Source of the DNA: Pseudomonas tohonis
GTDB lineage: Bacteria > Pseudomonadota > Gammaproteobacteria > Pseudomonadales > Pseudomonadaceae
Assembly (NCBI RefSeq): GCF_012767755.2
Contig: NZ_AP023189.1
Location: 6,326,001-6,390,000, forward strand
DNA: 64,000 nt
Direction: 5' to 3'
Below are positions 1 to 64,000 of the stretch, in pieces. Numbering within the stretch: the first letter of the stretch is position 1; every line of letters starts with the position of its first letter. A program made the position numbers and the translations under genes. Below the pieces are notes generated by a model. The model saw nothing but the letters and a program-made list of their open reading frames with translations, searched no databases and had not been told where the DNA came from.

Positions 1-375
1 GCCAGCACCTACCTGTCGCTGATCTACCTGGCGACCTCGATGATCCTGGTGCCCTACTTCTGGTCCGCCGCCTACGCCCTGCTGCTGCCGATCCGTGGCG
101 AGACCTACGAGACGGACGGCCGTGACCGCAACAAGGACCTGGCCATCGCCGCCGTCGCCCTGGTCTACGCCGTTTGGCTGCTCTACGCCGGCGGCGTGAA
201 GTACCTGCTGCTCTCGGCCCTGCTCTACGCCCCTGGCGCGATCCTCTTCGCCAAGGCCAAGCACGAGCTCGGCCAACCCATCTTCACCAACGTTGAGAAG
301 CTGATCTTCGCCGCCGTGGTAATCGGCGCGCTCGTGGCGGCCTACGGCCTCTACGACGGCTTCCTGACTCTGTAA
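1..375 (+). CDS. arcD: Arginine/ornithine antiporter ArcD, C-terminal part (5' end outside window)
   Basis: The reading frame is open from the first base and ends 18 bp before arcA, so only the last 124 residues of a longer membrane protein are present. They contain several hydrophobic stretches, including one around 'IAAVALVYAVWLLYAGG' and one at the C-terminus around 'IFAAVVIGALVAAYGLY', with short charged loops between. ArcD is an amino-acid/polyamine/organocation family antiporter in the inner membrane that exchanges external arginine for internal ornithine. The identification rests mostly on position directly upstream of arcABC, as in the arcDABC operon of P. aeruginosa. The anaerobically controlled promoter of that operon would lie upstream of this window. 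Confidence 0.88.
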   Translation, partial: ASTYLSLIYLATSMILVPYFWSAAYALLLPIRGETYETDGRDRNKDLAIAAVALVYAVWLLYAGGVKYLLLSALLYAPGAILFAKAKHELGQPIFTNVEKLIFAAVVIGALVAAYGLYDGFLTL

Positions 376-393
376 CTCGTAAGGAGACCTGCC

Positions 394-1644
394 ATGTCCA
401 AAGTCAAACTCGGCGTTCATTCCGAAGCCGGCAAACTGCATAAGGTGATGGTCTGCTCGCCCGGTCTGGCCCATATGCGCCTGACCCCCAACAACTGCGA
501 CGAGCTGCTGTTCGATGACGTCATCTGGGTCAACCAGGCCAAGCGCGACCACTTCGACTTCGTCACCAAGATGCGCGAGCGCGGCGTCGAGGTGATGGAG
601 ATGCACAACCTGCTCACCGACATCGTGCAGAACCCCGAGGCCCTGAAATGGATCCTCGACCGCAAGATCACCGCCAACCAGGTCGGCATCGGCCTGACCA
701 ACGAAGTGCGCTCCTGGCTCGAGGGCCTTGAGCCACGCAAACTCGCCGAGTTCCTCATCGGCGGGGTCGCGGGCTCCGACCTGCCGGACAGCGAGGGCGT
801 CAGCGCGGTCAAGATGTACCGCGACTACCTGGGCCATTCCAGCTTCATCCTGCCGCCGCTGCCCAACACCCAGTTCACCCGCGACACCACCTGCTGGATC
901 TACGGCGGCGTGACGCTCAACCCGATGTACTGGCCGGCGCGACGCCAGGAAACCCTGCTCACCACAGCCATCTACAAGTTCCACCCCGAGTTCACCAACG
1001 CCGAGTTCGAAGTCTGGTACGGCGACCCCGACCAGGACCACGGCAGCGCCACCCTCGAAGGCGGCGACGTGATGCCCATCGGCAATGGCGTGGTGCTCAT
1101 CGGCATGGGCGAGCGCACCTCGCGCCAGGCCATCGGCCAGCTGGCCCAGTCGCTGTTCGCCAAGGGCGCGGCACAGAAAGTGGTGGTCGCCGGCCTGCCG
1201 AAGTCCCGCGCGGCCATGCACCTGGACACCGTCTTCACCTTCTGCGACCGCGACCTGGTCACGGTCTTCCCGGAAGTGGTCAAGGAGATCGTCCCCTTCA
1301 TCCTGCGCCCGGACGAAAGCCGTCCCTACGGCATCGACATCCGCCGCGAGGAGAAGAGCTTCATCGACGTGGTCGCCGAGTCCCTCGGGCTCAAGCAGCT
1401 GCGCGTGGTGCAGACCGGCGGCGACAGCTTCGAGGCCGAGCGCGAGCAGTGGGACGACGGCAACAACGTCGTCTGCCTGGAGCCCGGCGTGGTGGTCGGC
1501 TATGACCGCAACACCTACACCAACACCCAGCTGCGCAAGGCCGGTGTCGAGGTGGTGACCATCAGCGCCAGCGAACTCGGCCGCGGCCGTGGCGGTGGCC
1601 ACTGCATGACCTGCCCGATCCTGCGCGACCCGATCGACTATTGA
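394..1644 (+). CDS. arcA: Arginine deiminase
   Basis: Cytoplasmic enzyme that hydrolyses L-arginine to citrulline and ammonia, the first step of the arginine deiminase pathway. At 416 residues it has the family's usual length. The C-terminal '[10 protein letters not shown]' motif carries the catalytic cysteine (Cys404), with preceding His403. The substrate-binding 'FTRDTT' segment and the 'LEGGD' and 'MHLDTVF' (catalytic His/Asp) motifs are present. A good Shine-Dalgarno (aaggag) lies just before the ATG. Second gene of the arc operon, 18 bp after arcD and 107 bp before arcB. The longer gap to arcB holds a GC-rich hairpin. Confidence 0.97.
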
Positions 1645-1662
1645 TCCAAGAAGCCGAACCCC

Positions 1663-1685
1663 GGCGGCCGTCACCCGCGGCCGCC
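1663..1685 (+). other. Hairpin between arcA and arcB
   Basis: An 8-bp perfect stem (ggcggccg / cggccgcc) with a 7-base loop starts 18 bases after the arcA stop. No T-run follows, so it is unlikely to be a full terminator. It could protect the 3' end of an arcDA transcript or mark a processing site. RNA processing of arc mRNA is known in P. aeruginosa; a role for this hairpin is my inference. Confidence 0.45.
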
Positions 1686-1751
1686 CGCCCCGCCAGCCAC
1701 GAGCTGTTCTGACGGGGCCTGGATTCCGACCTGCCCAAAAGGAGAAAGACC

Positions 1752-2762
1752 ATGGCTTTCAACATGCACAACCGCAACCTGCTCAGCCTGATGCACCACA
1801 GCACCCGCGAGCTGCGCTACCTGCTGGACCTCTCCCGCGACCTGAAGCGCGCCAAGTACACCGGCACCGAGCAGCAGCACCTGAAACGCAAGAACATCGC
1901 GTTGATCTTCGAGAAGACCTCCACCCGCACCCGCTGCGCCTTCGAGGTCGCCGCCTATGACCAGGGCGCCAACGTCACCTACATCGACCCCAACTCCTCG
2001 CAGATCGGCCACAAGGAGACCATGAAGGACACCGCCCGCGTGCTCGGGCGCATGTACGACGCCATCGAGTACCGCGGCTTCAAGCAGGAGATCGTCGAAG
2101 AGCTGGCCAAGTTCGCCGGCGTCCCGGTGTTCAACGGCCTGACAGACGAATACCACCCCACCCAGATGCTCGCCGACGTGCTGACCATGCGCGAGCACAG
2201 CGACAAGCCGCTGCACGACATCAGCTACGCCTACCTGGGCGATGCCCGCAACAACATGGGCAACTCGCTGCTGCTGATCGGCGCCAAGCTGGGCATGGAC
2301 GTGCGCATCGCCGCGCCCAAGGCGCTGTGGCCGGAGGACGACTTCATCGCCCAGTGCAAGCAATTCGCCGAGGAAAGCGGCGCGCGCATCACCGTCACCG
2401 AAGACCCCAAGGCGGCGGTCAAGGGCGTCGACTTCATCCACACCGACGTCTGGGTCTCCATGGGCGAGCCGGTGGAAGCCTGGGGCGAACGCATCAAGCT
2501 GCTGCTGCCCTACCAGGTCAACGCCGAGATGATGAAAGCCTCCGGCACCGCGCGGACCAAGTTCATGCACTGCCTGCCGGCCTTCCACAACAGCGATACC
2601 AAGGTCGGCAAGCAGATCGCCGAGCAGTACCCGCACCTGGCCAACGGCATCGAGGTGACCGACGACGTGTTCGAGTCCCCGGCCTGCATCGCCTTCGAGC
2701 AGGCGGAGAACCGCATGCACACCATCAAGGCGATCCTGGTCTCGACCCTCGCCGACGTCTGA
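1752..2762 (+). CDS. arcB: Catabolic ornithine carbamoyltransferase
   Basis: Converts citrulline plus phosphate to ornithine and carbamoyl phosphate, the second step of the arginine deiminase pathway. The 336-residue protein has the carbamoyl-phosphate-binding 'STRTR' motif at residues 57-61 and the ornithine-site 'HCLPAF' motif at 273-278. The start is supported by an aaggag sequence 8-9 bases upstream. Its place between arcA and arcC, and the N-terminus '[13 protein letters not shown]', indicate the catabolic enzyme rather than anabolic ArgF. In P. aeruginosa the catabolic enzyme is a dodecamer with strong carbamoyl-phosphate cooperativity; that property cannot be read from the sequence. 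Confidence 0.97.
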
Positions 2763-2770
2763 TTCCAGTT

Positions 2771-2876
2771 CGCCACAGGGGCGCTGGCGTTGTCGGCGGC
2801 ACTGCGCGCCATCATCCCTGTGGCGTCCTGGAATGTCCCTGATACCGGAGAAGGAGCAGCCTATCGCTCCTTCTCC
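2771..2876 (+). other. Two inverted repeats in the arcB-arcC spacer
   Basis: The 134-bp spacer holds two perfect inverted repeats. The first has 10-bp arms (cgccacaggg at 2771-2780 and ccctgtggcg at 2816-2825) around 35 bases. The second has 11-bp arms (ggagaaggagc at 2847-2857 and gctccttctcc at 2866-2876) around an 8-base loop, and ends 20 bases before the arcC start. The second would form a stable hairpin just ahead of the arcC ribosome-binding site. The likely effect is on mRNA stability or relative ArcC output, which is inference. Confidence 0.6.
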
Positions 2877-2896
2877 ACCGCAACAGGAGAACAATC

Positions 2897-3826
2897 ATGC
2901 GAATAGTCGTCGCATTGGGCGGCAACGCCCTGCTGCGCCGTGGCGAGCCCATGACTGCGGAGAACCAGCGCATCAACGTGCGCATCGCCGCCGAGCAGAT
3001 CGCCAAGATCCAGCCCGGCAACGAACTGGTGGTCGCCCATGGCAACGGTCCCCAGGTTGGCCTCCTGGCCCTCCAGGGCGCCGCCTACACGGCGGTCGGC
3101 ACCTACCCGCTGGACGTCCTCGGCGCCGAGACCGAGGGCATGATCGGCTACATGATCGAACAGGAACTGGGCAACCTGCTGCCCTTCGAGGTGCCCTTCG
3201 CCACGCTGCTCACCCAGGTGGAAGTGGACGCCAAGGACCCCGCCTTCCAGAACCCCACCAAGCCCATCGGCCCGGTGTACTCCAGGGAAGAGGCCGAGCG
3301 CCTGGCCGCGGAAAAAGGCTGGGCCATCGCCCCCGACGGCGACAAGTTCCGTCGTGTGGTCGCCAGCCCCCGGCCCAAGCAGATCTTCGAGATCCGCCCG
3401 GTAAAGTGGCTGCTGGAGAAGGGCTCGGTGGTCATCTGCGCCGGTGGCGGCGGCATCCCCACGTTCTATGACGACAACGGCAAGCTCAAGGGCGTCGAGG
3501 CGGTGATCGACAAGGACCTGTGCTCCGCGCTGCTGGCCCAGCAGCTGGAGAGCGACCTGCTGGTGATCGCCACCGACGTCGACGCCGCCTACATCGACTG
3601 GGGCAAGCCGACCCAGAAGGCCATCGCCGAAGCCCACCCGGATGAGCTCGAACGCCTCGGCTTCGCCGCCGGCTCCATGGGACCCAAGGTCCAGGCCGCC
3701 AGCGAATTCGCCCGCAACACCGGGCGCGTCGCGGTGATCGGCTCCCTGGCCGATATCGAGGCCATCGTCCAGGGCAAGGCCGGCACCCGCGTCAGCACCG
3801 CCAACCCGGGCATCAGCTACCGCTGA
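2897..3826 (+). CDS. arcC: Carbamate kinase
   Basis: Transfers phosphate from carbamoyl phosphate to ADP, giving ATP, CO2 and ammonia; this is the energy-yielding last step of the arginine deiminase pathway. The 309-residue protein shows the amino-acid-kinase fold motifs: N-terminal 'ALGGNALL', '[10 protein letters not shown]', central 'AGGGGIPTF', and '[10 protein letters not shown]' followed by 'IATDVDAAY'. The start has an aggagaa sequence in good spacing. It is the last gene of the operon, and a short GC-rich hairpin follows the stop. Confidence 0.97.
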
Positions 3827-3838
3827 AGCCCCGACCAC

Positions 3839-3858
3839 GGGGCCGTGCAGGCGGCCCC
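3839..3858 (+). terminator. GC-rich stem-loop after arcC
   Basis: A 7-bp stem (ggggccg / cggcccc) with a 6-base loop lies 12 bases after the arcC stop. No T-tract follows (gactcctccc), so it is at best a weak or Rho-assisted end of the arc operon. The rest of the 294-bp spacer up to fabY shows no further gene. Confidence 0.4.
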
Positions 3859-4120
3859 GACTCCTCCCGCCCGCCCTCGCGACCACACCTGGCGCCCATG
3901 CACACGGGCAGTACCGATCAATCCTCAAGTGACTCGACGGTCAGCTGCCGCGTCAGGTTAGGCATTCGAATCTTTCGAGCTGCCACCTGGTTCGTCCACG
4001 GTGGCCGGACATCCCCGACGCGTTCCCTGGCCAGCCGCACCCGCGGTCGTCATGGCCCCTCTTCACCGCGCTCGGCCCGGCCCCGGTCACGAAATGGTCT
4101 ATTTGAGGAGTTCCCGCGTC

Positions 4121-6028
4121 ATGTCTCGACTTCCGGTCATCGTTGGTTTCGGCGGTTACAACGCAGCGGGCCGAAGCTCGTTCCACCATGGCTTCCGCCG
4201 TACCGTGATCGAGTCCGTCGACGCCGCCGCGCGCCAGGAGACCCTGGCCGGCCTGGCGGTGATGACCAAGCTGGTGACAGTGGTCGATGGCCAGTACCTG
4301 GACGCCGACGGCGCGCCGCTGAGCCTGGCCGACATCGAGTCGCGCTTCGGTGAACGCCTCCTCACCTCGACCCTGGTGCGCCGCATCGAGAAGCAGCACC
4401 TGGACGTCGACGCCGCCCCCTGGCAGAAGAGCATCGGCGTCGCCGCCGAACCGGGCTCCAGCATCCGCTTCGTCACCTCGCGCAAGCAGTTGCCCGAACC
4501 GCTGCCGGCCAGCTGGTCGGTCGAGCCGCTGGAGTCCGGCGAGGTGCGCGTCACCCTCAATGACGCCACCGAGTTCAAGGTCGAGAGCTTCCGCGCCCTG
4601 CCGGTCAAATCCGCCGGCCAGCTGCCCACCGGCTTCGAGCCGGGCGAGCTGTACAACTCGCGCTTCCACCCGCGCGGCCTGCAGATGTCCGTGGTCGCCG
4701 CCACCGACGCCATCCGCTCCATCGGCCTGCCCTGGCAGCGCATCGTCGACCGGGTGCAACCCGACGAGGTCGCGGTGTTCTCCGGCAGCATCATGAGCCA
4801 GCTCGACGAGAACGGTTTCGGCGGCCTGATGCAGTCGCGCCTCAAGGGTGGCCGCGTCACCGCCAAGCAACTGCCGCTGGGCCTGAACACCATGCCCGCC
4901 GACTTCATCAACGCCTACGTGCTGGGCAGCGTCGGCACCACCGGCAGCGTCACCGGCGCCTGCGCCACCTTCCTCTACAACCTGCAGAAGGCCATCGAGC
5001 TGATCGGCTCCGGCCGCGCGCGGGTCGCCCTGGTGGGCAACGCCGAGGCGCCTATCAACCAGGAATGCATCGACGGCTACGGCGCCATGGGCGCCCTGGC
5101 CACCGAGGACGGCCTGCGCCAGGTCGGCGGCCGCGAGGACGTGGACTTCCGCCGTGCCAGCCGCCCCTTCGGCGAGAACTGCGGCTTCACCCTGGCCGAG
5201 TCCAGCCAGTACGTGGTGCTGATGGACGACGCCCTGGCCCTGGAGCTGGGTGCCGATATCCATGGCGCAGTGACCGACGTCTTCATCAACGCCGACGGCT
5301 TCAAGAAATCCATCTCCGCCCCCGGCCCGGGCAACTACCTGACCCTGGCCAAGGCCGTGGCCAGCGCCACCCAGCTGTTCGGCAGCGAGACCGTGCGCCA
5401 GCACAGCTTCGTCCACGCCCACGGCTCCAGCACCCCGGCCAACCGCGTCACCGAGTCCGAACTGCTGGACCGCGTCGCCGCCGCCTTCGGCATCGAGTCC
5501 TGGCCCATCACCGCGGTCAAGGCCTTCGTCGGCCACAGCCTGGCCACCGCCAGCGGCGACCAGGTGGTCTCGGCCCTCGGCACCTTCCGCTACGGCATCC
5601 TGCCGGGCATCAAGACCATCGACCGGGTCGCCGACGACGTGCACCAGCAGCACCTGTCGATCTCCACCCGCGACCAGCACATGGAGCAGCGCAACCTGGA
5701 CATCTGCTTCGTCAACTCGAAGGGTTTTGGCGGCAACAACGCCAGCGGCGTGGTGATCTCGCCGCGCCTGACCGAGAACATGCTGCGCAAGCGCCACGGC
5801 GAGAAAGCCTTCGCCGACTACTGCGAGAAGCGCGAAGCCACCCGCGCCGCCGCCCGCCAGTACGACGAGCGCGCGCTCAAGGGCGAGCTGGACATCATCT
5901 ACAACTTCGGCAACGACCTGATCGACGACAAGGCCCTGGAAGTCACCGCCGAAGGCATCAAGGTCCCCGGCTTCGCCCAGCCGCTGCTCTACGGCAAGGA
6001 CGAACGCTTCAAGGACATGCTCGACTGA
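4121..6028 (+). CDS. fabY: Beta-ketoacyl-ACP synthase FabY
   Basis: A 635-residue ketosynthase of the FabY type, which in P. aeruginosa starts fatty-acid synthesis by condensing acetyl-CoA with malonyl-ACP in place of FabH. The Cys-His-His active site is visible: Cys281 in 'VTGACATF', His434 in 'HAHGSST' and His472 in 'FVGHSLA'. The frame is open further upstream (to 4001), but I start at the ATG giving 'MSRLPVIVGFGGYNAAGRSS' because gaggag lies 10 bases before it and the length then fits the family (about 634). It follows arcC as in P. aeruginosa. No other fab gene is nearby. Confidence 0.9.
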   Translation: MSRLPVIVGFGGYNAAGRSSFHHGFRRTVIESVDAAARQETLAGLAVMTKLVTVVDGQYLDADGAPLSLADIESRFGERLLTSTLVRRIEKQHLDVDAAPWQKSIGVAAEPGSSIRFVTSRKQLPEPLPASWSVEPLESGEVRVTLNDATEFKVESFRALPVKSAGQLPTGFEPGELYNSRFHPRGLQMSVVAATDAIRSIGLPWQRIVDRVQPDEVAVFSGSIMSQLDENGFGGLMQSRLKGGRVTAKQLPLGLNTMPADFINAYVLGSVGTTGSVTGACATFLYNLQKAIELIGSGRARVALVGNAEAPINQECIDGYGAMGALATEDGLRQVGGREDVDFRRASRPFGENCGFTLAESSQYVVLMDDALALELGADIHGAVTDVFINADGFKKSISAPGPGNYLTLAKAVASATQLFGSETVRQHSFVHAHGSSTPANRVTESELLDRVAAAFGIESWPITAVKAFVGHSLATASGDQVVSALGTFRYGILPGIKTIDRVADDVHQQHLSISTRDQHMEQRNLDICFVNSKGFGGNNASGVVISPRLTENMLRKRHGEKAFADYCEKREATRAAARQYDERALKGELDIIYNFGNDLIDDKALEVTAEGIKVPGFAQPLLYGKDERFKDMLD

Positions 6029-6053
6029 TCCGGAGCCGAAGAGCGGGTGGAGC

Positions 6054-6085
6054 GATGGGTTTCGCTTCGCTCTACGCCATCCTAC
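6054..6085 (+). repeat. Dispersed intergenic repeat (copy 1)
   Basis: The segment beginning gatgggtttcgcttcgct and ending catcctac occurs again, inverted, at 26879-26909 with about 30 of 31 bases the same. A more diverged relative is at 44428-44513. It lies 26 bp after the fabY stop. This kind of short repeat is frequent between Pseudomonas genes. Confidence 0.7.
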
Positions 6086-6195
6086 AAAAGCCGCCGGCCG
6101 CAGCGCAGGCAAAGTGGCGATGCGCACATCAATATGAAGCATGAGCATCAATGTTGGAGCAGCAGCCAAACGCCCCTTTCAGGAGGCCGAGCGCA

Positions 6196-6362
6196 ATCGT
6201 CGTTTCAGGGGTTGAGCGACATGGATGTCGCGAGAGCCGCGATGGGCCAGGGATGGGCCTTCGCGGCGTGCCCCTGAAACGATGATGGAGCGAGGGAACC
6301 CGACGCAGTCGGGCCGTATGCAGGGGCAAGTTTTTTGGTTCCTTTTCAACGATTGGAAAAGG
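6196..6362 (+). ncRNA. Multi-branched structured intergenic element
   Basis: The 442-bp gap between fabY and cysQ has no credible gene but strong dyad symmetry. An outer stem of 16 pairs (6196-6211 with 6271-6286, one G-U) encloses two hairpins: 6216-6221 with 6226-6231 (gcgaca/tgtcgc), and 6236-6242 with 6261-6267 (gccgcga/tcgcggc) plus an inner ggcc/ggcc pairing. Two more hairpins follow: 6299-6304 with 6308-6313 (cccgac/gtcggg), then a T-run, and 6341-6347 with 6356-6362. I recall near-identical stretches in other Pseudomonas genomes, so it may be a repeat family. Whether it is transcribed, and from which strand, is unknown. Confidence 0.5.
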
Positions 6363-6470
6363 GACTCGCCCGGCAAGGCGAAACAGAAACCATCAGCAAA
6401 ACTCGGCAACCGGCGTGGCCAAAAACCTTCCAGCAACACTTAGCTCACAATTCATTCGCCCCCGCTCTGA

Positions 6471-7289
6471 TCAATCCAGGGCGCGCGCCAGCTCCAGCAG
6501 CTCGCCACGCCAAGCGGCGGCCGCCGGCAACGCCAGGAAGGACGGGTTGAGGAAGGATTCGCGGGCCGCGTAGCCCAGCGGTTCGCCGGCCAGGTCGAGC
6601 ACCTCGCCACCGGCGCCCTCCAGCACGCCCTGCGCGGCGGCGGTGTCCCACTGCGAGGTGGGCGCCAGGCGCGGGTAGCAATCCGCCGCCCCTTCGGCCA
6701 GCAGGCAGAACTTCAGCGAGCTGCCGATATTGGCCAGCTGCAATTCCCCGAAGCGCTCCCCCAGCCCGGCCAGCAGGCGTTCCTGCGCGGGACTCGAATG
6801 GCGCTTGCTGGCCACCAGGGTGAAGGCCTGTGCAGGCGCCACGCGCACCGCGATCGGCTCGCGCACGCCCGCGTCGATGCGCCAGGCACCCAGGCCCGCG
6901 CCACCCAGGTAGCAGCGGCCGGTGACCGGCACGCCGACGACGCCGAAGACCACCCGCCCACGCTCGATCAGCGCGACGTTGACGGTGAACTCATCGGAGC
7001 CGGAGATGAATTCCTTGGTGCCATCCAGCGGGTCGACCAGCCACCAGCGCTCCCAGGCGGCGCGCTCGGCGAGGGGAATGTCCGCCGCTTCCTCGGAAAG
7101 CACCGGGATGCCGGCATCCAGCGCTGCCAGGCCGTCGGCGAGGATCCGGTGGGCAGCCAGGTCGGCGGCGGTGACGGGAGACGCATCGGCCTTCTCGACC
7201 ACGGCGACGTCCGCGCGCCAGAACGGCAGGATGGCCTGGCCGGCGAGGCCGACCAGTTCGATGACGGCAGGCAGCAGCGGGTGGCTCAT
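6471..7289 (-). CDS. cysQ: 3'(2'),5'-bisphosphate nucleotidase CysQ
   Basis: Removes the 3'-phosphate from PAP, the by-product of sulfate assimilation and ACP modification, giving AMP. The 272-residue protein belongs to the inositol-monophosphatase superfamily. Metal-binding motifs are 'SEEA' near residue 66, 'LVDPLDGTKEF' near residue 84, and 'SQWDTAAA' near residue 210. Its start overlaps the nudE stop by 4 bp (ATGA type), so the two are co-transcribed. The pairing of cysQ with nudE is common in gammaproteobacteria. Confidence 0.93.
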   Translation of the reverse strand: MSHPLLPAVIELVGLAGQAILPFWRADVAVVEKADASPVTAADLAAHRILADGLAALDAGIPVLSEEAADIPLAERAAWERWWLVDPLDGTKEFISGSDEFTVNVALIERGRVVFGVVGVPVTGRCYLGGAGLGAWRIDAGVREPIAVRVAPAQAFTLVASKRHSSPAQERLLAGLGERFGELQLANIGSSLKFCLLAEGAADCYPRLAPTSQWDTAAAQGVLEGAGGEVLDLAGEPLGYAARESFLNPSFLALPAAAAWRGELLELARALD

Positions 7290-7852
7290 GCGGGGAACTC
7301 CCCGCGCTGGCCCAGCAGGTCGCGGGCCAGGTAGAGCGCCGCCAGGGCGCGCCCCTCGCTGAACTGCGGGTGCTGCACCAGGCTCGCGATCTCGCGCAGG
7401 CTGATCTTCTCCACGCCCAGCGGCTCGGGCTCGTCGCCCGGCAGGCGCTCTTCATAAAGGTCACGGGCCAGCACCACCTGGATCTTCTGGCTCATGTAGC
7501 CCGGCGACAGCGACAGCTCGGTCAGCAGCTCCAGCTTGCGTGCGCCGTATCCCGCCTCTTCCTTGAGTTCGCGGTCGGCCGCCACCAGCACGTCCTCGCC
7601 CGGCTCGATCAGCCCCTTGGGCAGCGACAGCTGGTAGTCGTCGGTGCCGGCGCAGTACTCCTCCACCAGCAGCACGTGCTCGGCGTCCACCATCGCCACC
7701 ACCATCACCGCGCCATAGCCGGAGCCCTTGCCCACCAGGCGCTCGTAGGTGCGCTCGACACCGTTGGAGAAGCGCAGCTGCAGCTCCTCGACACGGAACA
7801 GGCGGCTGCTGGCGACGATCTCGCGGGCGAGCACGGTGGGCTTCTGACGCAT
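7286..7852 (-). CDS. nudE: ADP-compounds hydrolase NudE (Nudix)
   Basis: Nudix hydrolase acting on ADP-ribose, NADH and diadenosine polyphosphates, releasing AMP. The Nudix box reads 'GLIEPGEDVLVAADRELKEE' followed by AGYG, with the E-x7-RELxEExG core intact. An in-frame ATG lies at 7870, but I choose the one at 7852 ('MRQKPTVLARE', 188 residues) because aaggag sits 7-8 bases upstream of it, overlapping the earlier ATG. It is the first gene of the nudE-cysQ pair and is divergent from the HAD nucleotidase gene. Confidence 0.92.
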   Translation of the reverse strand: MRQKPTVLAREIVASSRLFRVEELQLRFSNGVERTYERLVGKGSGYGAVMVVAMVDAEHVLLVEEYCAGTDDYQLSLPKGLIEPGEDVLVAADRELKEEAGYGARKLELLTELSLSPGYMSQKIQVVLARDLYEERLPGDEPEPLGVEKISLREIASLVQHPQFSEGRALAALYLARDLLGQRGEFPA

Positions 7853-7984
7853 AACGGAACTCCTTGGCATGACCGGCGGGTTATCATACCCCGGCTTTTC
7901 CGATTATCTGCGTAGGAGATTGCACGCCGACGACCGTCCACGGTGCAATCGCGACAGCCCTCCCACCTACAGCCCCGGACACGC

Positions 7985-8647
7985 ATGCCACAGCTCAACT
8001 GGTCCGCCATCGACACCGTCCTGCTGGACATGGACGGCACCCTCCTCGACCTGCATTTCGACAACCACTTCTGGCTGGAATACCTGCCCCAGCGCTACGC
8101 CGATCACCACGGCATCAGCCGCGAGGCGGCCGACGCCGAACTGGTGCCGCTGTTCAAGCACCACGCCGGCCAGCTCAACTGGTATTGCACGGACTTCTGG
8201 AGCCGCGAGCTGAAGCTGTCGATCCGCGACCTCAAGCGCGAGGTCGCCGACCTGATCGCCCTGCGCCCCGACGCCGACCACTTCCTCGCCGCCCTGCGCC
8301 GAGCCGGCAAGCGCGTGGTGCTGATCACCAACGCCCACCGCGACTCGCTGTCGCTGAAGATGGAACGGGTCGAACTGGCCCCCTGGTTCGATCGCCTGAT
8401 CAGCTCCCACGACTACGGCTTCCCCAAGGAAGACCAGCAGTTCTGGCACGCCCTGCAGCAGGACTCGCCCTTCGACCCGGCGCGCACGCTGTTCATCGAC
8501 GACAGCCTGCCGATCCTGCGCAGCGCCCGCGCCCACGGCGTCGCCCACCTGCTGGCGGTGCTGCAGCCCGACAGCCGGGGCGCGCTCAAGGACACCGAGG
8601 AATTCGCAGCGGTCGACGGCTACCGCGAACTGGTGGCCGGGCTCTAG
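7985..8647 (+). CDS. yrfG: HAD-family GMP/IMP nucleotidase (YrfG-like)
   Basis: A haloacid-dehalogenase-type phosphatase of 220 residues, likely dephosphorylating GMP or IMP. HAD motif I is 'DMDGTLLDL' (nucleophile Asp near residue 15), motif II is 'LITNAHRD', a lysine follows in 'DYGFPKEDQQF', and motif IV is 'LFIDDS'. The frame is open 14 codons further upstream; I use the ATG giving 'MPQLNWSAIDTVLL', although no clear Shine-Dalgarno precedes it. Divergent from nudE with about 130 bp between, and followed by a LysR gene 16 bp downstream. Confidence 0.85.
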   Translation: MPQLNWSAIDTVLLDMDGTLLDLHFDNHFWLEYLPQRYADHHGISREAADAELVPLFKHHAGQLNWYCTDFWSRELKLSIRDLKREVADLIALRPDADHFLAALRRAGKRVVLITNAHRDSLSLKMERVELAPWFDRLISSHDYGFPKEDQQFWHALQQDSPFDPARTLFIDDSLPILRSARAHGVAHLLAVLQPDSRGALKDTEEFAAVDGYRELVAGL

Positions 8648-8663
8648 CCCGGCGGGAGCGACC

Positions 8664-9551
8664 ATGGACATCAAGCAGCTCAAGTTCCTCGTCGCCCTCG
8701 ACGAGACCCGCCACTTCGGCCAGGCCGCCGCGCGTTGCCACGTCACCCAGCCCACCCTGTCCATGCGCCTGCGCAGCCTGGAAGAGGAGCTGGGCCTGGA
8801 ACTGGTGCAGCGCGGCCAGCGCTTCGAAGGCTTCACCGATGCCGGCCAGCGCGTGCTCGCCTGGGCGCGCACCCTGCTCGCCGCCCATGACGGCCTGCAC
8901 GCCGAGGCAGCCGCCTGCCGCGGCCACCTGGTCGGCACCCTGCGCCTGGGCGTAGTGCCCCTGGCCGGCTACGACCCCATGCGCCTGGTCCAGGCCTTCG
9001 CCGGGCAGCATCCCGACCTGCGCTTCCAGTTGTTCGCCCTCAGCTCCGAGCAGATCCTCGAGCGCCTGGCACGCAACCAGCTCGACCTCGGCCTCTCCTA
9101 CCTGGACCGCCTCGATCGCGAACACTTCGACAGCCTGGAAGTCGCCGACACCCGCATGGGCCTGCTGCACGACCGCCGCCACTTCGCCTTCGACGCCCCG
9201 CAACTGACCTGGGAGGCCCTCGCCGGCTTGCCCCTGGGCCTGCTCTCGGCCGGCATGCACTTCCGCCAATCGATCGACCACGGCTTCCGCAGCCGGGGCC
9301 TCGCGCCGCAGCCGCGCCTGGAGACCGACGCCGTGCACCAGCTGCTGCAGGCGGTCAACGTCGGCCTGTGCTGCGCCATCATGCCGCTCGCCAGTGGCCT
9401 CGACGAACTCACCGAACACCTCGCGCTGCTGCCCATCGAGCACGCCCACACCCTGGCGCCGCTGGGGCTCATCCAGCGCCGCGGCCAACCCCGCTCCGCA
9501 CTGGCGGATGCCTGCTTCGAAGAGGCCCGCCGGCTGTTTGTCCCAGACTGA
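8664..9551 (+). CDS. LysR-family transcriptional regulator beside formate dehydrogenase-like genes
   Basis: 295 residues with an N-terminal winged helix-turn-helix ('HFGQAAARCHVTQPTLSMRL', residues about 17-36) followed by the usual effector-binding domain. The domain begins 'GTLRLGVVPLAGYDP'. The overall look resembles the OxyR/CynR branch; Cys-226-type peroxide cysteines cannot be assigned with confidence. It lies 16 bp after the HAD gene and 97 bp before fdhD, on the same strand. I infer that it controls fdhD and the oxidoreductase, but no operator was identified. Confidence 0.85.
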   Translation: MDIKQLKFLVALDETRHFGQAAARCHVTQPTLSMRLRSLEEELGLELVQRGQRFEGFTDAGQRVLAWARTLLAAHDGLHAEAAACRGHLVGTLRLGVVPLAGYDPMRLVQAFAGQHPDLRFQLFALSSEQILERLARNQLDLGLSYLDRLDREHFDSLEVADTRMGLLHDRRHFAFDAPQLTWEALAGLPLGLLSAGMHFRQSIDHGFRSRGLAPQPRLETDAVHQLLQAVNVGLCCAIMPLASGLDELTEHLALLPIEHAHTLAPLGLIQRRGQPRSALADACFEEARRLFVPD

Positions 9552-9648
9552 TAGACGCCGTCGATCACAGTATCGGCAATAGCGATTAGACGGACCCCGC
9601 CAGCAGCGCCTAGGCTGCCTGTGTCAATCCGTCGCAGGGGCGCCACCC

Positions 9649-10494
9649 GTGCCACGCCAGCTATCCACCTCCTTTATCAACGACACCGAGCCCGTGACCC
9701 AGGCGCGGGGCTATGCCTATGCCGAACTGGGCGGCGCAGCCACGACCGGCGAGGGCCTGCTGGCCGAGGAATGCGCCCTGGCCATCGCCTACAACGGCAT
9801 CAGCCACGCGGTGATGATGGTCTCGCCCGCCGATCTGGAAGACTTCATCGCGGGCTTCAGCCTCAGCGCCGGTATCGTCGATTCGATCGATGACATCTAT
9901 GACACCCGCCTCGGGGGCTGCGACGACGCCCGCCAGGCCGAGGTGGAAATCGCCAACCGCGCCTTCTGGGCCCTGAAGGACCAGCGCCGCCAACTGGCCG
10001 GCACCACCGGCTGCGGCCTTTGCGGCGTGGAGGCCCTGGAGCAGGCCCTGCCCACCCTCGCCGTGCTGCAGCCACAGCCGCTGCCCCCGCCGGAGCACCT
10101 GGCCGACCTGCGCCAGCGCATCGCCGCCAAGCAGGACCTCGCGCGCCGCAGCGGCGCCCTGCACGCCGCGCTCTTCGTCGACGCCAGCGGCGAACTGGCG
10201 CTGTGCCGCGAAGACATCGGCCGCCACAACGCCCTCGACAAACTCATCGGCGCCGTCCTGCGGCACAAGCTTGACCCGCGCGCCGGTTTCGCCGTGGTCA
10301 CCAGCCGCTGCAGCCTGGAACTCATCCACAAGGCGGTGCGTGCCGGCCTCGGCACCCTGGTCAGCCTCTCGGCCCCCACGGCACTCACCGTGCAATGGGC
10401 GCGCCGGCACAACCTGAACCTGATCCACCTGCCCCATCACAGCGCGCCCCGGGTCTACAGCCCGGCGCCCCGGACAGAAGAAGTACAGCCATGA
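9649..10494 (+). CDS. fdhD: Formate dehydrogenase accessory sulfurtransferase FdhD
   Basis: Transfers sulfur to the molybdenum cofactor so that formate dehydrogenase-type enzymes become active. The 281-residue protein shows the functional 'CGLCG' cysteine pair near residue 125 and the 'GRHNALDKLIG' motif near residue 190. The start is taken as GTG, with aggggcg about 8 bases upstream; no ATG in this frame lies nearby. Its stop overlaps the start of the next gene (ATGA), so FdhD and its probable client are translationally coupled. Confidence 0.93.
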   Translation: MPRQLSTSFINDTEPVTQARGYAYAELGGAATTGEGLLAEECALAIAYNGISHAVMMVSPADLEDFIAGFSLSAGIVDSIDDIYDTRLGGCDDARQAEVEIANRAFWALKDQRRQLAGTTGCGLCGVEALEQALPTLAVLQPQPLPPPEHLADLRQRIAAKQDLARRSGALHAALFVDASGELALCREDIGRHNALDKLIGAVLRHKLDPRAGFAVVTSRCSLELIHKAVRAGLGTLVSLSAPTALTVQWARRHNLNLIHLPHHSAPRVYSPAPRTEEVQP

Positions 10495-12812
10495 GCCTGC
10501 AACCCGTGCATCCCCGCTACAAGCCCTACAACGGCGCCGCCGCCGGCTGGGGCGCGCTGAAGAGCGTCGCTCACTTCTGGCTCGACAGTAAGCAGCCGTT
10601 CAAGAACCTGCGCGCCCTGCTCAAGACCAACCAGAACGGCGGCTTCGACTGCCCCGGCTGCGCCTGGGGCGACTCCCCCGAAGACGGCCGCATCAAGTTC
10701 TGCGAGAACGGCGCCAAGGCGGTCAACTGGGAAGCCACCAAGCGCCGCGTCGACGCCGCCTTCTTCGCCCGCTACAGCGTCAGCCAGCTGCGCGAGCAGA
10801 GCGACTACTGGCTCGAATACCAGGGCCGCCTGACCCAGCCGATGCGCTACGACGCCGCCAGCGACCACTACCTGCCGGTCAGCTGGGACGACGCCTTCGC
10901 CCTGGTCGCCAGCCACCTCAAGCGCCTGCCCGACCCGAACCAGGCCGAGTTCTACACCTCCGGCCGCGCCAGCAACGAAGCCGCCTACCTCTACCAGCTG
11001 TTCGTCCGCGCCTACGGCACCAACAACTTCCCCGACTGCTCGAACATGTGCCACGAGGCCAGCGGCGTGGCCCTCGGCCAGAGCGTGGGGGTCGGCAAGG
11101 GCAGCGTGACCTTCGCCGACTTCGAGCACGCCGACGCCATCTTCGTCCTCGGCCAGAACCCCGGCACCAACCACCCGCGCATGCTCGAACCGCTGCGCGA
11201 GGCGGTGAAGCGCGGCGCCCAGGTGGTCGCCTTCAACCCGCTCAAGGAGCGCGGCCTGGAACGCTTCCAGCATCCCCAGCACGCCCTGGAGATGCTCACC
11301 AACGGCTCCGCCCCGCTGAACACCGCATTCTTCCGCCCGGCCCTGGGCGGCGACATGGCCGCCATGCGCGGCATCGCCAAGTTCCTCCTGCAGTGGGAGC
11401 GCGAGGCCCAGGCCGCAGGCCAGCCGGCGGTGTTCGACCACGCCTTCATCGCCGAACACACCGACGGCGTCGACGCCTACCTGGCCGAGCTGGACGCCAC
11501 CGACTGGGACCACATCGAGCGCCAGTCCGGCCTCGCCCTCGCCGAGATCGAACAGGCCGCGCGCATGTACCACCGCGCCGAGCGGGTCATCATCTGCTGG
11601 GCCATGGGCATCACCCAGCACCACCATTCGGTGCCGACCATCCAGGAAATCGTCAACCTGCAACTGCTGCGCGGCAACCTCGGCCGCCCCGGCGCCGGCC
11701 TGTGCCCGGTGCGCGGCCACAGCAACGTGCAGGGCGACCGCACCATGGGCATCAACGACCGCCCGCCGGCGGCCCTGCTCGACGCGCTGGAGAAGCGCTT
11801 CCAGTTCAAGGTGCCCCGCGAGAACGGCCACAACACCGTGGAAGCCATCAACGCCATGCTCGACGGCCAGGCCCGCGTCTTCATCGGCCTGGGCGGCAAC
11901 TTCGCCCAGGCGACCCCGGACAGCCCGCGCACCCACCAGGCGCTGATGAACTGCGACCTCACCGTGCAGATCAGCACCAAGCTCAACCGCAGCCATCTCA
12001 CCGTCGGCCGCGACGCACTGATCCTGCCCTGCCTCGGCCGTACCGACATCGACCACCAGGCCCACGGCCCGCAGGCGGTGACGGTGGAAGACTCCTTCAG
12101 CATGATCCACGCCTCCAACGGCCAGCTGGAGCCGCTGTCCCGCGAAATGCGCTCGGAGCCGGCCATCGTCGCCGGCATCGCCAAGGCCACCCTGGGCAAC
12201 CACCCGGTGGACTGGGACGCGATGATCGCCAACTACGACCGCATCCGTGAGCTGATCGCCGACACCATCCCCGGCTTCGCCGACTTCAACCAGCGCGTGC
12301 AGCACCCGGGCGGCTTCTACCTGGGTAACTCGGCCGGCGCCCGCACCTGGAAGACCGCCAGCGGCCGCGCCAACTTCAAGGCCAACCCGCTGCCCGAGAC
12401 CCTGATCCACGAACGCATCCGCGCCAGCGGCCTCAAGCCCGACCTGATCCTCCAGACCCTGCGCTCCCACGACCAGTACAACACCACCATCTACGGCCTC
12501 GACGACCGCTACCGCGGCGTGCGCGGCCAGCGCCAGGTGGTGTTCGCCAACGAGGCCGACATCCAGCGCCTGGGCTACCAGAGCGGGCAGAAGGTGGACA
12601 TGGTCTCGCTCTGGGACGACGGCATCGAGCGCAAGGTCGAAGGCTTCACCCTGCTCGCCTTCGACATCCCCGCCGGCCAGGCCGCCGCCTACTACCCGGA
12701 GACCAACCCCCTGGTGCCCCTGGACAGCTTCGGCGTCGGCAGCCACACACCCACCTCCAAGTTCATCGCCGTGCGCCTCCAGCCGGCACACGAAAGCGGG
12801 CGCATTCTCTGA
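10491..12812 (+). CDS. Molybdopterin oxidoreductase, FdhF/YdeP family
   Basis: 773 residues, starting at the ATG that overlaps the fdhD stop. The N-terminus 'MSLQPVHPRYKPYNG' and cysteines Cys54, Cys57 ('DCPGCAWGD') and Cys71 ('KFCENGAKA') are typical of the YdeP branch of bis-MGD oxidoreductases. A catalytic Mo domain follows ('SNMCHEASGVALG', 'GQNPGTNHPRML', 'RGNLGRPGAGLCP') and a C-terminal molybdopterin-dinucleotide-binding domain ends 'VGSHTPTSKF'. Close to formate dehydrogenase alpha subunits but the physiological substrate is not established in this branch. Coupling to fdhD fits a sulfurated Mo cofactor. No separate electron-transfer subunit is encoded nearby. Confidence 0.88.
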   Translation: MSLQPVHPRYKPYNGAAAGWGALKSVAHFWLDSKQPFKNLRALLKTNQNGGFDCPGCAWGDSPEDGRIKFCENGAKAVNWEATKRRVDAAFFARYSVSQLREQSDYWLEYQGRLTQPMRYDAASDHYLPVSWDDAFALVASHLKRLPDPNQAEFYTSGRASNEAAYLYQLFVRAYGTNNFPDCSNMCHEASGVALGQSVGVGKGSVTFADFEHADAIFVLGQNPGTNHPRMLEPLREAVKRGAQVVAFNPLKERGLERFQHPQHALEMLTNGSAPLNTAFFRPALGGDMAAMRGIAKFLLQWEREAQAAGQPAVFDHAFIAEHTDGVDAYLAELDATDWDHIERQSGLALAEIEQAARMYHRAERVIICWAMGITQHHHSVPTIQEIVNLQLLRGNLGRPGAGLCPVRGHSNVQGDRTMGINDRPPAALLDALEKRFQFKVPRENGHNTVEAINAMLDGQARVFIGLGGNFAQATPDSPRTHQALMNCDLTVQISTKLNRSHLTVGRDALILPCLGRTDIDHQAHGPQAVTVEDSFSMIHASNGQLEPLSREMRSEPAIVAGIAKATLGNHPVDWDAMIANYDRIRELIADTIPGFADFNQRVQHPGGFYLGNSAGARTWKTASGRANFKANPLPETLIHERIRASGLKPDLILQTLRSHDQYNTTIYGLDDRYRGVRGQRQVVFANEADIQRLGYQSGQKVDMVSLWDDGIERKVEGFTLLAFDIPAGQAAAYYPETNPLVPLDSFGVGSHTPTSKFIAVRLQPAHESGRIL

Positions 12813-13225
12813 CCGTTCGGCACGCATCACACCCTAGGGCGGGCACGGAGCCTCCCGCAGGGTGTGCCGCGCGCACCTGCCCCCTCCGCGCCCGCGCACA
12901 GGTCCAGGCACGCGATAGAAACGGTGCGAACGACGCAAACAGGTTGCATCGATCATGCGTATCGAAGGGCTGGGAAAAAGCGGAATCACCCCCACTGCAG
13001 GGGGCGCAAAGACAAGGCGCAATGCCATCAGAAAATGGCCTGGAAAAGGGCCGAAACGCAGTGCTGGAATAGGCCTCTGACACCGCCGAAACAGCCAAAG
13101 TTCTCCAGCAAAAACAATTATTTAGAGATTGTGAAAAACCCTGTGCAATTCGTCGGGAGACGCTTGTACGGCGCCGCTCCGCTCGCAACTATCGCCTCGT
13201 CCAAACCACAGAGGCTCTCCTCTCC
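12813..13225. other. 413-bp intergenic region
   Basis: No convincing gene. The first part is GC-rich and contains an interrupted palindrome (caccct ... agggtg, about 12827-12861) that could help end the fdhD operon transcript. Around 13100-13150 the composition becomes AT-rich (caattatttagagattgtgaaa), which suits the promoter of the downstream glycine-zipper gene. I cannot place -35/-10 boxes with confidence. Confidence 0.4.
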
Positions 13226-13711
13226 ATGAAGCACTCCTCGATCCTCCTTCTGTCTTTCTGCCTCGCCAGTGGCGGCGCCTTCGCGGGCGGCACCACCGAA
13301 GCCGGGGTGGGTGGCGCGCTGGGCGGGGTACTGGGCGCGGCCGTCGGTCAATCCATCGGTGGCAACACCGGCGCAGCCATCGGTGCCGGCGTCGGCGGTG
13401 CAGCGGGTAGCGCGGTCGGCGCCGACCGGCGCAGCCGCACCGAAGCGGCCCTCGGTGGCGCCCTGGGCGCAGCCGGCGGCAACGTCATCGGCCGCCAGGT
13501 CGGCGGCGACACCGGCAGCCTGATCGGCGCCGCAGCCGGCGGCGGTGCCGGCGGTGCACTGGGCAACTACATGGGCAACGAGAGCCGCTACGACGACCGT
13601 GACGATCGTCGTTACTACGATCGCCGTGGCGATCGCCACGAACATGGCCGCGGCCATGGCTGGGGCCACCGCAAGCACAAGCACCGCCACCACCATGACT
13701 GGGATGACTGA
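13226..13711 (+). CDS. Secreted glycine-zipper protein with basic His-rich tail (paralog 1)
   Basis: 161 residues. A Sec signal peptide (residues 1-20, 'SILLLSFCLASGGAFA') precedes two glycine-zipper blocks of alternating Gly/Ala ('GGALGGVLGAAVGQSIGG' near 29-46 and a second set near 75-110). The C-terminal 45 residues are strongly charged, with Asp/Arg/Tyr then His/Lys/Arg clusters ending 'KHKHRHHHDWDD'. Glycine-zipper segments can insert in membranes or oligomerise. The His-rich tail could bind metal; that is inference. The next gene is a shorter paralog 137 bp downstream, showing a tandem duplication. No specific function is known to me. Confidence 0.8.
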   Translation: MKHSSILLLSFCLASGGAFAGGTTEAGVGGALGGVLGAAVGQSIGGNTGAAIGAGVGGAAGSAVGADRRSRTEAALGGALGAAGGNVIGRQVGGDTGSLIGAAAGGGAGGALGNYMGNESRYDDRDDRRYYDRRGDRHEHGRGHGWGHRKHKHRHHHDWDD

Positions 13712-13789
13712 TCGCGACCGTTAGTCGCCAATCCCGGCCGATCGCATCCCCACACAGAACTCCCGTAACACTCTCAGCCTCTTACTGTT

Positions 13790-13824
13790 CGAGGGCCACT
13801 TGCCACGCAGGCGAGCGGCCCTCG
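13790..13824 (+). other. Hairpin between the two glycine-zipper genes
   Basis: Perfect 8-bp arms (cgagggcc at 13790-13797 and ggccctcg at 13817-13824) enclose 19 bases and end 24 bases before the second gene's ATG. There is no T-run. It may be a weak terminator for the first gene or a leader structure of the second. Confidence 0.4.
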
Positions 13825-13848
13825 TCACCTTGCCTGGAGAAACACCCG

Positions 13849-14247
13849 ATGCGCCTCACTCTTCCCGCCCTGGCCCTGAGCCTGCTCGCGACCCAAGCCG
13901 TGGTCGCCGGCGAAACCACCAAGAACGCCCTCGGCGGCGGCATCGGCGGGGCGCTGGGCAACGTGGTCGGCCAATCCATCGGTGGCAGCACCGGCGCCGC
14001 CATCGGTGCCGGCCTCGGCGGTGCCGCCGGCGGCGTGATCACCGCGCGTGACGGCAACAAGACCGGCGCCGCGCTGGGCGGCGGCCTGGGTGCCGCCGGC
14101 GGCTCGGTGGTGGGCGGCAAGCTCGGCGGCAGCACCGGCTCGACCATCGGTGCGGGCCTGGGCGGCGCGGCCGGTGGCGCCATCGCCAGCGAGCTGGACA
14201 AGGACAGCGGTGGCAAGAAGCACCGCAAGCACAGGCACCGCGATTGA
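13849..14247 (+). CDS. Secreted glycine-zipper protein (paralog 2)
   Basis: 132 residues with a signal peptide (residues 1-20, 'LPALALSLLATQAVVA') and two glycine-zipper blocks ('GGGIGGALGNVVGQSIGG' and a second beginning 'LGGGLGAAGGSVVGGK'). It ends in a short basic tail 'GGKKHRKHRHRD'. The core 'VGQSIGG-TGAAIGAG-GGAAG' is shared with the preceding gene, so these are tandem paralogs; this copy lacks the Asp/Tyr-rich stretch. A clear ggag precedes the ATG. Likely cell-envelope location; function unknown. Confidence 0.8.
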   Translation: MRLTLPALALSLLATQAVVAGETTKNALGGGIGGALGNVVGQSIGGSTGAAIGAGLGGAAGGVITARDGNKTGAALGGGLGAAGGSVVGGKLGGSTGSTIGAGLGGAAGGAIASELDKDSGGKKHRKHRHRD

Positions 14248-14252
14248 GCATC

Positions 14253-14909
14253 ATGGAGCCACACGCCCAGCCTCCGCGCTGCACGCTGCGGGGGCCGGTG
14301 CTGCCGGTGGCTTACGAGAACCCCCTGCCCCACCTGCAACGCTGGCTGCGCGGCGACGGCCAGCGCCTGCTGGCCCTGCGTTGCGTCGCCAGCCTGGGCC
14401 TGCGCGATGCCTGGCTGGCCGCCGGCTTCGTGCGCAACCTGGCCTGGGACCGGCTGCACGGCTACAGCGACACCACGCCGCTCGCCGATCTCGACCTCAT
14501 CCACTTCGACCCCGATGACCTCGACCCCGAGGCCGACCTGCGCATCGAGCACAGCCTGCGCGGCATGACCGGGCACCTGCCCTGGTCGGTGAAGAACCAG
14601 GCGCGCATGCACCTGCGCAACGGCGACGCCCCCTACCGCGACAGCCGCGACGCCATGAGCCACTGGCCCGAAGTGCAGACCGCCATCGGTGTGCGCCTGC
14701 GCCCGGGCGGCGGCATCGAGATCATCACGCCCTTCATCCAGTCCGGCCTGCTCGACCTGCGCGTCACCCCCAACCCCCTGCACCCGCGCCAGGAAGCCTT
14801 CAGCGAACGCCTGCGGGAAAAAGGCTGGCTGCAACGCTGGCCGCGCCTGCAGGTGGACACGGCGCCCCTGGGTTGCCTGCTGCATAGCAGCCACTTCGAC
14901 GAAGCCTGA
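14253..14909 (+). CDS. Nucleotidyltransferase family protein (DUF925-like)
   Basis: 218 residues resembling the bacterial nucleotidyltransferase family PF06042. The 'GFVRNLAWDRLHGY' segment followed by 'DLDLIHFDPDDLDPEADL' resembles the family's catalytic Asp-x-Asp region, and 'HLPWSVKNQARMHLRNGDAPY' matches its conserved central block. The gene begins a few bases after the second glycine-zipper stop. A TTG at 14244 overlapping that stop is an alternative start. Substrate unknown in this family. Confidence 0.75.
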   Translation: MEPHAQPPRCTLRGPVLPVAYENPLPHLQRWLRGDGQRLLALRCVASLGLRDAWLAAGFVRNLAWDRLHGYSDTTPLADLDLIHFDPDDLDPEADLRIEHSLRGMTGHLPWSVKNQARMHLRNGDAPYRDSRDAMSHWPEVQTAIGVRLRPGGGIEIITPFIQSGLLDLRVTPNPLHPRQEAFSERLREKGWLQRWPRLQVDTAPLGCLLHSSHFDEA

Positions 14910-14938
14910 AGGGCGCGCCTCCCTGCGCGCCGGGTGCA

Positions 14939-15478
14939 TCAGGCCGAACGCCTGCCCAACTGCTCGCGCAGGGCCATCGCCAGCGGCTCCGGGCGCAGCT
15001 CCACGCGACGGTACTCGCGCCCGTCGGGCGTGCGCACCAGCCAGCCGGCATCGACCATCTCGCGCCGCAACAACACGTGGTCACCCAGGCTCGCCGCCGC
15101 GCGGATATGGCCGTCGACCTCGCGTTCGCTCATCGCGATGCGCGGCGGCAGCGCCATCCAGGTCATCCACAGGCAGGGACGCCGGTGGCTGTGCTTGCCC
15201 GGCCAGGCATTAAGGCGGCCCTGCTCGTCGAAGTAGCGCAGCAGGCGGCGGACCAGCACGTAGTCCACCGCATCGCCGGCGGGCGCCTCGGCCAGCTGGC
15301 GTTCGGCGACCTGGCTCGCGCGCAGCGCCTGGAAGCTGCGAAAGCCCCGGGCGCGGGCCAGCAGGTTGAGCATCTGCACATGGCCCGGCGGCCGCTCGCG
15401 TCCCTCCAGCTGGCGGACCAGCGAGCGGGCGAGCGCGGACATGTCATGGGTGGCGAAAGGGATAAGCGTCTTGGACAC
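14939..15478 (-). CDS. DUF2087 domain-containing protein
   Basis: 179 residues if started at the GTG at 15478, chosen because gaggaa lies 6 bases before it; the frame stays open to 15547. The N-terminal part ('HDMSALARSLVRQLEGRE' and 'HVQMLNLLARARGFRSFQAL') looks helical. The C-terminal part ('YFDEQGRLNAWPGKHSHRR ... SEREVDGHI ... HVLLRREMVDAGWLVRTPDGREY') matches DUF2087, a small winged-helix-like domain often fused to regulators. It may bind DNA, but no ligand or target is known. It is convergent with the nucleotidyltransferase gene, 29 bp apart. Confidence 0.65.
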   Translation of the reverse strand: MSKTLIPFATHDMSALARSLVRQLEGRERPPGHVQMLNLLARARGFRSFQALRASQVAERQLAEAPAGDAVDYVLVRRLLRYFDEQGRLNAWPGKHSHRRPCLWMTWMALPPRIAMSEREVDGHIRAAASLGDHVLLRREMVDAGWLVRTPDGREYRRVELRPEPLAMALREQLGRRSA

Positions 15479-15760
15479 AGTTCGTTCCTCGTGTGTGCCA
15501 AGTCCTCGGACGAGGATGTCGGGGGTCGCCGGGTTCCAACGCGGCACGGGACGAGTGTCGGTCGAGGATGAGCCTGGGGCTCGTGGCAGGTTTAGCTGCC
15601 CGAATGGGCACCGGTGACGCCTGGGTGAACTGCCGACCGCGCGCCAGAATAGCGCCGGGTGTCGAGTTGCTCAACAGCCGCCGGGCGAAGCGTCTGAGAA
15701 GACTGTAATCTTCTGCCATTACCCTGCTGGCGCATGCACGCCGGTCGCCGTGGACACGCC

Positions 15761-16639
15761 ATGGGCTTCATCCGATACGCCGCACCTTTGCTCTGCCTCC
15801 TCACCCTGCTCCCGGCCGCCTTCGCCGGGCAGCAACTGCGTGTCTGCCAGCAGAACCCCGTCACCTACGCCTACCGCATCGAACTGGCGAACCTGATCCT
15901 CGCCCGCACCGCCGAGCGTTACGGCGCCGCCAGCATCGCCCCCAGCGACGCACCGGACCCCTCCCAGGAACGTTGCCTGGCGATGCTCAGGGCCGGCCAG
16001 GTGGACCTCGCCTACGTGCCACCGAACCGCGAACGCCTGGCCGACTTCCGCATGCTGCCCATCGACATGCACCAGGGCCTGCTCGGCTACCGCGTGCTGA
16101 TCATCCGCAAGGACCGCCAGGCCGACTTCGCGCGCATCGACGACCTCGACGGCCTGCGCCGCATGACCGGCGGCTTCGGCAGCCAATGGAGCGATTTCCC
16201 GCTGTTCGCCCGCAACCACCTGCCGGTGCTGGGCATGGCCAACCCCGGCAACCTGCTGCCGATGCTCGAACAACGCCGCTTCGACTACTTCCACCGTGGC
16301 CTCAGCGAAGCCTGGGCCGAGGTGGACGCCAACCGCCTCGCGCTGCCGGACCTGATGGTGGAGCAGCACCTGGCGCTGAAATACCCGATGCCGGTGTACT
16401 TCACCTTCGCCCACGACAACCCGGTGCTGGAACGGCGCTTCGCCGAAGGCTTCGAGATGATCCGCGCGGACGGCACCTTCCAGGCGCTGTTCCTGCGCCA
16501 TCACGGCCACCTGATCGACCAGGCGGGGATGGCCGGGCGGCGGGTCATCGAGCTGGAGTCCGACCTCCCGGGCCGGCTACCGGACAGCGGTGAGGGGTTC
16601 GCCGAACCCGCCACCGCCAGGACGGGCGACACGCCCTAG
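15761..16639 (+). CDS. Periplasmic solute-binding-like protein
   Basis: About 292 residues with a signal peptide ('PLLCLLTLLPAAFA') followed by a fold resembling family 3 solute-binding proteins or the sensor domains derived from them ('LRVCQQNPVTYAYRIEL', 'GQVDLAYVPP', 'YRVLIIRKDRQADFARIDDLDGLRRMTGGFGSQW', 'FAEGFEMIRADGTFQALF'). No transporter permease or ATPase lies next to it, so it may be an orphan binding protein. The start is placed at the ATG before the signal peptide; an upstream ATG at 15734 is in frame and no strong ribosome-binding site decides between them. Convergent with sstT. Confidence 0.65.
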   Translation: MGFIRYAAPLLCLLTLLPAAFAGQQLRVCQQNPVTYAYRIELANLILARTAERYGAASIAPSDAPDPSQERCLAMLRAGQVDLAYVPPNRERLADFRMLPIDMHQGLLGYRVLIIRKDRQADFARIDDLDGLRRMTGGFGSQWSDFPLFARNHLPVLGMANPGNLLPMLEQRRFDYFHRGLSEAWAEVDANRLALPDLMVEQHLALKYPMPVYFTFAHDNPVLERRFAEGFEMIRADGTFQALFLRHHGHLIDQAGMAGRRVIELESDLPGRLPDSGEGFAEPATARTGDTP

Positions 16640-16655
16640 GCGTGCGCCCGGGGGA

Positions 16656-17900
16656 TCAGCCGATGTGCGCTTCGCGCGGCTCGTCGACATCGCCGCTGGC
16701 GATGCAGGCCGCGGCGGTGAACAGCACGTCGGTGGAGGAGTTCAGCGCGGTCTCGGCGGCGTCCTGGAGGATGCCGATGATGAAGCCCACCGCCACCACC
16801 TGCATCGCCACCTCGCTGGGGATGCCGAACAGGCTGCAGGCCAGCGGGATCAGCAGCAGCGAGCCGCCGGCCACACCCGAGGCGCCGCAGGCGCAGATGG
16901 ACGCCACCACGCTGAGCAGGATGGCGGTGGGGATGTCCACGGCAATGCCCAGGGTCTTCACCGCCGCCAGGGTCAGCACCGTGATGGTGATCGCCGCGCC
17001 GGCCATGTTGATGGTCGCGCCCAGGGGGATCGACACCGAGTAGGTGTCCTCGTGAAGGCCGAGCTTTTCGCACAACTGCAGGTTCACCGGGATGTTGGCC
17101 GCCGAACTGCGGGTGAAGAAGGCCGTGATGCCGCTCTCGCGCAGGCAGGTCAGCACCAGCGGATAAGGGTTGCGGCGGATCTTCCAGTAGACGATCAGCG
17201 GGTTCACCACGAAGGCCACGAACAGCATGCAGCCGATCAGCACCGCCAGCAGGTGGGCGTAGTCCGCCAGCACCTTCAGGCCGTTCTCCGCCAGGGTCGA
17301 AGCCACCAGGCCGAAGATGCCCAGCGGGGCGAAGGCGATCACCACGCGCACGATCAGCGACACACCGTGGGACAGGTCGCTGAACACCGCGCGGGTGGTC
17401 TCGCTGCCCTGGCGGATGGCGATGCCCAGGCCCACGGCCCAGACCAGGATACCGATGAAGTTGGCCTCCATCAGCGCCTTGACCGGGTTGGCCACCGCAC
17501 TGGAAAGCAGGCTCAGCAGCACCTCGGAGATATTGCCGGGGGGTGCCAGCTCAGTGGCCGCCGCGCTCAGGTGCAGGGTCGACGGGAACAGGCTGGAGGC
17601 CAGCACCGCCACCACCGCGGCTGAGAAGGTGCCGATCAGGTAGAGCAGCAGGATCGGGCGGATGTGCGTGCGCTCGCCCGGCTTGTGGTTGCCGATGGCG
17701 GCGATCACCAGGACGAACACCAGCACCGGTGCCACGGCCTTCAGGGCGGTGACGAACAGGGTGCCGAGCAGGCCCACGGCCGCAGCCGCTTCGGGCTTGA
17801 GCATGGCCAGCAGAACACCGGCCACGAGGCCGATGAGGATACGCGTCACCAGGCTGGTGCCCTTGAGGCGCTGGAGGATGGAGCGTTTTTCCGAAGACAT
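16656..17900 (-). CDS. sstT: Sodium:serine/threonine symporter SstT
   Basis: 414-residue inner-membrane transporter of the dicarboxylate/amino acid:cation symporter family, importing serine and threonine with sodium. Multiple hydrophobic helices are evident. The re-entrant serine-rich loop is '[14 protein letters not shown]', and '[15 protein letters not shown]' is the characteristic substrate/Na+ motif. There is no clear Shine-Dalgarno, but a perfect 7-bp inverted repeat (ggccgtg/cacggcc, 17920-17935) lies 20-35 bases upstream of the start in the leader. This leader element could affect expression. Confidence 0.93.
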
Positions 17901-18219
17901 GGCAGATTCACTGAACAGGGGCCGTGGACACGGCCGATACCCAAGATGCCCCGCTGCACCACCCCGGCCCGGCCGAAACGGAAATACTCGCCAGGCCGCA
18001 GGGTCTATCGCCCTGCAGTCAGTGGAAGCGCAGCGGATTTGCCGCGCATTCTGCGGGCAGAAGCCCGATTAGGGTAGAGCGACCGGTCAGCGCACCCCGC
18101 CGATGTCGCCATTCCGGCTGTTCGGGGTCGATCTGGTGAAAAACCCGGCCCGCGAACCGCTCATGGGAATGAACCGTAGCCCGGGCTCCAGCCCGGGAGC
18201 GGTCTTGCCGACGCCGCGA
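17901..18219. other. 319-bp gap between sstT and the thioesterase gene
   Basis: Contains the presumed sstT promoter and leader on the minus strand, including the inverted repeat at 17920-17935, and the downstream end of the thioesterase gene. A CCCGGGCT-type palindrome at 18180-18197 lies close to that gene's stop. No gene is supported in between. Confidence 0.5.
18180..18197. repeat. CCCGGGCT palindrome (copy 1)
   Basis: Perfect arms cccgggct and agcccggg separated by 2 bases, 23 bases after the thioesterase stop on the minus strand. A near-identical palindrome stands at 24829-24846 between convergent genes. Both positions, just past gene ends, suggest a transcription-ending or repetitive palindromic element. 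Confidence 0.6.
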
Positions 18220-18657
18220 TCAATCCGCGACGACGAGTTCCGCCAGGGCCGCGCGCAGGCGTTCGGGGATCGGCACCGGGCGGTTGCTGGTGCGGTCGAC
18301 GAAGACGTGGACGAAGCGGCCGGCGGCGCAGGCTTCGTCTTCGCCGGCCTTGAAGATGGCCAGTTCGTACTGCACCGAGCTGTTGCCCAGCTTGCCGACG
18401 CGCAGGCCCACCTCGATGCGATCGGGGAAGGCGATGGAGGCGAAGTAGTCGCAGGAGGAGCTGACCACGAAGCCGACGACCTCGCCGTCGTGGATGTCCA
18501 GGCCGCCCACTTCGATCAGGTAGGTGTTCACCGCGCTGTCGAAGAAGCCGTAGTAGACGACGTTGTTCACGTGGCCGTAGACGTCGTTGTCGTGCCAGCG
18601 GGTGGTGATCGGCTGGAAGTGGCGGTAGTCGCTGCGCAGGTGCTGGGGTTGGCTCAT
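18220..18657 (-). CDS. Acyl-CoA thioesterase, 4HBT hotdog family
   Basis: 145 residues with a single hotdog fold. The motif '[21 protein letters not shown]' (from residue 20, abbreviated here) carries the probable catalytic Asp25, three residues before the Gly-His pair as in 4-hydroxybenzoyl-CoA-type thioesterases. It would hydrolyse an acyl-CoA. It is the last gene of a minus-strand set with an Fe-alcohol dehydrogenase 23 bp upstream and acyl-CoA/3-hydroxyacyl-CoA dehydrogenases further upstream, suggesting release of a free acid from the pathway product. The exact acyl chain is not evident. Confidence 0.82.
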
Positions 18658-18680
18658 GGGGTTCCCTGGTTCGGATGGGC

Positions 18681-19844
18681 TCAGTACGCCGCTTGGTAGA
18701 TCGCCAGCGCATCGCGTTCGCTGACTTCGCGCGGATTATTCACCAGCAGGCGCTGTTGCAACATGGCGTCCTTCGCCAGCTGCGGCAACATCGCCTCGGC
18801 GACGCCGGCATCGCGCAGGCGCGTGGGCAGGCCGCTGCGCTCGCTGAAGTCGGCCAGCTCGAAGATCAGTTGCTCGGTGAGGTGCAGGTCGTGGCCCGGC
18901 TGCAGCTTGCGGCCCAGCACCAGCGGCGCCAGTTCGGCGTAGAGCGGCGCGGCGACCTCGGCGTTGAAGCCCAGTACATGGGGCAGCACCAGCGCGTTGG
19001 AGAGGCCGTGGGGGATGTGGTAGTGCCCGCCCAGCGGGTAGGCCAGGGCGTGCACCGCCGCCACCGGGGCGTTGGCGAAGGCCTGGCCGGCGAGGCAGGC
19101 GCCCAGCAGCATGGCCTGGCGCGCCTCGCGGTTGCGACCGTTGTGCACCGCCTCGTCGAGGTTGGCGCAGAGCAGGCGCAGCGCCTCGCGGCCGAGCAGG
19201 TCGGACAGGGGGTTCTTCTTGTGCCGGCTGGTGTAGGACTCGATGGCATGGACCATGGCGTCGATGCCGGTGGCGGCGGTCACCGCGGGGGGCAGGCCGA
19301 GGGTGAGGTCGGCGTCGAGTACCGCCAGGTCCGGCAGCAGCAGCGGGGAGACCACGCCCATCTTGGTGGTTTCGCCGGTGGTGATGATGGCGATCTGGGT
19401 GACTTCCGAGCCGGTGCCGGCGGTGGTCGGCACCTGGATCAGCGGCAGGCGTCGGCCCCGGGCATTGCCGACACCGTAGATGTCCTTGAGCCCCTGCCTG
19501 CACTCGGGATGGGCCAGCAGCGCCACCAGCTTGGCCACGTCCATGGAGCTGCCGCCGCCGAAGCCGATCACCAGCTCGGCGCACAAGGCCTTCGCCTGTT
19601 CCACCGCCTGCAGCACCACCGCTTCCGGCGGGTCGGCCTGCACCTGGTCGAAGATCTCCACCGCCACGCCGGCGGCGGCGAAGCCCGGAAGGATCGGGTC
19701 GAGCATGTTCAGGCGGGTGATGCCCGGGTCGGTGACGATCAGCACGCGGTGGGCATCGCGCTCGCGGCACAGCTCGGCCAGGCGGAGGGCCGAGCCGGAT
19801 TCGCAGAGGATCTGCGCGGTGGTGGCAAAGCTGAAGGGCTGCAT
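18681..19844 (-). CDS. Iron-containing alcohol dehydrogenase
   Basis: 387-residue member of the group III alcohol dehydrogenases, oxidising an alcohol with NAD(P)+. The NAD-binding 'GFGGGSSMD' lies at residues 94-102. Predicted metal ligands are Asp195 and His199 ('[12 protein letters not shown]'), His265 ('[10 protein letters not shown]') and His279 ('IPHGLSNA'), all present. It sits between a thioesterase gene and an acyl-CoA dehydrogenase gene on the same strand (115 bp from the latter). The substrate is unknown; with these neighbours it may act on an alcohol or hydroxy-acid met during breakdown of a branched or functionalised chain. Confidence 0.9.
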
Positions 19845-19959
19845 GGGGTGGCCTCTTGTTGTGGTGCGGCGTGATCCGTTGAGTGAAGCCTCTTTGCTGG
19901 GGCCCTGCGCTCGCGAGGTGGCAGGAAGGCTCCCGTCACCTCGCGAACGCGGGGTCCAC

Positions 19960-21750
19960 TCAGAACGCGAAGTGCGCCTCCGGCAGGGCCATCAGGCAAT
20001 CCGCGCCGCCGAGCAGCGACTCGCGGTGGCCGCTGGCGCGGGGCAGCAGGCGGCGCACGTAGAAGCGCGCGCTGTGCAGCTTGGCCTGGTAGAAATCCGC
20101 CTCGCCGGTGCCGCCATCCAAGGCGTCCTGGGCGCGGGCGGCGGCCTGCAGCCAGAGCCCGGCCAACAACACATAGGACGAGTACTGGAGGAAGTCCACC
20201 GAGCAGGCGCCGATTTCCTGGGGGTCGTGGCGCGCGCGGTCGAGCACGGTGGCGGTGAGGTCGCGCCATTCCTTGAGGCGCGCCAGCACGGCACCGGCCA
20301 GTTCCGCCAGCTCGCTGCGGCCGGCCTGGGCTTCGGCCATGGCGGCCAGTTCATCCTGCAGCGCATGGAGTTCCGCGCCGCCGTCGCCCATCAGCTTGCG
20401 GCGGATCAGGTCCAGCGCCTGGATGCCGTTGGTGCCTTCGTAGATCTGCGTGATGCGGCTGTCGCGCATCAGTTGTTCCATGCCCCATTCGCGGATGTAG
20501 CCATGCCCGCCGTACACCTGCACGCCGAGGCTGGCCACTTCCTGGCCCATGTCGGTGAAGAAGGATTTGACGATGGGGATCAACAGCGCCGCGCGCTTGC
20601 CGGCAGCCTTGCGCGCGGCCGCGTCGGGGTGGCCGTGCTCCAGGTCCAGCTGGCGCCCGCAGTAGGCGGCGAGCATGCGGCTGCCTTCCACCAGGGTCTT
20701 CTGGGTCAGCAGCATGCGCCTCACGTCGGGGTGATGGATGATCGGGTCGGCGGCCTTGTCGGGTTCGGCGGCCCCGGTCAGCGCGCGGGATTGCAGGCGC
20801 TCGCGGGCATAGGAAAGCGCCCCCTGGAAGGCGCGCTCGGCGATGCCCAGGCCTTGCAGGCCGACCTGGAAGCGCGCGTCGTTCATCATGGTGAACATGC
20901 AGGCCAGGCCCTGGTTGGCCTCGCCGATCAGCCAGCCGGTGGCCCCGTCGAAGTTCATCACGCAGGTGGCCGCGCCCTTGATGCCCATCTTGTGCTCGAT
21001 GGCGCCGCAGGACAGCGCGTTGCGCGCACCCGGCGTGCCATCGGCGTTGGCGATGAACTTGGGCACCAGGAACAGCGAGATGCCCTTCACCCCGGCCGGG
21101 GCATCGGGCAGGCGCGCCAGGACCAGGTGGACGATGTTGTCCGAGAAGTCCTGCTCGCCACCGCTGATGAAGATCTTGCTGCCGCTGACCTTGTAGCTGC
21201 CGTCCGCCTGGGGCTCGGCGCGGCTGCGCAGCAGCGCCAGGTCGGTGCCGGCCTGGGGCTCGGTGAGGCACATGGTGCCGGTCCAGGTGCCGCCGACCAT
21301 CTTGTCCAGATAGGCCTGCTTGAGCGCCTCGCTGCCGTGCTTGTAGAGCGCCAGCACGGCGCCTTCGGTGAGGCCGGAATAGACGCGGAAGGACAGGCTG
21401 GCGGCCATCAGCATCTCGTGGAAGCTGGCGGCGACCATCTGCGGGAAGCCCTGGCCGCCATGCTCCACCGGGCCGGTCATGCTGGCCCAGCCGTTGTCGC
21501 AGTACTGCTTGTAGGCCTGGCGGAAGCCCGTGGGGGTGGTCACGGCGCCGCCTTCGAGGGTCACGCCCTCTTCGTCGCTGGTGCGGTTCAGCGGGGCGAT
21601 GACCTCGCCGGCGTAGCGCGCGCCTTCTTCCAGCACGCCGTCGATCAGCTCGCGGTCCAGGCCATTGCCCAGCAGTTCGCAATGGCCGGCGACGTCGAAG
21701 ACTTCATGGAGTACGAAACGCATGTCGCGCAGGGGGGCGGTGTAGCTCAT
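19960..21750 (-). CDS. Acyl-CoA dehydrogenase (long, DmdC-like)
   Basis: 596-residue FAD enzyme that introduces the alpha-beta double bond into an acyl-CoA. The length and the N-terminal extension ('MSYTAPLRDMRFVLHEVFDV') place it among the large acyl-CoA dehydrogenases related to DmdC, the 3-methylmercaptopropionyl-CoA dehydrogenase. Central motifs are 'CLTEPQAGTDLALL' and 'GSKIFISGGEQDFSDNI'. The C-terminal 'YEGTNGIQALDLI' contains the probable catalytic base Glu438. It starts 1 bp after the 3-hydroxyacyl-CoA dehydrogenase gene ends, so they are surely one operon. The true substrate cannot be decided from sequence alone. Confidence 0.88.
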   Translation of the reverse strand: MSYTAPLRDMRFVLHEVFDVAGHCELLGNGLDRELIDGVLEEGARYAGEVIAPLNRTSDEEGVTLEGGAVTTPTGFRQAYKQYCDNGWASMTGPVEHGGQGFPQMVAASFHEMLMAASLSFRVYSGLTEGAVLALYKHGSEALKQAYLDKMVGGTWTGTMCLTEPQAGTDLALLRSRAEPQADGSYKVSGSKIFISGGEQDFSDNIVHLVLARLPDAPAGVKGISLFLVPKFIANADGTPGARNALSCGAIEHKMGIKGAATCVMNFDGATGWLIGEANQGLACMFTMMNDARFQVGLQGLGIAERAFQGALSYARERLQSRALTGAAEPDKAADPIIHHPDVRRMLLTQKTLVEGSRMLAAYCGRQLDLEHGHPDAAARKAAGKRAALLIPIVKSFFTDMGQEVASLGVQVYGGHGYIREWGMEQLMRDSRITQIYEGTNGIQALDLIRRKLMGDGGAELHALQDELAAMAEAQAGRSELAELAGAVLARLKEWRDLTATVLDRARHDPQEIGACSVDFLQYSSYVLLAGLWLQAAARAQDALDGGTGEADFYQAKLHSARFYVRRLLPRASGHRESLLGGADCLMALPEAHFAF

Positions 21751-21751
21751 C

Positions 21752-22990
21752 TCAGGCTTCCTCTTGGAAATCGGCGAAGCGGCGGCCTTCGGCGGCCAGG
21801 CGCTGGATCAGGGCAGCGGGCTGCCAGTGCAGGCCGTGGCGGCCGGCGAGGTATTCCAGGCGCTCGCGGATGACCTCCAGGCCCTGGCCATCGGCCCAGC
21901 TCATGGGGCCGCCCTTGTCGGCGGGGAAGCCGTAGCCGTTGAGGTAGACGGTGTCGATGTCGGCACTGGAGGCGGCGATGCCTTCTTCGAGGATCTTCGC
22001 GCCTTCGTTGACCAGCGCCAGCAGGCAGCGCTCGAGGATCTCCTCCTGGCCGATGCCGCGACGCTCGAAGCCGAGCTGCTCGGACACCTGGAGCACCAGG
22101 GCATCCACTTCCGGGTCGTGCTCGGCCTGGCGGCTGCCCTCGGCGTAGCGGTAGTAGCCCATGCGCGACTTCTGGCCGAAGCGGCCGAGGGCGCAGAGGC
22201 GGTTGTCCACCTGCACCGCCGGGTCGTCCTGGCCCTTGCCGGACAGCTCGCGGGCACGCCATTCGAGGTCGATGCCGACCACGTCGTACATGCGGAACGG
22301 GCCCATGGCGAAGCCGAAGCCTTGCAGGGCGGCGTCGACCTGATGCGGATAGGCGCCTTCGAGCAGCATCATCCGCGCCTCGCGTACATAGGTATGGAGC
22401 ATGCGGTTGCCGATGAAGCCGTCGCAGTTGCCGGCGATGACGCTGACCTTGCCCATGCGCTTGCCCAGCTCCAGGGCCGCGTCCAGCACCGGCCTGGCGG
22501 TCCTGGCGCCACGCACGATCTCCAGCAGCTTCATGATGTGCGCCGGGCTGAAGAAGTGCAGGCCGAGGACCTGCTCGGGGCGCCCGGTGACGGCGGCGAT
22601 GGCGTCGATGTCCAGCGCCGAGGTGTTGCTGGCGAGGATGGCCGAGGGCTTAAGCCGGGCGTCCAGCTCACGGAAGATCTGCTGCTTAAGCTCGAGGTTC
22701 TCGTACACCGCCTCGATCACCAGGTCGACGTCGGCCAGGGCGTCATAGTCGCTCACCTGCGTGATGCAGGCGCGACGCGCGGCCGCCTGGGCCTCGTCGA
22801 TGCGTCCCTGGCGCACGTTGTGGGCATAGGTGTCGGCGACCACGCCCAGGGCCTGCACCAGCATCTGCGGGTTGTTGTCCAGCCACAGCACCTGCACGCC
22901 GGCATTGGCCAGGCTCATGACGATGCCTCGGCCCATGGTGCCGGCGCCGATCACGGCGGCTTGTCGAATGTCGTGGGGGCTCTGGGTCAT
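21752..22990 (-). CDS. 3-hydroxyacyl-CoA dehydrogenase, stand-alone
   Basis: 412 residues; oxidises 3-hydroxyacyl-CoA to 3-ketoacyl-CoA with NAD+. The Rossmann 'GAGTMG' is at residues 15-20. The conserved 'SNTSAL' and 'GLHFFSPAHIMKLLEIV' segment with the catalytic His follows, then two C-terminal 3HCDH domains, the second around 'CLLALVNEGAKILEEGIA'. It resembles the C-terminal half of FadB but has no enoyl-CoA hydratase domain, and no hydratase or thiolase gene is adjacent. First gene of the operon, divergent from a LysR gene across 126 bp. Confidence 0.9.
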   Translation of the reverse strand: MTQSPHDIRQAAVIGAGTMGRGIVMSLANAGVQVLWLDNNPQMLVQALGVVADTYAHNVRQGRIDEAQAAARRACITQVSDYDALADVDLVIEAVYENLELKQQIFRELDARLKPSAILASNTSALDIDAIAAVTGRPEQVLGLHFFSPAHIMKLLEIVRGARTARPVLDAALELGKRMGKVSVIAGNCDGFIGNRMLHTYVREARMMLLEGAYPHQVDAALQGFGFAMGPFRMYDVVGIDLEWRARELSGKGQDDPAVQVDNRLCALGRFGQKSRMGYYRYAEGSRQAEHDPEVDALVLQVSEQLGFERRGIGQEEILERCLLALVNEGAKILEEGIAASSADIDTVYLNGYGFPADKGGPMSWADGQGLEVIRERLEYLAGRHGLHWQPAALIQRLAAEGRRFADFQEEA

Positions 22991-23116
22991 CGGATCGTCC
23001 TCTTGTTGTTCTGCGGTGGCTCGGGCCTGCGCGCGGGGATACGAAAATCGCCAGACACCTTAAGGAAGCCGGTACTATTTTTGAAATTTAGTCTTGTGAT
23101 AGGTCGTATTCCCACG
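22991..23116. promoter_or_regulatory. Divergent promoter region, beta-oxidation-type operon / lysR
   Basis: The 126-bp gap separates the start of the minus-strand operon from the plus-strand LysR gene. The half nearest lysR is AT-rich (ggtactatttttgaaatttagtcttgtgatag, 23071-23102, interrupted here only for description) in a GC-rich background, as expected for overlapping promoters and a LysR binding site. I did not find one unambiguous T-N11-A operator. Confidence 0.5.
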
Positions 23117-24019
23117 GTGAATATCTCCACGTTCGATCTCAACCTGTTGCGTGTGCTCGACGCCCTGCTGCGCGAGCGCAATGTCTCCCGTGCCGCCGAG
23201 CGCCTGTCCCTCAGCCAGCCGGCGGTGAGCAACGCGCTCAACCGCCTGCGCGAGCTGCTCGGCGACCCGCTGCTGGTGCGCGTGGGCCGCAGCATGCAGC
23301 CGACGCCCCGGGCGCTGGCGCTGGAGGGCCCGATCCGTACCGCCCTGGCGCAGATCGAGCAGAGCCTCGTCGCCGGCGAGGCCTTCGACCCGGCACGCAG
23401 CCGCCAGCGTTTCAGCATCGCCGTGACCGACTACGTGGAGCTGATCTGCATGACCCGCCTGCTGGAGCGCCTCGCGGTGCTGGCGCCCGGCGTGCAGATC
23501 GCCATCAGCCACCTCAGCCCCAGCCTGCCCGCCGAGGCGCTGGACAAGGGCGAGCTGGACCTGGTGCTGGGGCGCTTCCAGGGCATTCCACCGCGCTTCG
23601 CCAGCCGCCGCTGGATGAGCGAGACCCTGCGCCTGACCGCGCGCTGCGACCACCCGCTGCTGCAAGGCCAGCCGGACCTGGAGGGCTTCCTCAGGCTACG
23701 CCACCTCTGGGTGCATGGCGGCCAGACCAAAGGCATGGTCGACCTGTGGCTCGCCGAGCGTGGCCTGAGCCGGCAGATCCTCTACACCACGCCCAACTAC
23801 CTGCAGGCGGCCCACATCGTCGCCGGCAGCGACCTGGTGGCCGTGCTGCCCACGCAACTGGCCCACTACTTCGCCCGCCTGCTGCCGCTGGAGCTGCACG
23901 AGCTGCCCTTCGCCGTGGGGCCCTTCCACCTGGATGTGGTAAGCGTGCAGGCACGTGAACGGGACGCGGCGCTGCAGTGGCTGCTCGGGCAGATTCTCGA
24001 ATTGGGCGAGCCCGGCTGA
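23117..24019 (+). CDS. LysR-family regulator divergent from the acyl-CoA operon
   Basis: 300 residues from the GTG at 23117 ('NISTFDLNLLRVLDALLRE'), the usual start form for the NodD/NahR-like branch; an in-frame GTG at 23096 is an alternative. The helix-turn-helix is 'NVSRAAERLSLSQPAVSNAL' at about residues 21-40, followed by an effector domain ('RQRFSIAVTDYVELICMTRL'). LysR proteins usually control the divergent operon, so I infer regulation of the 3-hydroxyacyl-CoA dehydrogenase / acyl-CoA dehydrogenase / alcohol dehydrogenase / thioesterase genes with a pathway intermediate as inducer. Confidence 0.87.
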   Translation: MNISTFDLNLLRVLDALLRERNVSRAAERLSLSQPAVSNALNRLRELLGDPLLVRVGRSMQPTPRALALEGPIRTALAQIEQSLVAGEAFDPARSRQRFSIAVTDYVELICMTRLLERLAVLAPGVQIAISHLSPSLPAEALDKGELDLVLGRFQGIPPRFASRRWMSETLRLTARCDHPLLQGQPDLEGFLRLRHLWVHGGQTKGMVDLWLAERGLSRQILYTTPNYLQAAHIVAGSDLVAVLPTQLAHYFARLLPLELHELPFAVGPFHLDVVSVQARERDAALQWLLGQILELGEPG

Positions 24020-24022
24020 GCG

Positions 24023-24041
24023 TCGACCGACGAACGGTCGA
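24023..24041 (+). terminator. Stem-loop after the LysR gene
   Basis: A 7-bp stem (tcgaccg / cggtcga) with a 5-base loop begins 4 bases after the stop codon. No T-run follows. The remaining gap up to 24285 contains no supported gene; a promoter for the next gene is expected in its AT-richer end. Confidence 0.4.
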
Positions 24042-24285
24042 AGAGGCGTTTCCTGCACGTGCGTACCCAGCTGCCGGCGGCCGCCTCCGGCACGGATCGC
24101 TCGCAACGCCCATGGCTCGGGCGATGCAAGCGCGACGGGAGCCCGCACAGCGAAGCGGCGGGACAGAAGGAGATGGAAAAAGTGCTAGACGATCGAGTCA
24201 CGAGCCTTATGCGCGATCGACCTAAAAGAGGGCTTCTCCTGCCCTTAGACTGAAGCTCCCAGGCCGAAAAACCAGGGAGAACCCA

Positions 24286-24801
24286 ATGGCTATCGCAATC
24301 ACACCGACAGGACCGACCCTGTTCACCAACACCCCGCTGCCGCGGACCAATGACCCGCTGGCGATTACCGCCCAGCCCGGGGTCACCACCCAGAACGCCA
24401 TCTACACCCGGAACGAGCGGGCACGTATCGCCCGGGAGGAAGCCCAGCAGCAGTTCGAGGAGAACCAGCAGCTGGCCCGGGAACGGGCACAGGCGCTGCG
24501 GGAGGAACAGGCCCAGCAGATCCGCGAGAACGCTGCCGAGACCGCCCGGCTGCAGCAGCAACAGCTCCAGCAGCAGCGGATCGCCGACTACATCGAAGCC
24601 CAGCAGACCGATGACCTGAACCCCGACAACCCGCTTTCCGGGGACTTCATCGCCCGTCAGCGTCTGCAGCTGGATGGCAATCAGCAGGCCTTCACCCAGC
24701 CCGACCTGGGCCTGGTGACGCCGCGACTGGCCAACCAGGCCATCTCCACCTACCAGGCCGTGCAGCAGCCCAGCTTCAGTGACCGGGCCCTGGTGGCCTA
24801 A
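24286..24801 (+). CDS. Hypothetical Gln-rich coiled-coil protein
   Basis: 171 residues, not assigned to any family I know. The first 45 residues are Thr/Pro-rich with no signal peptide. The middle (about 46-105) is a long uninterrupted helix rich in Gln, Glu, Arg and Ala ('RIAREEAQQQFEENQQLARE' onward), with heptad-like spacing that predicts a coiled coil. The C-terminal third is polar and ends 'SFSDRALVA'. A clear aggga motif precedes the ATG, and the codon use matches neighbours, so I consider it a real gene. It is monocistronic and convergent with recQ. It may be a structural or scaffolding protein; function unknown. Confidence 0.7.
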   Translation: MAIAITPTGPTLFTNTPLPRTNDPLAITAQPGVTTQNAIYTRNERARIAREEAQQQFEENQQLARERAQALREEQAQQIRENAAETARLQQQQLQQQRIADYIEAQQTDDLNPDNPLSGDFIARQRLQLDGNQQAFTQPDLGLVTPRLANQAISTYQAVQQPSFSDRALVA

Positions 24802-24828
24802 CGAGGCTGCAAGAAGGGCAGGGTGAAT

Positions 24829-24846
24829 CCCGGGCTGAAGCCCGGG
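24829..24846. repeat. CCCGGGCT palindrome (copy 2)
   Basis: Arms cccgggct and agcccggg with 2 bases between, lying exactly between the convergent ends of the coiled-coil gene and recQ and abutting the recQ stop. It shares its core with the copy at 18180-18197. It could serve as a bidirectional stem-loop for both genes. Confidence 0.6.
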
Positions 24847-26787
<1,941 letters not shown>

Positions 26788-26878
26788 GGCTTCACTCCGT
26801 CGAAAGGGGCCGTCGATCATGGCCCGAAGCGCAACGCAACAGCGCCGCGACAGGGCAAGGCGCCGCCCTGTATGTCCC

Positions 26879-26909
26879 TAGGATGGCGTAGAGCGCAGCG
26901 AAACCCATC
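26879..26909 (-). repeat. Dispersed intergenic repeat (copy 2)
   Basis: Inverted copy of the sequence at 6054-6085, about 30 of 31 bases the same. It lies upstream of recQ and downstream of pckA. Confidence 0.7.
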
Positions 26910-26976
26910 ATGATCCGTTCCCAGCATCAGCGCCCGGCTCAGGCACCGCGAACGCGGGCGTTGCACGGCGAGCAAT

Positions 26977-27004
26977 GAAAAAGCCGCCCGGAGGCGGCTT
27001 CTTC
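26977..27004 (-). terminator. Rho-independent terminator of pckA
   Basis: An 8-bp stem (aagccgcc / ggcggctt) with a 4-base loop. On the minus strand it is followed by a T-run (TTTTTC) and stands just after the pckA stop, so it is a canonical intrinsic terminator. Confidence 0.9.
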
Positions 27005-27018
27005 TACAACGGGCTCGC

Positions 27019-28563
27019 TTACAGCTGCGGGCCGGCGTTGCGGATGGCGTCGGAGACGTCGAACTTCTTGAAGTTCTCGATGAACTTCTCGGCCAGGCCC
27101 TTGGCGGCTTCGTCGTAGGCAGCCTTGTCAGCCCAGGTGTTGCGCGGGTTGAGCAGGTTGGTCTCGACGCCCGGAACGGCCTTCGGCACGTCCAGGTTGA
27201 TCAGCGGCAGGTGCTCGGTCTCGGCACCGATCAGAGCGCCGCTCTGGATGGCCGCGATCACGCCACGGGTGGTGGGGATGTTGAAGCGCTTGCCGACGCC
27301 GTAGCCACCACCGGTCCAGCCGGTGTTGACCAGGTACACCTTGGAGCCGAAGCCCTTGATGCGCTTGATCAGCAGCTCGGCGTACTCGCCGGCCGGGCGC
27401 GGGAAGAAGGGCGCGCCGAAGCAGGTGGAGAAGGTCGACTTGATGCCGCCGCCGGAACCCATCTCGGTGGAACCCACCAGGGCGGTGTAGCCGGACAGGA
27501 AGTGGTAGGCAGCCTGCTCGTTGTTGAGGATCGACACGGGCGGCAGCACGCCGGTCAGGTCGCAGGTCAGGAAGATCACGGCGTTCGGCTCGCCGGCACG
27601 GTTGGCCTCGACGCGCTTCTCGACCAGCTCCAGCGGGTAGGCCGCACGGGAGTTCTGGGTCAGGCTGTCGTCGCTGTAGTCGGGCAGGCGGGTTTCCGGA
27701 TTCAGCACGACGTTTTCCAGCACGGCGCCGAACTGGATGGCTTTCCAGATCACCGGCTCGTTCTTCTCGGACAGGTCGATGCACTTGGCGTAGCAGCCGC
27801 CTTCGATGTTGAACACGGTGCCCACGCCCCAGCCGTGCTCGTCGTCACCGATCAGGTAACGGCTTTCGTCGGCGGACAGGGTGGTCTTGCCGGTGCCGGA
27901 CAGGCCGAAGAACAGGGTGGTGTCGCCGTCTTCGCCGACGTTGGCGGCGCAGTGCATCGGCAGCACGTCTTTTTCCGGCAGCAGGAAGTTCTGCACGGAG
28001 AACATGGCCTTCTTCATTTCACCGGCGTAGCGCATGCCGGCGATCAGCACTTTCTTGGCGGCGAAGTTGAGGATCACGCAGCCATCGGAGTTGGTGCCGT
28101 CACGCTCCGGCTCGCAGACGAAGTTCGGGGCGTTGATGATCTGCCATTCCTGGCGGGCCTGCGGGTTGTACTGCTCCGGGTTGATGAACAGGCAGCGGCC
28201 GAACAGGTTGTGCCAGGCGGTCTCGGTGGTCATCTTGACCGCCAGGTAATGCTCGGGGTCGGAGCCGACGTGCACGTGGGAAACGAAACGCTCGCGCTCG
28301 GTCACATAGGCTTCGACGCGATCCCACAGGGCATCGAACTTGTCCGCCGGGAAGGGACGGTTGATGGCGCCCCAGGCGATCTTGGATTCGGTGCTCGGCT
28401 CCTGGACGATGAAGCGGTCGGCCGGAGAACGGCCGGTGCGGTGACCGGTCCTAACTACCAGCGAACCGTTGGCGGCCAGCTCACCCTCGCCACGGCGGAT
28501 GGCCTCTTCGACCAGTTGCGCGGCGCTGATATCGGTGTACACGGCGGTATTGGCTTGCGTCAT
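27019..28563 (-). CDS. pckA: Phosphoenolpyruvate carboxykinase (ATP)
   Basis: 514 residues. Converts oxaloacetate and ATP to phosphoenolpyruvate, CO2 and ADP at the entry to gluconeogenesis. The kinase P-loop 'GLSGTGKTT' is at residues 220-228, with 'DDEHGW' (metal-binding) and the substrate segment '[14 protein letters not shown]' near residue 38. The start is the ATG at 28563 ('[13 protein letters not shown]'), with a ggggaac motif before it; the frame opens a further 13 codons. It is transcribed alone and ends in a clear terminator. Confidence 0.96.
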
Positions 28564-29005
28564 GTGGTTCCCCGTCGGCGAGAGGCCGAGTCCTCCAATC
28601 AAATATGTAGTGGGTCATGCGACCCGCTACAGCGAAAAAAGTGCGCCGGATTATGCCAGAGGAACTATGGCTTAGGCGAGATGACTGGACGTAAGGCAGA
28701 CGATACGGGGGTTTCAGTCAGACCGGGCACCCGGCCGCGCGACTTTGACGCGCGCTCGACCGGCGAATGGATAGCTGGAAATGACCATTTGCAAACTGCC
28801 GGTCACGAGCGGAACGGCAAGCGCCCAGACGAGGCCGGGCGGGCGCTGGCGGAGATATCCACAGGCCCGCGCCGCGCTACAAAAGGGTAGGAGGCTTAGG
28901 AACTAGAAGCGGCTACAAGCTACAAGCGGCAAGCAAGAGCAAGGACACGCCGCCCTGCACCTCTTGCGGCTTGTAGCTTGCCGCTTGCAGCTGGCTGCCA
29001 AGCCC
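28564..29005. other. 442-bp gap between hslO and pckA
   Basis: No gene supported. The pckA promoter must lie in the 28564-28800 half. The half near hslO carries an imperfect inverted repeat of the CAAGCGGCAAG family (about 28909-28991). Confidence 0.5.
28909..28991. repeat. CAAGCGGCAAG-type inverted repeat (copy 1)
   Basis: Tandem variants of gctacaagc/ggcaagc form a long imperfect hairpin. The best arms are caagcggcaagc (28923-28934) and gcttgccgcttg (28976-28987), a perfect 12-bp match. A related element lies at 61401-61480 inside the ssu gene set. It stands downstream of hslO and upstream of pckA. Confidence 0.7.
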
Positions 29006-29899
29006 TCAGTGTTTTGTGCTAGACGGCGCCGCGCTGCCGCCACCGGCGAACAGTTGCGCCACGTCGGCGGCGTCGAAGCTGTAGCGCTGGTTGCAGAACT
29101 GGCAGTCGATCACCACTGTGCCGCCGTTCTCGTCCAGCAGGGCTTCGGCGTCGGTGCGGCCCAGGCTGACCAGGGCGTTGGCCGAGCGCTGGCGCGAGCA
29201 GCTGCAGCGGAAGCTGATGGGGCGCGGGTCGAACAGGCGCACCTGCTCCTCGTGGTAGAGGCGGTGCAGCACGGTTTCGTTGTCCAGGCCCAGCAGTTCC
29301 TCGGCGGTGAGGGTGTCGGCCAGGGTGGTCAGGTGCTGCCAGCTGGCGGCGCGGGCTTCCGGGTCCTTCAGGCGGTCCGCCGGCAGTGCCTGGAGCAGGA
29401 GGCCCCGGGCGTTGCGGCCATCGGCGTTGAGCCAGAAGCGGGTCGGCAGCTGTTCGGAGTTGGCGAAGTAGGCGGACAGGCTCTCGGCCAGGTTGCTGCC
29501 CTCCAGGCTGACGATGCCCTGGTAGCGCTGGCCCTGCCTGGGGTCAACGGTCAGGGTCAGCACGCCCTCGGGCATCAGTTCGTGCAGGCCGGCACCGGGC
29601 TCCACCTGCTCGGCGTGGTAGCGGGCGATGCCGCGCAGCTCGCGATCGCTGGAGCACTCGACCATCAGCAGCGGCACGGCGCCGGAGGAGCGCGCCTGGA
29701 GCACCAGGAGGCCGTCGAACTTCAGGGTGCCGACCAGCAGCGAGGCGGCGGCGAGCATTTCGCCGAGCAGCTGGGCCACCGGTTCCGGATAAGGGTGCTT
29801 GGCCAGCACGTGGGCGTAGCTCTCGCCCAGGGCGACCATCTCACCGCGCACGTCGGTGTCGTCGAAAAGGAAGCGCTGGGTATTGTCGAAGGTCGGCAT
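29006..29899 (-). CDS. hslO: Redox-regulated chaperone Hsp33
   Basis: 297 residues. Cytoplasmic holdase activated by oxidative unfolding. The redox switch is complete: Cys232 and Cys234 ('CSC') and Cys266 and Cys269 ('CQFC') bind zinc when reduced and form disulfides when oxidised. The start is placed at '[16 protein letters not shown]'. No Shine-Dalgarno is visible on the coding strand and the frame is open upstream to 30490, so the start rests on family alignment. It is divergent from the PAP2 gene, 96 bp apart, and stands in the same neighbourhood as hslR, another heat-shock protein gene. Confidence 0.93.
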
Positions 29900-29995
29900 G
29901 AGGAGGAAACCCGGGAAGGAAAGATGACAGAACGATGACGGCGGACTATAAAGCGCGCCTTTCCACGGCCTGCGATAGATGAGGATGGGAATTTT

Positions 29996-30799
29996 ATGGA
30001 GAAACCGATGCGTGTCCAAGCCTCCTGGCGATGGCCGGCCCTGATCGGCCTGCACGCCTTCGCCCTGCTGCTGCTCGCCAGCTGGCTGTCGCCGGCTACC
30101 CGGGCGCTCTGGGACCAGGCCGACCGGGCCGTCTACCTGGCCCTCAACGGCTCCCTGGAAGGCCACCCGCTGTGGATGGGCTTCTGGGCCTTCTGCAGCA
30201 CGCGGCTGTTCGACATCCTCGCCGGCGGCCTGATGCTCGCCCTGCTGATCCGCCAGGACTGGGTGTTCCGCCGCCACCAGTTGCGCCCCGCGCTGTTCAC
30301 CTTCATCGCCCTGATGCTGGTGCTCGTGGCGGTGCGCATCCTCTTCACCCGCATCGCCGTGCACCATGGCTGGCAGCACGCCAGCCCCTCCATGGTGCTG
30401 GGCGGCATGCAGCTGTCCGATCACTTCCCGCTGCTGGAAAGCGTGTTCGAGGTGAAGGACCGCTCCAGCCGCAGCTTCCCCGGCGACCACGCGTCAGTGC
30501 TGATGCTCTGGGGCCTGTTCATGGCGATCTTCGCCCGTGGCTGGAACCGCGTGACGGTGATCGCCCTGGCCACCGCGATGATGCTGCCGCGCCTGGTGGC
30601 CGGTGCCCACTGGCTGGCGGACGACCTGGTCGGCGGCCTGTTCATCACCCTGCTGGTGCTGGCCTGGGGCTGGTGCACCCCGGCGGGCGACCACCTCGCC
30701 CGCGTGCTGGCCTGGCTGGCCAGCCCTGCCATGCGCCTGGGCAGCCGCGTGCCGTTGCTCAACCGCCTGGCGCTGCTGGACGACAAGCGCCTGCGCTAG
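29996..30799 (+). CDS. PAP2-family membrane phosphatase
   Basis: 267 residues with about six hydrophobic helices. The PAP2 motifs are partly visible: 'RSFPGDHAS' (the PSGH-type motif, near residue 160) and '[18 protein letters not shown]' (the R-x5-H-x3-D motif, near residue 200). The first KX6RP motif is not evident. Family members remove phosphate from lipid pyrophosphates or lipid A in the periplasmic face of the membrane; the substrate here is unknown. The gene ends within the palindrome ctag shared with the stop of the convergent hslR gene, so the two overlap by 3 bp. Confidence 0.8.
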
Positions 30800-31203
30800 C
30801 CCTCGAAATCGCCGGAGCCGCCGCGCAGGTAGTGGATCTGCCGGCGCTGCTTCTTGGTCGGCCGGCCCTCGGTCTGCACGCCCAGGGCACCGGCCTTGCG
30901 CAGGGCCGCCGCCTCCTCGCGGCGGGCGATGCTCTCGGCGGTCTCCTCGTAGAGCGTTTGCGCCTCGGGCGCGCCCCGGCGCACCACGGAAAGGGCGAGG
31001 ACCACCACGGTGCGCTCCTCGAAGCCGGTGCGGATCACGTACTGGTCACCGATCCGCGGCTCCTTGCCCGGCTTGCAGCGCTCGCCCCGGTGGTGGACCT
31101 TGCCGCCTTCGATGGCCTCCTTGGCCAATGCGCGGGTCTTGTAGAAACGCGCCGCCCACAGCCACTTGTCCAGCCGCACCTTGTCGTCGTCTTTGTCGCT
31201 CAT
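30796..31203 (-). CDS. hslR: Ribosome-associated heat-shock protein Hsp15
   Basis: 135 residues. RNA-binding protein that binds free 50S subunits carrying nascent chains and helps recycle them. The N-terminal S4 domain is 'RLDKWLWAARFYKTRALAKE' (residues about 10-29) and the C-terminus is basic ('GRPTKKQRRQIHYLRGG'). The start is the ATG at 31203 ('MSDKDDDKVRLDKWLW'), with a gagg motif upstream. It is convergent with the PAP2 gene and divergent from rimB. Confidence 0.92.
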   Translation of the reverse strand: MSDKDDDKVRLDKWLWAARFYKTRALAKEAIEGGKVHHRGERCKPGKEPRIGDQYVIRTGFEERTVVVLALSVVRRGAPEAQTLYEETAESIARREEAAALRKAGALGVQTEGRPTKKQRRQIHYLRGGSGDFEG

Positions 31204-31334
31204 GCCTCGGTTTCCATGCTGGCAGGCTGCACGGGATCGCAACCTGGAAATTTGTCTCCCGGCCGCACGCCGGGCCGGATGCAGTTGTCACAAGGGGCAA
31301 CTAGAATGCCGACAACTTTACCGGAAAGCCTGCT

Positions 31335-31811
31335 TTGAAGACTTTCGACCAACTCTCCGTGATCGGCCTGCGTGAATGGATAGCCCTGCCCGAACTCGGC
31401 ATGGTCGGCCTGCGCGCCAAGATCGACACCGGGGCCAGCACTTCCACCCTGCATGCCAGCGACATCGTGCCCTTCGAGCGCGATGGCCAGCGCTGGGTGC
31501 GCTTCACCGCGCACCTCGGCACCCTGGTGCAGCGGCGCCATCGCTGCGAGGCGCAGGTGGTCTCGGTGAAGACCATCAAGAGCTCCAACGGCCAGGCCCA
31601 GAGCCGCTATGTGATCAGCACCACGGTCGCCCTGGGCGATCGCGCCTGGCCGATCGAGTTCACCCTGGCCTGCCGCAAGACCATGCGCTACCGCGTGCTG
31701 ATCGGCTCCAAAGCCCTGGTGGACGGCCAACTGGTGGTCAACCCGGCCCTTAGCTACGTACAGGACAAGCCGACCCTACCGGCCTTCGACTCCCTTCCAG
31801 GTGCCCAATGA
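31335..31811 (+). CDS. rimB: Retropepsin-like protease RimB (RimK-associated)
   Basis: 158 residues of the ATP-dependent zinc protease/retropepsin-like family (formerly DUF785). The '[13 protein letters not shown]' motif near residue 29 is the D-T/S-G active-site signature of aspartic-type proteases. The start is taken as TTG with ggaaag about 7 bases upstream, since no ATG fits. The stop overlaps the rimK ATG (ATGA), so the two are coupled. In Pseudomonas fluorescens RimB acts with RimA and RimK in controlling ribosomal protein S6 modification. Confidence 0.85.
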
Positions 31812-32713
31812 AAATTGCCGTGCTGTCGCGCAACCCGCGTCTGTATTCGACCCGTCGCCTGGTGGAGGCCGGCCAGCAGCGCGGGCACGAAATCCAGGTG
31901 ATCGACACCCTGCGCGCGTACATGAACATCGCCAGCCACAAGCCGCAGATCCACTACCGCGGCCAGCCGCTGGAAGGCTTCGACGCGGTGATCCCGCGCA
32001 TCGGCGCCTCGGTGACCTTCTACGGCTGCGCCGTGCTGCGCCAGTTCGAGATGATGGGCGTGTTCCCCCTCAACGAGTCGGTGGCCATCAGCCGCTCGCG
32101 GGACAAGCTGCGCTCCCTGCAACTGCTCTCGCGCAAGGGCATCGGCCTGCCGGTGACCGGCTTCGCCCACTCCCCCGACGACATCCCCGACCTGATCCGC
32201 ATGGTCAACGGCGCCCCGCTGGTGATCAAGGTGCTGGAAGGCACCCAGGGCATAGGCGTGGTGCTGTGCGAAACGGAGAAGGCGGCCGAATCGGTGATCG
32301 AGGCCTTCATGGGGCTGAAGCAGAACATCATGGTGCAGGAGTACATCCGCGAGGCCGGCGGCGCCGACATCCGCTGCTTCGTGGTGGGCGACAAGGTCAT
32401 CGCCTCGATGAAGCGCCAGGCCAAGCCGGGCGAGTTCCGCTCCAACCTGCACCGTGGCGGCAGCGCCAGCCTGATCAAGATCACCCCGGAAGAACGCATG
32501 ACCGCCATCCGCGCCGCCAAGGTCATGGGCCTGTCGGTGGCCGGCGTCGACATCCTGCGTTCCAACCACGGCCCGCTGGTGATGGAGGTGAACTCCTCCC
32601 CCGGCCTGGAAGGCATCGAAGTGACCACCGGCAAGGATGTCGCCGGGATCATCATCGAACACCTGGAAAAACACGCCGGCCCCAACATGACCCGCACCAA
32701 GGGCAAGGGCTGA
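31808..32713 (+). CDS. rimK: Ribosomal protein S6 modification enzyme RimK
   Basis: 301 residues, ATP-grasp ligase that adds glutamate residues to the C-terminus of ribosomal protein S6. Typical parts are the N-terminal '[20 protein letters not shown]', nucleotide-binding '[16 protein letters not shown]', '[19 protein letters not shown]', and the metal-binding end '[17 protein letters not shown]'. It starts inside the rimB stop. In fluorescent pseudomonads RimK activity responds to cyclic di-GMP; here a GGDEF-EAL protein gene lies about 1 kb downstream on the other strand. Confidence 0.95.
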
Positions 32714-32817
32714 GTCCACCCTCCCCTGTCCACAAGGCGTCGGGTTGCACCCGGCATCAAGGAAGCATTGCGCTGAAACAGGCTCCGCTCCCCGGCCGGG
32801 GGCGGAGCTACCCCCCA

Positions 32818-33561
32818 TCAATGGGTGGTGGTGTCCCCGGCGGCCTTCTTCGCCAGGTAATGCGCGAACAGCTGGTTGGCGTTGCCCAGGGAGATCAGGT
32901 GGGCGTAGATCCAGCCGAGGAAGCCGGACTTGTGCAGGTCCAGCACCTTGTCGTCGGAAAGGGCCAGGAAGCGTTCCTCGTCCACCGCCAGGAAGTCGCT
33001 GAGCACGAAGCTCTCGCCGTTGCCGTGGCTGAGCTTGAGGCTGCGCGGGGACAGCAGCTCCAGTTCGTTGAGCCTGTCGACGAAGCGGCGGGTGCGCTCC
33101 ATCTCGGTGGTGAAGTTCTGCAGGAAGTGGATCATCTCTTCGAGGAAGGGGCTGTTCTGGCCGGCCTCGTCGAACAGCTCGCGGCCTTCTTCCTCGTTCC
33201 AGCCCGAGTAGGCGGCGTCGAAGCAGACGGTGAAGTTCTCCGCGCTGTCCTGGGCCAGGACGAACGGGTAACGGCGCACGAAGGCCGGGATGTAGCAGTT
33301 CTCCTGCCACAGGTTGTTGGCGTCGACGTAGCCGTTGTGGCCGGCCTTCAGGCCCAGCAGGGCGATGGGCACGGCCTGGGCGCCCTCGCCGATGAACACG
33401 ATCGGGTAATGGCGGGAGGCCTGGAAGAACTCCAGGCCGGCCAGCGGCACCAGGTGGGTGCTGGCGGCGAATTCGCTGTTGTGGAGGCTGGCGAGCTTCA
33501 GCGAGCGGTGCTCCTCGCGGTTCAGCGCCTTGATTTCCTTGTACAGCAGCAGCGTGGTCAT
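32818..33561 (-). CDS. SapC family protein
   Basis: 247 residues with the features of family PF07277 (SapC): N-terminal 'LALNREEHRSLKL'-like block, 'ASTHLVPLAGLEFFQASRHYPIVFIG', 'GYVDANNLWQENCYIPAFVRRYPF', and 'LHKSGFLGWIYAHLISLGN' near the C-terminus (each in short parts). Proteins of this family are associated with S-layer or secreted peptidase clusters in some bacteria, but no function is proven. No signal peptide is seen. The gene stands alone between rimK (convergent) and a degraded beta-barrel fragment. Confidence 0.8.
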   Translation of the reverse strand: MTTLLLYKEIKALNREEHRSLKLASLHNSEFAASTHLVPLAGLEFFQASRHYPIVFIGEGAQAVPIALLGLKAGHNGYVDANNLWQENCYIPAFVRRYPFVLAQDSAENFTVCFDAAYSGWNEEEGRELFDEAGQNSPFLEEMIHFLQNFTTEMERTRRFVDRLNELELLSPRSLKLSHGNGESFVLSDFLAVDEERFLALSDDKVLDLHKSGFLGWIYAHLISLGNANQLFAHYLAKKAAGDTTTH

Positions 33562-33587
33562 TACGTGGATCTCCTGGGAAGAGCGGG

Positions 33588-33740
33588 TTAACGGATGACG
33601 ATCTGCGCCAGGACCTGTCCACCATCCTGGTCGGGCACCCCATCCTTGAGGGTATGGGCCGCCACCAGGCTGATGTTCAGGTGGCGAGCCCAGTTGAAGT
33701 TAAGACCAGCACCGACGCTTTGCCGCGCCGGCCCCGCATG
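33588..33740 (-). pseudogene. C-terminal remnant of an outer-membrane beta-barrel protein, possibly TpsB/ShlB-FhaC type
   Basis: About 50 codons ending at the stop 33588-33590 read 'SVGAGLNFNWARHLNISLVA' then AHTLKDGVPDQDGGQVLAQIVIR. The pattern of alternating polar/hydrophobic strands, a '..GAGL..W.RHL..S' strand and a final 'LAQIVIR' looks like the last two strands of a two-partner secretion transporter. The frame runs upstream into the coding sequence of the next gene with no start of its own, so the 5' part of this gene is missing. Family assignment is by eye and could be wrong; another barrel family is possible. Confidence 0.4.
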
Positions 33741-33769
33741 CCCCGGCACCCCGGGATGCGGGAGCAGGC

Positions 33770-36700
33770 TCACGGGGCGCGCTGCCCCAGCCAGTCGACG
33801 AAGGCGGCCTCGTCCAGCGGCGGGCTGAAATGGAAGCCCTGGCCAAGGGCGCAGCCCAGGGCGCGCAGGCTCTGGTGCTGGCCGCTGGCCTCGATGCCTT
33901 CGGCGATGCACTCCAGGCCGAGGTTGTGGCCGATGGCGAGGATGGTGTCCACCAGCGCGGCGTCGCTGCCGGCCTGCTCCAGGCCTTCGACGAAGCTGCG
34001 GTCGATCTTCAGGCGGTCCAGCGGCAGGCGCTTGAGGTAGGTGAGCGAGGAATAGCCGGTGCCGAAGTCGTCGATGGCGAAGCGCACGCCCAGGCCCTTG
34101 AGTGCCTGCATGGCGGCGATGCACTGCTCGACGTCCTCCAGCAGGCTGCCTTCGGTGATCTCCAGCTCCAGGCGCTGGGCCGGTACGCCATGGCGCTGCA
34201 GGCAGTCGCTGACCCGGGCGACGAAATCACCCTGGCGCAGGTCGCGCGGGCTGATGTTGATGGCCATGACCAGCTCCGGCCAGCGCGGCAGCCACTGGGC
34301 CAGGGCGGCGCAGGCGCGGTCGAGCACCCAGTCGCTGAGTTCGAGGATCAGCCCGGTCTCCTCCGCCAGGGCGATGAACTGGGCAGGCGGCACCACCCCG
34401 CGCGTGGGGCTGCGCCAGCGCAGCAGCGCCTCGGCGCCGACCACCCGCTCGTCGGCCAGGGCCAGCTGTGGCTGGAACTCGAGGAACAGCTGCTCGCGCG
34501 CCACGGCCTGGCGCAGCTCGCTTTGCAAGTGCAGGCGCTGGTCGATGGCGGCCTGCATGGCCGGGGCGAAGAAGTGCAACGCATTGCGGCCACCCTGCTT
34601 GGCCCGGTACATGGCGGTGTCGGCCTGCTTGAGGACGTCCGCCGCGCCCTGGCGCTCGAAGGGGTGCAGGGCGATGCCGATGCTGGCGCTGACCGACAGC
34701 TCGTGCTCGCCGATACGGTAGCTGCCGTGCAGGCTGTGGAGCAGCTTGGTGCCCACCTCGGCGGCGTGTTCGGCGGCCGCCTCGGGGTGTTCGCCCAGAG
34801 CCTCGAGCAGCACCACGAATTCGTCGCCGCCCAGCCGCGCCAGGGTGTCTTCGGCGCGCAGGCAGCTGGCCAGGCGCGCGGTGACCTCGCGCAGCAGCGC
34901 GTCGCCCACCGGGTGGCCGAGGCTGTCGTTGACCGTCTTGAAGTGGTCCAGGTCGATGAACAGCAGGGCGCCGAAGCGGCCCTCGCGCACTTCCCGCGCC
35001 ATGGCGTGCTGCAGGCGGTCGAGCAGCAGGCGGCGGTTGGGCAGGCCGGTGAGTTCGTCGCTGTAGGCCAGGCGCTCGATCTCGCGCTGGTAGCGCTGGC
35101 GCTCGGAGATGTCGGTGATGCTCAGGCGGATCAGCGGTGCGGTGCCGCCGGGCAGCCGCACCAGGCGCACTTCGCAGGGGCGCACGCGGCCGGCGACATC
35201 GCGCATCAGCCATTCGAACACCGGTGCCTCGCCGGCCAGCGCGGCCTGGGCGTGGGCCTGGCCGACGTCCCGCGAGGGACGCCCGTCGGCCTGCAGTGGC
35301 GGGCTGAAGCTGGTGGGCATGCGCCCGATCAGTTGCTCGCGGGGCAATCCGTAGAGGCGTGCGGCGTTTTCGTTGGCCTCGGTGATGCCGCGCTCGACGT
35401 CGAACACCAGGATCGCCTCGGGGGCGTGCTCCACCAGGATGCGGTAGCGCGCCTCGGCCTCGCGCCGGGCGCTGACGTCTTCCACCAGGGCCAGCAGGGC
35501 GTACATGCGGCCGTCGCCATCGCGCACCGCGCGGACGTTGACGCGGGTATCGACGACGCTGCCGTCGGGCCGCAGGAAGCGCTTGTCCAGTTCGTAGCCG
35601 TCGCGCTGGGCGCTGCGCACCTGATGCAGCAGGGCCTGCTCGGCGCCACGGTCGTCGGGGTGGGTGATGCTCATCCAGTCGGCGCCCTGGAGCATCTCGC
35701 GGGAACGCCCGAGGATGCTGCAGAGCTTGAAGTTGACCTCTTCCCAGCAGTGTTCGGGCGAGCACAGGGCCATGCCGATCAGCGGCGCCTCGAAGAACAG
35801 GTGCAGATGCTCCTCGCGCTCACGCTGGCGTCGCTCGGCGCGCTTCTGCTCGGTGAGGTCCTGGATCGCGCCGTAGATGCGGATGACCCGCTCACCGTCG
35901 TGCTCGGCCAGGCCCTTGAGGCGCACCCAGCGGTAGTTGCTCTTGGCGGTGACGACACGCAGTTCGATGTCGAAGGGATCGGCGCTGCGCAGCACGTGAT
36001 CGAGGGTGGCGCGGGCCCGGGCGCGGCTGTCCTCGTCGAAATAATTCATCGCCTGTTCGAGGTTGGGCGCGCCGCCCACCGGCTCCAGGTCGTAGATGCG
36101 GAAGGTGCCCTCACTCCAGAACATCTGCTCGCTGGGCATTTCCAGCACCCAGCCGCCGATGTCGGCGATGGCCTCGGTCTGGCTCAGCAGGTGGGTCTGG
36201 CGCATCAGCTCCTCGCGGCGCAGGCCCAGTTCCTCGGCGAGCAGCTCGCGGCGGCTGACATCGTGCTGCAGGGCGACGAAATGGCTGATGCCCTGGTCGT
36301 CGTGCATCGGCGCCAGGGTCACTTCGTTCCAGAACAGGCTGCCGTCCTTGCGGTAGTTGCGCAGGATCGCCTGGCACGGCTCGCCGCGCCGGATGGCCGC
36401 CAGCAGGCGCGGCAGCTCGGGCTGGTTGCGGTCGTGGCCGACCAGGAAGCGGCAGTTGCGCCCCAGCACTTCCTTGCGGCTGTAGCCGGTGATGCGCAGG
36501 AAGGCGGGGTTGCAGTAGGTGAGCGGGAAGTCGGGCTGGCGCGCGTCGACGATGATCACGCCGAGCGGGCTGGCCTCGAGGGCCAGGCTGTTCATGGCCA
36601 GGGCCTGCTGCATCTCGGCGCGACGGCGCAGTTCCAGGCGCAGGTCGCTGAGGGTCCGCCCCACCAGCAGGGTGGAGACCATCAGCAGCAGCACGCTCAG

Positions 36701-37528
36701 GTGCAGCTCGATGCGCTGCGGCTCCAGCCACTGCGGGGCTTCGCCCAGCTCCCGCAGGAGCGGCAGCGAGAGCACGGTGGCGGTGGCCAGGCCGGCGCCG
36801 CAGAGGGCGCCGGGGAACCCCCGGGTGAGGGCCAGGCTGAGCATCACCAGGCCGATCAGGGGCAGGGTCAGCAACAGCGGCATCACCGCGATCGCCAGCG
36901 GCAAGGCGATGGCCAGCACCACCAGCAAGGGCCAGGGCGGCAGGCGCTGCATGGACTCGGCCAGCGGCGCGAAGGCGCCCAGCGCCCAGCGTCGACGGCG
37001 CAGCCAGGGGGTGAGGTAGGTGAGCAGCGGCAGGCAGACCACCAGGGTGGTGAGGCTGTCGCCCAGCCACATCAGCAGGCTGGCGGTGCCCCAGGCCTCG
37101 GGGGCGATCACCCCGGTGAGCAGCAGGCTGCCCTGCACGCCGATGGCCACCAGGGTCACGGGCACCAGCACGCCGAGCAGCATGAAACGCAGCAGGCTGG
37201 CGAAATCCGGCAGGGCGACATCGAAGCGCGGCGGCCGCAGGAGCAACCAGCCGACGCCGATGCTGAGGGTCTCGGGCAGGGCGTAGAAGGGCGCGAGGTG
37301 CCAGTCCAGGCCCCAGAGCGGCGCGCTCAGGGCGGCGTTGAGGAAAACCGCGAGCAATACCCGTGGGCCCCACCAGAGGCACGCCACCAGCCCCAGGGAA
37401 AAGGGCAGGTACCAGAGCGCGACGCCGCCGGAAACCTGGGTGCCCAGGGAGAGCCAGGTGGCGAGGTGCAGCAACGGCAGTGACGACCACCAGGTCCAGT
37501 TGGGCAAGCGGGCTTTAGCGGCGGGCAT
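33770..37528 (-). CDS. MASE1-PAS(x4)-GGDEF-EAL cyclic di-GMP protein
   Basis: 1252 residues. A hydrophobic N-terminus of about 300 residues (roughly eight helices) fits a MASE1-type sensor. Four PAS/PAC segments follow (about 310-430, 450-570, 580-700 and 710-830), for example 'ASPLGVIIVDARQPDFPLTY'. The GGDEF motif is intact at 900-904 with an upstream inhibitory RxxD site ('RAED' five residues before). The EAL domain has Glu-Ala-Leu at 1033-1035 and a complete 'DDFGTGYSSL' loop. Both a diguanylate cyclase and a phosphodiesterase activity are therefore possible. Located between a SapC gene remnant and amgS, near rimK, where it may feed cyclic di-GMP control. Confidence 0.92.
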   Translation of the reverse strand: MPAAKARLPNWTWWSSLPLLHLATWLSLGTQVSGGVALWYLPFSLGLVACLWWGPRVLLAVFLNAALSAPLWGLDWHLAPFYALPETLSIGVGWLLLRPPRFDVALPDFASLLRFMLLGVLVPVTLVAIGVQGSLLLTGVIAPEAWGTASLLMWLGDSLTTLVVCLPLLTYLTPWLRRRRWALGAFAPLAESMQRLPPWPLLVVLAIALPLAIAVMPLLLTLPLIGLVMLSLALTRGFPGALCGAGLATATVLSLPLLRELGEAPQWLEPQRIELHLSVLLLMVSTLLVGRTLSDLRLELRRRAEMQQALAMNSLALEASPLGVIIVDARQPDFPLTYCNPAFLRITGYSRKEVLGRNCRFLVGHDRNQPELPRLLAAIRRGEPCQAILRNYRKDGSLFWNEVTLAPMHDDQGISHFVALQHDVSRRELLAEELGLRREELMRQTHLLSQTEAIADIGGWVLEMPSEQMFWSEGTFRIYDLEPVGGAPNLEQAMNYFDEDSRARARATLDHVLRSADPFDIELRVVTAKSNYRWVRLKGLAEHDGERVIRIYGAIQDLTEQKRAERRQREREEHLHLFFEAPLIGMALCSPEHCWEEVNFKLCSILGRSREMLQGADWMSITHPDDRGAEQALLHQVRSAQRDGYELDKRFLRPDGSVVDTRVNVRAVRDGDGRMYALLALVEDVSARREAEARYRILVEHAPEAILVFDVERGITEANENAARLYGLPREQLIGRMPTSFSPPLQADGRPSRDVGQAHAQAALAGEAPVFEWLMRDVAGRVRPCEVRLVRLPGGTAPLIRLSITDISERQRYQREIERLAYSDELTGLPNRRLLLDRLQHAMAREVREGRFGALLFIDLDHFKTVNDSLGHPVGDALLREVTARLASCLRAEDTLARLGGDEFVVLLEALGEHPEAAAEHAAEVGTKLLHSLHGSYRIGEHELSVSASIGIALHPFERQGAADVLKQADTAMYRAKQGGRNALHFFAPAMQAAIDQRLHLQSELRQAVAREQLFLEFQPQLALADERVVGAEALLRWRSPTRGVVPPAQFIALAEETGLILELSDWVLDRACAALAQWLPRWPELVMAINISPRDLRQGDFVARVSDCLQRHGVPAQRLELEITEGSLLEDVEQCIAAMQALKGLGVRFAIDDFGTGYSSLTYLKRLPLDRLKIDRSFVEGLEQAGSDAALVDTILAIGHNLGLECIAEGIEASGQHQSLRALGCALGQGFHFSPPLDEAAFVDWLGQRAP

Positions 37529-37657
37529 TCTGACCTCAAGTCTACGCGCGCAGGAGGATTGTCCAGGGCGCCTAGAGTACGTGGGTCAGGGCAAAGTGAC
37601 ACTATGCAACAACGAGCCCGCGTCGCAGCCTGACGGAAGGCGTCGCGGTTGGACGCG

Positions 37658-37676
37658 GGCCCCGCCGCGCGGGGCC
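37658..37676 (-). terminator. GC stem-loop after envZ
   Basis: A 7-bp stem (ggccccg / cggggcc) with a 5-base loop begins 2 bases past the envZ stop on the minus strand. No T-run follows, so the assignment as a terminator is tentative. Confidence 0.45.
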
Positions 37677-37678
37677 TG

Positions 37679-38992
37679 TCAGGCGGCGTCGCGGGGCAGC
37701 AGCAGGCCCAGGGGAAGGCACACGCGGGCTTCCAGCCCACCGCCGGAACGGTTGCGCAGCTCGACGCTGCCGCCGTGCAGCGCGGCGATGCGCTTGACGA
37801 TGGCCAGGCCCAGCCCGGTGCCCTTGCCGCCACGGGCGCGGTCGCCACGGATGAAGGGGTTGAAGATGTCGCCCAGCTCGGCCGGGTCGATGCCCTGGCC
37901 ACGGTCGAGCACGCTGAGGACGACATAGGGTGCGGTGTGATCGCCCGCCACGAAGGCGGCCACTTCGACGCCGTTGCCGCCATAGCGCAGCGCGTTCTCG
38001 ATCAGGTTGGCCAGGAGGCGCTTGATCGACACACGCCGCAGGGGGAACGGCGGCACCGGCTCCAGGCACAGGCGCACGCGCTCCTCGTGCTGGTTGTAGG
38101 GGGCCACCACCTCGCGCACCAGCTCGCCCAGGTCGAGCTCTTCCTGGCGCTCGTCGCGGCCATCGCGGATGAAGGCGAGGAACTGGTCGAGGATGGCGTC
38201 CATGTCCTCGATGTCGCGAACCATGTCCTCGGTGAACTCGCTGTCGCTGCTCATCAGCTCCAGGGACAGGCGCAGCCGCGTCAGCGGGGTGCGCAGGTCG
38301 TGGGAGACGCCGGCCAGCATCAACTCGCGCTCGCGGGCGGCCTGCTCGACGTCCTCGGCCATCTGGTTGAAGGCGCGGTAGACCTCGGTCATCTCGCTGG
38401 GCGTGTCGCTCACCGGCAGGCGCACGCTGCGGCCCTGGCCGAGCTGGCGGGCGGCGAACACCAGGCGCTTGAGCGGGGCGTTGAGCTGGCGCACGAAGAT
38501 CCACGCGGCGGCGGTGGACAGCAGGCCGATGCCGAGGAACCAGCCGAGCACGCTCCAGATGCGTTGCCCGCGCAAGGGGTGTGGATAAAGCGGGATGCGC
38601 ACCCAGTCAGGGCCCAGTGCCGGTGCCCTCACCCAGAGCGCCGGCGGGCTCTTGGCGCGCAGGCGCACCTCGGTCTCGGGGCCGAGCTCGGTCTGCATCT
38701 GCCGCTCGAAGATCTCGCTGTAGGGCCAGTGCTGCTCGCTGGGCGGCACGGCGTCGCTGGTCACCCGCTTGAGGCCGGCGGCGCGCGCCAGGTCGTCGCG
38801 CTCGGATTCGCTGGCCGCCCAGTAGGCACGCAGGGTCAGCGCCGCGCCGTGGCTGTACTGGCGGTCCACGAGGACGTCCTCGTTCATCATCAGGTAGACC
38901 AGGGTCAGCGCCTTGGAAAACAGCACGACGATGAGCACCAGCCAGAGGGTGCGGGAGAAGAAACTCTGCGGGAACCAGTACGGCGCTTTCAT
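37679..38992 (-). CDS. amgS: Sensor histidine kinase EnvZ/AmgS
   Basis: 437 residues. Inner-membrane kinase of the OmpR/EnvZ pair, called AmgRS in P. aeruginosa, where it answers membrane protein stress such as that caused by aminoglycosides. Two membrane segments ('LWLVLIVVLFSKALTLVYLM' and 'VLGWFLGIGLLSTAAAWIF') flank a periplasmic domain (about 36-143). A HAMP domain is followed by the DHp motif 'GVSHDLRTPLTRLR' with phospho-His231 and the ATPase boxes 'NLIENALRYG', 'DRGQGI' and 'GKGTGLGLAI'. It lies 76 bp after ompR, with a strong hairpin in the spacer. Confidence 0.93.
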   Translation of the reverse strand: MKAPYWFPQSFFSRTLWLVLIVVLFSKALTLVYLMMNEDVLVDRQYSHGAALTLRAYWAASESERDDLARAAGLKRVTSDAVPPSEQHWPYSEIFERQMQTELGPETEVRLRAKSPPALWVRAPALGPDWVRIPLYPHPLRGQRIWSVLGWFLGIGLLSTAAAWIFVRQLNAPLKRLVFAARQLGQGRSVRLPVSDTPSEMTEVYRAFNQMAEDVEQAARERELMLAGVSHDLRTPLTRLRLSLELMSSDSEFTEDMVRDIEDMDAILDQFLAFIRDGRDERQEELDLGELVREVVAPYNQHEERVRLCLEPVPPFPLRRVSIKRLLANLIENALRYGGNGVEVAAFVAGDHTAPYVVLSVLDRGQGIDPAELGDIFNPFIRGDRARGGKGTGLGLAIVKRIAALHGGSVELRNRSGGGLEARVCLPLGLLLPRDAA

Positions 38993-39034
38993 CGGGTTTT
39001 CCGGGCAGGAGGCTCAGGCGCCTTGCGAGGCTGT

Positions 39035-39059
39035 GCCGCGCCCGGGATGCGGGCGCGGC
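39035..39059 (-). other. Strong hairpin in the ompR-envZ spacer
   Basis: A perfect 10-bp stem (gccgcgcccg / cgggcgcggc) with a 5-base loop lies 10 bases past the ompR stop and about 43 bases before the envZ start. There is no T-tract, so partial attenuation or transcript protection is likelier than full termination. It would lower kinase output relative to the regulator; that is inference. Confidence 0.6.
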
Positions 39060-39068
39060 GGGGGGAGG

Positions 39069-39800
39069 TCACTTGTTGCCGTCGGGCACGAACACGTAGC
39101 CGACGCCCCAGACGGTCTGGATGTAGCGGGGCTTGGACGGGTCGGGCTCGATCAGCCGGCGCAGGCGGGAGATCTGCACGTCGATGGAGCGCTCCAGGGC
39201 GTCCCACTCGCGGCCACGGGCGAGGTTCATCAGCTTGTCGCGGGTCAGCGGCTCGCGGGCGTGCTGGACCAGGGCCTTGAGCACGGCGAATTCACCGGTG
39301 GTGAGCATGTGCACGTCCTCGCCCTTCTTCAGCTCGCGGGTGGCCAGGGACAGCTCGTACTCGCCGAAGGTGACGCTCTCGTCGGCGGCGGTCGGGGCGC
39401 CGGGCACCTGGGGCGCCTGGCGGCGCAGCACGGCCTTGATCCGCGCCAGGAGCTCGCGCGGGTTGAAGGGCTTGGCCAGGTAGTCGTCGGCGCCCAGCTC
39501 CAGGCCCTGGATACGGCTGGATTCGTCGCCCTTGGCGGTGAGCATGATGATCGGCACCTGGTTGTTCGAGGCGCGCAGGCGGCGGCAGGCGGACAGGCCG
39601 TCCTCGCCAGGCAGCATCAGGTCCAGGACCACGAGGTTGAACAGTTCGCGGGCCAGCAGGCGGTCCATCTGCTCGACGTTCTCCACCGCGCGCACGCGGT
39701 AGCCCTGCTCTTCGAAAAAGCGCTCGAGCAAGCGACGCAGGCGCGCGTCGTCGTCGACGATCAGGATCTTTTCGCCCTCGGCATTGGGGATGCTGCTCAT
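39069..39800 (-). CDS. amgR: Response regulator OmpR/AmgR
   Basis: 243 residues. Receiver domain with acidic pocket 'VDDDARL' near residue 15, phosphoacceptor Asp60 ('VVLDLMLPGEDG') and switch residues 'MLTAKGDE'. A C-terminal winged-helix DNA-binding domain follows ('LLTTGEFAVLKALVQHAREPLTRDKLM' in part, 'RSIDVQISRLRRLIEPDPSKPRYIQTVWGVGY' in part). The start is at 39800 with ggagag upstream; the frame opens 14 codons earlier without a better site. First gene of the pair, divergent from tex across 192 bp. Confidence 0.93.
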   Translation of the reverse strand: MSSIPNAEGEKILIVDDDARLRRLLERFFEEQGYRVRAVENVEQMDRLLARELFNLVVLDLMLPGEDGLSACRRLRASNNQVPIIMLTAKGDESSRIQGLELGADDYLAKPFNPRELLARIKAVLRRQAPQVPGAPTAADESVTFGEYELSLATRELKKGEDVHMLTTGEFAVLKALVQHAREPLTRDKLMNLARGREWDALERSIDVQISRLRRLIEPDPSKPRYIQTVWGVGYVFVPDGNK

Positions 39801-39915
39801 GTTCTCTCCTGGTTTCTCAAGCGCGGCATTATCACTCAGCACCGGTGTCGCGCGGCTCGACCATTGTTAGCAGATTTTTCCCCGAACGGTTCCCTGGCCA
39901 GCGCAACGGGGTGTT

Positions 39916-39921
39916 TATAAT
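39916..39921 (+). promoter_or_regulatory. Probable -10 box of tex
   Basis: A perfect TATAAT lies 72 bases upstream of the tex start in a GC-rich setting. The matching -35 region (around 39888-39898) is poor, as often for Pseudomonas promoters. The assignment rests on the -10 match and on position only. Confidence 0.5.
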
Positions 39922-39992
39922 GCGCCGCTTGTTTCCCGGCCAGGGCCAGGCCCGGCCGGTCTTTCGTTGGTCATCAGGTGTGTCTTTTTCAT

Positions 39993-42311
<2,319 letters not shown>

Positions 42312-42315
42312 GCTG

Positions 42316-42699
42316 ATGGACGTCTCCGACCTGCACACCGCCAGCGCCTACAGCAAGCTGCTGGGTATCGAACCGGTCAGCCTGGGCGACGGCGTCGCCG
42401 AGGCGCGCCTGTCCATGGCCGAGCACCTGCGCAATCGCGGCCAGGTGATGCACGGCGGAGCCATCTTCTCGCTGCTCGACATCGCCATGGGCCTGGCCTG
42501 CACCAGCGTCCATGGCTTCGAGCGGCGCAGCGCCACGATCGAATGCAAGATCAACTACATCCGTCCCGTGGCCGAGGGTGACATCCTCTGCCGCGCGCGG
42601 GTGGTGCACGCCGGCTCGCGGACCCTGGTGGTCGAGGCCGATGTGCTGCAGGGCGACAAGCTGGTCGCTAAAGGGCAAGGCACCTTCGCCCAGCTGTAA
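42316..42699 (+). CDS. PaaI-type hotdog thioesterase
   Basis: 127 residues with a PaaI/YbaW-like hotdog fold. The signature '[20 protein letters not shown]' (residues about 35-54) carries the conserved His-Gly-Gly loop and Asp. It should hydrolyse a small-chain or aromatic acyl-CoA. Begins 4 bp after tex with no separate promoter, so the two are likely co-transcribed. Substrate unknown. Confidence 0.87.
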
Positions 42700-42821
42700 G
42701 CGCCAGGACGGCGACGCTCTATTCTGGACAAAGCGACAACGCAGTCATGTCCGCCCCTTGTAGACCGACCAGTCCACCCTCATATTGGGGCGACTGTCCC
42801 TGGGACCCACAGGATTCCAAA

Positions 42822-44408
42822 TTGAGCGACCTTCTCTCCCGCCGCCTGGCATTGCTGGGCGAGCGTGCCCACCTGTCCCTGCTGACCCAGTGCCTGCACG
42901 GCATCGAGCGCGAATGCCTGCGCGTCGACGACAACGGCCAGCTGGCCCTGACCCCGCACCCGGTGGCCGTCGGTTCCGCGCTGACCAACCCGCAGATCAC
43001 CACCGACTACTCCGAGTCGCTGCTGGAGTTCATCACCCCCACCGAGCACGACCCGGCGGCGACCCTGGCGGACCTGGAGAAGATCCATCGCTTCACCTAC
43101 CAGAAGCTCGACGGCGAGCTGCTGTGGAGCGCCTCGATGCCCGGCCGGCTGCCCAGCGAGGAGGCGATCCCGATCGCCCGCTACGGCACCTCGCCCATCG
43201 GCCGCCTGAAGTACGTCTACCGGCGCGGCCTGGCCGTGCGCTATGGCAAGACCATGCAGTGCATCGCCGGCATCCACTACAACTTCTCCCTGCCGGAAGC
43301 CCTGTGGCCGCTGCTCAAGGAGGCCGAAGGCGATCCGCAGAGCGACCGCGACTTCCAGTCCGCGCGCTACATCGCGATGATCCGCAACTTCCGGCGCTAC
43401 AGCTGGCTGCTGATGTACCTGTTCGGCGCGGCGCCGGCGCTGGACCAGAACTTCCTCCGCGGCCGCCCCCACGACCTCGACCGCCTCGACGCCGACACCC
43501 TGTTCCTGCCCTGGGCCACCAGCCTGCGCATGAGCGACCTGGGCTACCAGAACAACGCCCAGTCCGGCCTGACGCCCTGCTACAACAGCCTCGACAGCTA
43601 CCTGTCGAGCCTGCGCCAGGCCGTGTCCACGCCCTACCCGCCCTATGCCGAGATCGGCACCAAACGCGACGGCGAATGGGTGCAGCTGAACACCAACGTC
43701 ATCCAGATCGAGAACGAGTACTACTCCTCGATCCGCCCGAAACGCGTCACCTACACCGGCGAGCGCCCGATCCAGGCGCTGATGGCCCGTGGCGTGCAGT
43801 ACGTCGAAGTGCGCTGCCTGGACATCAACCCCTTCCTGCCGCTGGGCATCGACCTGGCCGAGTCGCGTTTCCTCGACGCCTTCCTGCTGTTCTGCGCCCT
43901 GCAGGACAGCCCGCCCCTGGCCGGCGGCGAGTGCCGCGACTGCACCGACAACTTCCAGCGCGTGGTCAAGGAAGGCCGTCGCCCCGGCCTGCACCTGCAG
44001 CGCAACGGCCAGGAGATCGGCCTCAAGGAGTGGGCCTTCGAGTTGCTCGAGCAGATCGCCCGCACCGCCGACCTGCTGGACCGCGCCCAGGGCGGCCAGG
44101 CCCATGCCGAAGCCCTCCAGGCCCAGCGCCTCAAGGTCGAGGACACCCGCCTCACGCCGTCGGCACAGGTGCTGGCCGAGCTGCGCGAACGCGGCGAGAG
44201 CTTCAGCGAGTTCTCCCTGCGCCAGAGCCGCCTGCATGCCGAGTATTTCCGCGCCCAGGCCCTGGCCCCGGACGACCAGGCACGCCTCGAAGCCATGGCC
44301 CGCGAATCCCTGGAGGAACAGGCGCGCCTGGAAGCCGAGCCCGACGTCGACTTCGACACCTTCGTCGCCGCCTACCAGGCGAGCATCCTCGGGCTGCTGA
44401 GCAACTGA
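42822..44408 (+). CDS. gshA: Glutamate-cysteine ligase
   Basis: 528 residues from the TTG at 42822 ('[20 protein letters not shown]'). First enzyme of glutathione synthesis, joining glutamate and cysteine with ATP. Family landmarks are '[20 protein letters not shown]', 'TPTEHDPA', '[13 protein letters not shown]' and '[15 protein letters not shown]'. An ATG at 42747 in the same frame would add 25 residues; I prefer TTG because aggat lies upstream and proteobacterial GshA of this type is about 527 residues. It may form a unit with the upstream thioesterase, 122 bp away. Confidence 0.93.
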
Positions 44409-44427
44409 CCCCTGCGCCATCCCTACG

Positions 44428-44513
44428 CCGTAGGTTGGCGCCGAGCGCAGCGAGGCCCAACGGTGCAGGACACAGCCCCGCTGTTGGGCTTCGTACCTCA
44501 GCCCAACCTACGG
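44428..44513. repeat. Intergenic inverted repeat after gshA
   Basis: Arms ccgtaggttggc (44428-44439) and gcccaacctacgg (44501-44513) can pair over most of their length, with a second smaller pairing in between (cccaac ... gttggg, 44456-44490). The internal 'gagcgcagcgaggccca' resembles the repeats at 6054 and 26879. It is a palindromic intergenic element of the Pseudomonas type. Confidence 0.65.
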
Positions 44514-44673
44514 ATTGCAGCGGCGCTGGAGCCACCGCGAACCCACGCGCCCCAAAAAGGCGCGGCCCGTCACAAAACCGACAAGCTGGGGCTCGAAGCG
44601 GGACAGGCGGCCACCCGCGCCGGAAAACCGGCAGCTAGCATGAGCACAAATCCAGAGCCTGCGAGCTTTGCCC

Positions 44674-44886
44674 ATGGCGCCCCCAGACGCCCACCCCGAA
44701 GACAGCCAGCAATGGAGCCTGGAAAGCCTCAACAAGGCCTACCAGCAAGGCTACATGGCGGGCCTCACCGGCCAGACGATCGACCAGCAACCCTACCCCG
44801 CCGAAGTCCTCGCCGCGGCCTGGGAAGCCGGTTGGGACGACGGCCACGACCAGTACGAGCTGCAGCGTCCCTCGCGGATCGCCTGA
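44674..44886 (+). CDS. Ribosome modulation factor-like small protein
   Basis: 70 residues. The core 'LNKAYQQGYMAGLTGQ ... PYP ... WEAGWDDGHDQ' keeps the spacing of ribosome modulation factor ('RAHQRGYQAGIAGR ... CPY ... WLGGWREAMAD' in E. coli RMF). RMF dimerises 70S ribosomes into inactive 100S particles in stationary phase. The N-terminal extension is longer and more acidic than RMF, and the core is less basic, so it may be a paralog with a different role. No strong ribosome-binding site is seen. It ends 1 bp before the convergent next gene. Confidence 0.65.
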   Translation: MAPPDAHPEDSQQWSLESLNKAYQQGYMAGLTGQTIDQQPYPAEVLAAAWEAGWDDGHDQYELQRPSRIA

Positions 44887-44887
44887 A

Positions 44888-45286
44888 TCAGTCCTCGCGA
44901 AACGCCGCGTCCAGCGGAACCCGATAGCCCGTCGCCAGCCGATTGGTCTCGTTGGCCATGCCGATCACCGCCTGCAGCTCGCCGAACATCGCCTCGGTCA
45001 TCCCCGCCTTGCGCGCCGCCGCCGTGTGCGAGCCGATGCAGTAGGCACAGTTGTTGGTGACGCTGACGGCGACGTAGAGCAGCTCCTTGGTCAGCGGGTC
45101 GAGCGCGCCGGGGGCCATCACCTGCTTCAGGCTCTCCCAGGTGCGGCGCAGGTTGTCCGGGTGCTGGGCCAGGGCCTTCCAGAAATTGTTGACCTGGTCG
45201 ACCTGACGCGTCGCCATGATGTCGTCATAGACGGCGCGGACTTCCGGACTGGCATGTTCATATTCGATCAAGTGCTTAGACGACAT
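44888..45286 (-). CDS. Carboxymuconolactone decarboxylase/AhpD-like protein
   Basis: 132 residues of the CMD family. The redox motif 'NCAYCIGSHT' (Cys-x2-Cys-x3-His) near residue 79 is that of AhpD-like peroxidase-linked proteins rather than of true decarboxylases, so a thiol-based antioxidant role is likely. The N-terminal 'EYEHASPEVRAVYDDIMATR' is typical. It is divergent from the cyclase gene by 85 bp. Confidence 0.85.
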   Translation of the reverse strand: MSSKHLIEYEHASPEVRAVYDDIMATRQVDQVNNFWKALAQHPDNLRRTWESLKQVMAPGALDPLTKELLYVAVSVTNNCAYCIGSHTAAARKAGMTEAMFGELQAVIGMANETNRLATGYRVPLDAAFRED

Positions 45287-45371
45287 CGCGCATCCCCTTC
45301 TAAGTTATGAGTCAGCCAGTATAGGCAGAGCGCCCATACCGGCCCGGTCCCAACCATGGAGAAGGTCACGC

Positions 45372-46178
45372 ATGTCGATACGCACCCTGGGCCGCCTGGC
45401 CCTCACCGCCTCACTGTCCCTGCCGCTGCTGGCCCAAGCCGCGCAGCCCGGCCTCTGGGACACCTACGCCACCCTGAAAGCCAAGACCTGGGTCGACCTG
45501 ACCCACGCCTACGACGAGCAGGTGCCGCACTGGAAGGGCTTCGAGAACGCCCAGCGCAAGACGCTCTACACCGTCGACAAGGACGGCTTCCAGGTGGACC
45601 TCTACACCCACGTCGGCCAGTGGGGCACCCATGTCGACCCGCCGGTGCACTTCCACAAGGGCCTGCGCGGCATCGACCAGATCGACGTGAAGGAACAGCT
45701 GCTGCCGCTCGTGGTGCTGGACATCCACGAGCAGGCGGCGAAGAACCCCGACTACGTGCTGACCCTGGCCGACGTGAAGGCCTGGGAAGCCAAGCACGGC
45801 CCGGTACCCGAAGGCGCCTTCGTGGCCCTGCGCAGCGACTGGTCCAAGCGCTGGCCGAGCCAGGAGAAGATCCAGAACGCCGACGCCCAGGGCGTGGCCC
45901 ACTACCCGGGCTGGAGCAAGGAGGCGCTGGTCTACCTCTACGAGACGCGCAAGATCACCGCCTCCGGCCACGAGACCACGGACACCGACCCGGGCATCGC
46001 CACCAGCAAGGACGACTACTCGCTGGAGTCCTACATCCTCGGCAAGGACCACTATCAGATCGAACTGCTGGCCAACCTGGACCAGGTGCCGGAAGCCGGC
46101 GCGCTGGTGGTCGTGAGCTTCCCGAAGATCGCCCGGGGCACCGGCTTCCCGGCGCGGGTGTTCGCGATATTGCCGTGA
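45372..46178 (+). CDS. Secreted cyclase-family (kynurenine formamidase-like) hydrolase
   Basis: 268 residues with a signal peptide (residues 1-23, 'LALTASLSLPLLAQAAQ') and a cyclase fold (PF04199). The metal-binding signature 'VGQWGTHVDPPVHFHKG' (near residue 79) matches the HxGTHxDxPxHF pattern. Related enzymes hydrolyse formylkynurenine or similar amides, but a periplasmic location argues against kynurenine metabolism here. It is a single gene with an aaggtc Shine-Dalgarno-like motif upstream. Confidence 0.85.
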   Translation: MSIRTLGRLALTASLSLPLLAQAAQPGLWDTYATLKAKTWVDLTHAYDEQVPHWKGFENAQRKTLYTVDKDGFQVDLYTHVGQWGTHVDPPVHFHKGLRGIDQIDVKEQLLPLVVLDIHEQAAKNPDYVLTLADVKAWEAKHGPVPEGAFVALRSDWSKRWPSQEKIQNADAQGVAHYPGWSKEALVYLYETRKITASGHETTDTDPGIATSKDDYSLESYILGKDHYQIELLANLDQVPEAGALVVVSFPKIARGTGFPARVFAILP

Positions 46179-46201
46179 TGGGGTAAGCGGGACTCCCCCC
46201 T

Positions 46202-46266
46202 GTGGGAGCGGCTTCAGCCGCGATGGGCCCGGTGCCGGGCCCTTTCACGAATGAATTCGCTCCTAC
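46202..46266. repeat. REP-type palindrome (GGAGCG...AATTCGCTCC family)
   Basis: The element runs from gtgggagcgg, through a ggcttcagcc loop and a gggcccggtgccgggccc hairpin, to gaattcgctcctac. It shares ends with elements at 52208-52290 and 60980-61075, the classical shape of a Pseudomonas REP doublet. It stands between convergent gene ends. Confidence 0.75.
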
Positions 46267-46285
46267 GAGGCCAGCTAGAGCGGCC

Positions 46286-47584
46286 TCAGAGCACCTTTTC
46301 GAAGATCTTCGAGTTGCGCTGGTAGTTGTAGAGCGAGGCGCGCGCCGCCGGCAGGCTTTCCACGCCGCTGGGCTGGAAGCCGCGCTCGCGGAACCAGTGG
46401 GCGGTACGCGTGGTGAGCACGAAGAGGGTCTTCAGGCCCAGGGCACGGGCGCGGTCCTCGATGCGCTCCAGCAGCTCGTCGCCACGGCCGCCGTGGCGGT
46501 ACTCGGGGTTCACCGCCAGGCACGCCAGCTCGCCCGCATCGGAGTCGGCGATGGGATAGAGCGCCGCGCAGGCGATGATGTGGCCGTCGCGCTCGACGAT
46601 GGTGAACTGGCCGATCTCGCGCTCCAGCACCTCGCGGGAGCGGCGCACGAGGATGCCCTGGTCCTCCAGCGGGGTGATCAGGTCGATCAGCCCGCCGACG
46701 TCGTCGATGGTCGCTTCGCGCAGGGACTCGAACTGCTCCTGGTCCACCAGGGTGCCGCCACCGTCGCGGGTGAACAGCTCGGTGAGCAGCGAGCCGTCCT
46801 CGGCGTAGCTGACCATGTGGCTGCGCTTGACCCCGCTGCGGCAGGCCTGGGCGGCGGCGTCCAGCAGCTCGGCCTGGTAGCTGTTGCCCAGGCGCACGAG
46901 GTGGCCGGGCACCTGTTGCGGGCGCAGTTCGCGCACCAGCTTGCCGGCTTCGTCGATCAGCCCGCGCTCGCTGCCGAACAGCACCAGCTTGTCCGCGCCC
47001 AGGTCGATGGCGGCGCGGGTGGCGACGTCCTCGCAGGCGAGGTTGAAGATCTCCCCGGTGGGCGAGTAGCCCAGGGGCGAGAGCAGCACGATGGAGCGCT
47101 CGTCGAGCTGGCGGCTGATGCCCTTGCGGTCGATGCGGCGCACCTCGCCGGTGTGGTGGTAGTCGACGCCATCGACCACGCCTATGGGCCGCGCGGTGAC
47201 GAAGTTGCCGCCGGTGACCCGCAGGCGCGAGCCCTGCATGGGCGAGGCGGCGATGTCCATTGAAAGGCGCGCCTCGATGGCGATGCGCAGCTGGCCCACG
47301 GCGTCGATCACGCATTCCAGGGTCGGGCCGTCGGTGATGCGCAGGTCGCGGTGGAAGTGCGGGGTCAGCCCGCGCGCGGCCAGGCGTGCCTCGATCTGCG
47401 GGCGCGAGCCGTGCACCAGCACCAGGCGCACGCCCAGGCTGTGCAGCAGCACCAGGTCGTGGACGATGTTGCCGAAATTCGGATGGGCGACACCCTCGCC
47501 GGGCAGCATCACCACGAAGGTGCAGTCCCGGTGGGCGTTGATATAGGGCGATGCGTGGCGAAGCCAGTTGACGTAGTCGTGCAT
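46286..47584 (-). CDS. argA: N-acetylglutamate synthase
   Basis: 432 residues. Acetylates glutamate, the first committed step of arginine synthesis. An N-terminal amino-acid-kinase-like domain (residues about 1-280, with 'LVLVHGSRPQIEARLAARGL') is fused to a C-terminal GNAT domain ('VNPEYRHGGRGDELLERIED' and 'LTTRTAHWFRERGFQP'). This arrangement is the classical, arginine-inhibited ArgA. On the minus strand after argE, with 111 bp between. Confidence 0.95.
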   Translation of the reverse strand: MHDYVNWLRHASPYINAHRDCTFVVMLPGEGVAHPNFGNIVHDLVLLHSLGVRLVLVHGSRPQIEARLAARGLTPHFHRDLRITDGPTLECVIDAVGQLRIAIEARLSMDIAASPMQGSRLRVTGGNFVTARPIGVVDGVDYHHTGEVRRIDRKGISRQLDERSIVLLSPLGYSPTGEIFNLACEDVATRAAIDLGADKLVLFGSERGLIDEAGKLVRELRPQQVPGHLVRLGNSYQAELLDAAAQACRSGVKRSHMVSYAEDGSLLTELFTRDGGGTLVDQEQFESLREATIDDVGGLIDLITPLEDQGILVRRSREVLEREIGQFTIVERDGHIIACAALYPIADSDAGELACLAVNPEYRHGGRGDELLERIEDRARALGLKTLFVLTTRTAHWFRERGFQPSGVESLPAARASLYNYQRNSKIFEKVL

Positions 47585-47695
47585 GGATTCCGTGAGCCTG
47601 TGGACGTTGGCGAAATGAGCGGTGCTACTCCGGAAACGGAGTCGGGGGCGTCGCGTTTATCGTCGTCGCAGGAACATCAACGGATTCCCTCCACG

Positions 47696-48853
47696 TCAGG
47701 CCTTGTCGGCGGGGTTCAGGCAGTAGTGCTGGATGAGCTGGCGCAACAGCGCCACGGTAGGCTCGATGCGTGACAGTTCGAGGTGTTCGTCGGGCTGGTG
47801 GGCACAGGCGATGTCGCCGGGGCCGAGCACCAGGGTCTCGCAGCCGAGCTGCTGAAGATACGGGGCTTCGGTGCCGAAGGCCACCGCTTCTGCGGCATGC
47901 CCGGTGAGACGCTCGGCCAGGCGCACCAGATCACTTCCGGCGGGCTCCTCGAAGGGCGGCACGGCAGGGAACAGCGGCTGGTAGTCGATGGCCACGCCAT
48001 GGCGCTCGGCGAGCGGCGCCAGGCGCTGGCGGATGGCCGCGCGCAGTGTCTCCGGCTGCATGCCCGGCAGCGGGCGCAGGTCGAATTCCAGGCTGCACTG
48101 CCCGCAGATCCGGTTGGGGTTGTCGCCACCGTGGATGCAGCCGAGGTTGAGGGTCGGCTGCGGCACGTTGAACAGCGGGTTGTGGAATTCGCGCTGCCAC
48201 TCGCCACGCAGGGCCACCAGCGCGGCGATGCTCTCGTGCATCGCCTCCAGGGCGCTGCGACCCAGGCTCGGGTCGGAGGAGTGGCCGCTCTGCCCGAGGA
48301 TGTCGATGCGCTCCATCATCACGCCCTTGTGCAGGCGGATCGGCTTCAGCCCGGTGGGCTCGCCGATCACCGCGGCGCGGCCCAATGGCTGCCCGGCGGC
48401 GGCCAGGGCACGGGCGCCGGACATCGAGCTTTCCTCGTCGCAGGTGGCCAGGACGATCAGCGGGCGGCGGAACGGCTGGGCGCGCAAGGCGCGCACGGCC
48501 TCGATCACCAGGGGGAAGAAGCCCTTCATGTCGCAGCTGCCCAGGCCGTACCAGCGGTCATCGGCCTCGGCGAGCCGCAGCGGGTCGCTCTTCCACAGCG
48601 CGGCGTCGAAGGGCACGGTGTCGCTGTGGCCCGCCAGCACCAGGCCGCCGGGGCCGCTGCCCAGGGTGGCCAGCAGGTTGGCCTTGCCGGGCGCCACCTG
48701 CTGCACCTCGCAACGGAAGCCGAGCTCGCCCAGCCAGGTCGCCAGCAGGTCGATCACCGCCTGGTTGGACTGGTCCCAGCCGGGCTGGGTGCAACTCACC
48801 GAAGGCGCGGCGATCAGCGCGGCGAACTGGCTCTTCAGGTCTGGAACGGGCAT
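47696..48853 (-). CDS. argE: Acetylornithine deacetylase
   Basis: 385 residues, M20-family metallohydrolase that releases ornithine from N-acetylornithine. Metal-site motifs are 'LAGHSDTVPF', 'GLGSCDMKGFFPL', catalytic 'TCDEESS' and 'IGEPTGL'. The dimerisation region has 'GQSGHSSDPSLG'. The start is at 48853 ('MPVPDLKSQFAALIAAPS'), with ggagaaag upstream; the frame opens much further. In pseudomonads ArgJ recycles the acetyl group, so this gene's exact duty beside argA is not obvious. It is divergent from the CYTH-CHAD gene by 136 bp. Confidence 0.9.
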   Translation of the reverse strand: MPVPDLKSQFAALIAAPSVSCTQPGWDQSNQAVIDLLATWLGELGFRCEVQQVAPGKANLLATLGSGPGGLVLAGHSDTVPFDAALWKSDPLRLAEADDRWYGLGSCDMKGFFPLVIEAVRALRAQPFRRPLIVLATCDEESSMSGARALAAAGQPLGRAAVIGEPTGLKPIRLHKGVMMERIDILGQSGHSSDPSLGRSALEAMHESIAALVALRGEWQREFHNPLFNVPQPTLNLGCIHGGDNPNRICGQCSLEFDLRPLPGMQPETLRAAIRQRLAPLAERHGVAIDYQPLFPAVPPFEEPAGSDLVRLAERLTGHAAEAVAFGTEAPYLQQLGCETLVLGPGDIACAHQPDEHLELSRIEPTVALLRQLIQHYCLNPADKA

Positions 48854-48989
48854 CGGCTTTCTCCACGGACGAGGACTCATCATAGGGACAACGCCCCGGC
48901 GGCGAAACCGCCCGGCAGGGCGCCTCGGCCTCCTGTAGACTTCACGGCCTCGGCAGCCATCCCGTGCTGCGATTGATAAAACTCCGGCC

Positions 48990-50357
48990 ATGCAAAAAGA
49001 AACCGAAATCAAGCTCCGCGCCAGCCGCGAGACCCTCGAAGCCCTCCGCGACCACCCGCTGCTGAAGAAGCGCAACAAGAGCGGCTGGGAGAAACGCGAG
49101 CTCTTCAACCAGTACTACGACACCCCCGAGCGGGATCTGTCCCGGGCCAAGGTCGCCCTGCGCCTGCGTCGCGACGGCGACCAGTTCATCCAGACCCTCA
49201 AGAGCCGTGGCCAGAGCGTGGCCGGGCTGTCCGAGCGCAACGAATGGGACTGGTACCTGCCCAAGGCCAAGCTCGACCCGAAGAAGCTCGGTGACGACTG
49301 CTGGCCGGCCAGCCTCGCCGACCTGGACAAGAAGACCCTGGCGCCGATCTTCACCACCGACTTCGTCCGCGAGCGCGCCGAGATCGCCTGGGGCCGCGGC
49401 AAGGCCAAGGTCGTGGTCGAAGCCGCGCTGGACCTGGGCAAGGTCATCGCCGGCAAGGCCGAGGAAGAAATCTGCGAGCTGGAGCTGGAACTGCGCCAGG
49501 GCGAACCCGAGGCGCTGCTGGAGCTGGCCCGCGAACTGGCCGCCGACCTGCCCCTGATGCCCTGCGACATCAGCAAGGCCGAGCGTGGCTACCGCCTGTT
49601 CGACGCCAACAGCTACAGCGTCGCCCTGCCGGCCCCGGCGCTGGACGCCGAGATGCCCCTGGACGACGCCATCGCCGCCATCGCCTGGCACCTGCTCGGC
49701 AGCAGCCAGCGCCTGGCCGAGCAATACCGATTCAACGGCCACTGGAAGCTGCTCGGCGAATGGCTGCAACAGCTGATCGACCTGCGCGCCCTGCTCGGCA
49801 GCCTCGGCCAGGCCGCGCCGCGTGCCAGCAGCCACGGCCTGCGCGAAGCCCTGGACGCCCTGATCGGTGACTGGCGCCCGCGCCTGGCCGCCGGCCAGGA
49901 CGACGAAGCCGCGCGCCAGGCGGCGCCGCAGCAATTCGCCGATGAACTGGCCGGCACCCGCTGGGGCCTGTTCTCCCTCGACGCCTCCAGCTGGCTGCTG
50001 GCCCGCTCCTGGGCCGTCGGCCGCAACGACCGTGGCAACCGCCAGGGCAAGGCCGCGCTGGGCAAGTGGCTGCCGCGCCTGCTGGGCGACGAAGCCCGCG
50101 ACCTGCAGCTGGACCGCTACAAGCGCCAGCCCGAGGACCTCGCCGAGCAGCTGCCGCGCATCGAGCGCCTGCTGGTCTGGCTGCGCCTGGCCCGCAGCGT
50201 GCTGCTGGAGATCCCCGAGACGGACCGCTGCTACGGCGAGCTGAACAAGCTGGCCGAACTGGCCGGCCGGCCGATCGACGAGGAGGCCCTCGAAGCCCGC
50301 GTCAGCCAGGCCCACCAGGTGCTGACGCTCAAGAGCTGGAAGCAGCTGCTCAAGTGA
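48990..50357 (+). CDS. CYTH-CHAD domain protein, inorganic triphosphatase-like
   Basis: 455 residues. The CYTH domain (about 1-200) starts with the signature 'ETEIKL' (Glu4, Glu6, Lys8) and binds triphosphate and Mg2+; E. coli YgiF with the same arrangement hydrolyses inorganic triphosphate. The C-terminal CHAD domain (about 225-450) is helical with conserved His residues for polyphosphate binding. It probably acts in polyphosphate or triphosphate metabolism. Divergent from argE; 49 bp upstream of a DUF502 membrane protein on the same strand. Confidence 0.9.
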   Translation: MQKETEIKLRASRETLEALRDHPLLKKRNKSGWEKRELFNQYYDTPERDLSRAKVALRLRRDGDQFIQTLKSRGQSVAGLSERNEWDWYLPKAKLDPKKLGDDCWPASLADLDKKTLAPIFTTDFVRERAEIAWGRGKAKVVVEAALDLGKVIAGKAEEEICELELELRQGEPEALLELARELAADLPLMPCDISKAERGYRLFDANSYSVALPAPALDAEMPLDDAIAAIAWHLLGSSQRLAEQYRFNGHWKLLGEWLQQLIDLRALLGSLGQAAPRASSHGLREALDALIGDWRPRLAAGQDDEAARQAAPQQFADELAGTRWGLFSLDASSWLLARSWAVGRNDRGNRQGKAALGKWLPRLLGDEARDLQLDRYKRQPEDLAEQLPRIERLLVWLRLARSVLLEIPETDRCYGELNKLAELAGRPIDEEALEARVSQAHQVLTLKSWKQLLK

Positions 50358-50406
50358 TGCGACCCGGCACCGCGCGCCCGCGCGGTGCCGACGAGGAACC
50401 CCCGCG

Positions 50407-51066
50407 ATGTTCAAGCAAAGCTTCAGATCCCTGCTCGGCACCTGGCTGACCGGCCTGCTGGCCCTCTTGCCCCTGGTGCTGACCCTGGCGCTGCTGGCCT
50501 GGATCGTCAGCCTGCTCAACCGCCTGGTGGGCCCCTCGACGCTGATCGGCCAACTGCTCGCCGCCCTCGGCCAGCCGTTCGCCAGCAGCCCGGTCCTGGC
50601 CTGGTTCGTCGGCACCCTGGTGCTGCTGGCCAGCCTCTATCCCCTCGGCCTCGCCGTGCAACTGGGCCTGCGCCGGCCGCTGGCCTGGCTGTTCGACCAG
50701 ACCCTGCGGCGCACCCCGCTGATCGGCAACGTCTACAACATCGCCGACCGCTTCGTCGGCATGCTCGACAAGGAAAAGAACGCCGACATCACCACAATGC
50801 AGCCGGTCTGGTGCTTCTTCGGTGGCGACGGCGCGGCGGTGCTCGCCCTGCAACCGAGCTCCGCGCCCATCGAACTGGAAGGCCGGCCCTACTGCGCCAT
50901 CCTGGTGCCCACCGCGCCCATCCCGGTGGGGGGCGGCCTGCTCTACGTACCGGTGGACTGGGTGCGCCCGGCCGATATGGGGGTCGATGCGCTGACCAGC
51001 ATCTATGTCTCCATGGGCCTGACACCACCCCCCGCCGCCACGCCGCCCGACGCCTCGCGGACCTGA
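50407..51066 (+). CDS. DUF502 membrane protein
   Basis: 219 residues with two N-terminal membrane segments ('[20 protein letters not shown]' and '[20 protein letters not shown]') and a soluble C-terminal part with the DUF502 motifs '[20 protein letters not shown]' and '[20 protein letters not shown]'. Function unknown; plant homologs are called COV. A gaggaa precedes the ATG. It follows the CYTH-CHAD gene by 49 bp and precedes argC by 85 bp. Confidence 0.85.
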
Positions 51067-51151
51067 TCCGCCGACGCGCTTGGCCAAGGCGCCGCCGCGC
51101 TGGTTACAATGCGCGCCCCGCTCTTCATTCGTCTGTCCGAGAGAGTCCGCC

Positions 51152-52099
51152 ATGGTTTTCAAAGTGTTCGTAGATGGTCAGGAAGGCACCACCGGCCTCC
51201 GTTTGCTCGACTACCTGTCCGGCCGTGCCGATGTCGAGCTGCTGCGCATCGCCGATGACAAGCGCAAGGACCCGCAAGAGCGCGCACGCTTCCTCAATGC
51301 CGCCGACGTCGCCTTCCTCTGCCTGCCCGACGTCGCCTCGCGCGAGGCGGTGTCCCTGGTGACCAACCCGAACACCTGCATCATCGACGCCAGCACCGCC
51401 TTCCGCACCGACGACAGCTGGGCCTACGGCCTGCCGGAACTGGCCGCCGGCCAGCGCGAGAAGATCCGCACCAGCAAGCGCATCGCCGTGCCCGGCTGCC
51501 ACGCCAGCGCCTTCATCCTCGCCGTGCGCCCGCTGATCGACGCCGGCCTGCTGCCCGCCGACTACCCGCTCTCCGCCTTCTCCCTCACCGGCTACAGCGG
51601 CGGCGGCAAGGGCATGATCGCCGAGTACGAAGCCGGCAACGACGCCAGGCTGATGAGCCCGCGTCCCTACGCCCTGGGCCTGGAGCACAAGCACCTGCCG
51701 GAAATGCGCGTGCAGGGCCGCCTGGCCCAGGCACCGGTGTTCAACCCCATCGTCGGCCCCTTCCTCAAGGGCCTGGCCGTGACCGTGCCGCTCTACACCG
51801 AGCGCCTGGCACGCAAGGCCAGCGCCGCCGACATCGCCGAGATCTACCGCCAGCACTACGCCGGCGAGCAGTTCGTACGGGTGATGCCGGCCGGTGACGA
51901 AGGCAACCTCGACGGCGGCTTCTTCGACGTCCAGGGCTGCAACGACACCAACCGCGTCGACCTCTTCGTCTTCGGCTCCGCCGAGCGCCTGAACCTGGTC
52001 GCGCGCCTGGACAACCTCGGCAAGGGCGCCGCCGGCGCCGCCGTGCAGTGCATGAACGTACACATCGGCGCCGACGAGGCCACCGGCCTCAACGCCTGA
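51152..52099 (+). CDS. argC: N-acetyl-gamma-glutamyl-phosphate reductase, type 2
   Basis: 315 residues, the short (type 2) ArgC, which reduces N-acetylglutamyl phosphate with NADPH in arginine synthesis. The N-terminus '[20 protein letters not shown]' is that of type 2 enzymes, and the active-site Cys116 lies in 'VPGCHASAF'. Further landmarks are '[17 protein letters not shown]' and '[20 protein letters not shown]'. It ends in a canonical terminator. Pseudomonads commonly have a second, type 1 argC elsewhere, so this may be one of two. Confidence 0.93.
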
Positions 52100-52114
52100 T
52101 CCGCGCCACCCTGG

Positions 52115-52142
52115 AAAAGCCCCGCCGATGCGGGGCTTTTTC
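52115..52142 (+). terminator. Rho-independent terminator of argC
   Basis: Perfect 10-bp arms (aaaagccccg / cggggctttt) with a 6-base loop and a following T, 15 bases past the argC stop. A textbook intrinsic terminator. Confidence 0.95.
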
Positions 52143-52207
52143 GTTTCCGCGGGATAAGCCGGCGGGTTTCACCCGCCCTACGGCAGCCAGCGCATCGGCA
52201 TGCTCCT

Positions 52208-52370
52208 GTAGGGGCGAATTCATTCGCCCAAGGACTTCCAGCAGGCCTGAGCCCATATGACCGGTAGGAGCGAATTCATTCGCGAAAGGGCCGCGCAGCG
52301 GTCCCGTCGTGACCTCAAGGGGCGGACCTACGGCCCGCTTGGCGACTGAAGTCGCCCCTACAAGGGTGCC
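52208..52370. repeat. Cluster of REP-type palindromes
   Basis: The first is gggcgaattcattcgccc (52212-52229), the second ggagcgaattcattcgcg (52266-52283, followed by gaaagggccgcgcagcggtcc). A third weaker element has cggacctacggcccg and gactgaagtcgcccctac (52323-52362). They share the gaattcattcgc core with 46250-46266 and 60980-61075. No gene is supported in 52143-52386. Confidence 0.75.
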
Positions 52371-52386
52371 CATGAGGGTCCCAGCA

Positions 52387-52857
52387 CTACCCCCCCACCG
52401 GCAAACTGGTGGTCGACTTGATCTCCGACAGCGCGACGATGGAATTGACCTCCTGGATACCCGGCACCAGCGACAGCTTCTCGAAGAAGAAGCGTTCGTA
52501 GGCCTCGATGTCCTTGGTGACGATGCGCAGCATGAAATCCACCGCGCCCATCAGCACATGGCATTCCAGCACCTCGGGGAAGCCCTGCATGGCTTCGGCG
52601 AACTCGGTGAGGTTGGAGCGGCCGTGGGCGTTGAGCTTCACCTGGGCGAAGATCTGCGCGTTGAGCCCGATCTTGCGCCGGTCCAGCAACGTCACCTGGC
52701 GGCGGATCACCCCCTCCTCCTTGAGCCGCTGGATGCGCCGCCAGCAGGGTGACTGCGACAGGCCGATGCGCTCGGCGATCTCGGCGGTGGCGATGCCGGC
52801 GTCCTCCTGCAGCAGCTCGAGGATGCGGCGGTCGTAGGGATCGAGTTCGATAGGCAT
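52387..52857 (-). CDS. Lrp/AsnC-family transcriptional regulator
   Basis: 156 residues. An N-terminal helix-turn-helix ('DAGIATAEIAERIGLSQSPC' and 'WRRIQRLKEEGVI') precedes a C-terminal RAM/ACT-like ligand-binding domain ('VLECHVLMGAVDFMLRIVTK'). The profile is close to Lrp itself and to amino-acid-responsive regulators such as BkdR. The start is the ATG at 52857 with gggg 8 bases upstream. It is divergent from a small ACT-like protein gene, 127 bp away. I infer control of that neighbour. Confidence 0.87.
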   Translation of the reverse strand: MPIELDPYDRRILELLQEDAGIATAEIAERIGLSQSPCWRRIQRLKEEGVIRRQVTLLDRRKIGLNAQIFAQVKLNAHGRSNLTEFAEAMQGFPEVLECHVLMGAVDFMLRIVTKDIEAYERFFFEKLSLVPGIQEVNSIVALSEIKSTTSLPVGG

Positions 52858-52984
52858 GAAAAACCCCAATAACTGGATATCAGGGAAATTCTATTCCCCA
52901 ATCAGCCGGAACGACCAATAAACAGGCAGAAATTCTCCCTCCGGCGCCCGGAAAATGGGCCATCGCCTCCGGAGCCACGCCACC

Positions 52985-53332
52985 ATGCTCGATCTCGACG
53001 AACCGCCCCGCCTCACCCCGCCACTGCCCTTCCCCACAGCCCTCGCGCCGCGTGAGGATGTGTGGAGCAAGACGCACCTGCCCGGCCAGGCGCGCACCCT
53101 GAGCTTCACCATCCTCGCCGAGGCCGACGCGGACATCCTCAGCCGCCTGCTCGCCTACTTCGCCCAGCTGCAGCTGGTGCCGCAGTGGCTGGAGGCCACG
53201 CGCCAGGGCGACGACCTGCTGCTGCGACTGCGCCAGGACGGCCTGACCCTGCACCGCGCCGAGGTGATCGCGCAGAAGATGCGTTCCCTGGTCAGCGTGT
53301 TTTCGGTGGACGTGCAGCCTGCGGCATCCTGA
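52985..53332 (+). CDS. Small ACT-domain-like protein
   Basis: 115 residues. After a Pro-rich N-terminus of about 35 residues comes 'ARTLSFTILAEADADILSRL', then LAYFAQLQLVPQWLEATRQGD, LLLRLRQDG, and HRAEVIAQKMRSLVSVFSVDV; this beta-alpha-beta-beta-alpha-beta pattern resembles an ACT fold as in the small subunit of acetolactate synthase. It is divergent from an Lrp-family gene. It may bind an amino acid as a stand-alone sensor. The assignment is by eye, and no enzyme partner lies beside it. Confidence 0.6.
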   Translation: MLDLDEPPRLTPPLPFPTALAPREDVWSKTHLPGQARTLSFTILAEADADILSRLLAYFAQLQLVPQWLEATRQGDDLLLRLRQDGLTLHRAEVIAQKMRSLVSVFSVDVQPAAS

Positions 53333-53410
53333 CCGCGCCGTTCGGTGCACCCGGTCACGCATTGCCCTTCGCTCCGAGGCGCCGATTCGGGCATCCTGTG
53401 CACCCTCCAC

Positions 53411-53435
53411 GGAAGAGTGCGTTGGCTACTCTTCC
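53411..53435 (+). other. Hairpin upstream of the GspE-like gene
   Basis: Perfect 8-bp arms (ggaagagt / actcttcc) with a 9-base loop, 31 bases before the start codon and ahead of the aaggag ribosome-binding site. If transcribed it lies in the leader. It could be regulatory or the end of transcription of the upstream gene (no T-run). Confidence 0.5.
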
Positions 53436-53466
53436 CTGACCGGGATCGCGTGACCAAGGAGCCTGC

Positions 53467-55251
53467 ATGTCCGCTTTTGCCTCAGCCGCCCAGGATCGCT
53501 GGCTGGACCTCAACGACCTCCTGCGGGAGCTGGTGAACCAGGGCCGGATCGCCCAGGACACCGCCGAGCAGTGCATGGCGATTCGCCGCAGCGCGGTGAA
53601 CAACCAGCAGCACCCGCTGGAATTCCTCGCCAGCCAGCAGGTCGACGACCTCAAGCGCCCCGGCAAGAAGCTCGACCTCGAAGCCCTGACCGTATGGCTC
53701 GCCGAGTACGCCGGCCAGCCCTACCTGCGCATCGACCCGCTGAAGATCGACGTCGCCGCGGTCACTCCGCTGATGTCCTACGCCTTCGCCCAGCGCCACA
53801 AGATCCTCGCCGTGGCCGCCGACAGCGAGAGCGTCACCATCGCCAGCGCGCAGCCCTTCGTGCACAGCTGGGAGGGCAACCTCACCCACGTGCTCAAGCG
53901 CCCGATCAAGCGCATCGTCGCCAACCCGGCGGACATCCAGCGCTTCACCGTCGAGTTCTACCGCCTGGCCAAGTCGGTCAGTGGCGCCAACGCCGTGGAC
54001 CAGAAGATCAGTGGCGTCGGCAACTTCGAACAACTGCTGAAACTGGGGGCGAACGACCAGGAACCCGACGCCAACGACGCGCATATCGTCAACATCGTCG
54101 ACTGGCTGTTCCAATACGCCTACCAGCAGCGCGCCAGCGACATCCACATCGAGCCGCGCCGCGAGCAGGGCACCGTGCGCTTCCGCATCGACGGCGTGCT
54201 GCACACCGTCTACCAGTTCCCGCCCCAGGTGACGATGGCCATCGTCAGCCGCCTGAAGAGCCTCGGCCGCATGAACGTGGCGGAGAAGCGCAAGCCCCAG
54301 GACGGCCGGGTCAAGACCAAGACCCCGGAGGGCGGCGAGGTGGAACTGCGCCTGTCGACCCTGCCCACCGCCTTCGGCGAGAAGATGGTGATGCGGATCT
54401 TCGACCCCGAGGTGCTGCTGAAAAGCTTCGACCAGCTGGGCTTCTCCCAGGACGACCTCAAGCGCTGGCAGAGCATGACCAACCAGCCCAACGGCATCAT
54501 CCTGGTCACCGGCCCCACCGGCTCGGGCAAGACCACCACGCTCTACACCACGCTCAAGCAGCTGGCCACCAGCGAGGTGAACGTCTGCACCATCGAAGAC
54601 CCCATCGAGATGATCGAGGGCGCCTTCAACCAGATGCAGGTGCAGCACAACATCGACCTGACCTTCGCCAGCGGCGTGCGCGCCCTGATGCGCCAGGACC
54701 CGGACATCATCATGGTCGGCGAGATCCGCGACCTGGAGACCGCCGAGATGGCCATCCAGGCGGCGCTCACCGGCCACCTGGTGCTCTCCACCCTGCACAC
54801 CAACGACGCCCCCAGCGCCATCACCCGCCTGCTGGAACTGGGCGTGCCCTACTACCTGCTGCGCGCCACCCTGCTCGGGGTCATGGCCCAGCGCCTGGTG
54901 CGCACCCTGTGCCCGCACTGCAAGGCGCCCATCGAGCTGGAGGAGGAGGACTGGCAGAACCTCACCCGCCCCTGGAGCGCACCGCTGCCCACCGGGGCGC
55001 ATCGCGCCGTGGGCTGCCTGGAATGCCGCGACACCGGCTACCGGGGCCGTGCCGGGGTCTACGAGATCATGCTGCTGTCGGATTCGGTGAAGAGCTACAT
55101 CACCGCCGATACCGACCTGGTCGGCCTGCGTCGCAACGCCTTCAAGGAAGGCATGCGCAGCCTGCGCCTGTCCGGCGCGCAGAAGGTCGCCGCCGGGCTC
55201 ACCACGGTCGAGGAAGTGCTGCGGGTCACGCCGCAGAGCGAACAGAAGTAA
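53467..55251 (+). CDS. GspE/PilB-family secretion ATPase (orphan)
   Basis: 594 residues. N-terminal MshEN-like domain, then a hexameric ATPase: Walker A '[10 protein letters not shown]' at residues 349-358, Asp box 'IEDPIEM', Walker B '[16 protein letters not shown]' and His box 'LSTLHTND'. A zinc site is present in the last quarter ('CPHCKAPI' and '[11 protein letters not shown]'). It resembles the P. aeruginosa 'secretion pathway ATPase' PA5210, as I recall. No pseudopilin, secretin or inner-membrane platform gene is nearby, so its machine must lie elsewhere. It is transcribed from its own leader with a strong Shine-Dalgarno. Confidence 0.88.
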
Positions 55252-55327
55252 CCACCGCCGCCCGGCGCAGAATCCGGGTGGATCACCGAGAAAGGCCGCT
55301 GCCGGCACTCACCTACAGGGAACAGTC

Positions 55328-56248
55328 ATGGGCATCACCACAGTCGTACTCCTCTTCGTCGCGCTCGCCGTGGCCATCGTCTTCATGGGCTTCAAGGTCG
55401 TGCCGCAGGGCTACGAATGGACGGTGGAGCGCTTCGGGCGCTACACCAACACCCTCAAGCCGGGCCTGAACATCATCGTCCCGGTGATGGACCGCATCGG
55501 GCGCAAGCTCAACGTCATGGAAGCGGTGCTGGACATCCCCCCGCAGGAAGCCATCAGCGCCGACAACGCCATCGTCGAGATCGACGCCGTGTGCTTCTTC
55601 CAGGTGATCAACGCGGCCCAGGCGGCCTATGAGGTGAACAACCTCGAACACGCCATCCGCAACCTGGTGATGACCAACATCCGCACCGTGCTCGGCTCCA
55701 TGGAGCTGGACGCCATGCTCAGCCAGCGCGACGCCATCAACGAGCGTCTGCTGCGCACCGTCGACGAGGCCACCGCGCCCTGGGGCATCAAGGTCACCCG
55801 CATCGAGATCAAGGACATCAGCCCGCCCGCCGACCTGGTCGAAGCCATGGCCAGCCAGATGAAGGCCGAGCGCCTGAAACGCGCGCAGATCCTCGAAGCC
55901 GAGGGCTCCCGCTCCGCCGCCATCCTCACCGCCGAGGGCCACAAGCAGGCGGAGATCCTCCGCGCCGAGGGCGAGCGTGCCGCCGCCTTCCTCGAAGCCG
56001 AGGCCCGCGAACGCGCCGCCCAGGCCGAAGCCGAGGCGACCCGCGTGGTGTCCCAGGCCATCGCCAGCGGCAACGTGCAGGCGGTCAACTACTTCGTCGC
56101 GCAGAAATACGTCGAGGCCCTTGGCAACCTGGCCAGCGCCAACAACAGCAAGGTGATCCTCATGCCGCTGGAGGCCAGCCAGGTGATCGGCTCGGTGGGC
56201 GGCATCGGCGAGATCGTCAAGGCCACTTTCGGCGACAAGAAGGTCTGA
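55328..56248 (+). CDS. SPFH/band 7 (stomatin-like, QmcA-type) membrane protein
   Basis: 306 residues: one N-terminal membrane anchor ('[20 protein letters not shown]'), an SPFH domain ('[20 protein letters not shown]', '[20 protein letters not shown]'), then a charged helical region with Ala/Glu heptads (about 175-250) for oligomerisation. It ends 2 bp before the nfeD-like gene. SPFH proteins with an NfeD partner organise membrane microdomains and associate with proteases. A acaggga motif precedes the ATG. Confidence 0.92.
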
Positions 56249-56250
56249 CC

Positions 56251-56706
56251 ATGCTCGGCTACCTGCAGACCCTGTCCTTCTGGGACTGGCTGGCACTGGG
56301 CACCCTGTTGCTGATCCTCGAAGTCTTCGGCGCCGGCGGCTACCTGCTGTGGATCGGCCTGGCCGCCGCCGCGGTCGGCGCCCTCACCTTCATCGTGCCG
56401 GGCATCCCGTGGGAGGTGCAGTTCCTCCTCTTCGGCGTGCTCTCGGTGTGCACCGCCGTCTACTGGTGGCGCCGCCAGCGCAGCGCCGCCAAGCCCTCCG
56501 ACCAGCCTGGGCTGAACCGCCGGGGCCAGGAATTCGTCGGCCGCCAGTTCGCCCTGCACCAGGCCATCGAAGGCGGGCGCGGCAAGATCAAGGCCGGTGA
56601 CTCGGTGTGGCTGGTGGTCGGGCCCGACCTGCCCGTTGGCGCCCAGGTGCGCGTCATCGGCCAGGATGGCGTGCTGCTCAAGGTCGAACCGGTCAGCGCC
56701 GGTTGA
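56251..56706 (+). CDS. NfeD-like membrane protein
   Basis: 151 residues. N-terminal hydrophobic segments ('LALGTLLLILEVFGAGGYLL' and 'AAAVGALTFIVPGIPW') precede a small soluble OB-fold domain ('GRQFALHQAIEGGRGKIKAG' and 'GDSVWLVVGPDLPVGAQVRV'), the NfeD1b arrangement. It begins 2 bp after the SPFH gene and surely shares its transcript. Together they act as a membrane scaffold pair. Confidence 0.9.
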   Translation: MLGYLQTLSFWDWLALGTLLLILEVFGAGGYLLWIGLAAAAVGALTFIVPGIPWEVQFLLFGVLSVCTAVYWWRRQRSAAKPSDQPGLNRRGQEFVGRQFALHQAIEGGRGKIKAGDSVWLVVGPDLPVGAQVRVIGQDGVLLKVEPVSAG

Positions 56707-56781
56707 ACGAACGGGACGCGTCGGTATTGCATGGGGCTCATGGCTAACGTCCAATAGCCGCCTCATGCCAAGGAGCCGTCC

Positions 56782-57432
56782 ATGCCGCGTCCCGCCACCC
56801 CTCGCAAACCCCGCGCCAGCAGCCAGCTGCGCATCGCCGGGGTCCTCGACGCCGCCCGCGCGCTGCTGGCCGAGGAAGGCGTGGCCAACCTGTCGATCTA
56901 CAGCGTGGCCGAGCGCGCGGAGATGCCGCCCTCCTCCGTCTACCACTTCTTCGCCAGCGTGCCGGCGATCCTCGAAGGCCTCACCGCCGAGGTCCACGCC
57001 GCTTTCCGCGCCTGCCTGCAGGAACCGGTGGAGCACGAGCGCCTGGGCAACTGGCGCGACCTCTCGCGCCTGGTGGAAGAACGCATGCTGGCGATCTACG
57101 CCGATGACACCGCCGCGCGCCAGCTGATCCTCGCCCAGCACGGCCTCACCGAAGTGACCCAGGCCGACCGCCAGCACGACATCGAGCTGGGTCGCCTGAT
57201 GCACCGCCTGTTCGAGCGCCATTTCGAACTGCCGACGCTGCCGGGCGACCTCGACGTCTTCGCCCTGGCCATGGAACTGGGCGACCGCGTCTACGCCCGC
57301 TCGGTGCAGCTGCACGGCGAAATCACCCCGCGCTTCGCCGAGGAAGGCATGCGCGTCTTCGACGCCTACCTCGGCCTCTACCTGCCGCCCTTCCTGCCCA
57401 AGCGTGCCGCCGCGCTGGCGGACGAGCTCTGA
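56782..57432 (+). CDS. aguR: TetR-family regulator AguR
   Basis: 216 residues. N-terminal helix-turn-helix ('NLSIYSVAERAEMPPSSVYH', residues about 34-53) and a helical ligand-binding domain. It lies directly upstream of aguBA in the same direction, as aguR does in P. aeruginosa, where it represses aguBA until agmatine or N-carbamoylputrescine is present. The 171-bp gap to aguB is AT-rich with repeated gatttttatc motifs that are candidate operators. Confidence 0.88.
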   Translation: MPRPATPRKPRASSQLRIAGVLDAARALLAEEGVANLSIYSVAERAEMPPSSVYHFFASVPAILEGLTAEVHAAFRACLQEPVEHERLGNWRDLSRLVEERMLAIYADDTAARQLILAQHGLTEVTQADRQHDIELGRLMHRLFERHFELPTLPGDLDVFALAMELGDRVYARSVQLHGEITPRFAEEGMRVFDAYLGLYLPPFLPKRAAALADEL

Positions 57433-57438
57433 AGCCTT

Positions 57439-57542
57439 CGATTTTTATCCGATGAATAGCCGATAAACATCGGCATTACTGGGCGATATTTTGTTGAAAT
57501 TGTTTATTGGCACTTTTAAAGCGGATTTTTATCGATTATAAA
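57439..57542 (+). promoter_or_regulatory. AT-rich aguB promoter region with repeated operator-like motifs
   Basis: Two near-identical 13-14-base motifs, gatttttatccgat (57440-57453) and gatttttatcgat (57524-57536), lie 84 bases apart. The first overlaps an inverted repeat ccgatg ... catcgg (57449-57454 / 57468-57473). A TATAAA lies at 57537-57542 with no clear -35. The stretch is far richer in A/T than its surroundings. Candidate binding sites for AguR. Confidence 0.55.
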
Positions 57543-57603
57543 GTTGCCATCCGGGCGACTCACGCCCGCTCATCGACAGCAATCGTCCTGACGAGGTGTC
57601 TCC

Positions 57604-58482
<879 letters not shown>

Positions 58483-58567
58483 CACCCATTTACAGTGGCC
58501 CCCGCCCATGCGGGGCCCACTCAACAGCCACCGCATCGCCCCTGACCGGGCGACCTAGGGAACCCGC

Positions 58568-59674
58568 ATGAAACCTCTGAACAGCACACCCCGCGCCGAT
58601 GGCTTCCGCATGCCGGCCGAGTGGGAAACCCACAGCCGCACCTGGATGGTCTGGCCCGAGCGCCCGGACAACTGGCGCCTCGGCGGCAAGCCCGCGCAGG
58701 CGGCCTTCACCGCCGTGGCCCGCGCCATCGCCCGCTTCGAGCCGGTGACCGTGTGCGTCAGCGCCGGCCAGTACGAGAACGCCTGCCAGCGCCTGGACGA
58801 GCCGAACATCCGCGTGGTCGAGATCACCACCGACGACGCCTGGGTGCGTGATACCGGCCCCACCTTCGTCACCAACGACACGGGCGAGGTGCGCGGCGTG
58901 GACTGGGCCTTCAACGCCTGGGGCGGCTTCGACGGCGGCCTCTACTCGCCCTGGAACCGCGACGACCAGGTGGCCTCGAAGATCCTCCGCATCGAAGGCT
59001 GCCAGGGCTACCGCACCGAAGGCTTCGTGCTCGAGGGCGGCTCCATCCACGTGGATGGCGAAGGCACCCTGATCACCACCGAGGAATGCCTGCTCAACCG
59101 CAACCGCAACCCGCACCTGAACCGCGAGGAGATCGAGGCGGTGCTGCGTGACCACCTGGCGGTGGACAGCATCATCTGGCTGCCGGATGGCCTCTACAAC
59201 GACGAGACCGACGGCCACGTCGACAACTTCTGCTGCTACGTGCGCCCGGGCGAAGTGCTGCTGGCCTGGACCGATGACCCGGCCAACCCCAACTACCCGC
59301 GCTGCCAGGCCGCGATGAAGGTGCTGGAACAGGCCCGCGACGCCAAGGGCCGCCAGCTGGTGGTGCACAAGATGCCGATCCCCGGCCCGCTCTACGCCAC
59401 AGACGAAGAATGCGCCGGCGTCGACCTGGTGGCCGGCACCCAGGAACGCGACCCGTCGATCCGCCTGGCCGGCTCCTACGTCAACTTCCTCATCGTCAAC
59501 GGCGGCATCATCGCGCCCAAGTTCGACGACCCGAAGGACGCCGAGGCCGAAGCCATCCTCAAGCGCCTGTTCCCGCAGCATGAGGTGGTGATGGTGCCCG
59601 GCCGCGAGATCCTCCTCGGCGGCGGCAACATCCACTGCATCACCCAGCAGCAGCCGGCACCGCAGAAGCGCTGA
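58568..59674 (+). CDS. aguA: Agmatine deiminase
   Basis: 368 residues, guanidino-modifying enzyme that converts agmatine to N-carbamoylputrescine and ammonia. The catalytic cysteine is Cys357 in '[11 protein letters not shown]'; 'WVRDTGPTF', '[13 protein letters not shown]' and 'HVDNFC' contain the other active-site acids and His. Length and landmarks match AguA of P. aeruginosa. Ends with an intrinsic terminator. Confidence 0.97.
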
Positions 59675-59692
59675 GCCACCGCTGGATGAACG

Positions 59693-59716
59693 AAGCCCCG
59701 CGAAGCGGGGCTTTTT
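59693..59716 (+). terminator. Rho-independent terminator of aguBA
   Basis: Perfect 8-bp stem (aagccccg / cggggctt) with a 5-base loop and a T-run (ttttt), 19 bases past the aguA stop. Confidence 0.93.
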
Positions 59717-59772
59717 CATTCCGGCACAAGGCACCAGCTACCCATCCTTGTATCTCGACTAATACCTCCACA

Positions 59773-59935
59773 GGGGTAATAGTCCCCGACTGATCATCGG
59801 GGGAGGGGCTGGAAGTCGTATCCATCCTTAGGCCACGAGCCTGCAACGTAGATAGTGCTCCGCCCCTCCACACTCACTCGAACAGCCCGAACGGTATCCA
59901 GAGCCTCGAGCTCGCATTCACAAGGTTGGGCCGGG
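59773..59935 (+). ncRNA. Candidate bridge RNA of the IS110 element
   Basis: The non-coding left end folds into a 5' hairpin and two looped stems. The 5' hairpin is ccccga/tcggggg (59784-59789 / 59797-59802). The first loop is closed by an 8-bp stem ggaggggc/gcccctcc (59802-59809 / 59862-59869) and contains a small hairpin (aggc/gcct, 59830-59833 / 59839-59842) between two unpaired tracts. The second is closed by gccc/gggc (59885-59888 / 59928-59931). Stretches in the loops match the element's ends and flanks: 59847-59854 is complementary to 60961-60968, 59891-59898 is identical to 60957-60964, and 59906-59910 is complementary to 59754-59758. This is the layout expected of a target-binding and a donor-binding loop. 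Confidence 0.68.
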
Positions 59936-59976
59936 TGCAGTGATGATCGCGTCTGAACGGATCGAGAGGAGAATCC

Positions 59977-60948
59977 ATGCCCAGCGTCATCGGCATCGAC
60001 ATCGCCAAACACACCTTTGACCTCGCCACCCTGCAACCCAACGGCAAGTACCGCACCAAGGCCAAGCTGGCCAACGACAAAGCGGGCTTCGCCGTCTTGC
60101 GCGACTGGCTGAACAAACACAGCGAACCCGGAGCCTGGGTCGTGATGGAGGCCACCGGCATCCACCATGAAGCCCTGGCCGAATGGCTGTTGGAGCAAGG
60201 CTATCGGGTCTGTGTCCTCAACCCGGCACAAATCGCCCACTACGCCCGTAGTCAGTTGCAGCGGGTGAAGACCGACAAGGTCGACGCCAAGCTGATCGCC
60301 GAATACGGCGAGCGCCATCAGGACAGTCTGCGTCCCTGGCAACCCGAGCCCCGTGCCGTGCGGCGTTTGAAAGCCCTGGTACGGCGCCTGGAGGACCTGC
60401 GCGAAATCGAGCAGATGGAGCGCAACCGCCTGGAAGTGGCCGATGCCAGCGTCCAGGCCTCGATCCAGTCGGTGCTGGAACATATCGGTCAGGAGATCGA
60501 AGAGACCCTCAAGGCGATCGACGACCACATCGACAACGACCCGGATCTGCGCGGCAAGCGCGACCTGCTGACCAGCATTGACGGGATCGCCGACAAGACC
60601 GCCGCCCTGCTCCTGGCGGAGCTGGGCGACCCACTGCGCTTTGCCAACAGCCGCGCCGTCACTGCCTTTGCCGGGCTCAATCCGCGGCTGCAGGAGTCCG
60701 GGAACCACCGGGGACAGACACGTATCTCCAAGACGGGCTCATCGCGCCTGCGGGCCGGCTTGTTCATGCCCGCGATCAGTGCCCTGACGTACAACGAGGC
60801 TGTCAGGGCCCTGAGCGAACGATTGAGGGCGAAGGGCAAGACCGGCAAGCAGATCGTCTGCGCCGCCATGCGCAAGCTGCTGAGCATCGCCTACGGCGTC
60901 TTGAAATCAGGCCGGCCATTTGACGCAAAACTGGCCCTTGCTCACTAG
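59977..60948 (+). CDS. IS110-family transposase (DEDD recombinase)
   Basis: 323 residues. The N-terminal RuvC-like domain shows the DEDD tetrad: Asp8 ('GIDIAKHTF'), Glu58 ('VVMEATGIHHE'), Asp100 and Asp103 ('KTDKVDAKLIAEYG'). A coiled-coil middle (about 118-180) is followed by the Transposase_20 domain ('LTSIDGIADKTAALLLAELG' and 'ISKTGSSRLRAGLF', with serines 255-256 in the conserved catalytic-serine segment). The protein appears intact with no frameshift, and an aggaga motif precedes the ATG, so it may be active. It works with the RNA encoded in the left end. Confidence 0.95.
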   Translation: MPSVIGIDIAKHTFDLATLQPNGKYRTKAKLANDKAGFAVLRDWLNKHSEPGAWVVMEATGIHHEALAEWLLEQGYRVCVLNPAQIAHYARSQLQRVKTDKVDAKLIAEYGERHQDSLRPWQPEPRAVRRLKALVRRLEDLREIEQMERNRLEVADASVQASIQSVLEHIGQEIEETLKAIDDHIDNDPDLRGKRDLLTSIDGIADKTAALLLAELGDPLRFANSRAVTAFAGLNPRLQESGNHRGQTRISKTGSSRLRAGLFMPAISALTYNEAVRALSERLRAKGKTGKQIVCAAMRKLLSIAYGVLKSGRPFDAKLALAH

Positions 60949-60979
60949 AAATCAAGACGGTATCTACGAACCACGCCTC

Positions 60980-61075
60980 TGTGGGAGCGAATTCATTCGC
61001 GAAGGATCGCGTAGCGATCCCGATACTGCCGGGCGGCCCTGCGGGGCCGCATCGCGAACTCGTTCGCTCCCACAC
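60980..61075. repeat. REP doublet beside the IS110 right end
   Basis: Perfect 12-bp outer arms (tgtgggagcgaa at 60980-60991 and ttcgctcccaca at 61063-61074). They enclose hairpins ggatcgc/gcgatcc (61004-61010 / 61014-61020) and gcggccc/gggccgc (61033-61039 / 61044-61050). It shares its core with the repeats at 46202 and 52208. It starts 15 bases past the inferred IS end and is intact. Confidence 0.85.
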
Positions 61076-61092
61076 GTGCCCCCAAACGAACG

Positions 61093-61114
61093 AGCCCCCG
61101 CATGCGCGGGGGCT
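61093..61114 (-). terminator. Bidirectional stem-loop after ssuF
   Basis: Perfect 9-bp arms (agcccccgc / gcgggggct) with a 4-base loop. On the minus strand it is 45 bases past the ssuF stop and followed by cgttcgttt, a weak T-rich tail. On the plus strand it is followed by cttcat. Probably ends the ssu transcript. Confidence 0.7.
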
Positions 61115-61158
61115 CTTCATGTCGGCACAAGGCAACTCACGGTTGTGAGAGCTGTGCA

Positions 61159-61374
61159 TCACAGCTTGGCGATGGACACCTCGGTGGACTTCACGAAGGC
61201 GATCACCTCCGAGCCGATGCCCAGCTCCAGCTCGCGCACGGAACGGGTGGTGATCACCGAAGTGACGATGCCGGCGGCGGTCTGCACGTCGATTTCCGAC
61301 AGCACCGGGCCTTCGATGATTTCCTTGATGGTGCCCTTGAACTGGTTGCGGACGTTGATGGCTTTGATGGTCAT
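61159..61374 (-). CDS. ssuF: TOBE/Mop-type molybdopterin-binding protein, SsuF
   Basis: 71 residues forming a single Mop/TOBE domain ('INVRNQFKGTIKEIIEGPVLSEI' in part, 'VTSVITTRSVRELELGIGSE' and 'VIAFVKSTEVSIAKL'). Such small proteins bind molybdate or similar oxyanions. In P. putida the gene ssuF, which is of this type, lies at the end of the ssu operon and is needed for sulfonate use; I infer the same here from its place after ssuB. Confidence 0.85.
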   Translation of the reverse strand: MTIKAINVRNQFKGTIKEIIEGPVLSEIDVQTAAGIVTSVITTRSVRELELGIGSEVIAFVKSTEVSIAKL

Positions 61375-61400
61375 GGCGTTTTCTCCTGGGGTCGAAAAGC

Positions 61401-61480
61401 AGCTTCAAGTTGCAAGCTCCAAGCGGCAAGTCGGAGCGTCCTGCTCTTCCTTGCGGCTTGTGGCTTGCGCTTGCCGCTGA
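61401..61480. repeat. CAAGCGGCAAG-type inverted repeat (copy 2)
   Basis: Imperfect hairpin with best arms agcggcaag (61422-61430) and cttgccgct (61470-61478). It is in the 109-bp gap between ssuB and ssuF, that is, inside an operon. It resembles the element at 28909-28991. Confidence 0.65.
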
Positions 61481-61483
61481 GGG

Positions 61484-62293
61484 TTAAAGCGCCCAACGCA
61501 ACTGCGTGGGCAGGGGTGAAAAGGGTTCCGGCTCCGGGGGCGAGGCGGGTTGCGACAGCACCCGCTCCAGCACCTCGGCCTCCAGTGCCGCCAGCCGTGC
61601 CGAACCACGGGCGCGGGGGCGGTGCAGTTCCACGGCCAGGTCGAGACCGACCTCGCCGTCTTCGATCAGGATCACCCGGTCGGCGATGGCCACGGCCTCG
61701 CTGACGTCGTGGGTGACCAGCAGCACGGTGAAGCCGTGCTTCTGCCAGAGGCGTTCGATCAGTTGCTGCATCTCGATGCGGGTCAGCGCATCCAGCGCGC
61801 CCAGCGGTTCGTCCAGCAGCAGCAGGCGCGGTTCGTGGATCAGGGCGCGGGCCAGGGCCACGCGCTGCTTCTGGCCACCGGACAGCGCCGCCGGCCATTC
61901 CTGGGCGCGGTCGGCCAGGCCCACGGCCTCCAGCGCTTCCAGGGCCTTGGGCCGCCAATTGCCGGAGAGGCCGAGGCCGACGTTGTCGATCACCCGTTTC
62001 CAGGGCAGCAGGCGGGCGTCCTGGAACATCAGCCGGGTGTCCTCGCGGGCGTCTTCCAGGGGCGCCGAGCCGGCCAGCAGTTCGCCACGGGTGGGCTTGT
62101 CCAGCCCGGCCAGCAGGCGCAGCAGGGTGCTCTTGCCGCACCCGCTGCGACCGACCACGGCGACGAACTGGCCGGCGGGGATCAGCAGGTCGATGTCCTT
62201 GAGCACTTCGCGCTCGCCGAAGGACTTGCCGATGCTGCGGATCGCCAGCGGGATGCCGCGCTTCAGGCGCTGGGGCGTGGAAAGCGCGTTCAT
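61484..62293 (-). CDS. ssuB: Aliphatic sulfonate ABC transporter ATP-binding protein SsuB
   Basis: 269 residues. Walker A 'GRSGCGKS' is at residues 48-55, with Q-loop '[11 protein letters not shown]', signature '[15 protein letters not shown]' and Walker B '[12 protein letters not shown]'. It energises import of alkanesulfonates with SsuC. The start at 62293 overlaps the ssuC stop (ATGA), proving co-translation. A C-terminal tail of about 25 Pro-rich residues is longer than in E. coli SsuB. Confidence 0.93.
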
Positions 62294-63075
62294 GCCGCAC
62301 CTCCCTTGGCCTGGTAGGCCGGGTGCCAGCGCAGCCACAGGCGTTCGAGGCCACGGGCGGCGACATCGGCCAGCTTGCCGAGCACCGCGTAGAGCAGGAT
62401 CGCCAGCACCACGACGTCGGTCTGCAGGAACTCGCGGGCGTTCATCGCCAGGTAGCCGATGCCGGAACTGGCCGAGATGGTCTCGGCGACGATCAGGGTC
62501 AGCCACATGAAGCCGAGGGCGAAGCGCACGCCCACCAGGATCGAGGGCAGCGCGCCGGGCAGGATCACCTGGCGGAACAGGCCGAAGCCGGAGAGGCCGT
62601 AGCTGCGCGCCATCTCCACCAGCGCCGGGTCGACGTTGCGGATGCCGTGGTAGGTGTTGAGGTAGATGGGGAACAGGGTGCCGAGGGCGACGAGGAAGAT
62701 CTTCGCCGACTCATCGATGCCGAACCACAGGATCACCAGCGGGATCAACGCCAGGTGCGGCACGTTGCGGATCATCTGCACCGAGCTGTCGAGCAGGCGT
62801 TCGCCCCATTTCGACAGGCCGGTGATGAAGCCCAGCAGCAGGCCGAGGCCGCCACCGATGGCGAAGCCGATGCCGGCGCGCCAGCCGCTGATGGCCAGGT
62901 GGGTCCAGATCTCGCCGCTGGCCACCAGTTGCCAGCCGGCGGTGACCACGGCGCTGGGCGCCGGGAGGATGCGGGTGGAGAGCAGGCCGGTCTCGACGGC
63001 GATCTGCCAGGTGGCCAGCAGCACGAAGGGCAGTGCCCAGGGCGCCAGGCGCTGGAGGATTGACTGGAAGTTCAT
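62290..63075 (-). CDS. ssuC: Aliphatic sulfonate ABC transporter permease SsuC
   Basis: 261 residues with about six membrane segments and the permease EAA-type loop ('[20 protein letters not shown]'). Inner-membrane channel for alkanesulfonate uptake. The start at 63075 ('[19 protein letters not shown]') has gagga upstream. It begins 10 bp after ssuD ends. The binding protein gene ssuA should lie upstream of this window, beyond ssuD. Confidence 0.93.
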
Positions 63076-63085
63076 CTCGGCGTCC

Positions 63086-64000
63086 TCAGCTCTGCGAGAC
63101 CTTGAGGCGACGCTCGGGCAGCGCCTCGTTGGCCACCATCTCGCCGAAGGGGCTGACGAAGGCCAGGCCATCGCTCGCCTGCGGGCGCGCCACGTCCAAG
63201 TGGGGGAACAGCAGCTCCGCCACGCGGTAGGACTCTTCCAGGTGCGGGTAGCCGGAGAAGATGAAGGTGTCGATGCCGAGGTCGGCGTATTCCTTCACCC
63301 GCGCGGCCACGGTGGGGCCATCGCCCACCAGCGCGGTGCCCGCACCGCCACGCACCAGGCCGACGCCGGCCCAGAGGTTGGGGCTGACTTCCAGCTTGTC
63401 GCGACGGCCGTTGTGCAGGGCGGCCATGCGTTGCTGGCCGACCGAGTCGAAGCGGGCGAAGGCCGCCTGGGCCTTGGCGATGGTCTCGTCGTCGAGGTTG
63501 GCGATCAGGCGGTCGGCGGCGGCCCAGGCTTCTTCGTTGGTCTCGCGCACGATCACGTGCAGGCGGATGCCGAAGCGCACGCTGCGGCCGAGCTTGGCGG
63601 CCTTCTCGCGCACCTGTTCGATCTTCTCCTTCACTGCGGCCGGTGGCTCGCCCCAGGTCAGGTACAGCTCGACCTGTTCGGCGGCCAGGTCCTGGGCGGC
63701 CTCGGAGGAGCCGCCGAAGTACAGCGGCGGGCGCGGTTGCTGCAGCGGCGGGTAGAACAGCTTGGCGCCCTTCACCTGGATGTGCTTGCCGTCGTAGTCG
63801 ACGGTCTCGCCCTCCAGCACGCGGCGCCAGATACGGGTGAATTCGACGGAAGCCTCGTAACGCTCTTCATGGTTCAGGTGCAGGCCGTCGGCGGCCAGCT
63901 CGTCCGGGTCGCCCCCGGTCACCAGGTTGAACAGGGCCCGGCCGCCGGATAGGCGGTCGAGGGTGGCGGCCTGGCGCGCGGCGACGGTGGGCGAAATGAT
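63086..64000 (-). CDS. ssuD: FMNH2-dependent alkanesulfonate monooxygenase SsuD, partial
   Basis: The C-terminal 304 residues of a bacterial luciferase-fold enzyme that splits alkanesulfonates to aldehyde and sulfite. The frame is open to the end of the window, beginning '[20 protein letters not shown]', so the N-terminal part (about 78 residues, from a normal 380) lies outside. Recognisable parts are '[20 protein letters not shown]', '[20 protein letters not shown]', '[14 protein letters not shown]' and '[21 protein letters not shown]' in part. First of the visible ssuDCBF genes. Confidence 0.92.

Follow-up and report, generated by a model that had tools for sequence, protein, structure and literature searches.

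An IS110-group element of Pseudomonas tohonis with a predicted IS621-type bridge RNA gene in its left end

The window analyzed here, a 64,000-nucleotide stretch of the Pseudomonas tohonis genome, contains an IS110-type insertion element in which a long noncoding left end (228 nt) lies upstream of the recombinase gene and a short right end (15 nt) follows it, as is the layout of the IS110 group. The element and its borders comprise the following parts:

59740..59746, plus strand: left target ACCCATC (host DNA)
59747..59748, plus strand: left copy of the core CT, the border between target and left end; nine copies are alike inward of it and differ in their flanks, and the empty site of copy L005 (genomes G001 and G017) has a single CT
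59749..59976, plus strand: left end, 228 nt, shared by the nine copies; its initial TGTAT is the right-donor DNA
59977..60948, plus strand: IS110-type DEDD recombinase, 323 aa (Pfam PF01548 and PF02371; IS621 8wt6, E 2.9e-68)
60949..60963, plus strand: right end, the 15 nt past the stop codon, kept in relatives, which is partly built in by the search motif
60957..60963, plus strand: left donor ACGGTAT, within the right end
60964..60965, plus strand: right copy of the core CT, placed by the nine-copy comparison and the empty site
60966..60970, plus strand: right target ACGAA (host DNA)

A search of the genome (G000, one contig of 6.83 Mb) gives 11 matches to the element, of which nine are near-full copies and two are about 30 bases long. 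From core to core, eight of the nine copies measure 1217 bp and the ninth, L009, 1218 bp. Five copies (L002 to L006) are identical to that of the window, making six identical copies, while L007 and L008 differ from it at four bases each and L009 at 24 positions. The sequence common to all nine begins with the CT at 59747-59748 and ends with that at 60964-60965, and the flanks differ. A plasmid record with similar DNA is annotated just as "IS110 family transposase".

The related genomes G001 and G017 both have a clean empty site where L005 lies, ...GCGTCATCCACC-CT-ACAAAAGCTGTC..., with one CT. These single-CT empty sites (L282 and L283) indicate a dinucleotide core with no further target duplication. 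At the place of L003 in the same two genomes, the repeat is intact and ends in ACCCATC-CT-ACGAA, with diverged surroundings, and for L009 no clean empty site was seen among the matches listed from related genomes. At the window's own site there is no clean empty allele, because neither the element nor the target is present there in G001 and G002. The genome itself contributes 29 unoccupied exact CCATCCTACGAA repeats (0 for the reversed-pattern control), and the five that were read out are similar to the repeats at the insertions. ACCCATC is found at six of the nine copies and at two of these five unoccupied repeats (L015 and L016), the other three varying upstream of CCATC. The ends of the element are thus fixed by the clean empty site in two related genomes and by the unoccupied target repeats.

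An earlier note on this DNA, made from the letters alone, had placed the left core at the CT of 59754-59755 and had taken 59750-59754 as the left flank. This is seven bases too far inside, as TGTATCT (59749-59755) is invariant in all nine copies in the genome, though the preceding flanks differ, and is therefore part of the element, and the empty site puts the junction CT at 59747-59748. The left end of the element accordingly lies elsewhere than had been proposed.

The recombinase matches the Pfam domains DEDD_Tnp_IS110 (E 1.6e-30) and Transposase_20 (E 3.2e-22), with a marginal third match to WCX. Its best solved relative is IS621 (8wt6), followed by ISCro4 (9t56, E 6.7e-66). Residues D8, E58, D100, D103 and S241 align to the DEDD and serine positions, the first four by way of what we take to be the catalytic residues of IS621. 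The serine corresponding to S241 is named in the IS621 paper (PMC11208158).

Relatives were collected by scanning named genome contigs, from which the best 80 of 110 stretches encoding a relative were used, and by a family-wide search of 298 genomes, 33 of which gave matches at E 1e-40 or better and supplied further loci. After deduplication, 103 loci retained the N-terminus of the recombinase, and both ends were located in 97; the other six were dropped when the motif did not locate an end (the left end of L082, L158, L168, L174 and L175, the right end of L207). The 97 insertions represent 48 distinct left ends. The end-search motif, TTGTAT[CG]T and GGTAT then CT, is made of expected letters, so that it would not detect elements with different ends, and the constancy of the donor is partly built in, as is the count of TGTAT in 48 of 48 distinct left ends, which the motif contains. 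With this proviso, the donor is nearly constant across the 97 insertions and the targets differ. A group of four relatives at 46-47% might have been closer to IS621; L198, the one compared, matches IS621 at E 2.8e-60, more weakly than the window recombinase at 2.9e-68, and we therefore do not call these four IS621-like.

The targets are largely associated with palindromes. The core lies at the foot of a palindrome in 64 of 90 distinct sites with enough flank, compared with 3.2% after shuffling of the upstream sequence, where a palindrome is an exact inverted repeat of at least 6 bases with a loop of at most 25 and a 3' arm ending at most 3 bases from the core. Five of the six ACCCATC sites of this genome, the window's own included, do not count among the 64, as their arms are farther apart or absent. 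Insertion of IS110 elements at REP palindromes has long been known (PMC1525189, Results; PMC11208160, section 5). Beside the CT of L005, the flank that is left in the orientation of the element belongs to a repeat of about 100 bp (located by matches to query positions 1724-1834 of L005) with dozens of copies in G001 and G017, possibly a BIME-like unit. In the window, terminator-like hairpins at 59696-59733 and 61094-61134 flank the element, each followed by near-identical text (ttcattccggcacaaggca and ttcatgtcggcacaaggca). G002, which is without the element, also has both hairpins, the second with one base changed.

Within the left end, we resolve the following predicted RNA features:

59758..59783, plus strand: SL0, an extra hairpin upstream of the usual 5' stem-loop (77.4% of alignment cells paired; 6/8 pairs changed on both sides)
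59784..59942, plus strand: predicted bridge RNA core (model span), with covariation and a match to covariance model R1 at 183.9 bits and E 1.7e-45, the sequence itself being in the model
59785..59801, plus strand: SL1, 5' stem-loop (93.3% of cells paired; 3/5 pairs changed on both sides)
59802..59869, plus strand: target-binding loop, with closing stem 59802-59809/59862-59869 and inner hairpin 59830-59833/59839-59842
59871..59942, plus strand: donor-binding loop, with stems 59871-59879/59933-59942 and 59885-59888/59928-59931 and inner hairpin 59901-59904/59910-59913

This structure was counted on an alignment of the 48 left ends (A1), in which 90.2% of cells are paired (80.1% when shuffled) and 31 of the 44 pairs are changed on both sides. 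Cells changed on both sides number 227, against 70.7 in shuffled alignments and at most 72 in slid controls, where the structure favors itself somewhat because it was taken from the window sequence. The covariation score of 0.335 (0.170 shuffled) was reached by 0 of 500 shuffles, while the number of further pair types did not stand out (67 versus 62.5 shuffled, reached by 43 of 500 shuffles). In the target loop, helices 3 and 4 are 84.5% and 97.9% paired, with 6/10 and 4/4 pairs changed on both sides, helix 3 being counted as the closing stem 59802-59809/59862-59869 plus two inner pairs. Helices 5, 6 and 7 of the donor loop are 94.7%, 97.4% and 100% paired, and all four pairs of helix 6 (59885-59888/59928-59931) are changed on both sides. 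The earlier note had proposed that a two-loop bridge RNA is encoded in the left end of an IS110 element, and had named as closing stems helix 6 and the outer part of helix 3, each an exact complement in the window. Both show compensatory changes in homologs, every helix contains pairs changed on both sides, and the proposal is, by the sequence evidence, right in kind.

The support is uneven along the structure. The weakest pairs are in the inner half of SL0, where two pairs are unpaired in 24/44 and 33/44 left ends; elsewhere, 59812-59860 is unpaired in 16/48, 59874-59939 in 14/44 and 59802-59869 in 11/48. The outer pairs of SL0 are well kept, and the hairpin is mostly gapped in the four 46-47% relatives; it may be part of the RNA, an element overlapping the promoter or a DNA site. 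RNAalifold, run on the full alignment, did not predict the closing stems 59802-59809/59862-59869 and 59871-59879/59933-59942, and it grouped the target loop with the 3' arm of SL0; the explicit structure was counted instead.

Without the 46-47% group there are 44 left ends, and 31 of these went into model R1, which was then run against 16 sources. R1 recovers the window and seven relatives outside its training set (E 9.9e-7 to 3.7e-25), and finds no match in L168 (a copy that carries a stop codon and whose left end was not located), two element-free loci and five empty repeats. Genome-wide, the nine copies score at least 178.8 bits and the next match 18.7 bits. We looked for solitary bridge RNAs and observe none above 18.7 bits besides the nine copies, with two weaker matches at loci without a recombinase. 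Across 293 genomes of the order, R1 matches in 12, two of which (G000 and G077) supplied members of the model. Among 25 loci read from these matches, 21 have a recombinase, and three of the other four matches lie at contig ends. At gathering scores, Rfam gives no bridge-RNA family match in the whole window, so that no curated model confirms the bridge RNA. The two other RNAs that it finds there are the Pseudomonas sRNA P34 (12946-13326, minus strand, 68.6 bits) and the COG3860 RNA motif (15584-15639, minus strand, 64.3 bits). Across the predicted circle junction there is no strong sigma-70-like promoter pair; the best, TCGACT-17-AATAGT with 8/12 positions, is inside the left end.

In the two loops, we assign the following putative guides by layout and motif, the correspondence to IS621 numbering being made without an aligned IS621 RNA:

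59820..59828, plus strand: left target guide ATCCATCCT, pairing with the bottom strand of the left target and core; tracks its own flank in 20 guide classes
59848..59851, plus strand: right target guide GUAG, which the C at 59847 may extend; GTAG in 46/48 left ends
59852..59853, plus strand: target-loop handshake guide AU (AT in 47/48), which would pair with donor AT after strand exchange, a role taken from the IS621 paper
59891..59898, plus strand: left donor guide ACGGTATC, equal to the right end at 60957-60964
59916..59924, plus strand: right donor guide, discontiguous, with AU at 59916-59917 and CAAG at 59921-59924, the latter pairing with core CT and TG
59925..59925, plus strand: donor-loop handshake guide G, which would pair with the C at target position -1 after strand exchange

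The guide layout of IS621 is described in two 2024 Nature papers (PMC11208160, sections 6 and 7; PMC11208158), and the split right donor guide resembles A157-U158/C162-G165 of that RNA. Among the 48 distinct left ends, the left donor guide is ACGGTATC in 44 and ATGGTATC in four, and the donor of those four is AGATGGTAT; because the donor varies little, co-change of guide and donor is visible only in these four elements. CAAG is present in 48 of 48. The base that follows it is G, and target position -1 is C, in all distinct left ends except that of L097, which has C after CAAG and G at -1. This is a single case, and it is what the handshake pairing described for IS621 (PMC11208158, section 11) predicts.

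The earlier note had based its own map on four matches between the loops and the ends or flanks of the element, the letters of which are all as quoted, and two of the four hold in the relatives. Tract 59891-59898, matched there to the right end, holds as the left donor guide. Tract 59847-59854, matched there as the complement of 60961-60968, holds as the right target guide for 59848-59851; its complementarity runs into the right end because the 3' remainder is the handshake guide plus one base, 59854, whose match, to judge from the relatives, is due to chance (ATA 25, ATT 11, ATG 6, ATC 5 and AGA 1 in the 48 left ends). Once the element is inserted, donor AT, core CT and target AC adjoin at its right junction; CT-AC is read by the right target guide and AT by the handshake guide.

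The remaining two matches do not carry over. For the left target guide, the earlier note had chosen 59818-59822, which is identical to 59750-59754 and overlaps the guide at 59820-59828 in part, and for the right donor guide 59906-59910, which is complementary to 59754-59758. GTATC at the former position occurs in only 8/48 left ends, and the latter lies in a hairpin loop that varies in length and sequence (7/48 as in the window) while the donor is constant. As the left end had been misplaced by seven bases, with 59749-59755 in fact inside the element, both matches are coincidences. Taken as an exact map, then, this alternative does match letter for letter, but the empty site and the relatives have already refuted it, and we give it practically no credence.

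Evidence for a guide function comes from the left target. In 48 distinct guide-target pairs, the left guide agrees with its own target at positions -4, -3 and -1 in 48/48, at -2 in 43, at -5 in 42, at -6 in 37 and at -7 in 36, whereas position -8, outside the guide, agrees in 11/48. When the left ends are reduced to 20 guide classes, guides match their own targets at a mean of 6.54 of 7 positions versus 3.32 when swapped (sd 0.31, maximum 4.67), and 0 of 10000 swaps are as good. The match at -7 to -1 is exact in 61 of the 97 insertions. On the right side, tracking is weak: of the 65 distinct pairs, 63 have A at target +1 and all 65 have C at +2, and the guide agrees at +1 in 63 and at +2 in 64, where the letters hardly vary, and at +3 in only 35. 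The suggestion in the earlier note that the loop tracts of homologs would track their own flanks is thus borne out for the left target and only weakly for the right.

The clearest exception is found in L056 and six sisters (L057-L059, L196, L205 and L206; G010), where the guide GTCCACC lies beside targets such as GACCAAC, CGCCAAC and GCGCACC. In this group, the right target guide is CCCGTAG and the right target is ACGGGG in 6/7 and ACAGGG in 1/7; the longer right guide may dominate site choice. The guide GTCCACC is also seen in G017, in about a dozen copies of an 84% relative (L018, L050-L053, L148 and L209-L213), and the 11 sites read for it end in variants of TCCACC or CCCACC.

Similarity of guide and flank could also be secondary, arising from flank capture or from a chance likeness of the target repeats to the element. 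The target repeats do fall into few related families, some guides resemble several of them, and 36 of the 97 insertions are inexact. Against this stand the 20 guide classes, whose guides fit their own targets much more closely than swapped targets, the lean of the mismatches toward wobbles (17 versus 2, see below), which copying of DNA would not favor, and, as a single case, the handshake base of L097 that changes with target -1. We consider a by-product of this kind extremely improbable.

A further alternative is that the conserved structure mainly regulates the transposase gene, as a leader or through small-RNA control, rather than serving as a guide. The structure lies directly upstream of the gene, SL0 has no known guide role, and small RNAs of this kind are reported for ISPpu9 (PMC8450116). 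Regulation would leave unexplained both the tracking of flanks by the left target guide and the match of the donor guides to the element's own ends, although the two roles are not mutually exclusive. As the main function of the structure, we hold regulation to be very unlikely. We conclude, from sequence comparison, that this segment almost certainly encodes the bridge RNA of an IS110-group element of the IS621 kind, one that is active or was so recently.

The majority guide A-U-C-C-A-U-C fits the ACCCATC sites of six copies through one U-G pair at -6 (59821), and in L005 and L006, whose sequence is that of the window copy, the same guide fits ATCCACC through one U-G pair at -2 (59825). The genome has 78 unoccupied AYCCAYCCTAC sites (3 in the reversed control), namely 50 with ATCCACC, 20 with ACCCATC, 6 with ACCCACC and 2 with ATCCATC; the perfect match ATCCATC-CT-AC is thus nearly absent, with 2 unoccupied sites versus 20 and 50 for the two one-wobble sites. 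L009, a 98% copy in the same genome, differs from the window in four left-end bases, two of them in the guide (59820 and 59825), and its guide GUCCACC is an exact match to its own GTCCACC site at -7 to -1. In the family as a whole, the mismatches comprise 17 RNA-DNA wobbles, 2 reverse transitions and 15 transversions. The bias of 17/19 would have a binomial P of 0.0007 if the mismatches were independent, which they are not: 8 guide classes account for the 17 wobbles, GTCCACC alone for 7 of these, and the 2 reverse transitions come from one class, which also has two wobbles. Drift of guides from C to T would also favor part of the wobble mismatches.

The guide may be a wobble compromise, in which the U residues at 59821 and 59825 let one RNA read both ACCCATC-CT and ATCCACC-CT, a proposal for which we see about equal chances of being right or wrong. 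If it holds, IS110 elements would broaden or switch their targets by single-wobble steps. Tolerance of rG:dT pairs in IS621 has already been published, and natural reprogramming has been reported for IS110 and IS1111 elements (PMC11187229), and for this reason we regard the wobble guide as an illustration of known behavior with a testable twist.

By homology to IS621, the element would leave as a circle with the junction ACGGTAT-CT-TGTAT, and the left end would be transcribed into an RNA that binds the recombinase. The first loop would pair with the chromosomal site, the left guide with the bottom strand and the right guide with the top strand, across CT, and the second loop would pair with the circle junction, also across CT. 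The recombinase would then cut the top strands after CT, with the handshake bases taking up the exchanged strands. In the expected product, left target-CT precedes the element and CT-right target follows it, and most such sites are feet of REP-like palindromes.

This is an ordinary yet very clear additional IS110/IS621 bridge-RNA system, the mechanism of which is already published. With it, the IS621-type RNA-guided recombinases gain a well-documented Pseudomonas family in which many natural guide-target pairs can be read directly. These pairs show guide drift and switching between repeats, and they suggest which mismatches (wobbles) are naturally tolerated, which bears on the specificity of such systems as genome tools.

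Among known systems, the IS1111 group has its bridge RNA downstream of the gene, within a long right end, and also has subterminal inverted repeats of 7-17 bp; we rejected this assignment, as the noncoding region here is upstream of the gene and just 15 nt separate the stop codon from the core downstream. In ISEc21, which is of the IS110 type, the noncoding region upstream of tnp gives rise to a 74-nt target-seeking seekRNA (PMC11187229), for which target matches are described and a donor loop is not among the features given in the relevant part of that paper. In Pseudomonas putida, ISPpu9 and ISPpu10 target REP repeats at one constant position, with a direct repeat of 2 bp (PMC1525189, Results), and resemble the present element as Pseudomonas insertion sequences at REP repeats, a likeness of description. 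ISCro4 (PDB 9t56) is the second solved IS110-type relative, compared here by its recombinase. The closest comparison is with IS621 of Escherichia coli (PDB 8wt6). The present element differs from it in a clearly diverged recombinase, in its target (ACCCATC or ATCCACC, then CT, then AC), in the extra hairpin SL0, which is absent from the layout in the cited portions of the IS621 papers, and in having no clear junction promoter, where one is reported for IS621 (PMC11208160, section 5). It shares with IS621 a DEDD and serine recombinase, a bridge RNA from a long left end, a CT core and REP targets, and the guides agree in size and arrangement, with a 9-nt left target guide, a 4-nt right target guide, an 8-nt left donor guide, a split right donor guide and corresponding handshake positions.
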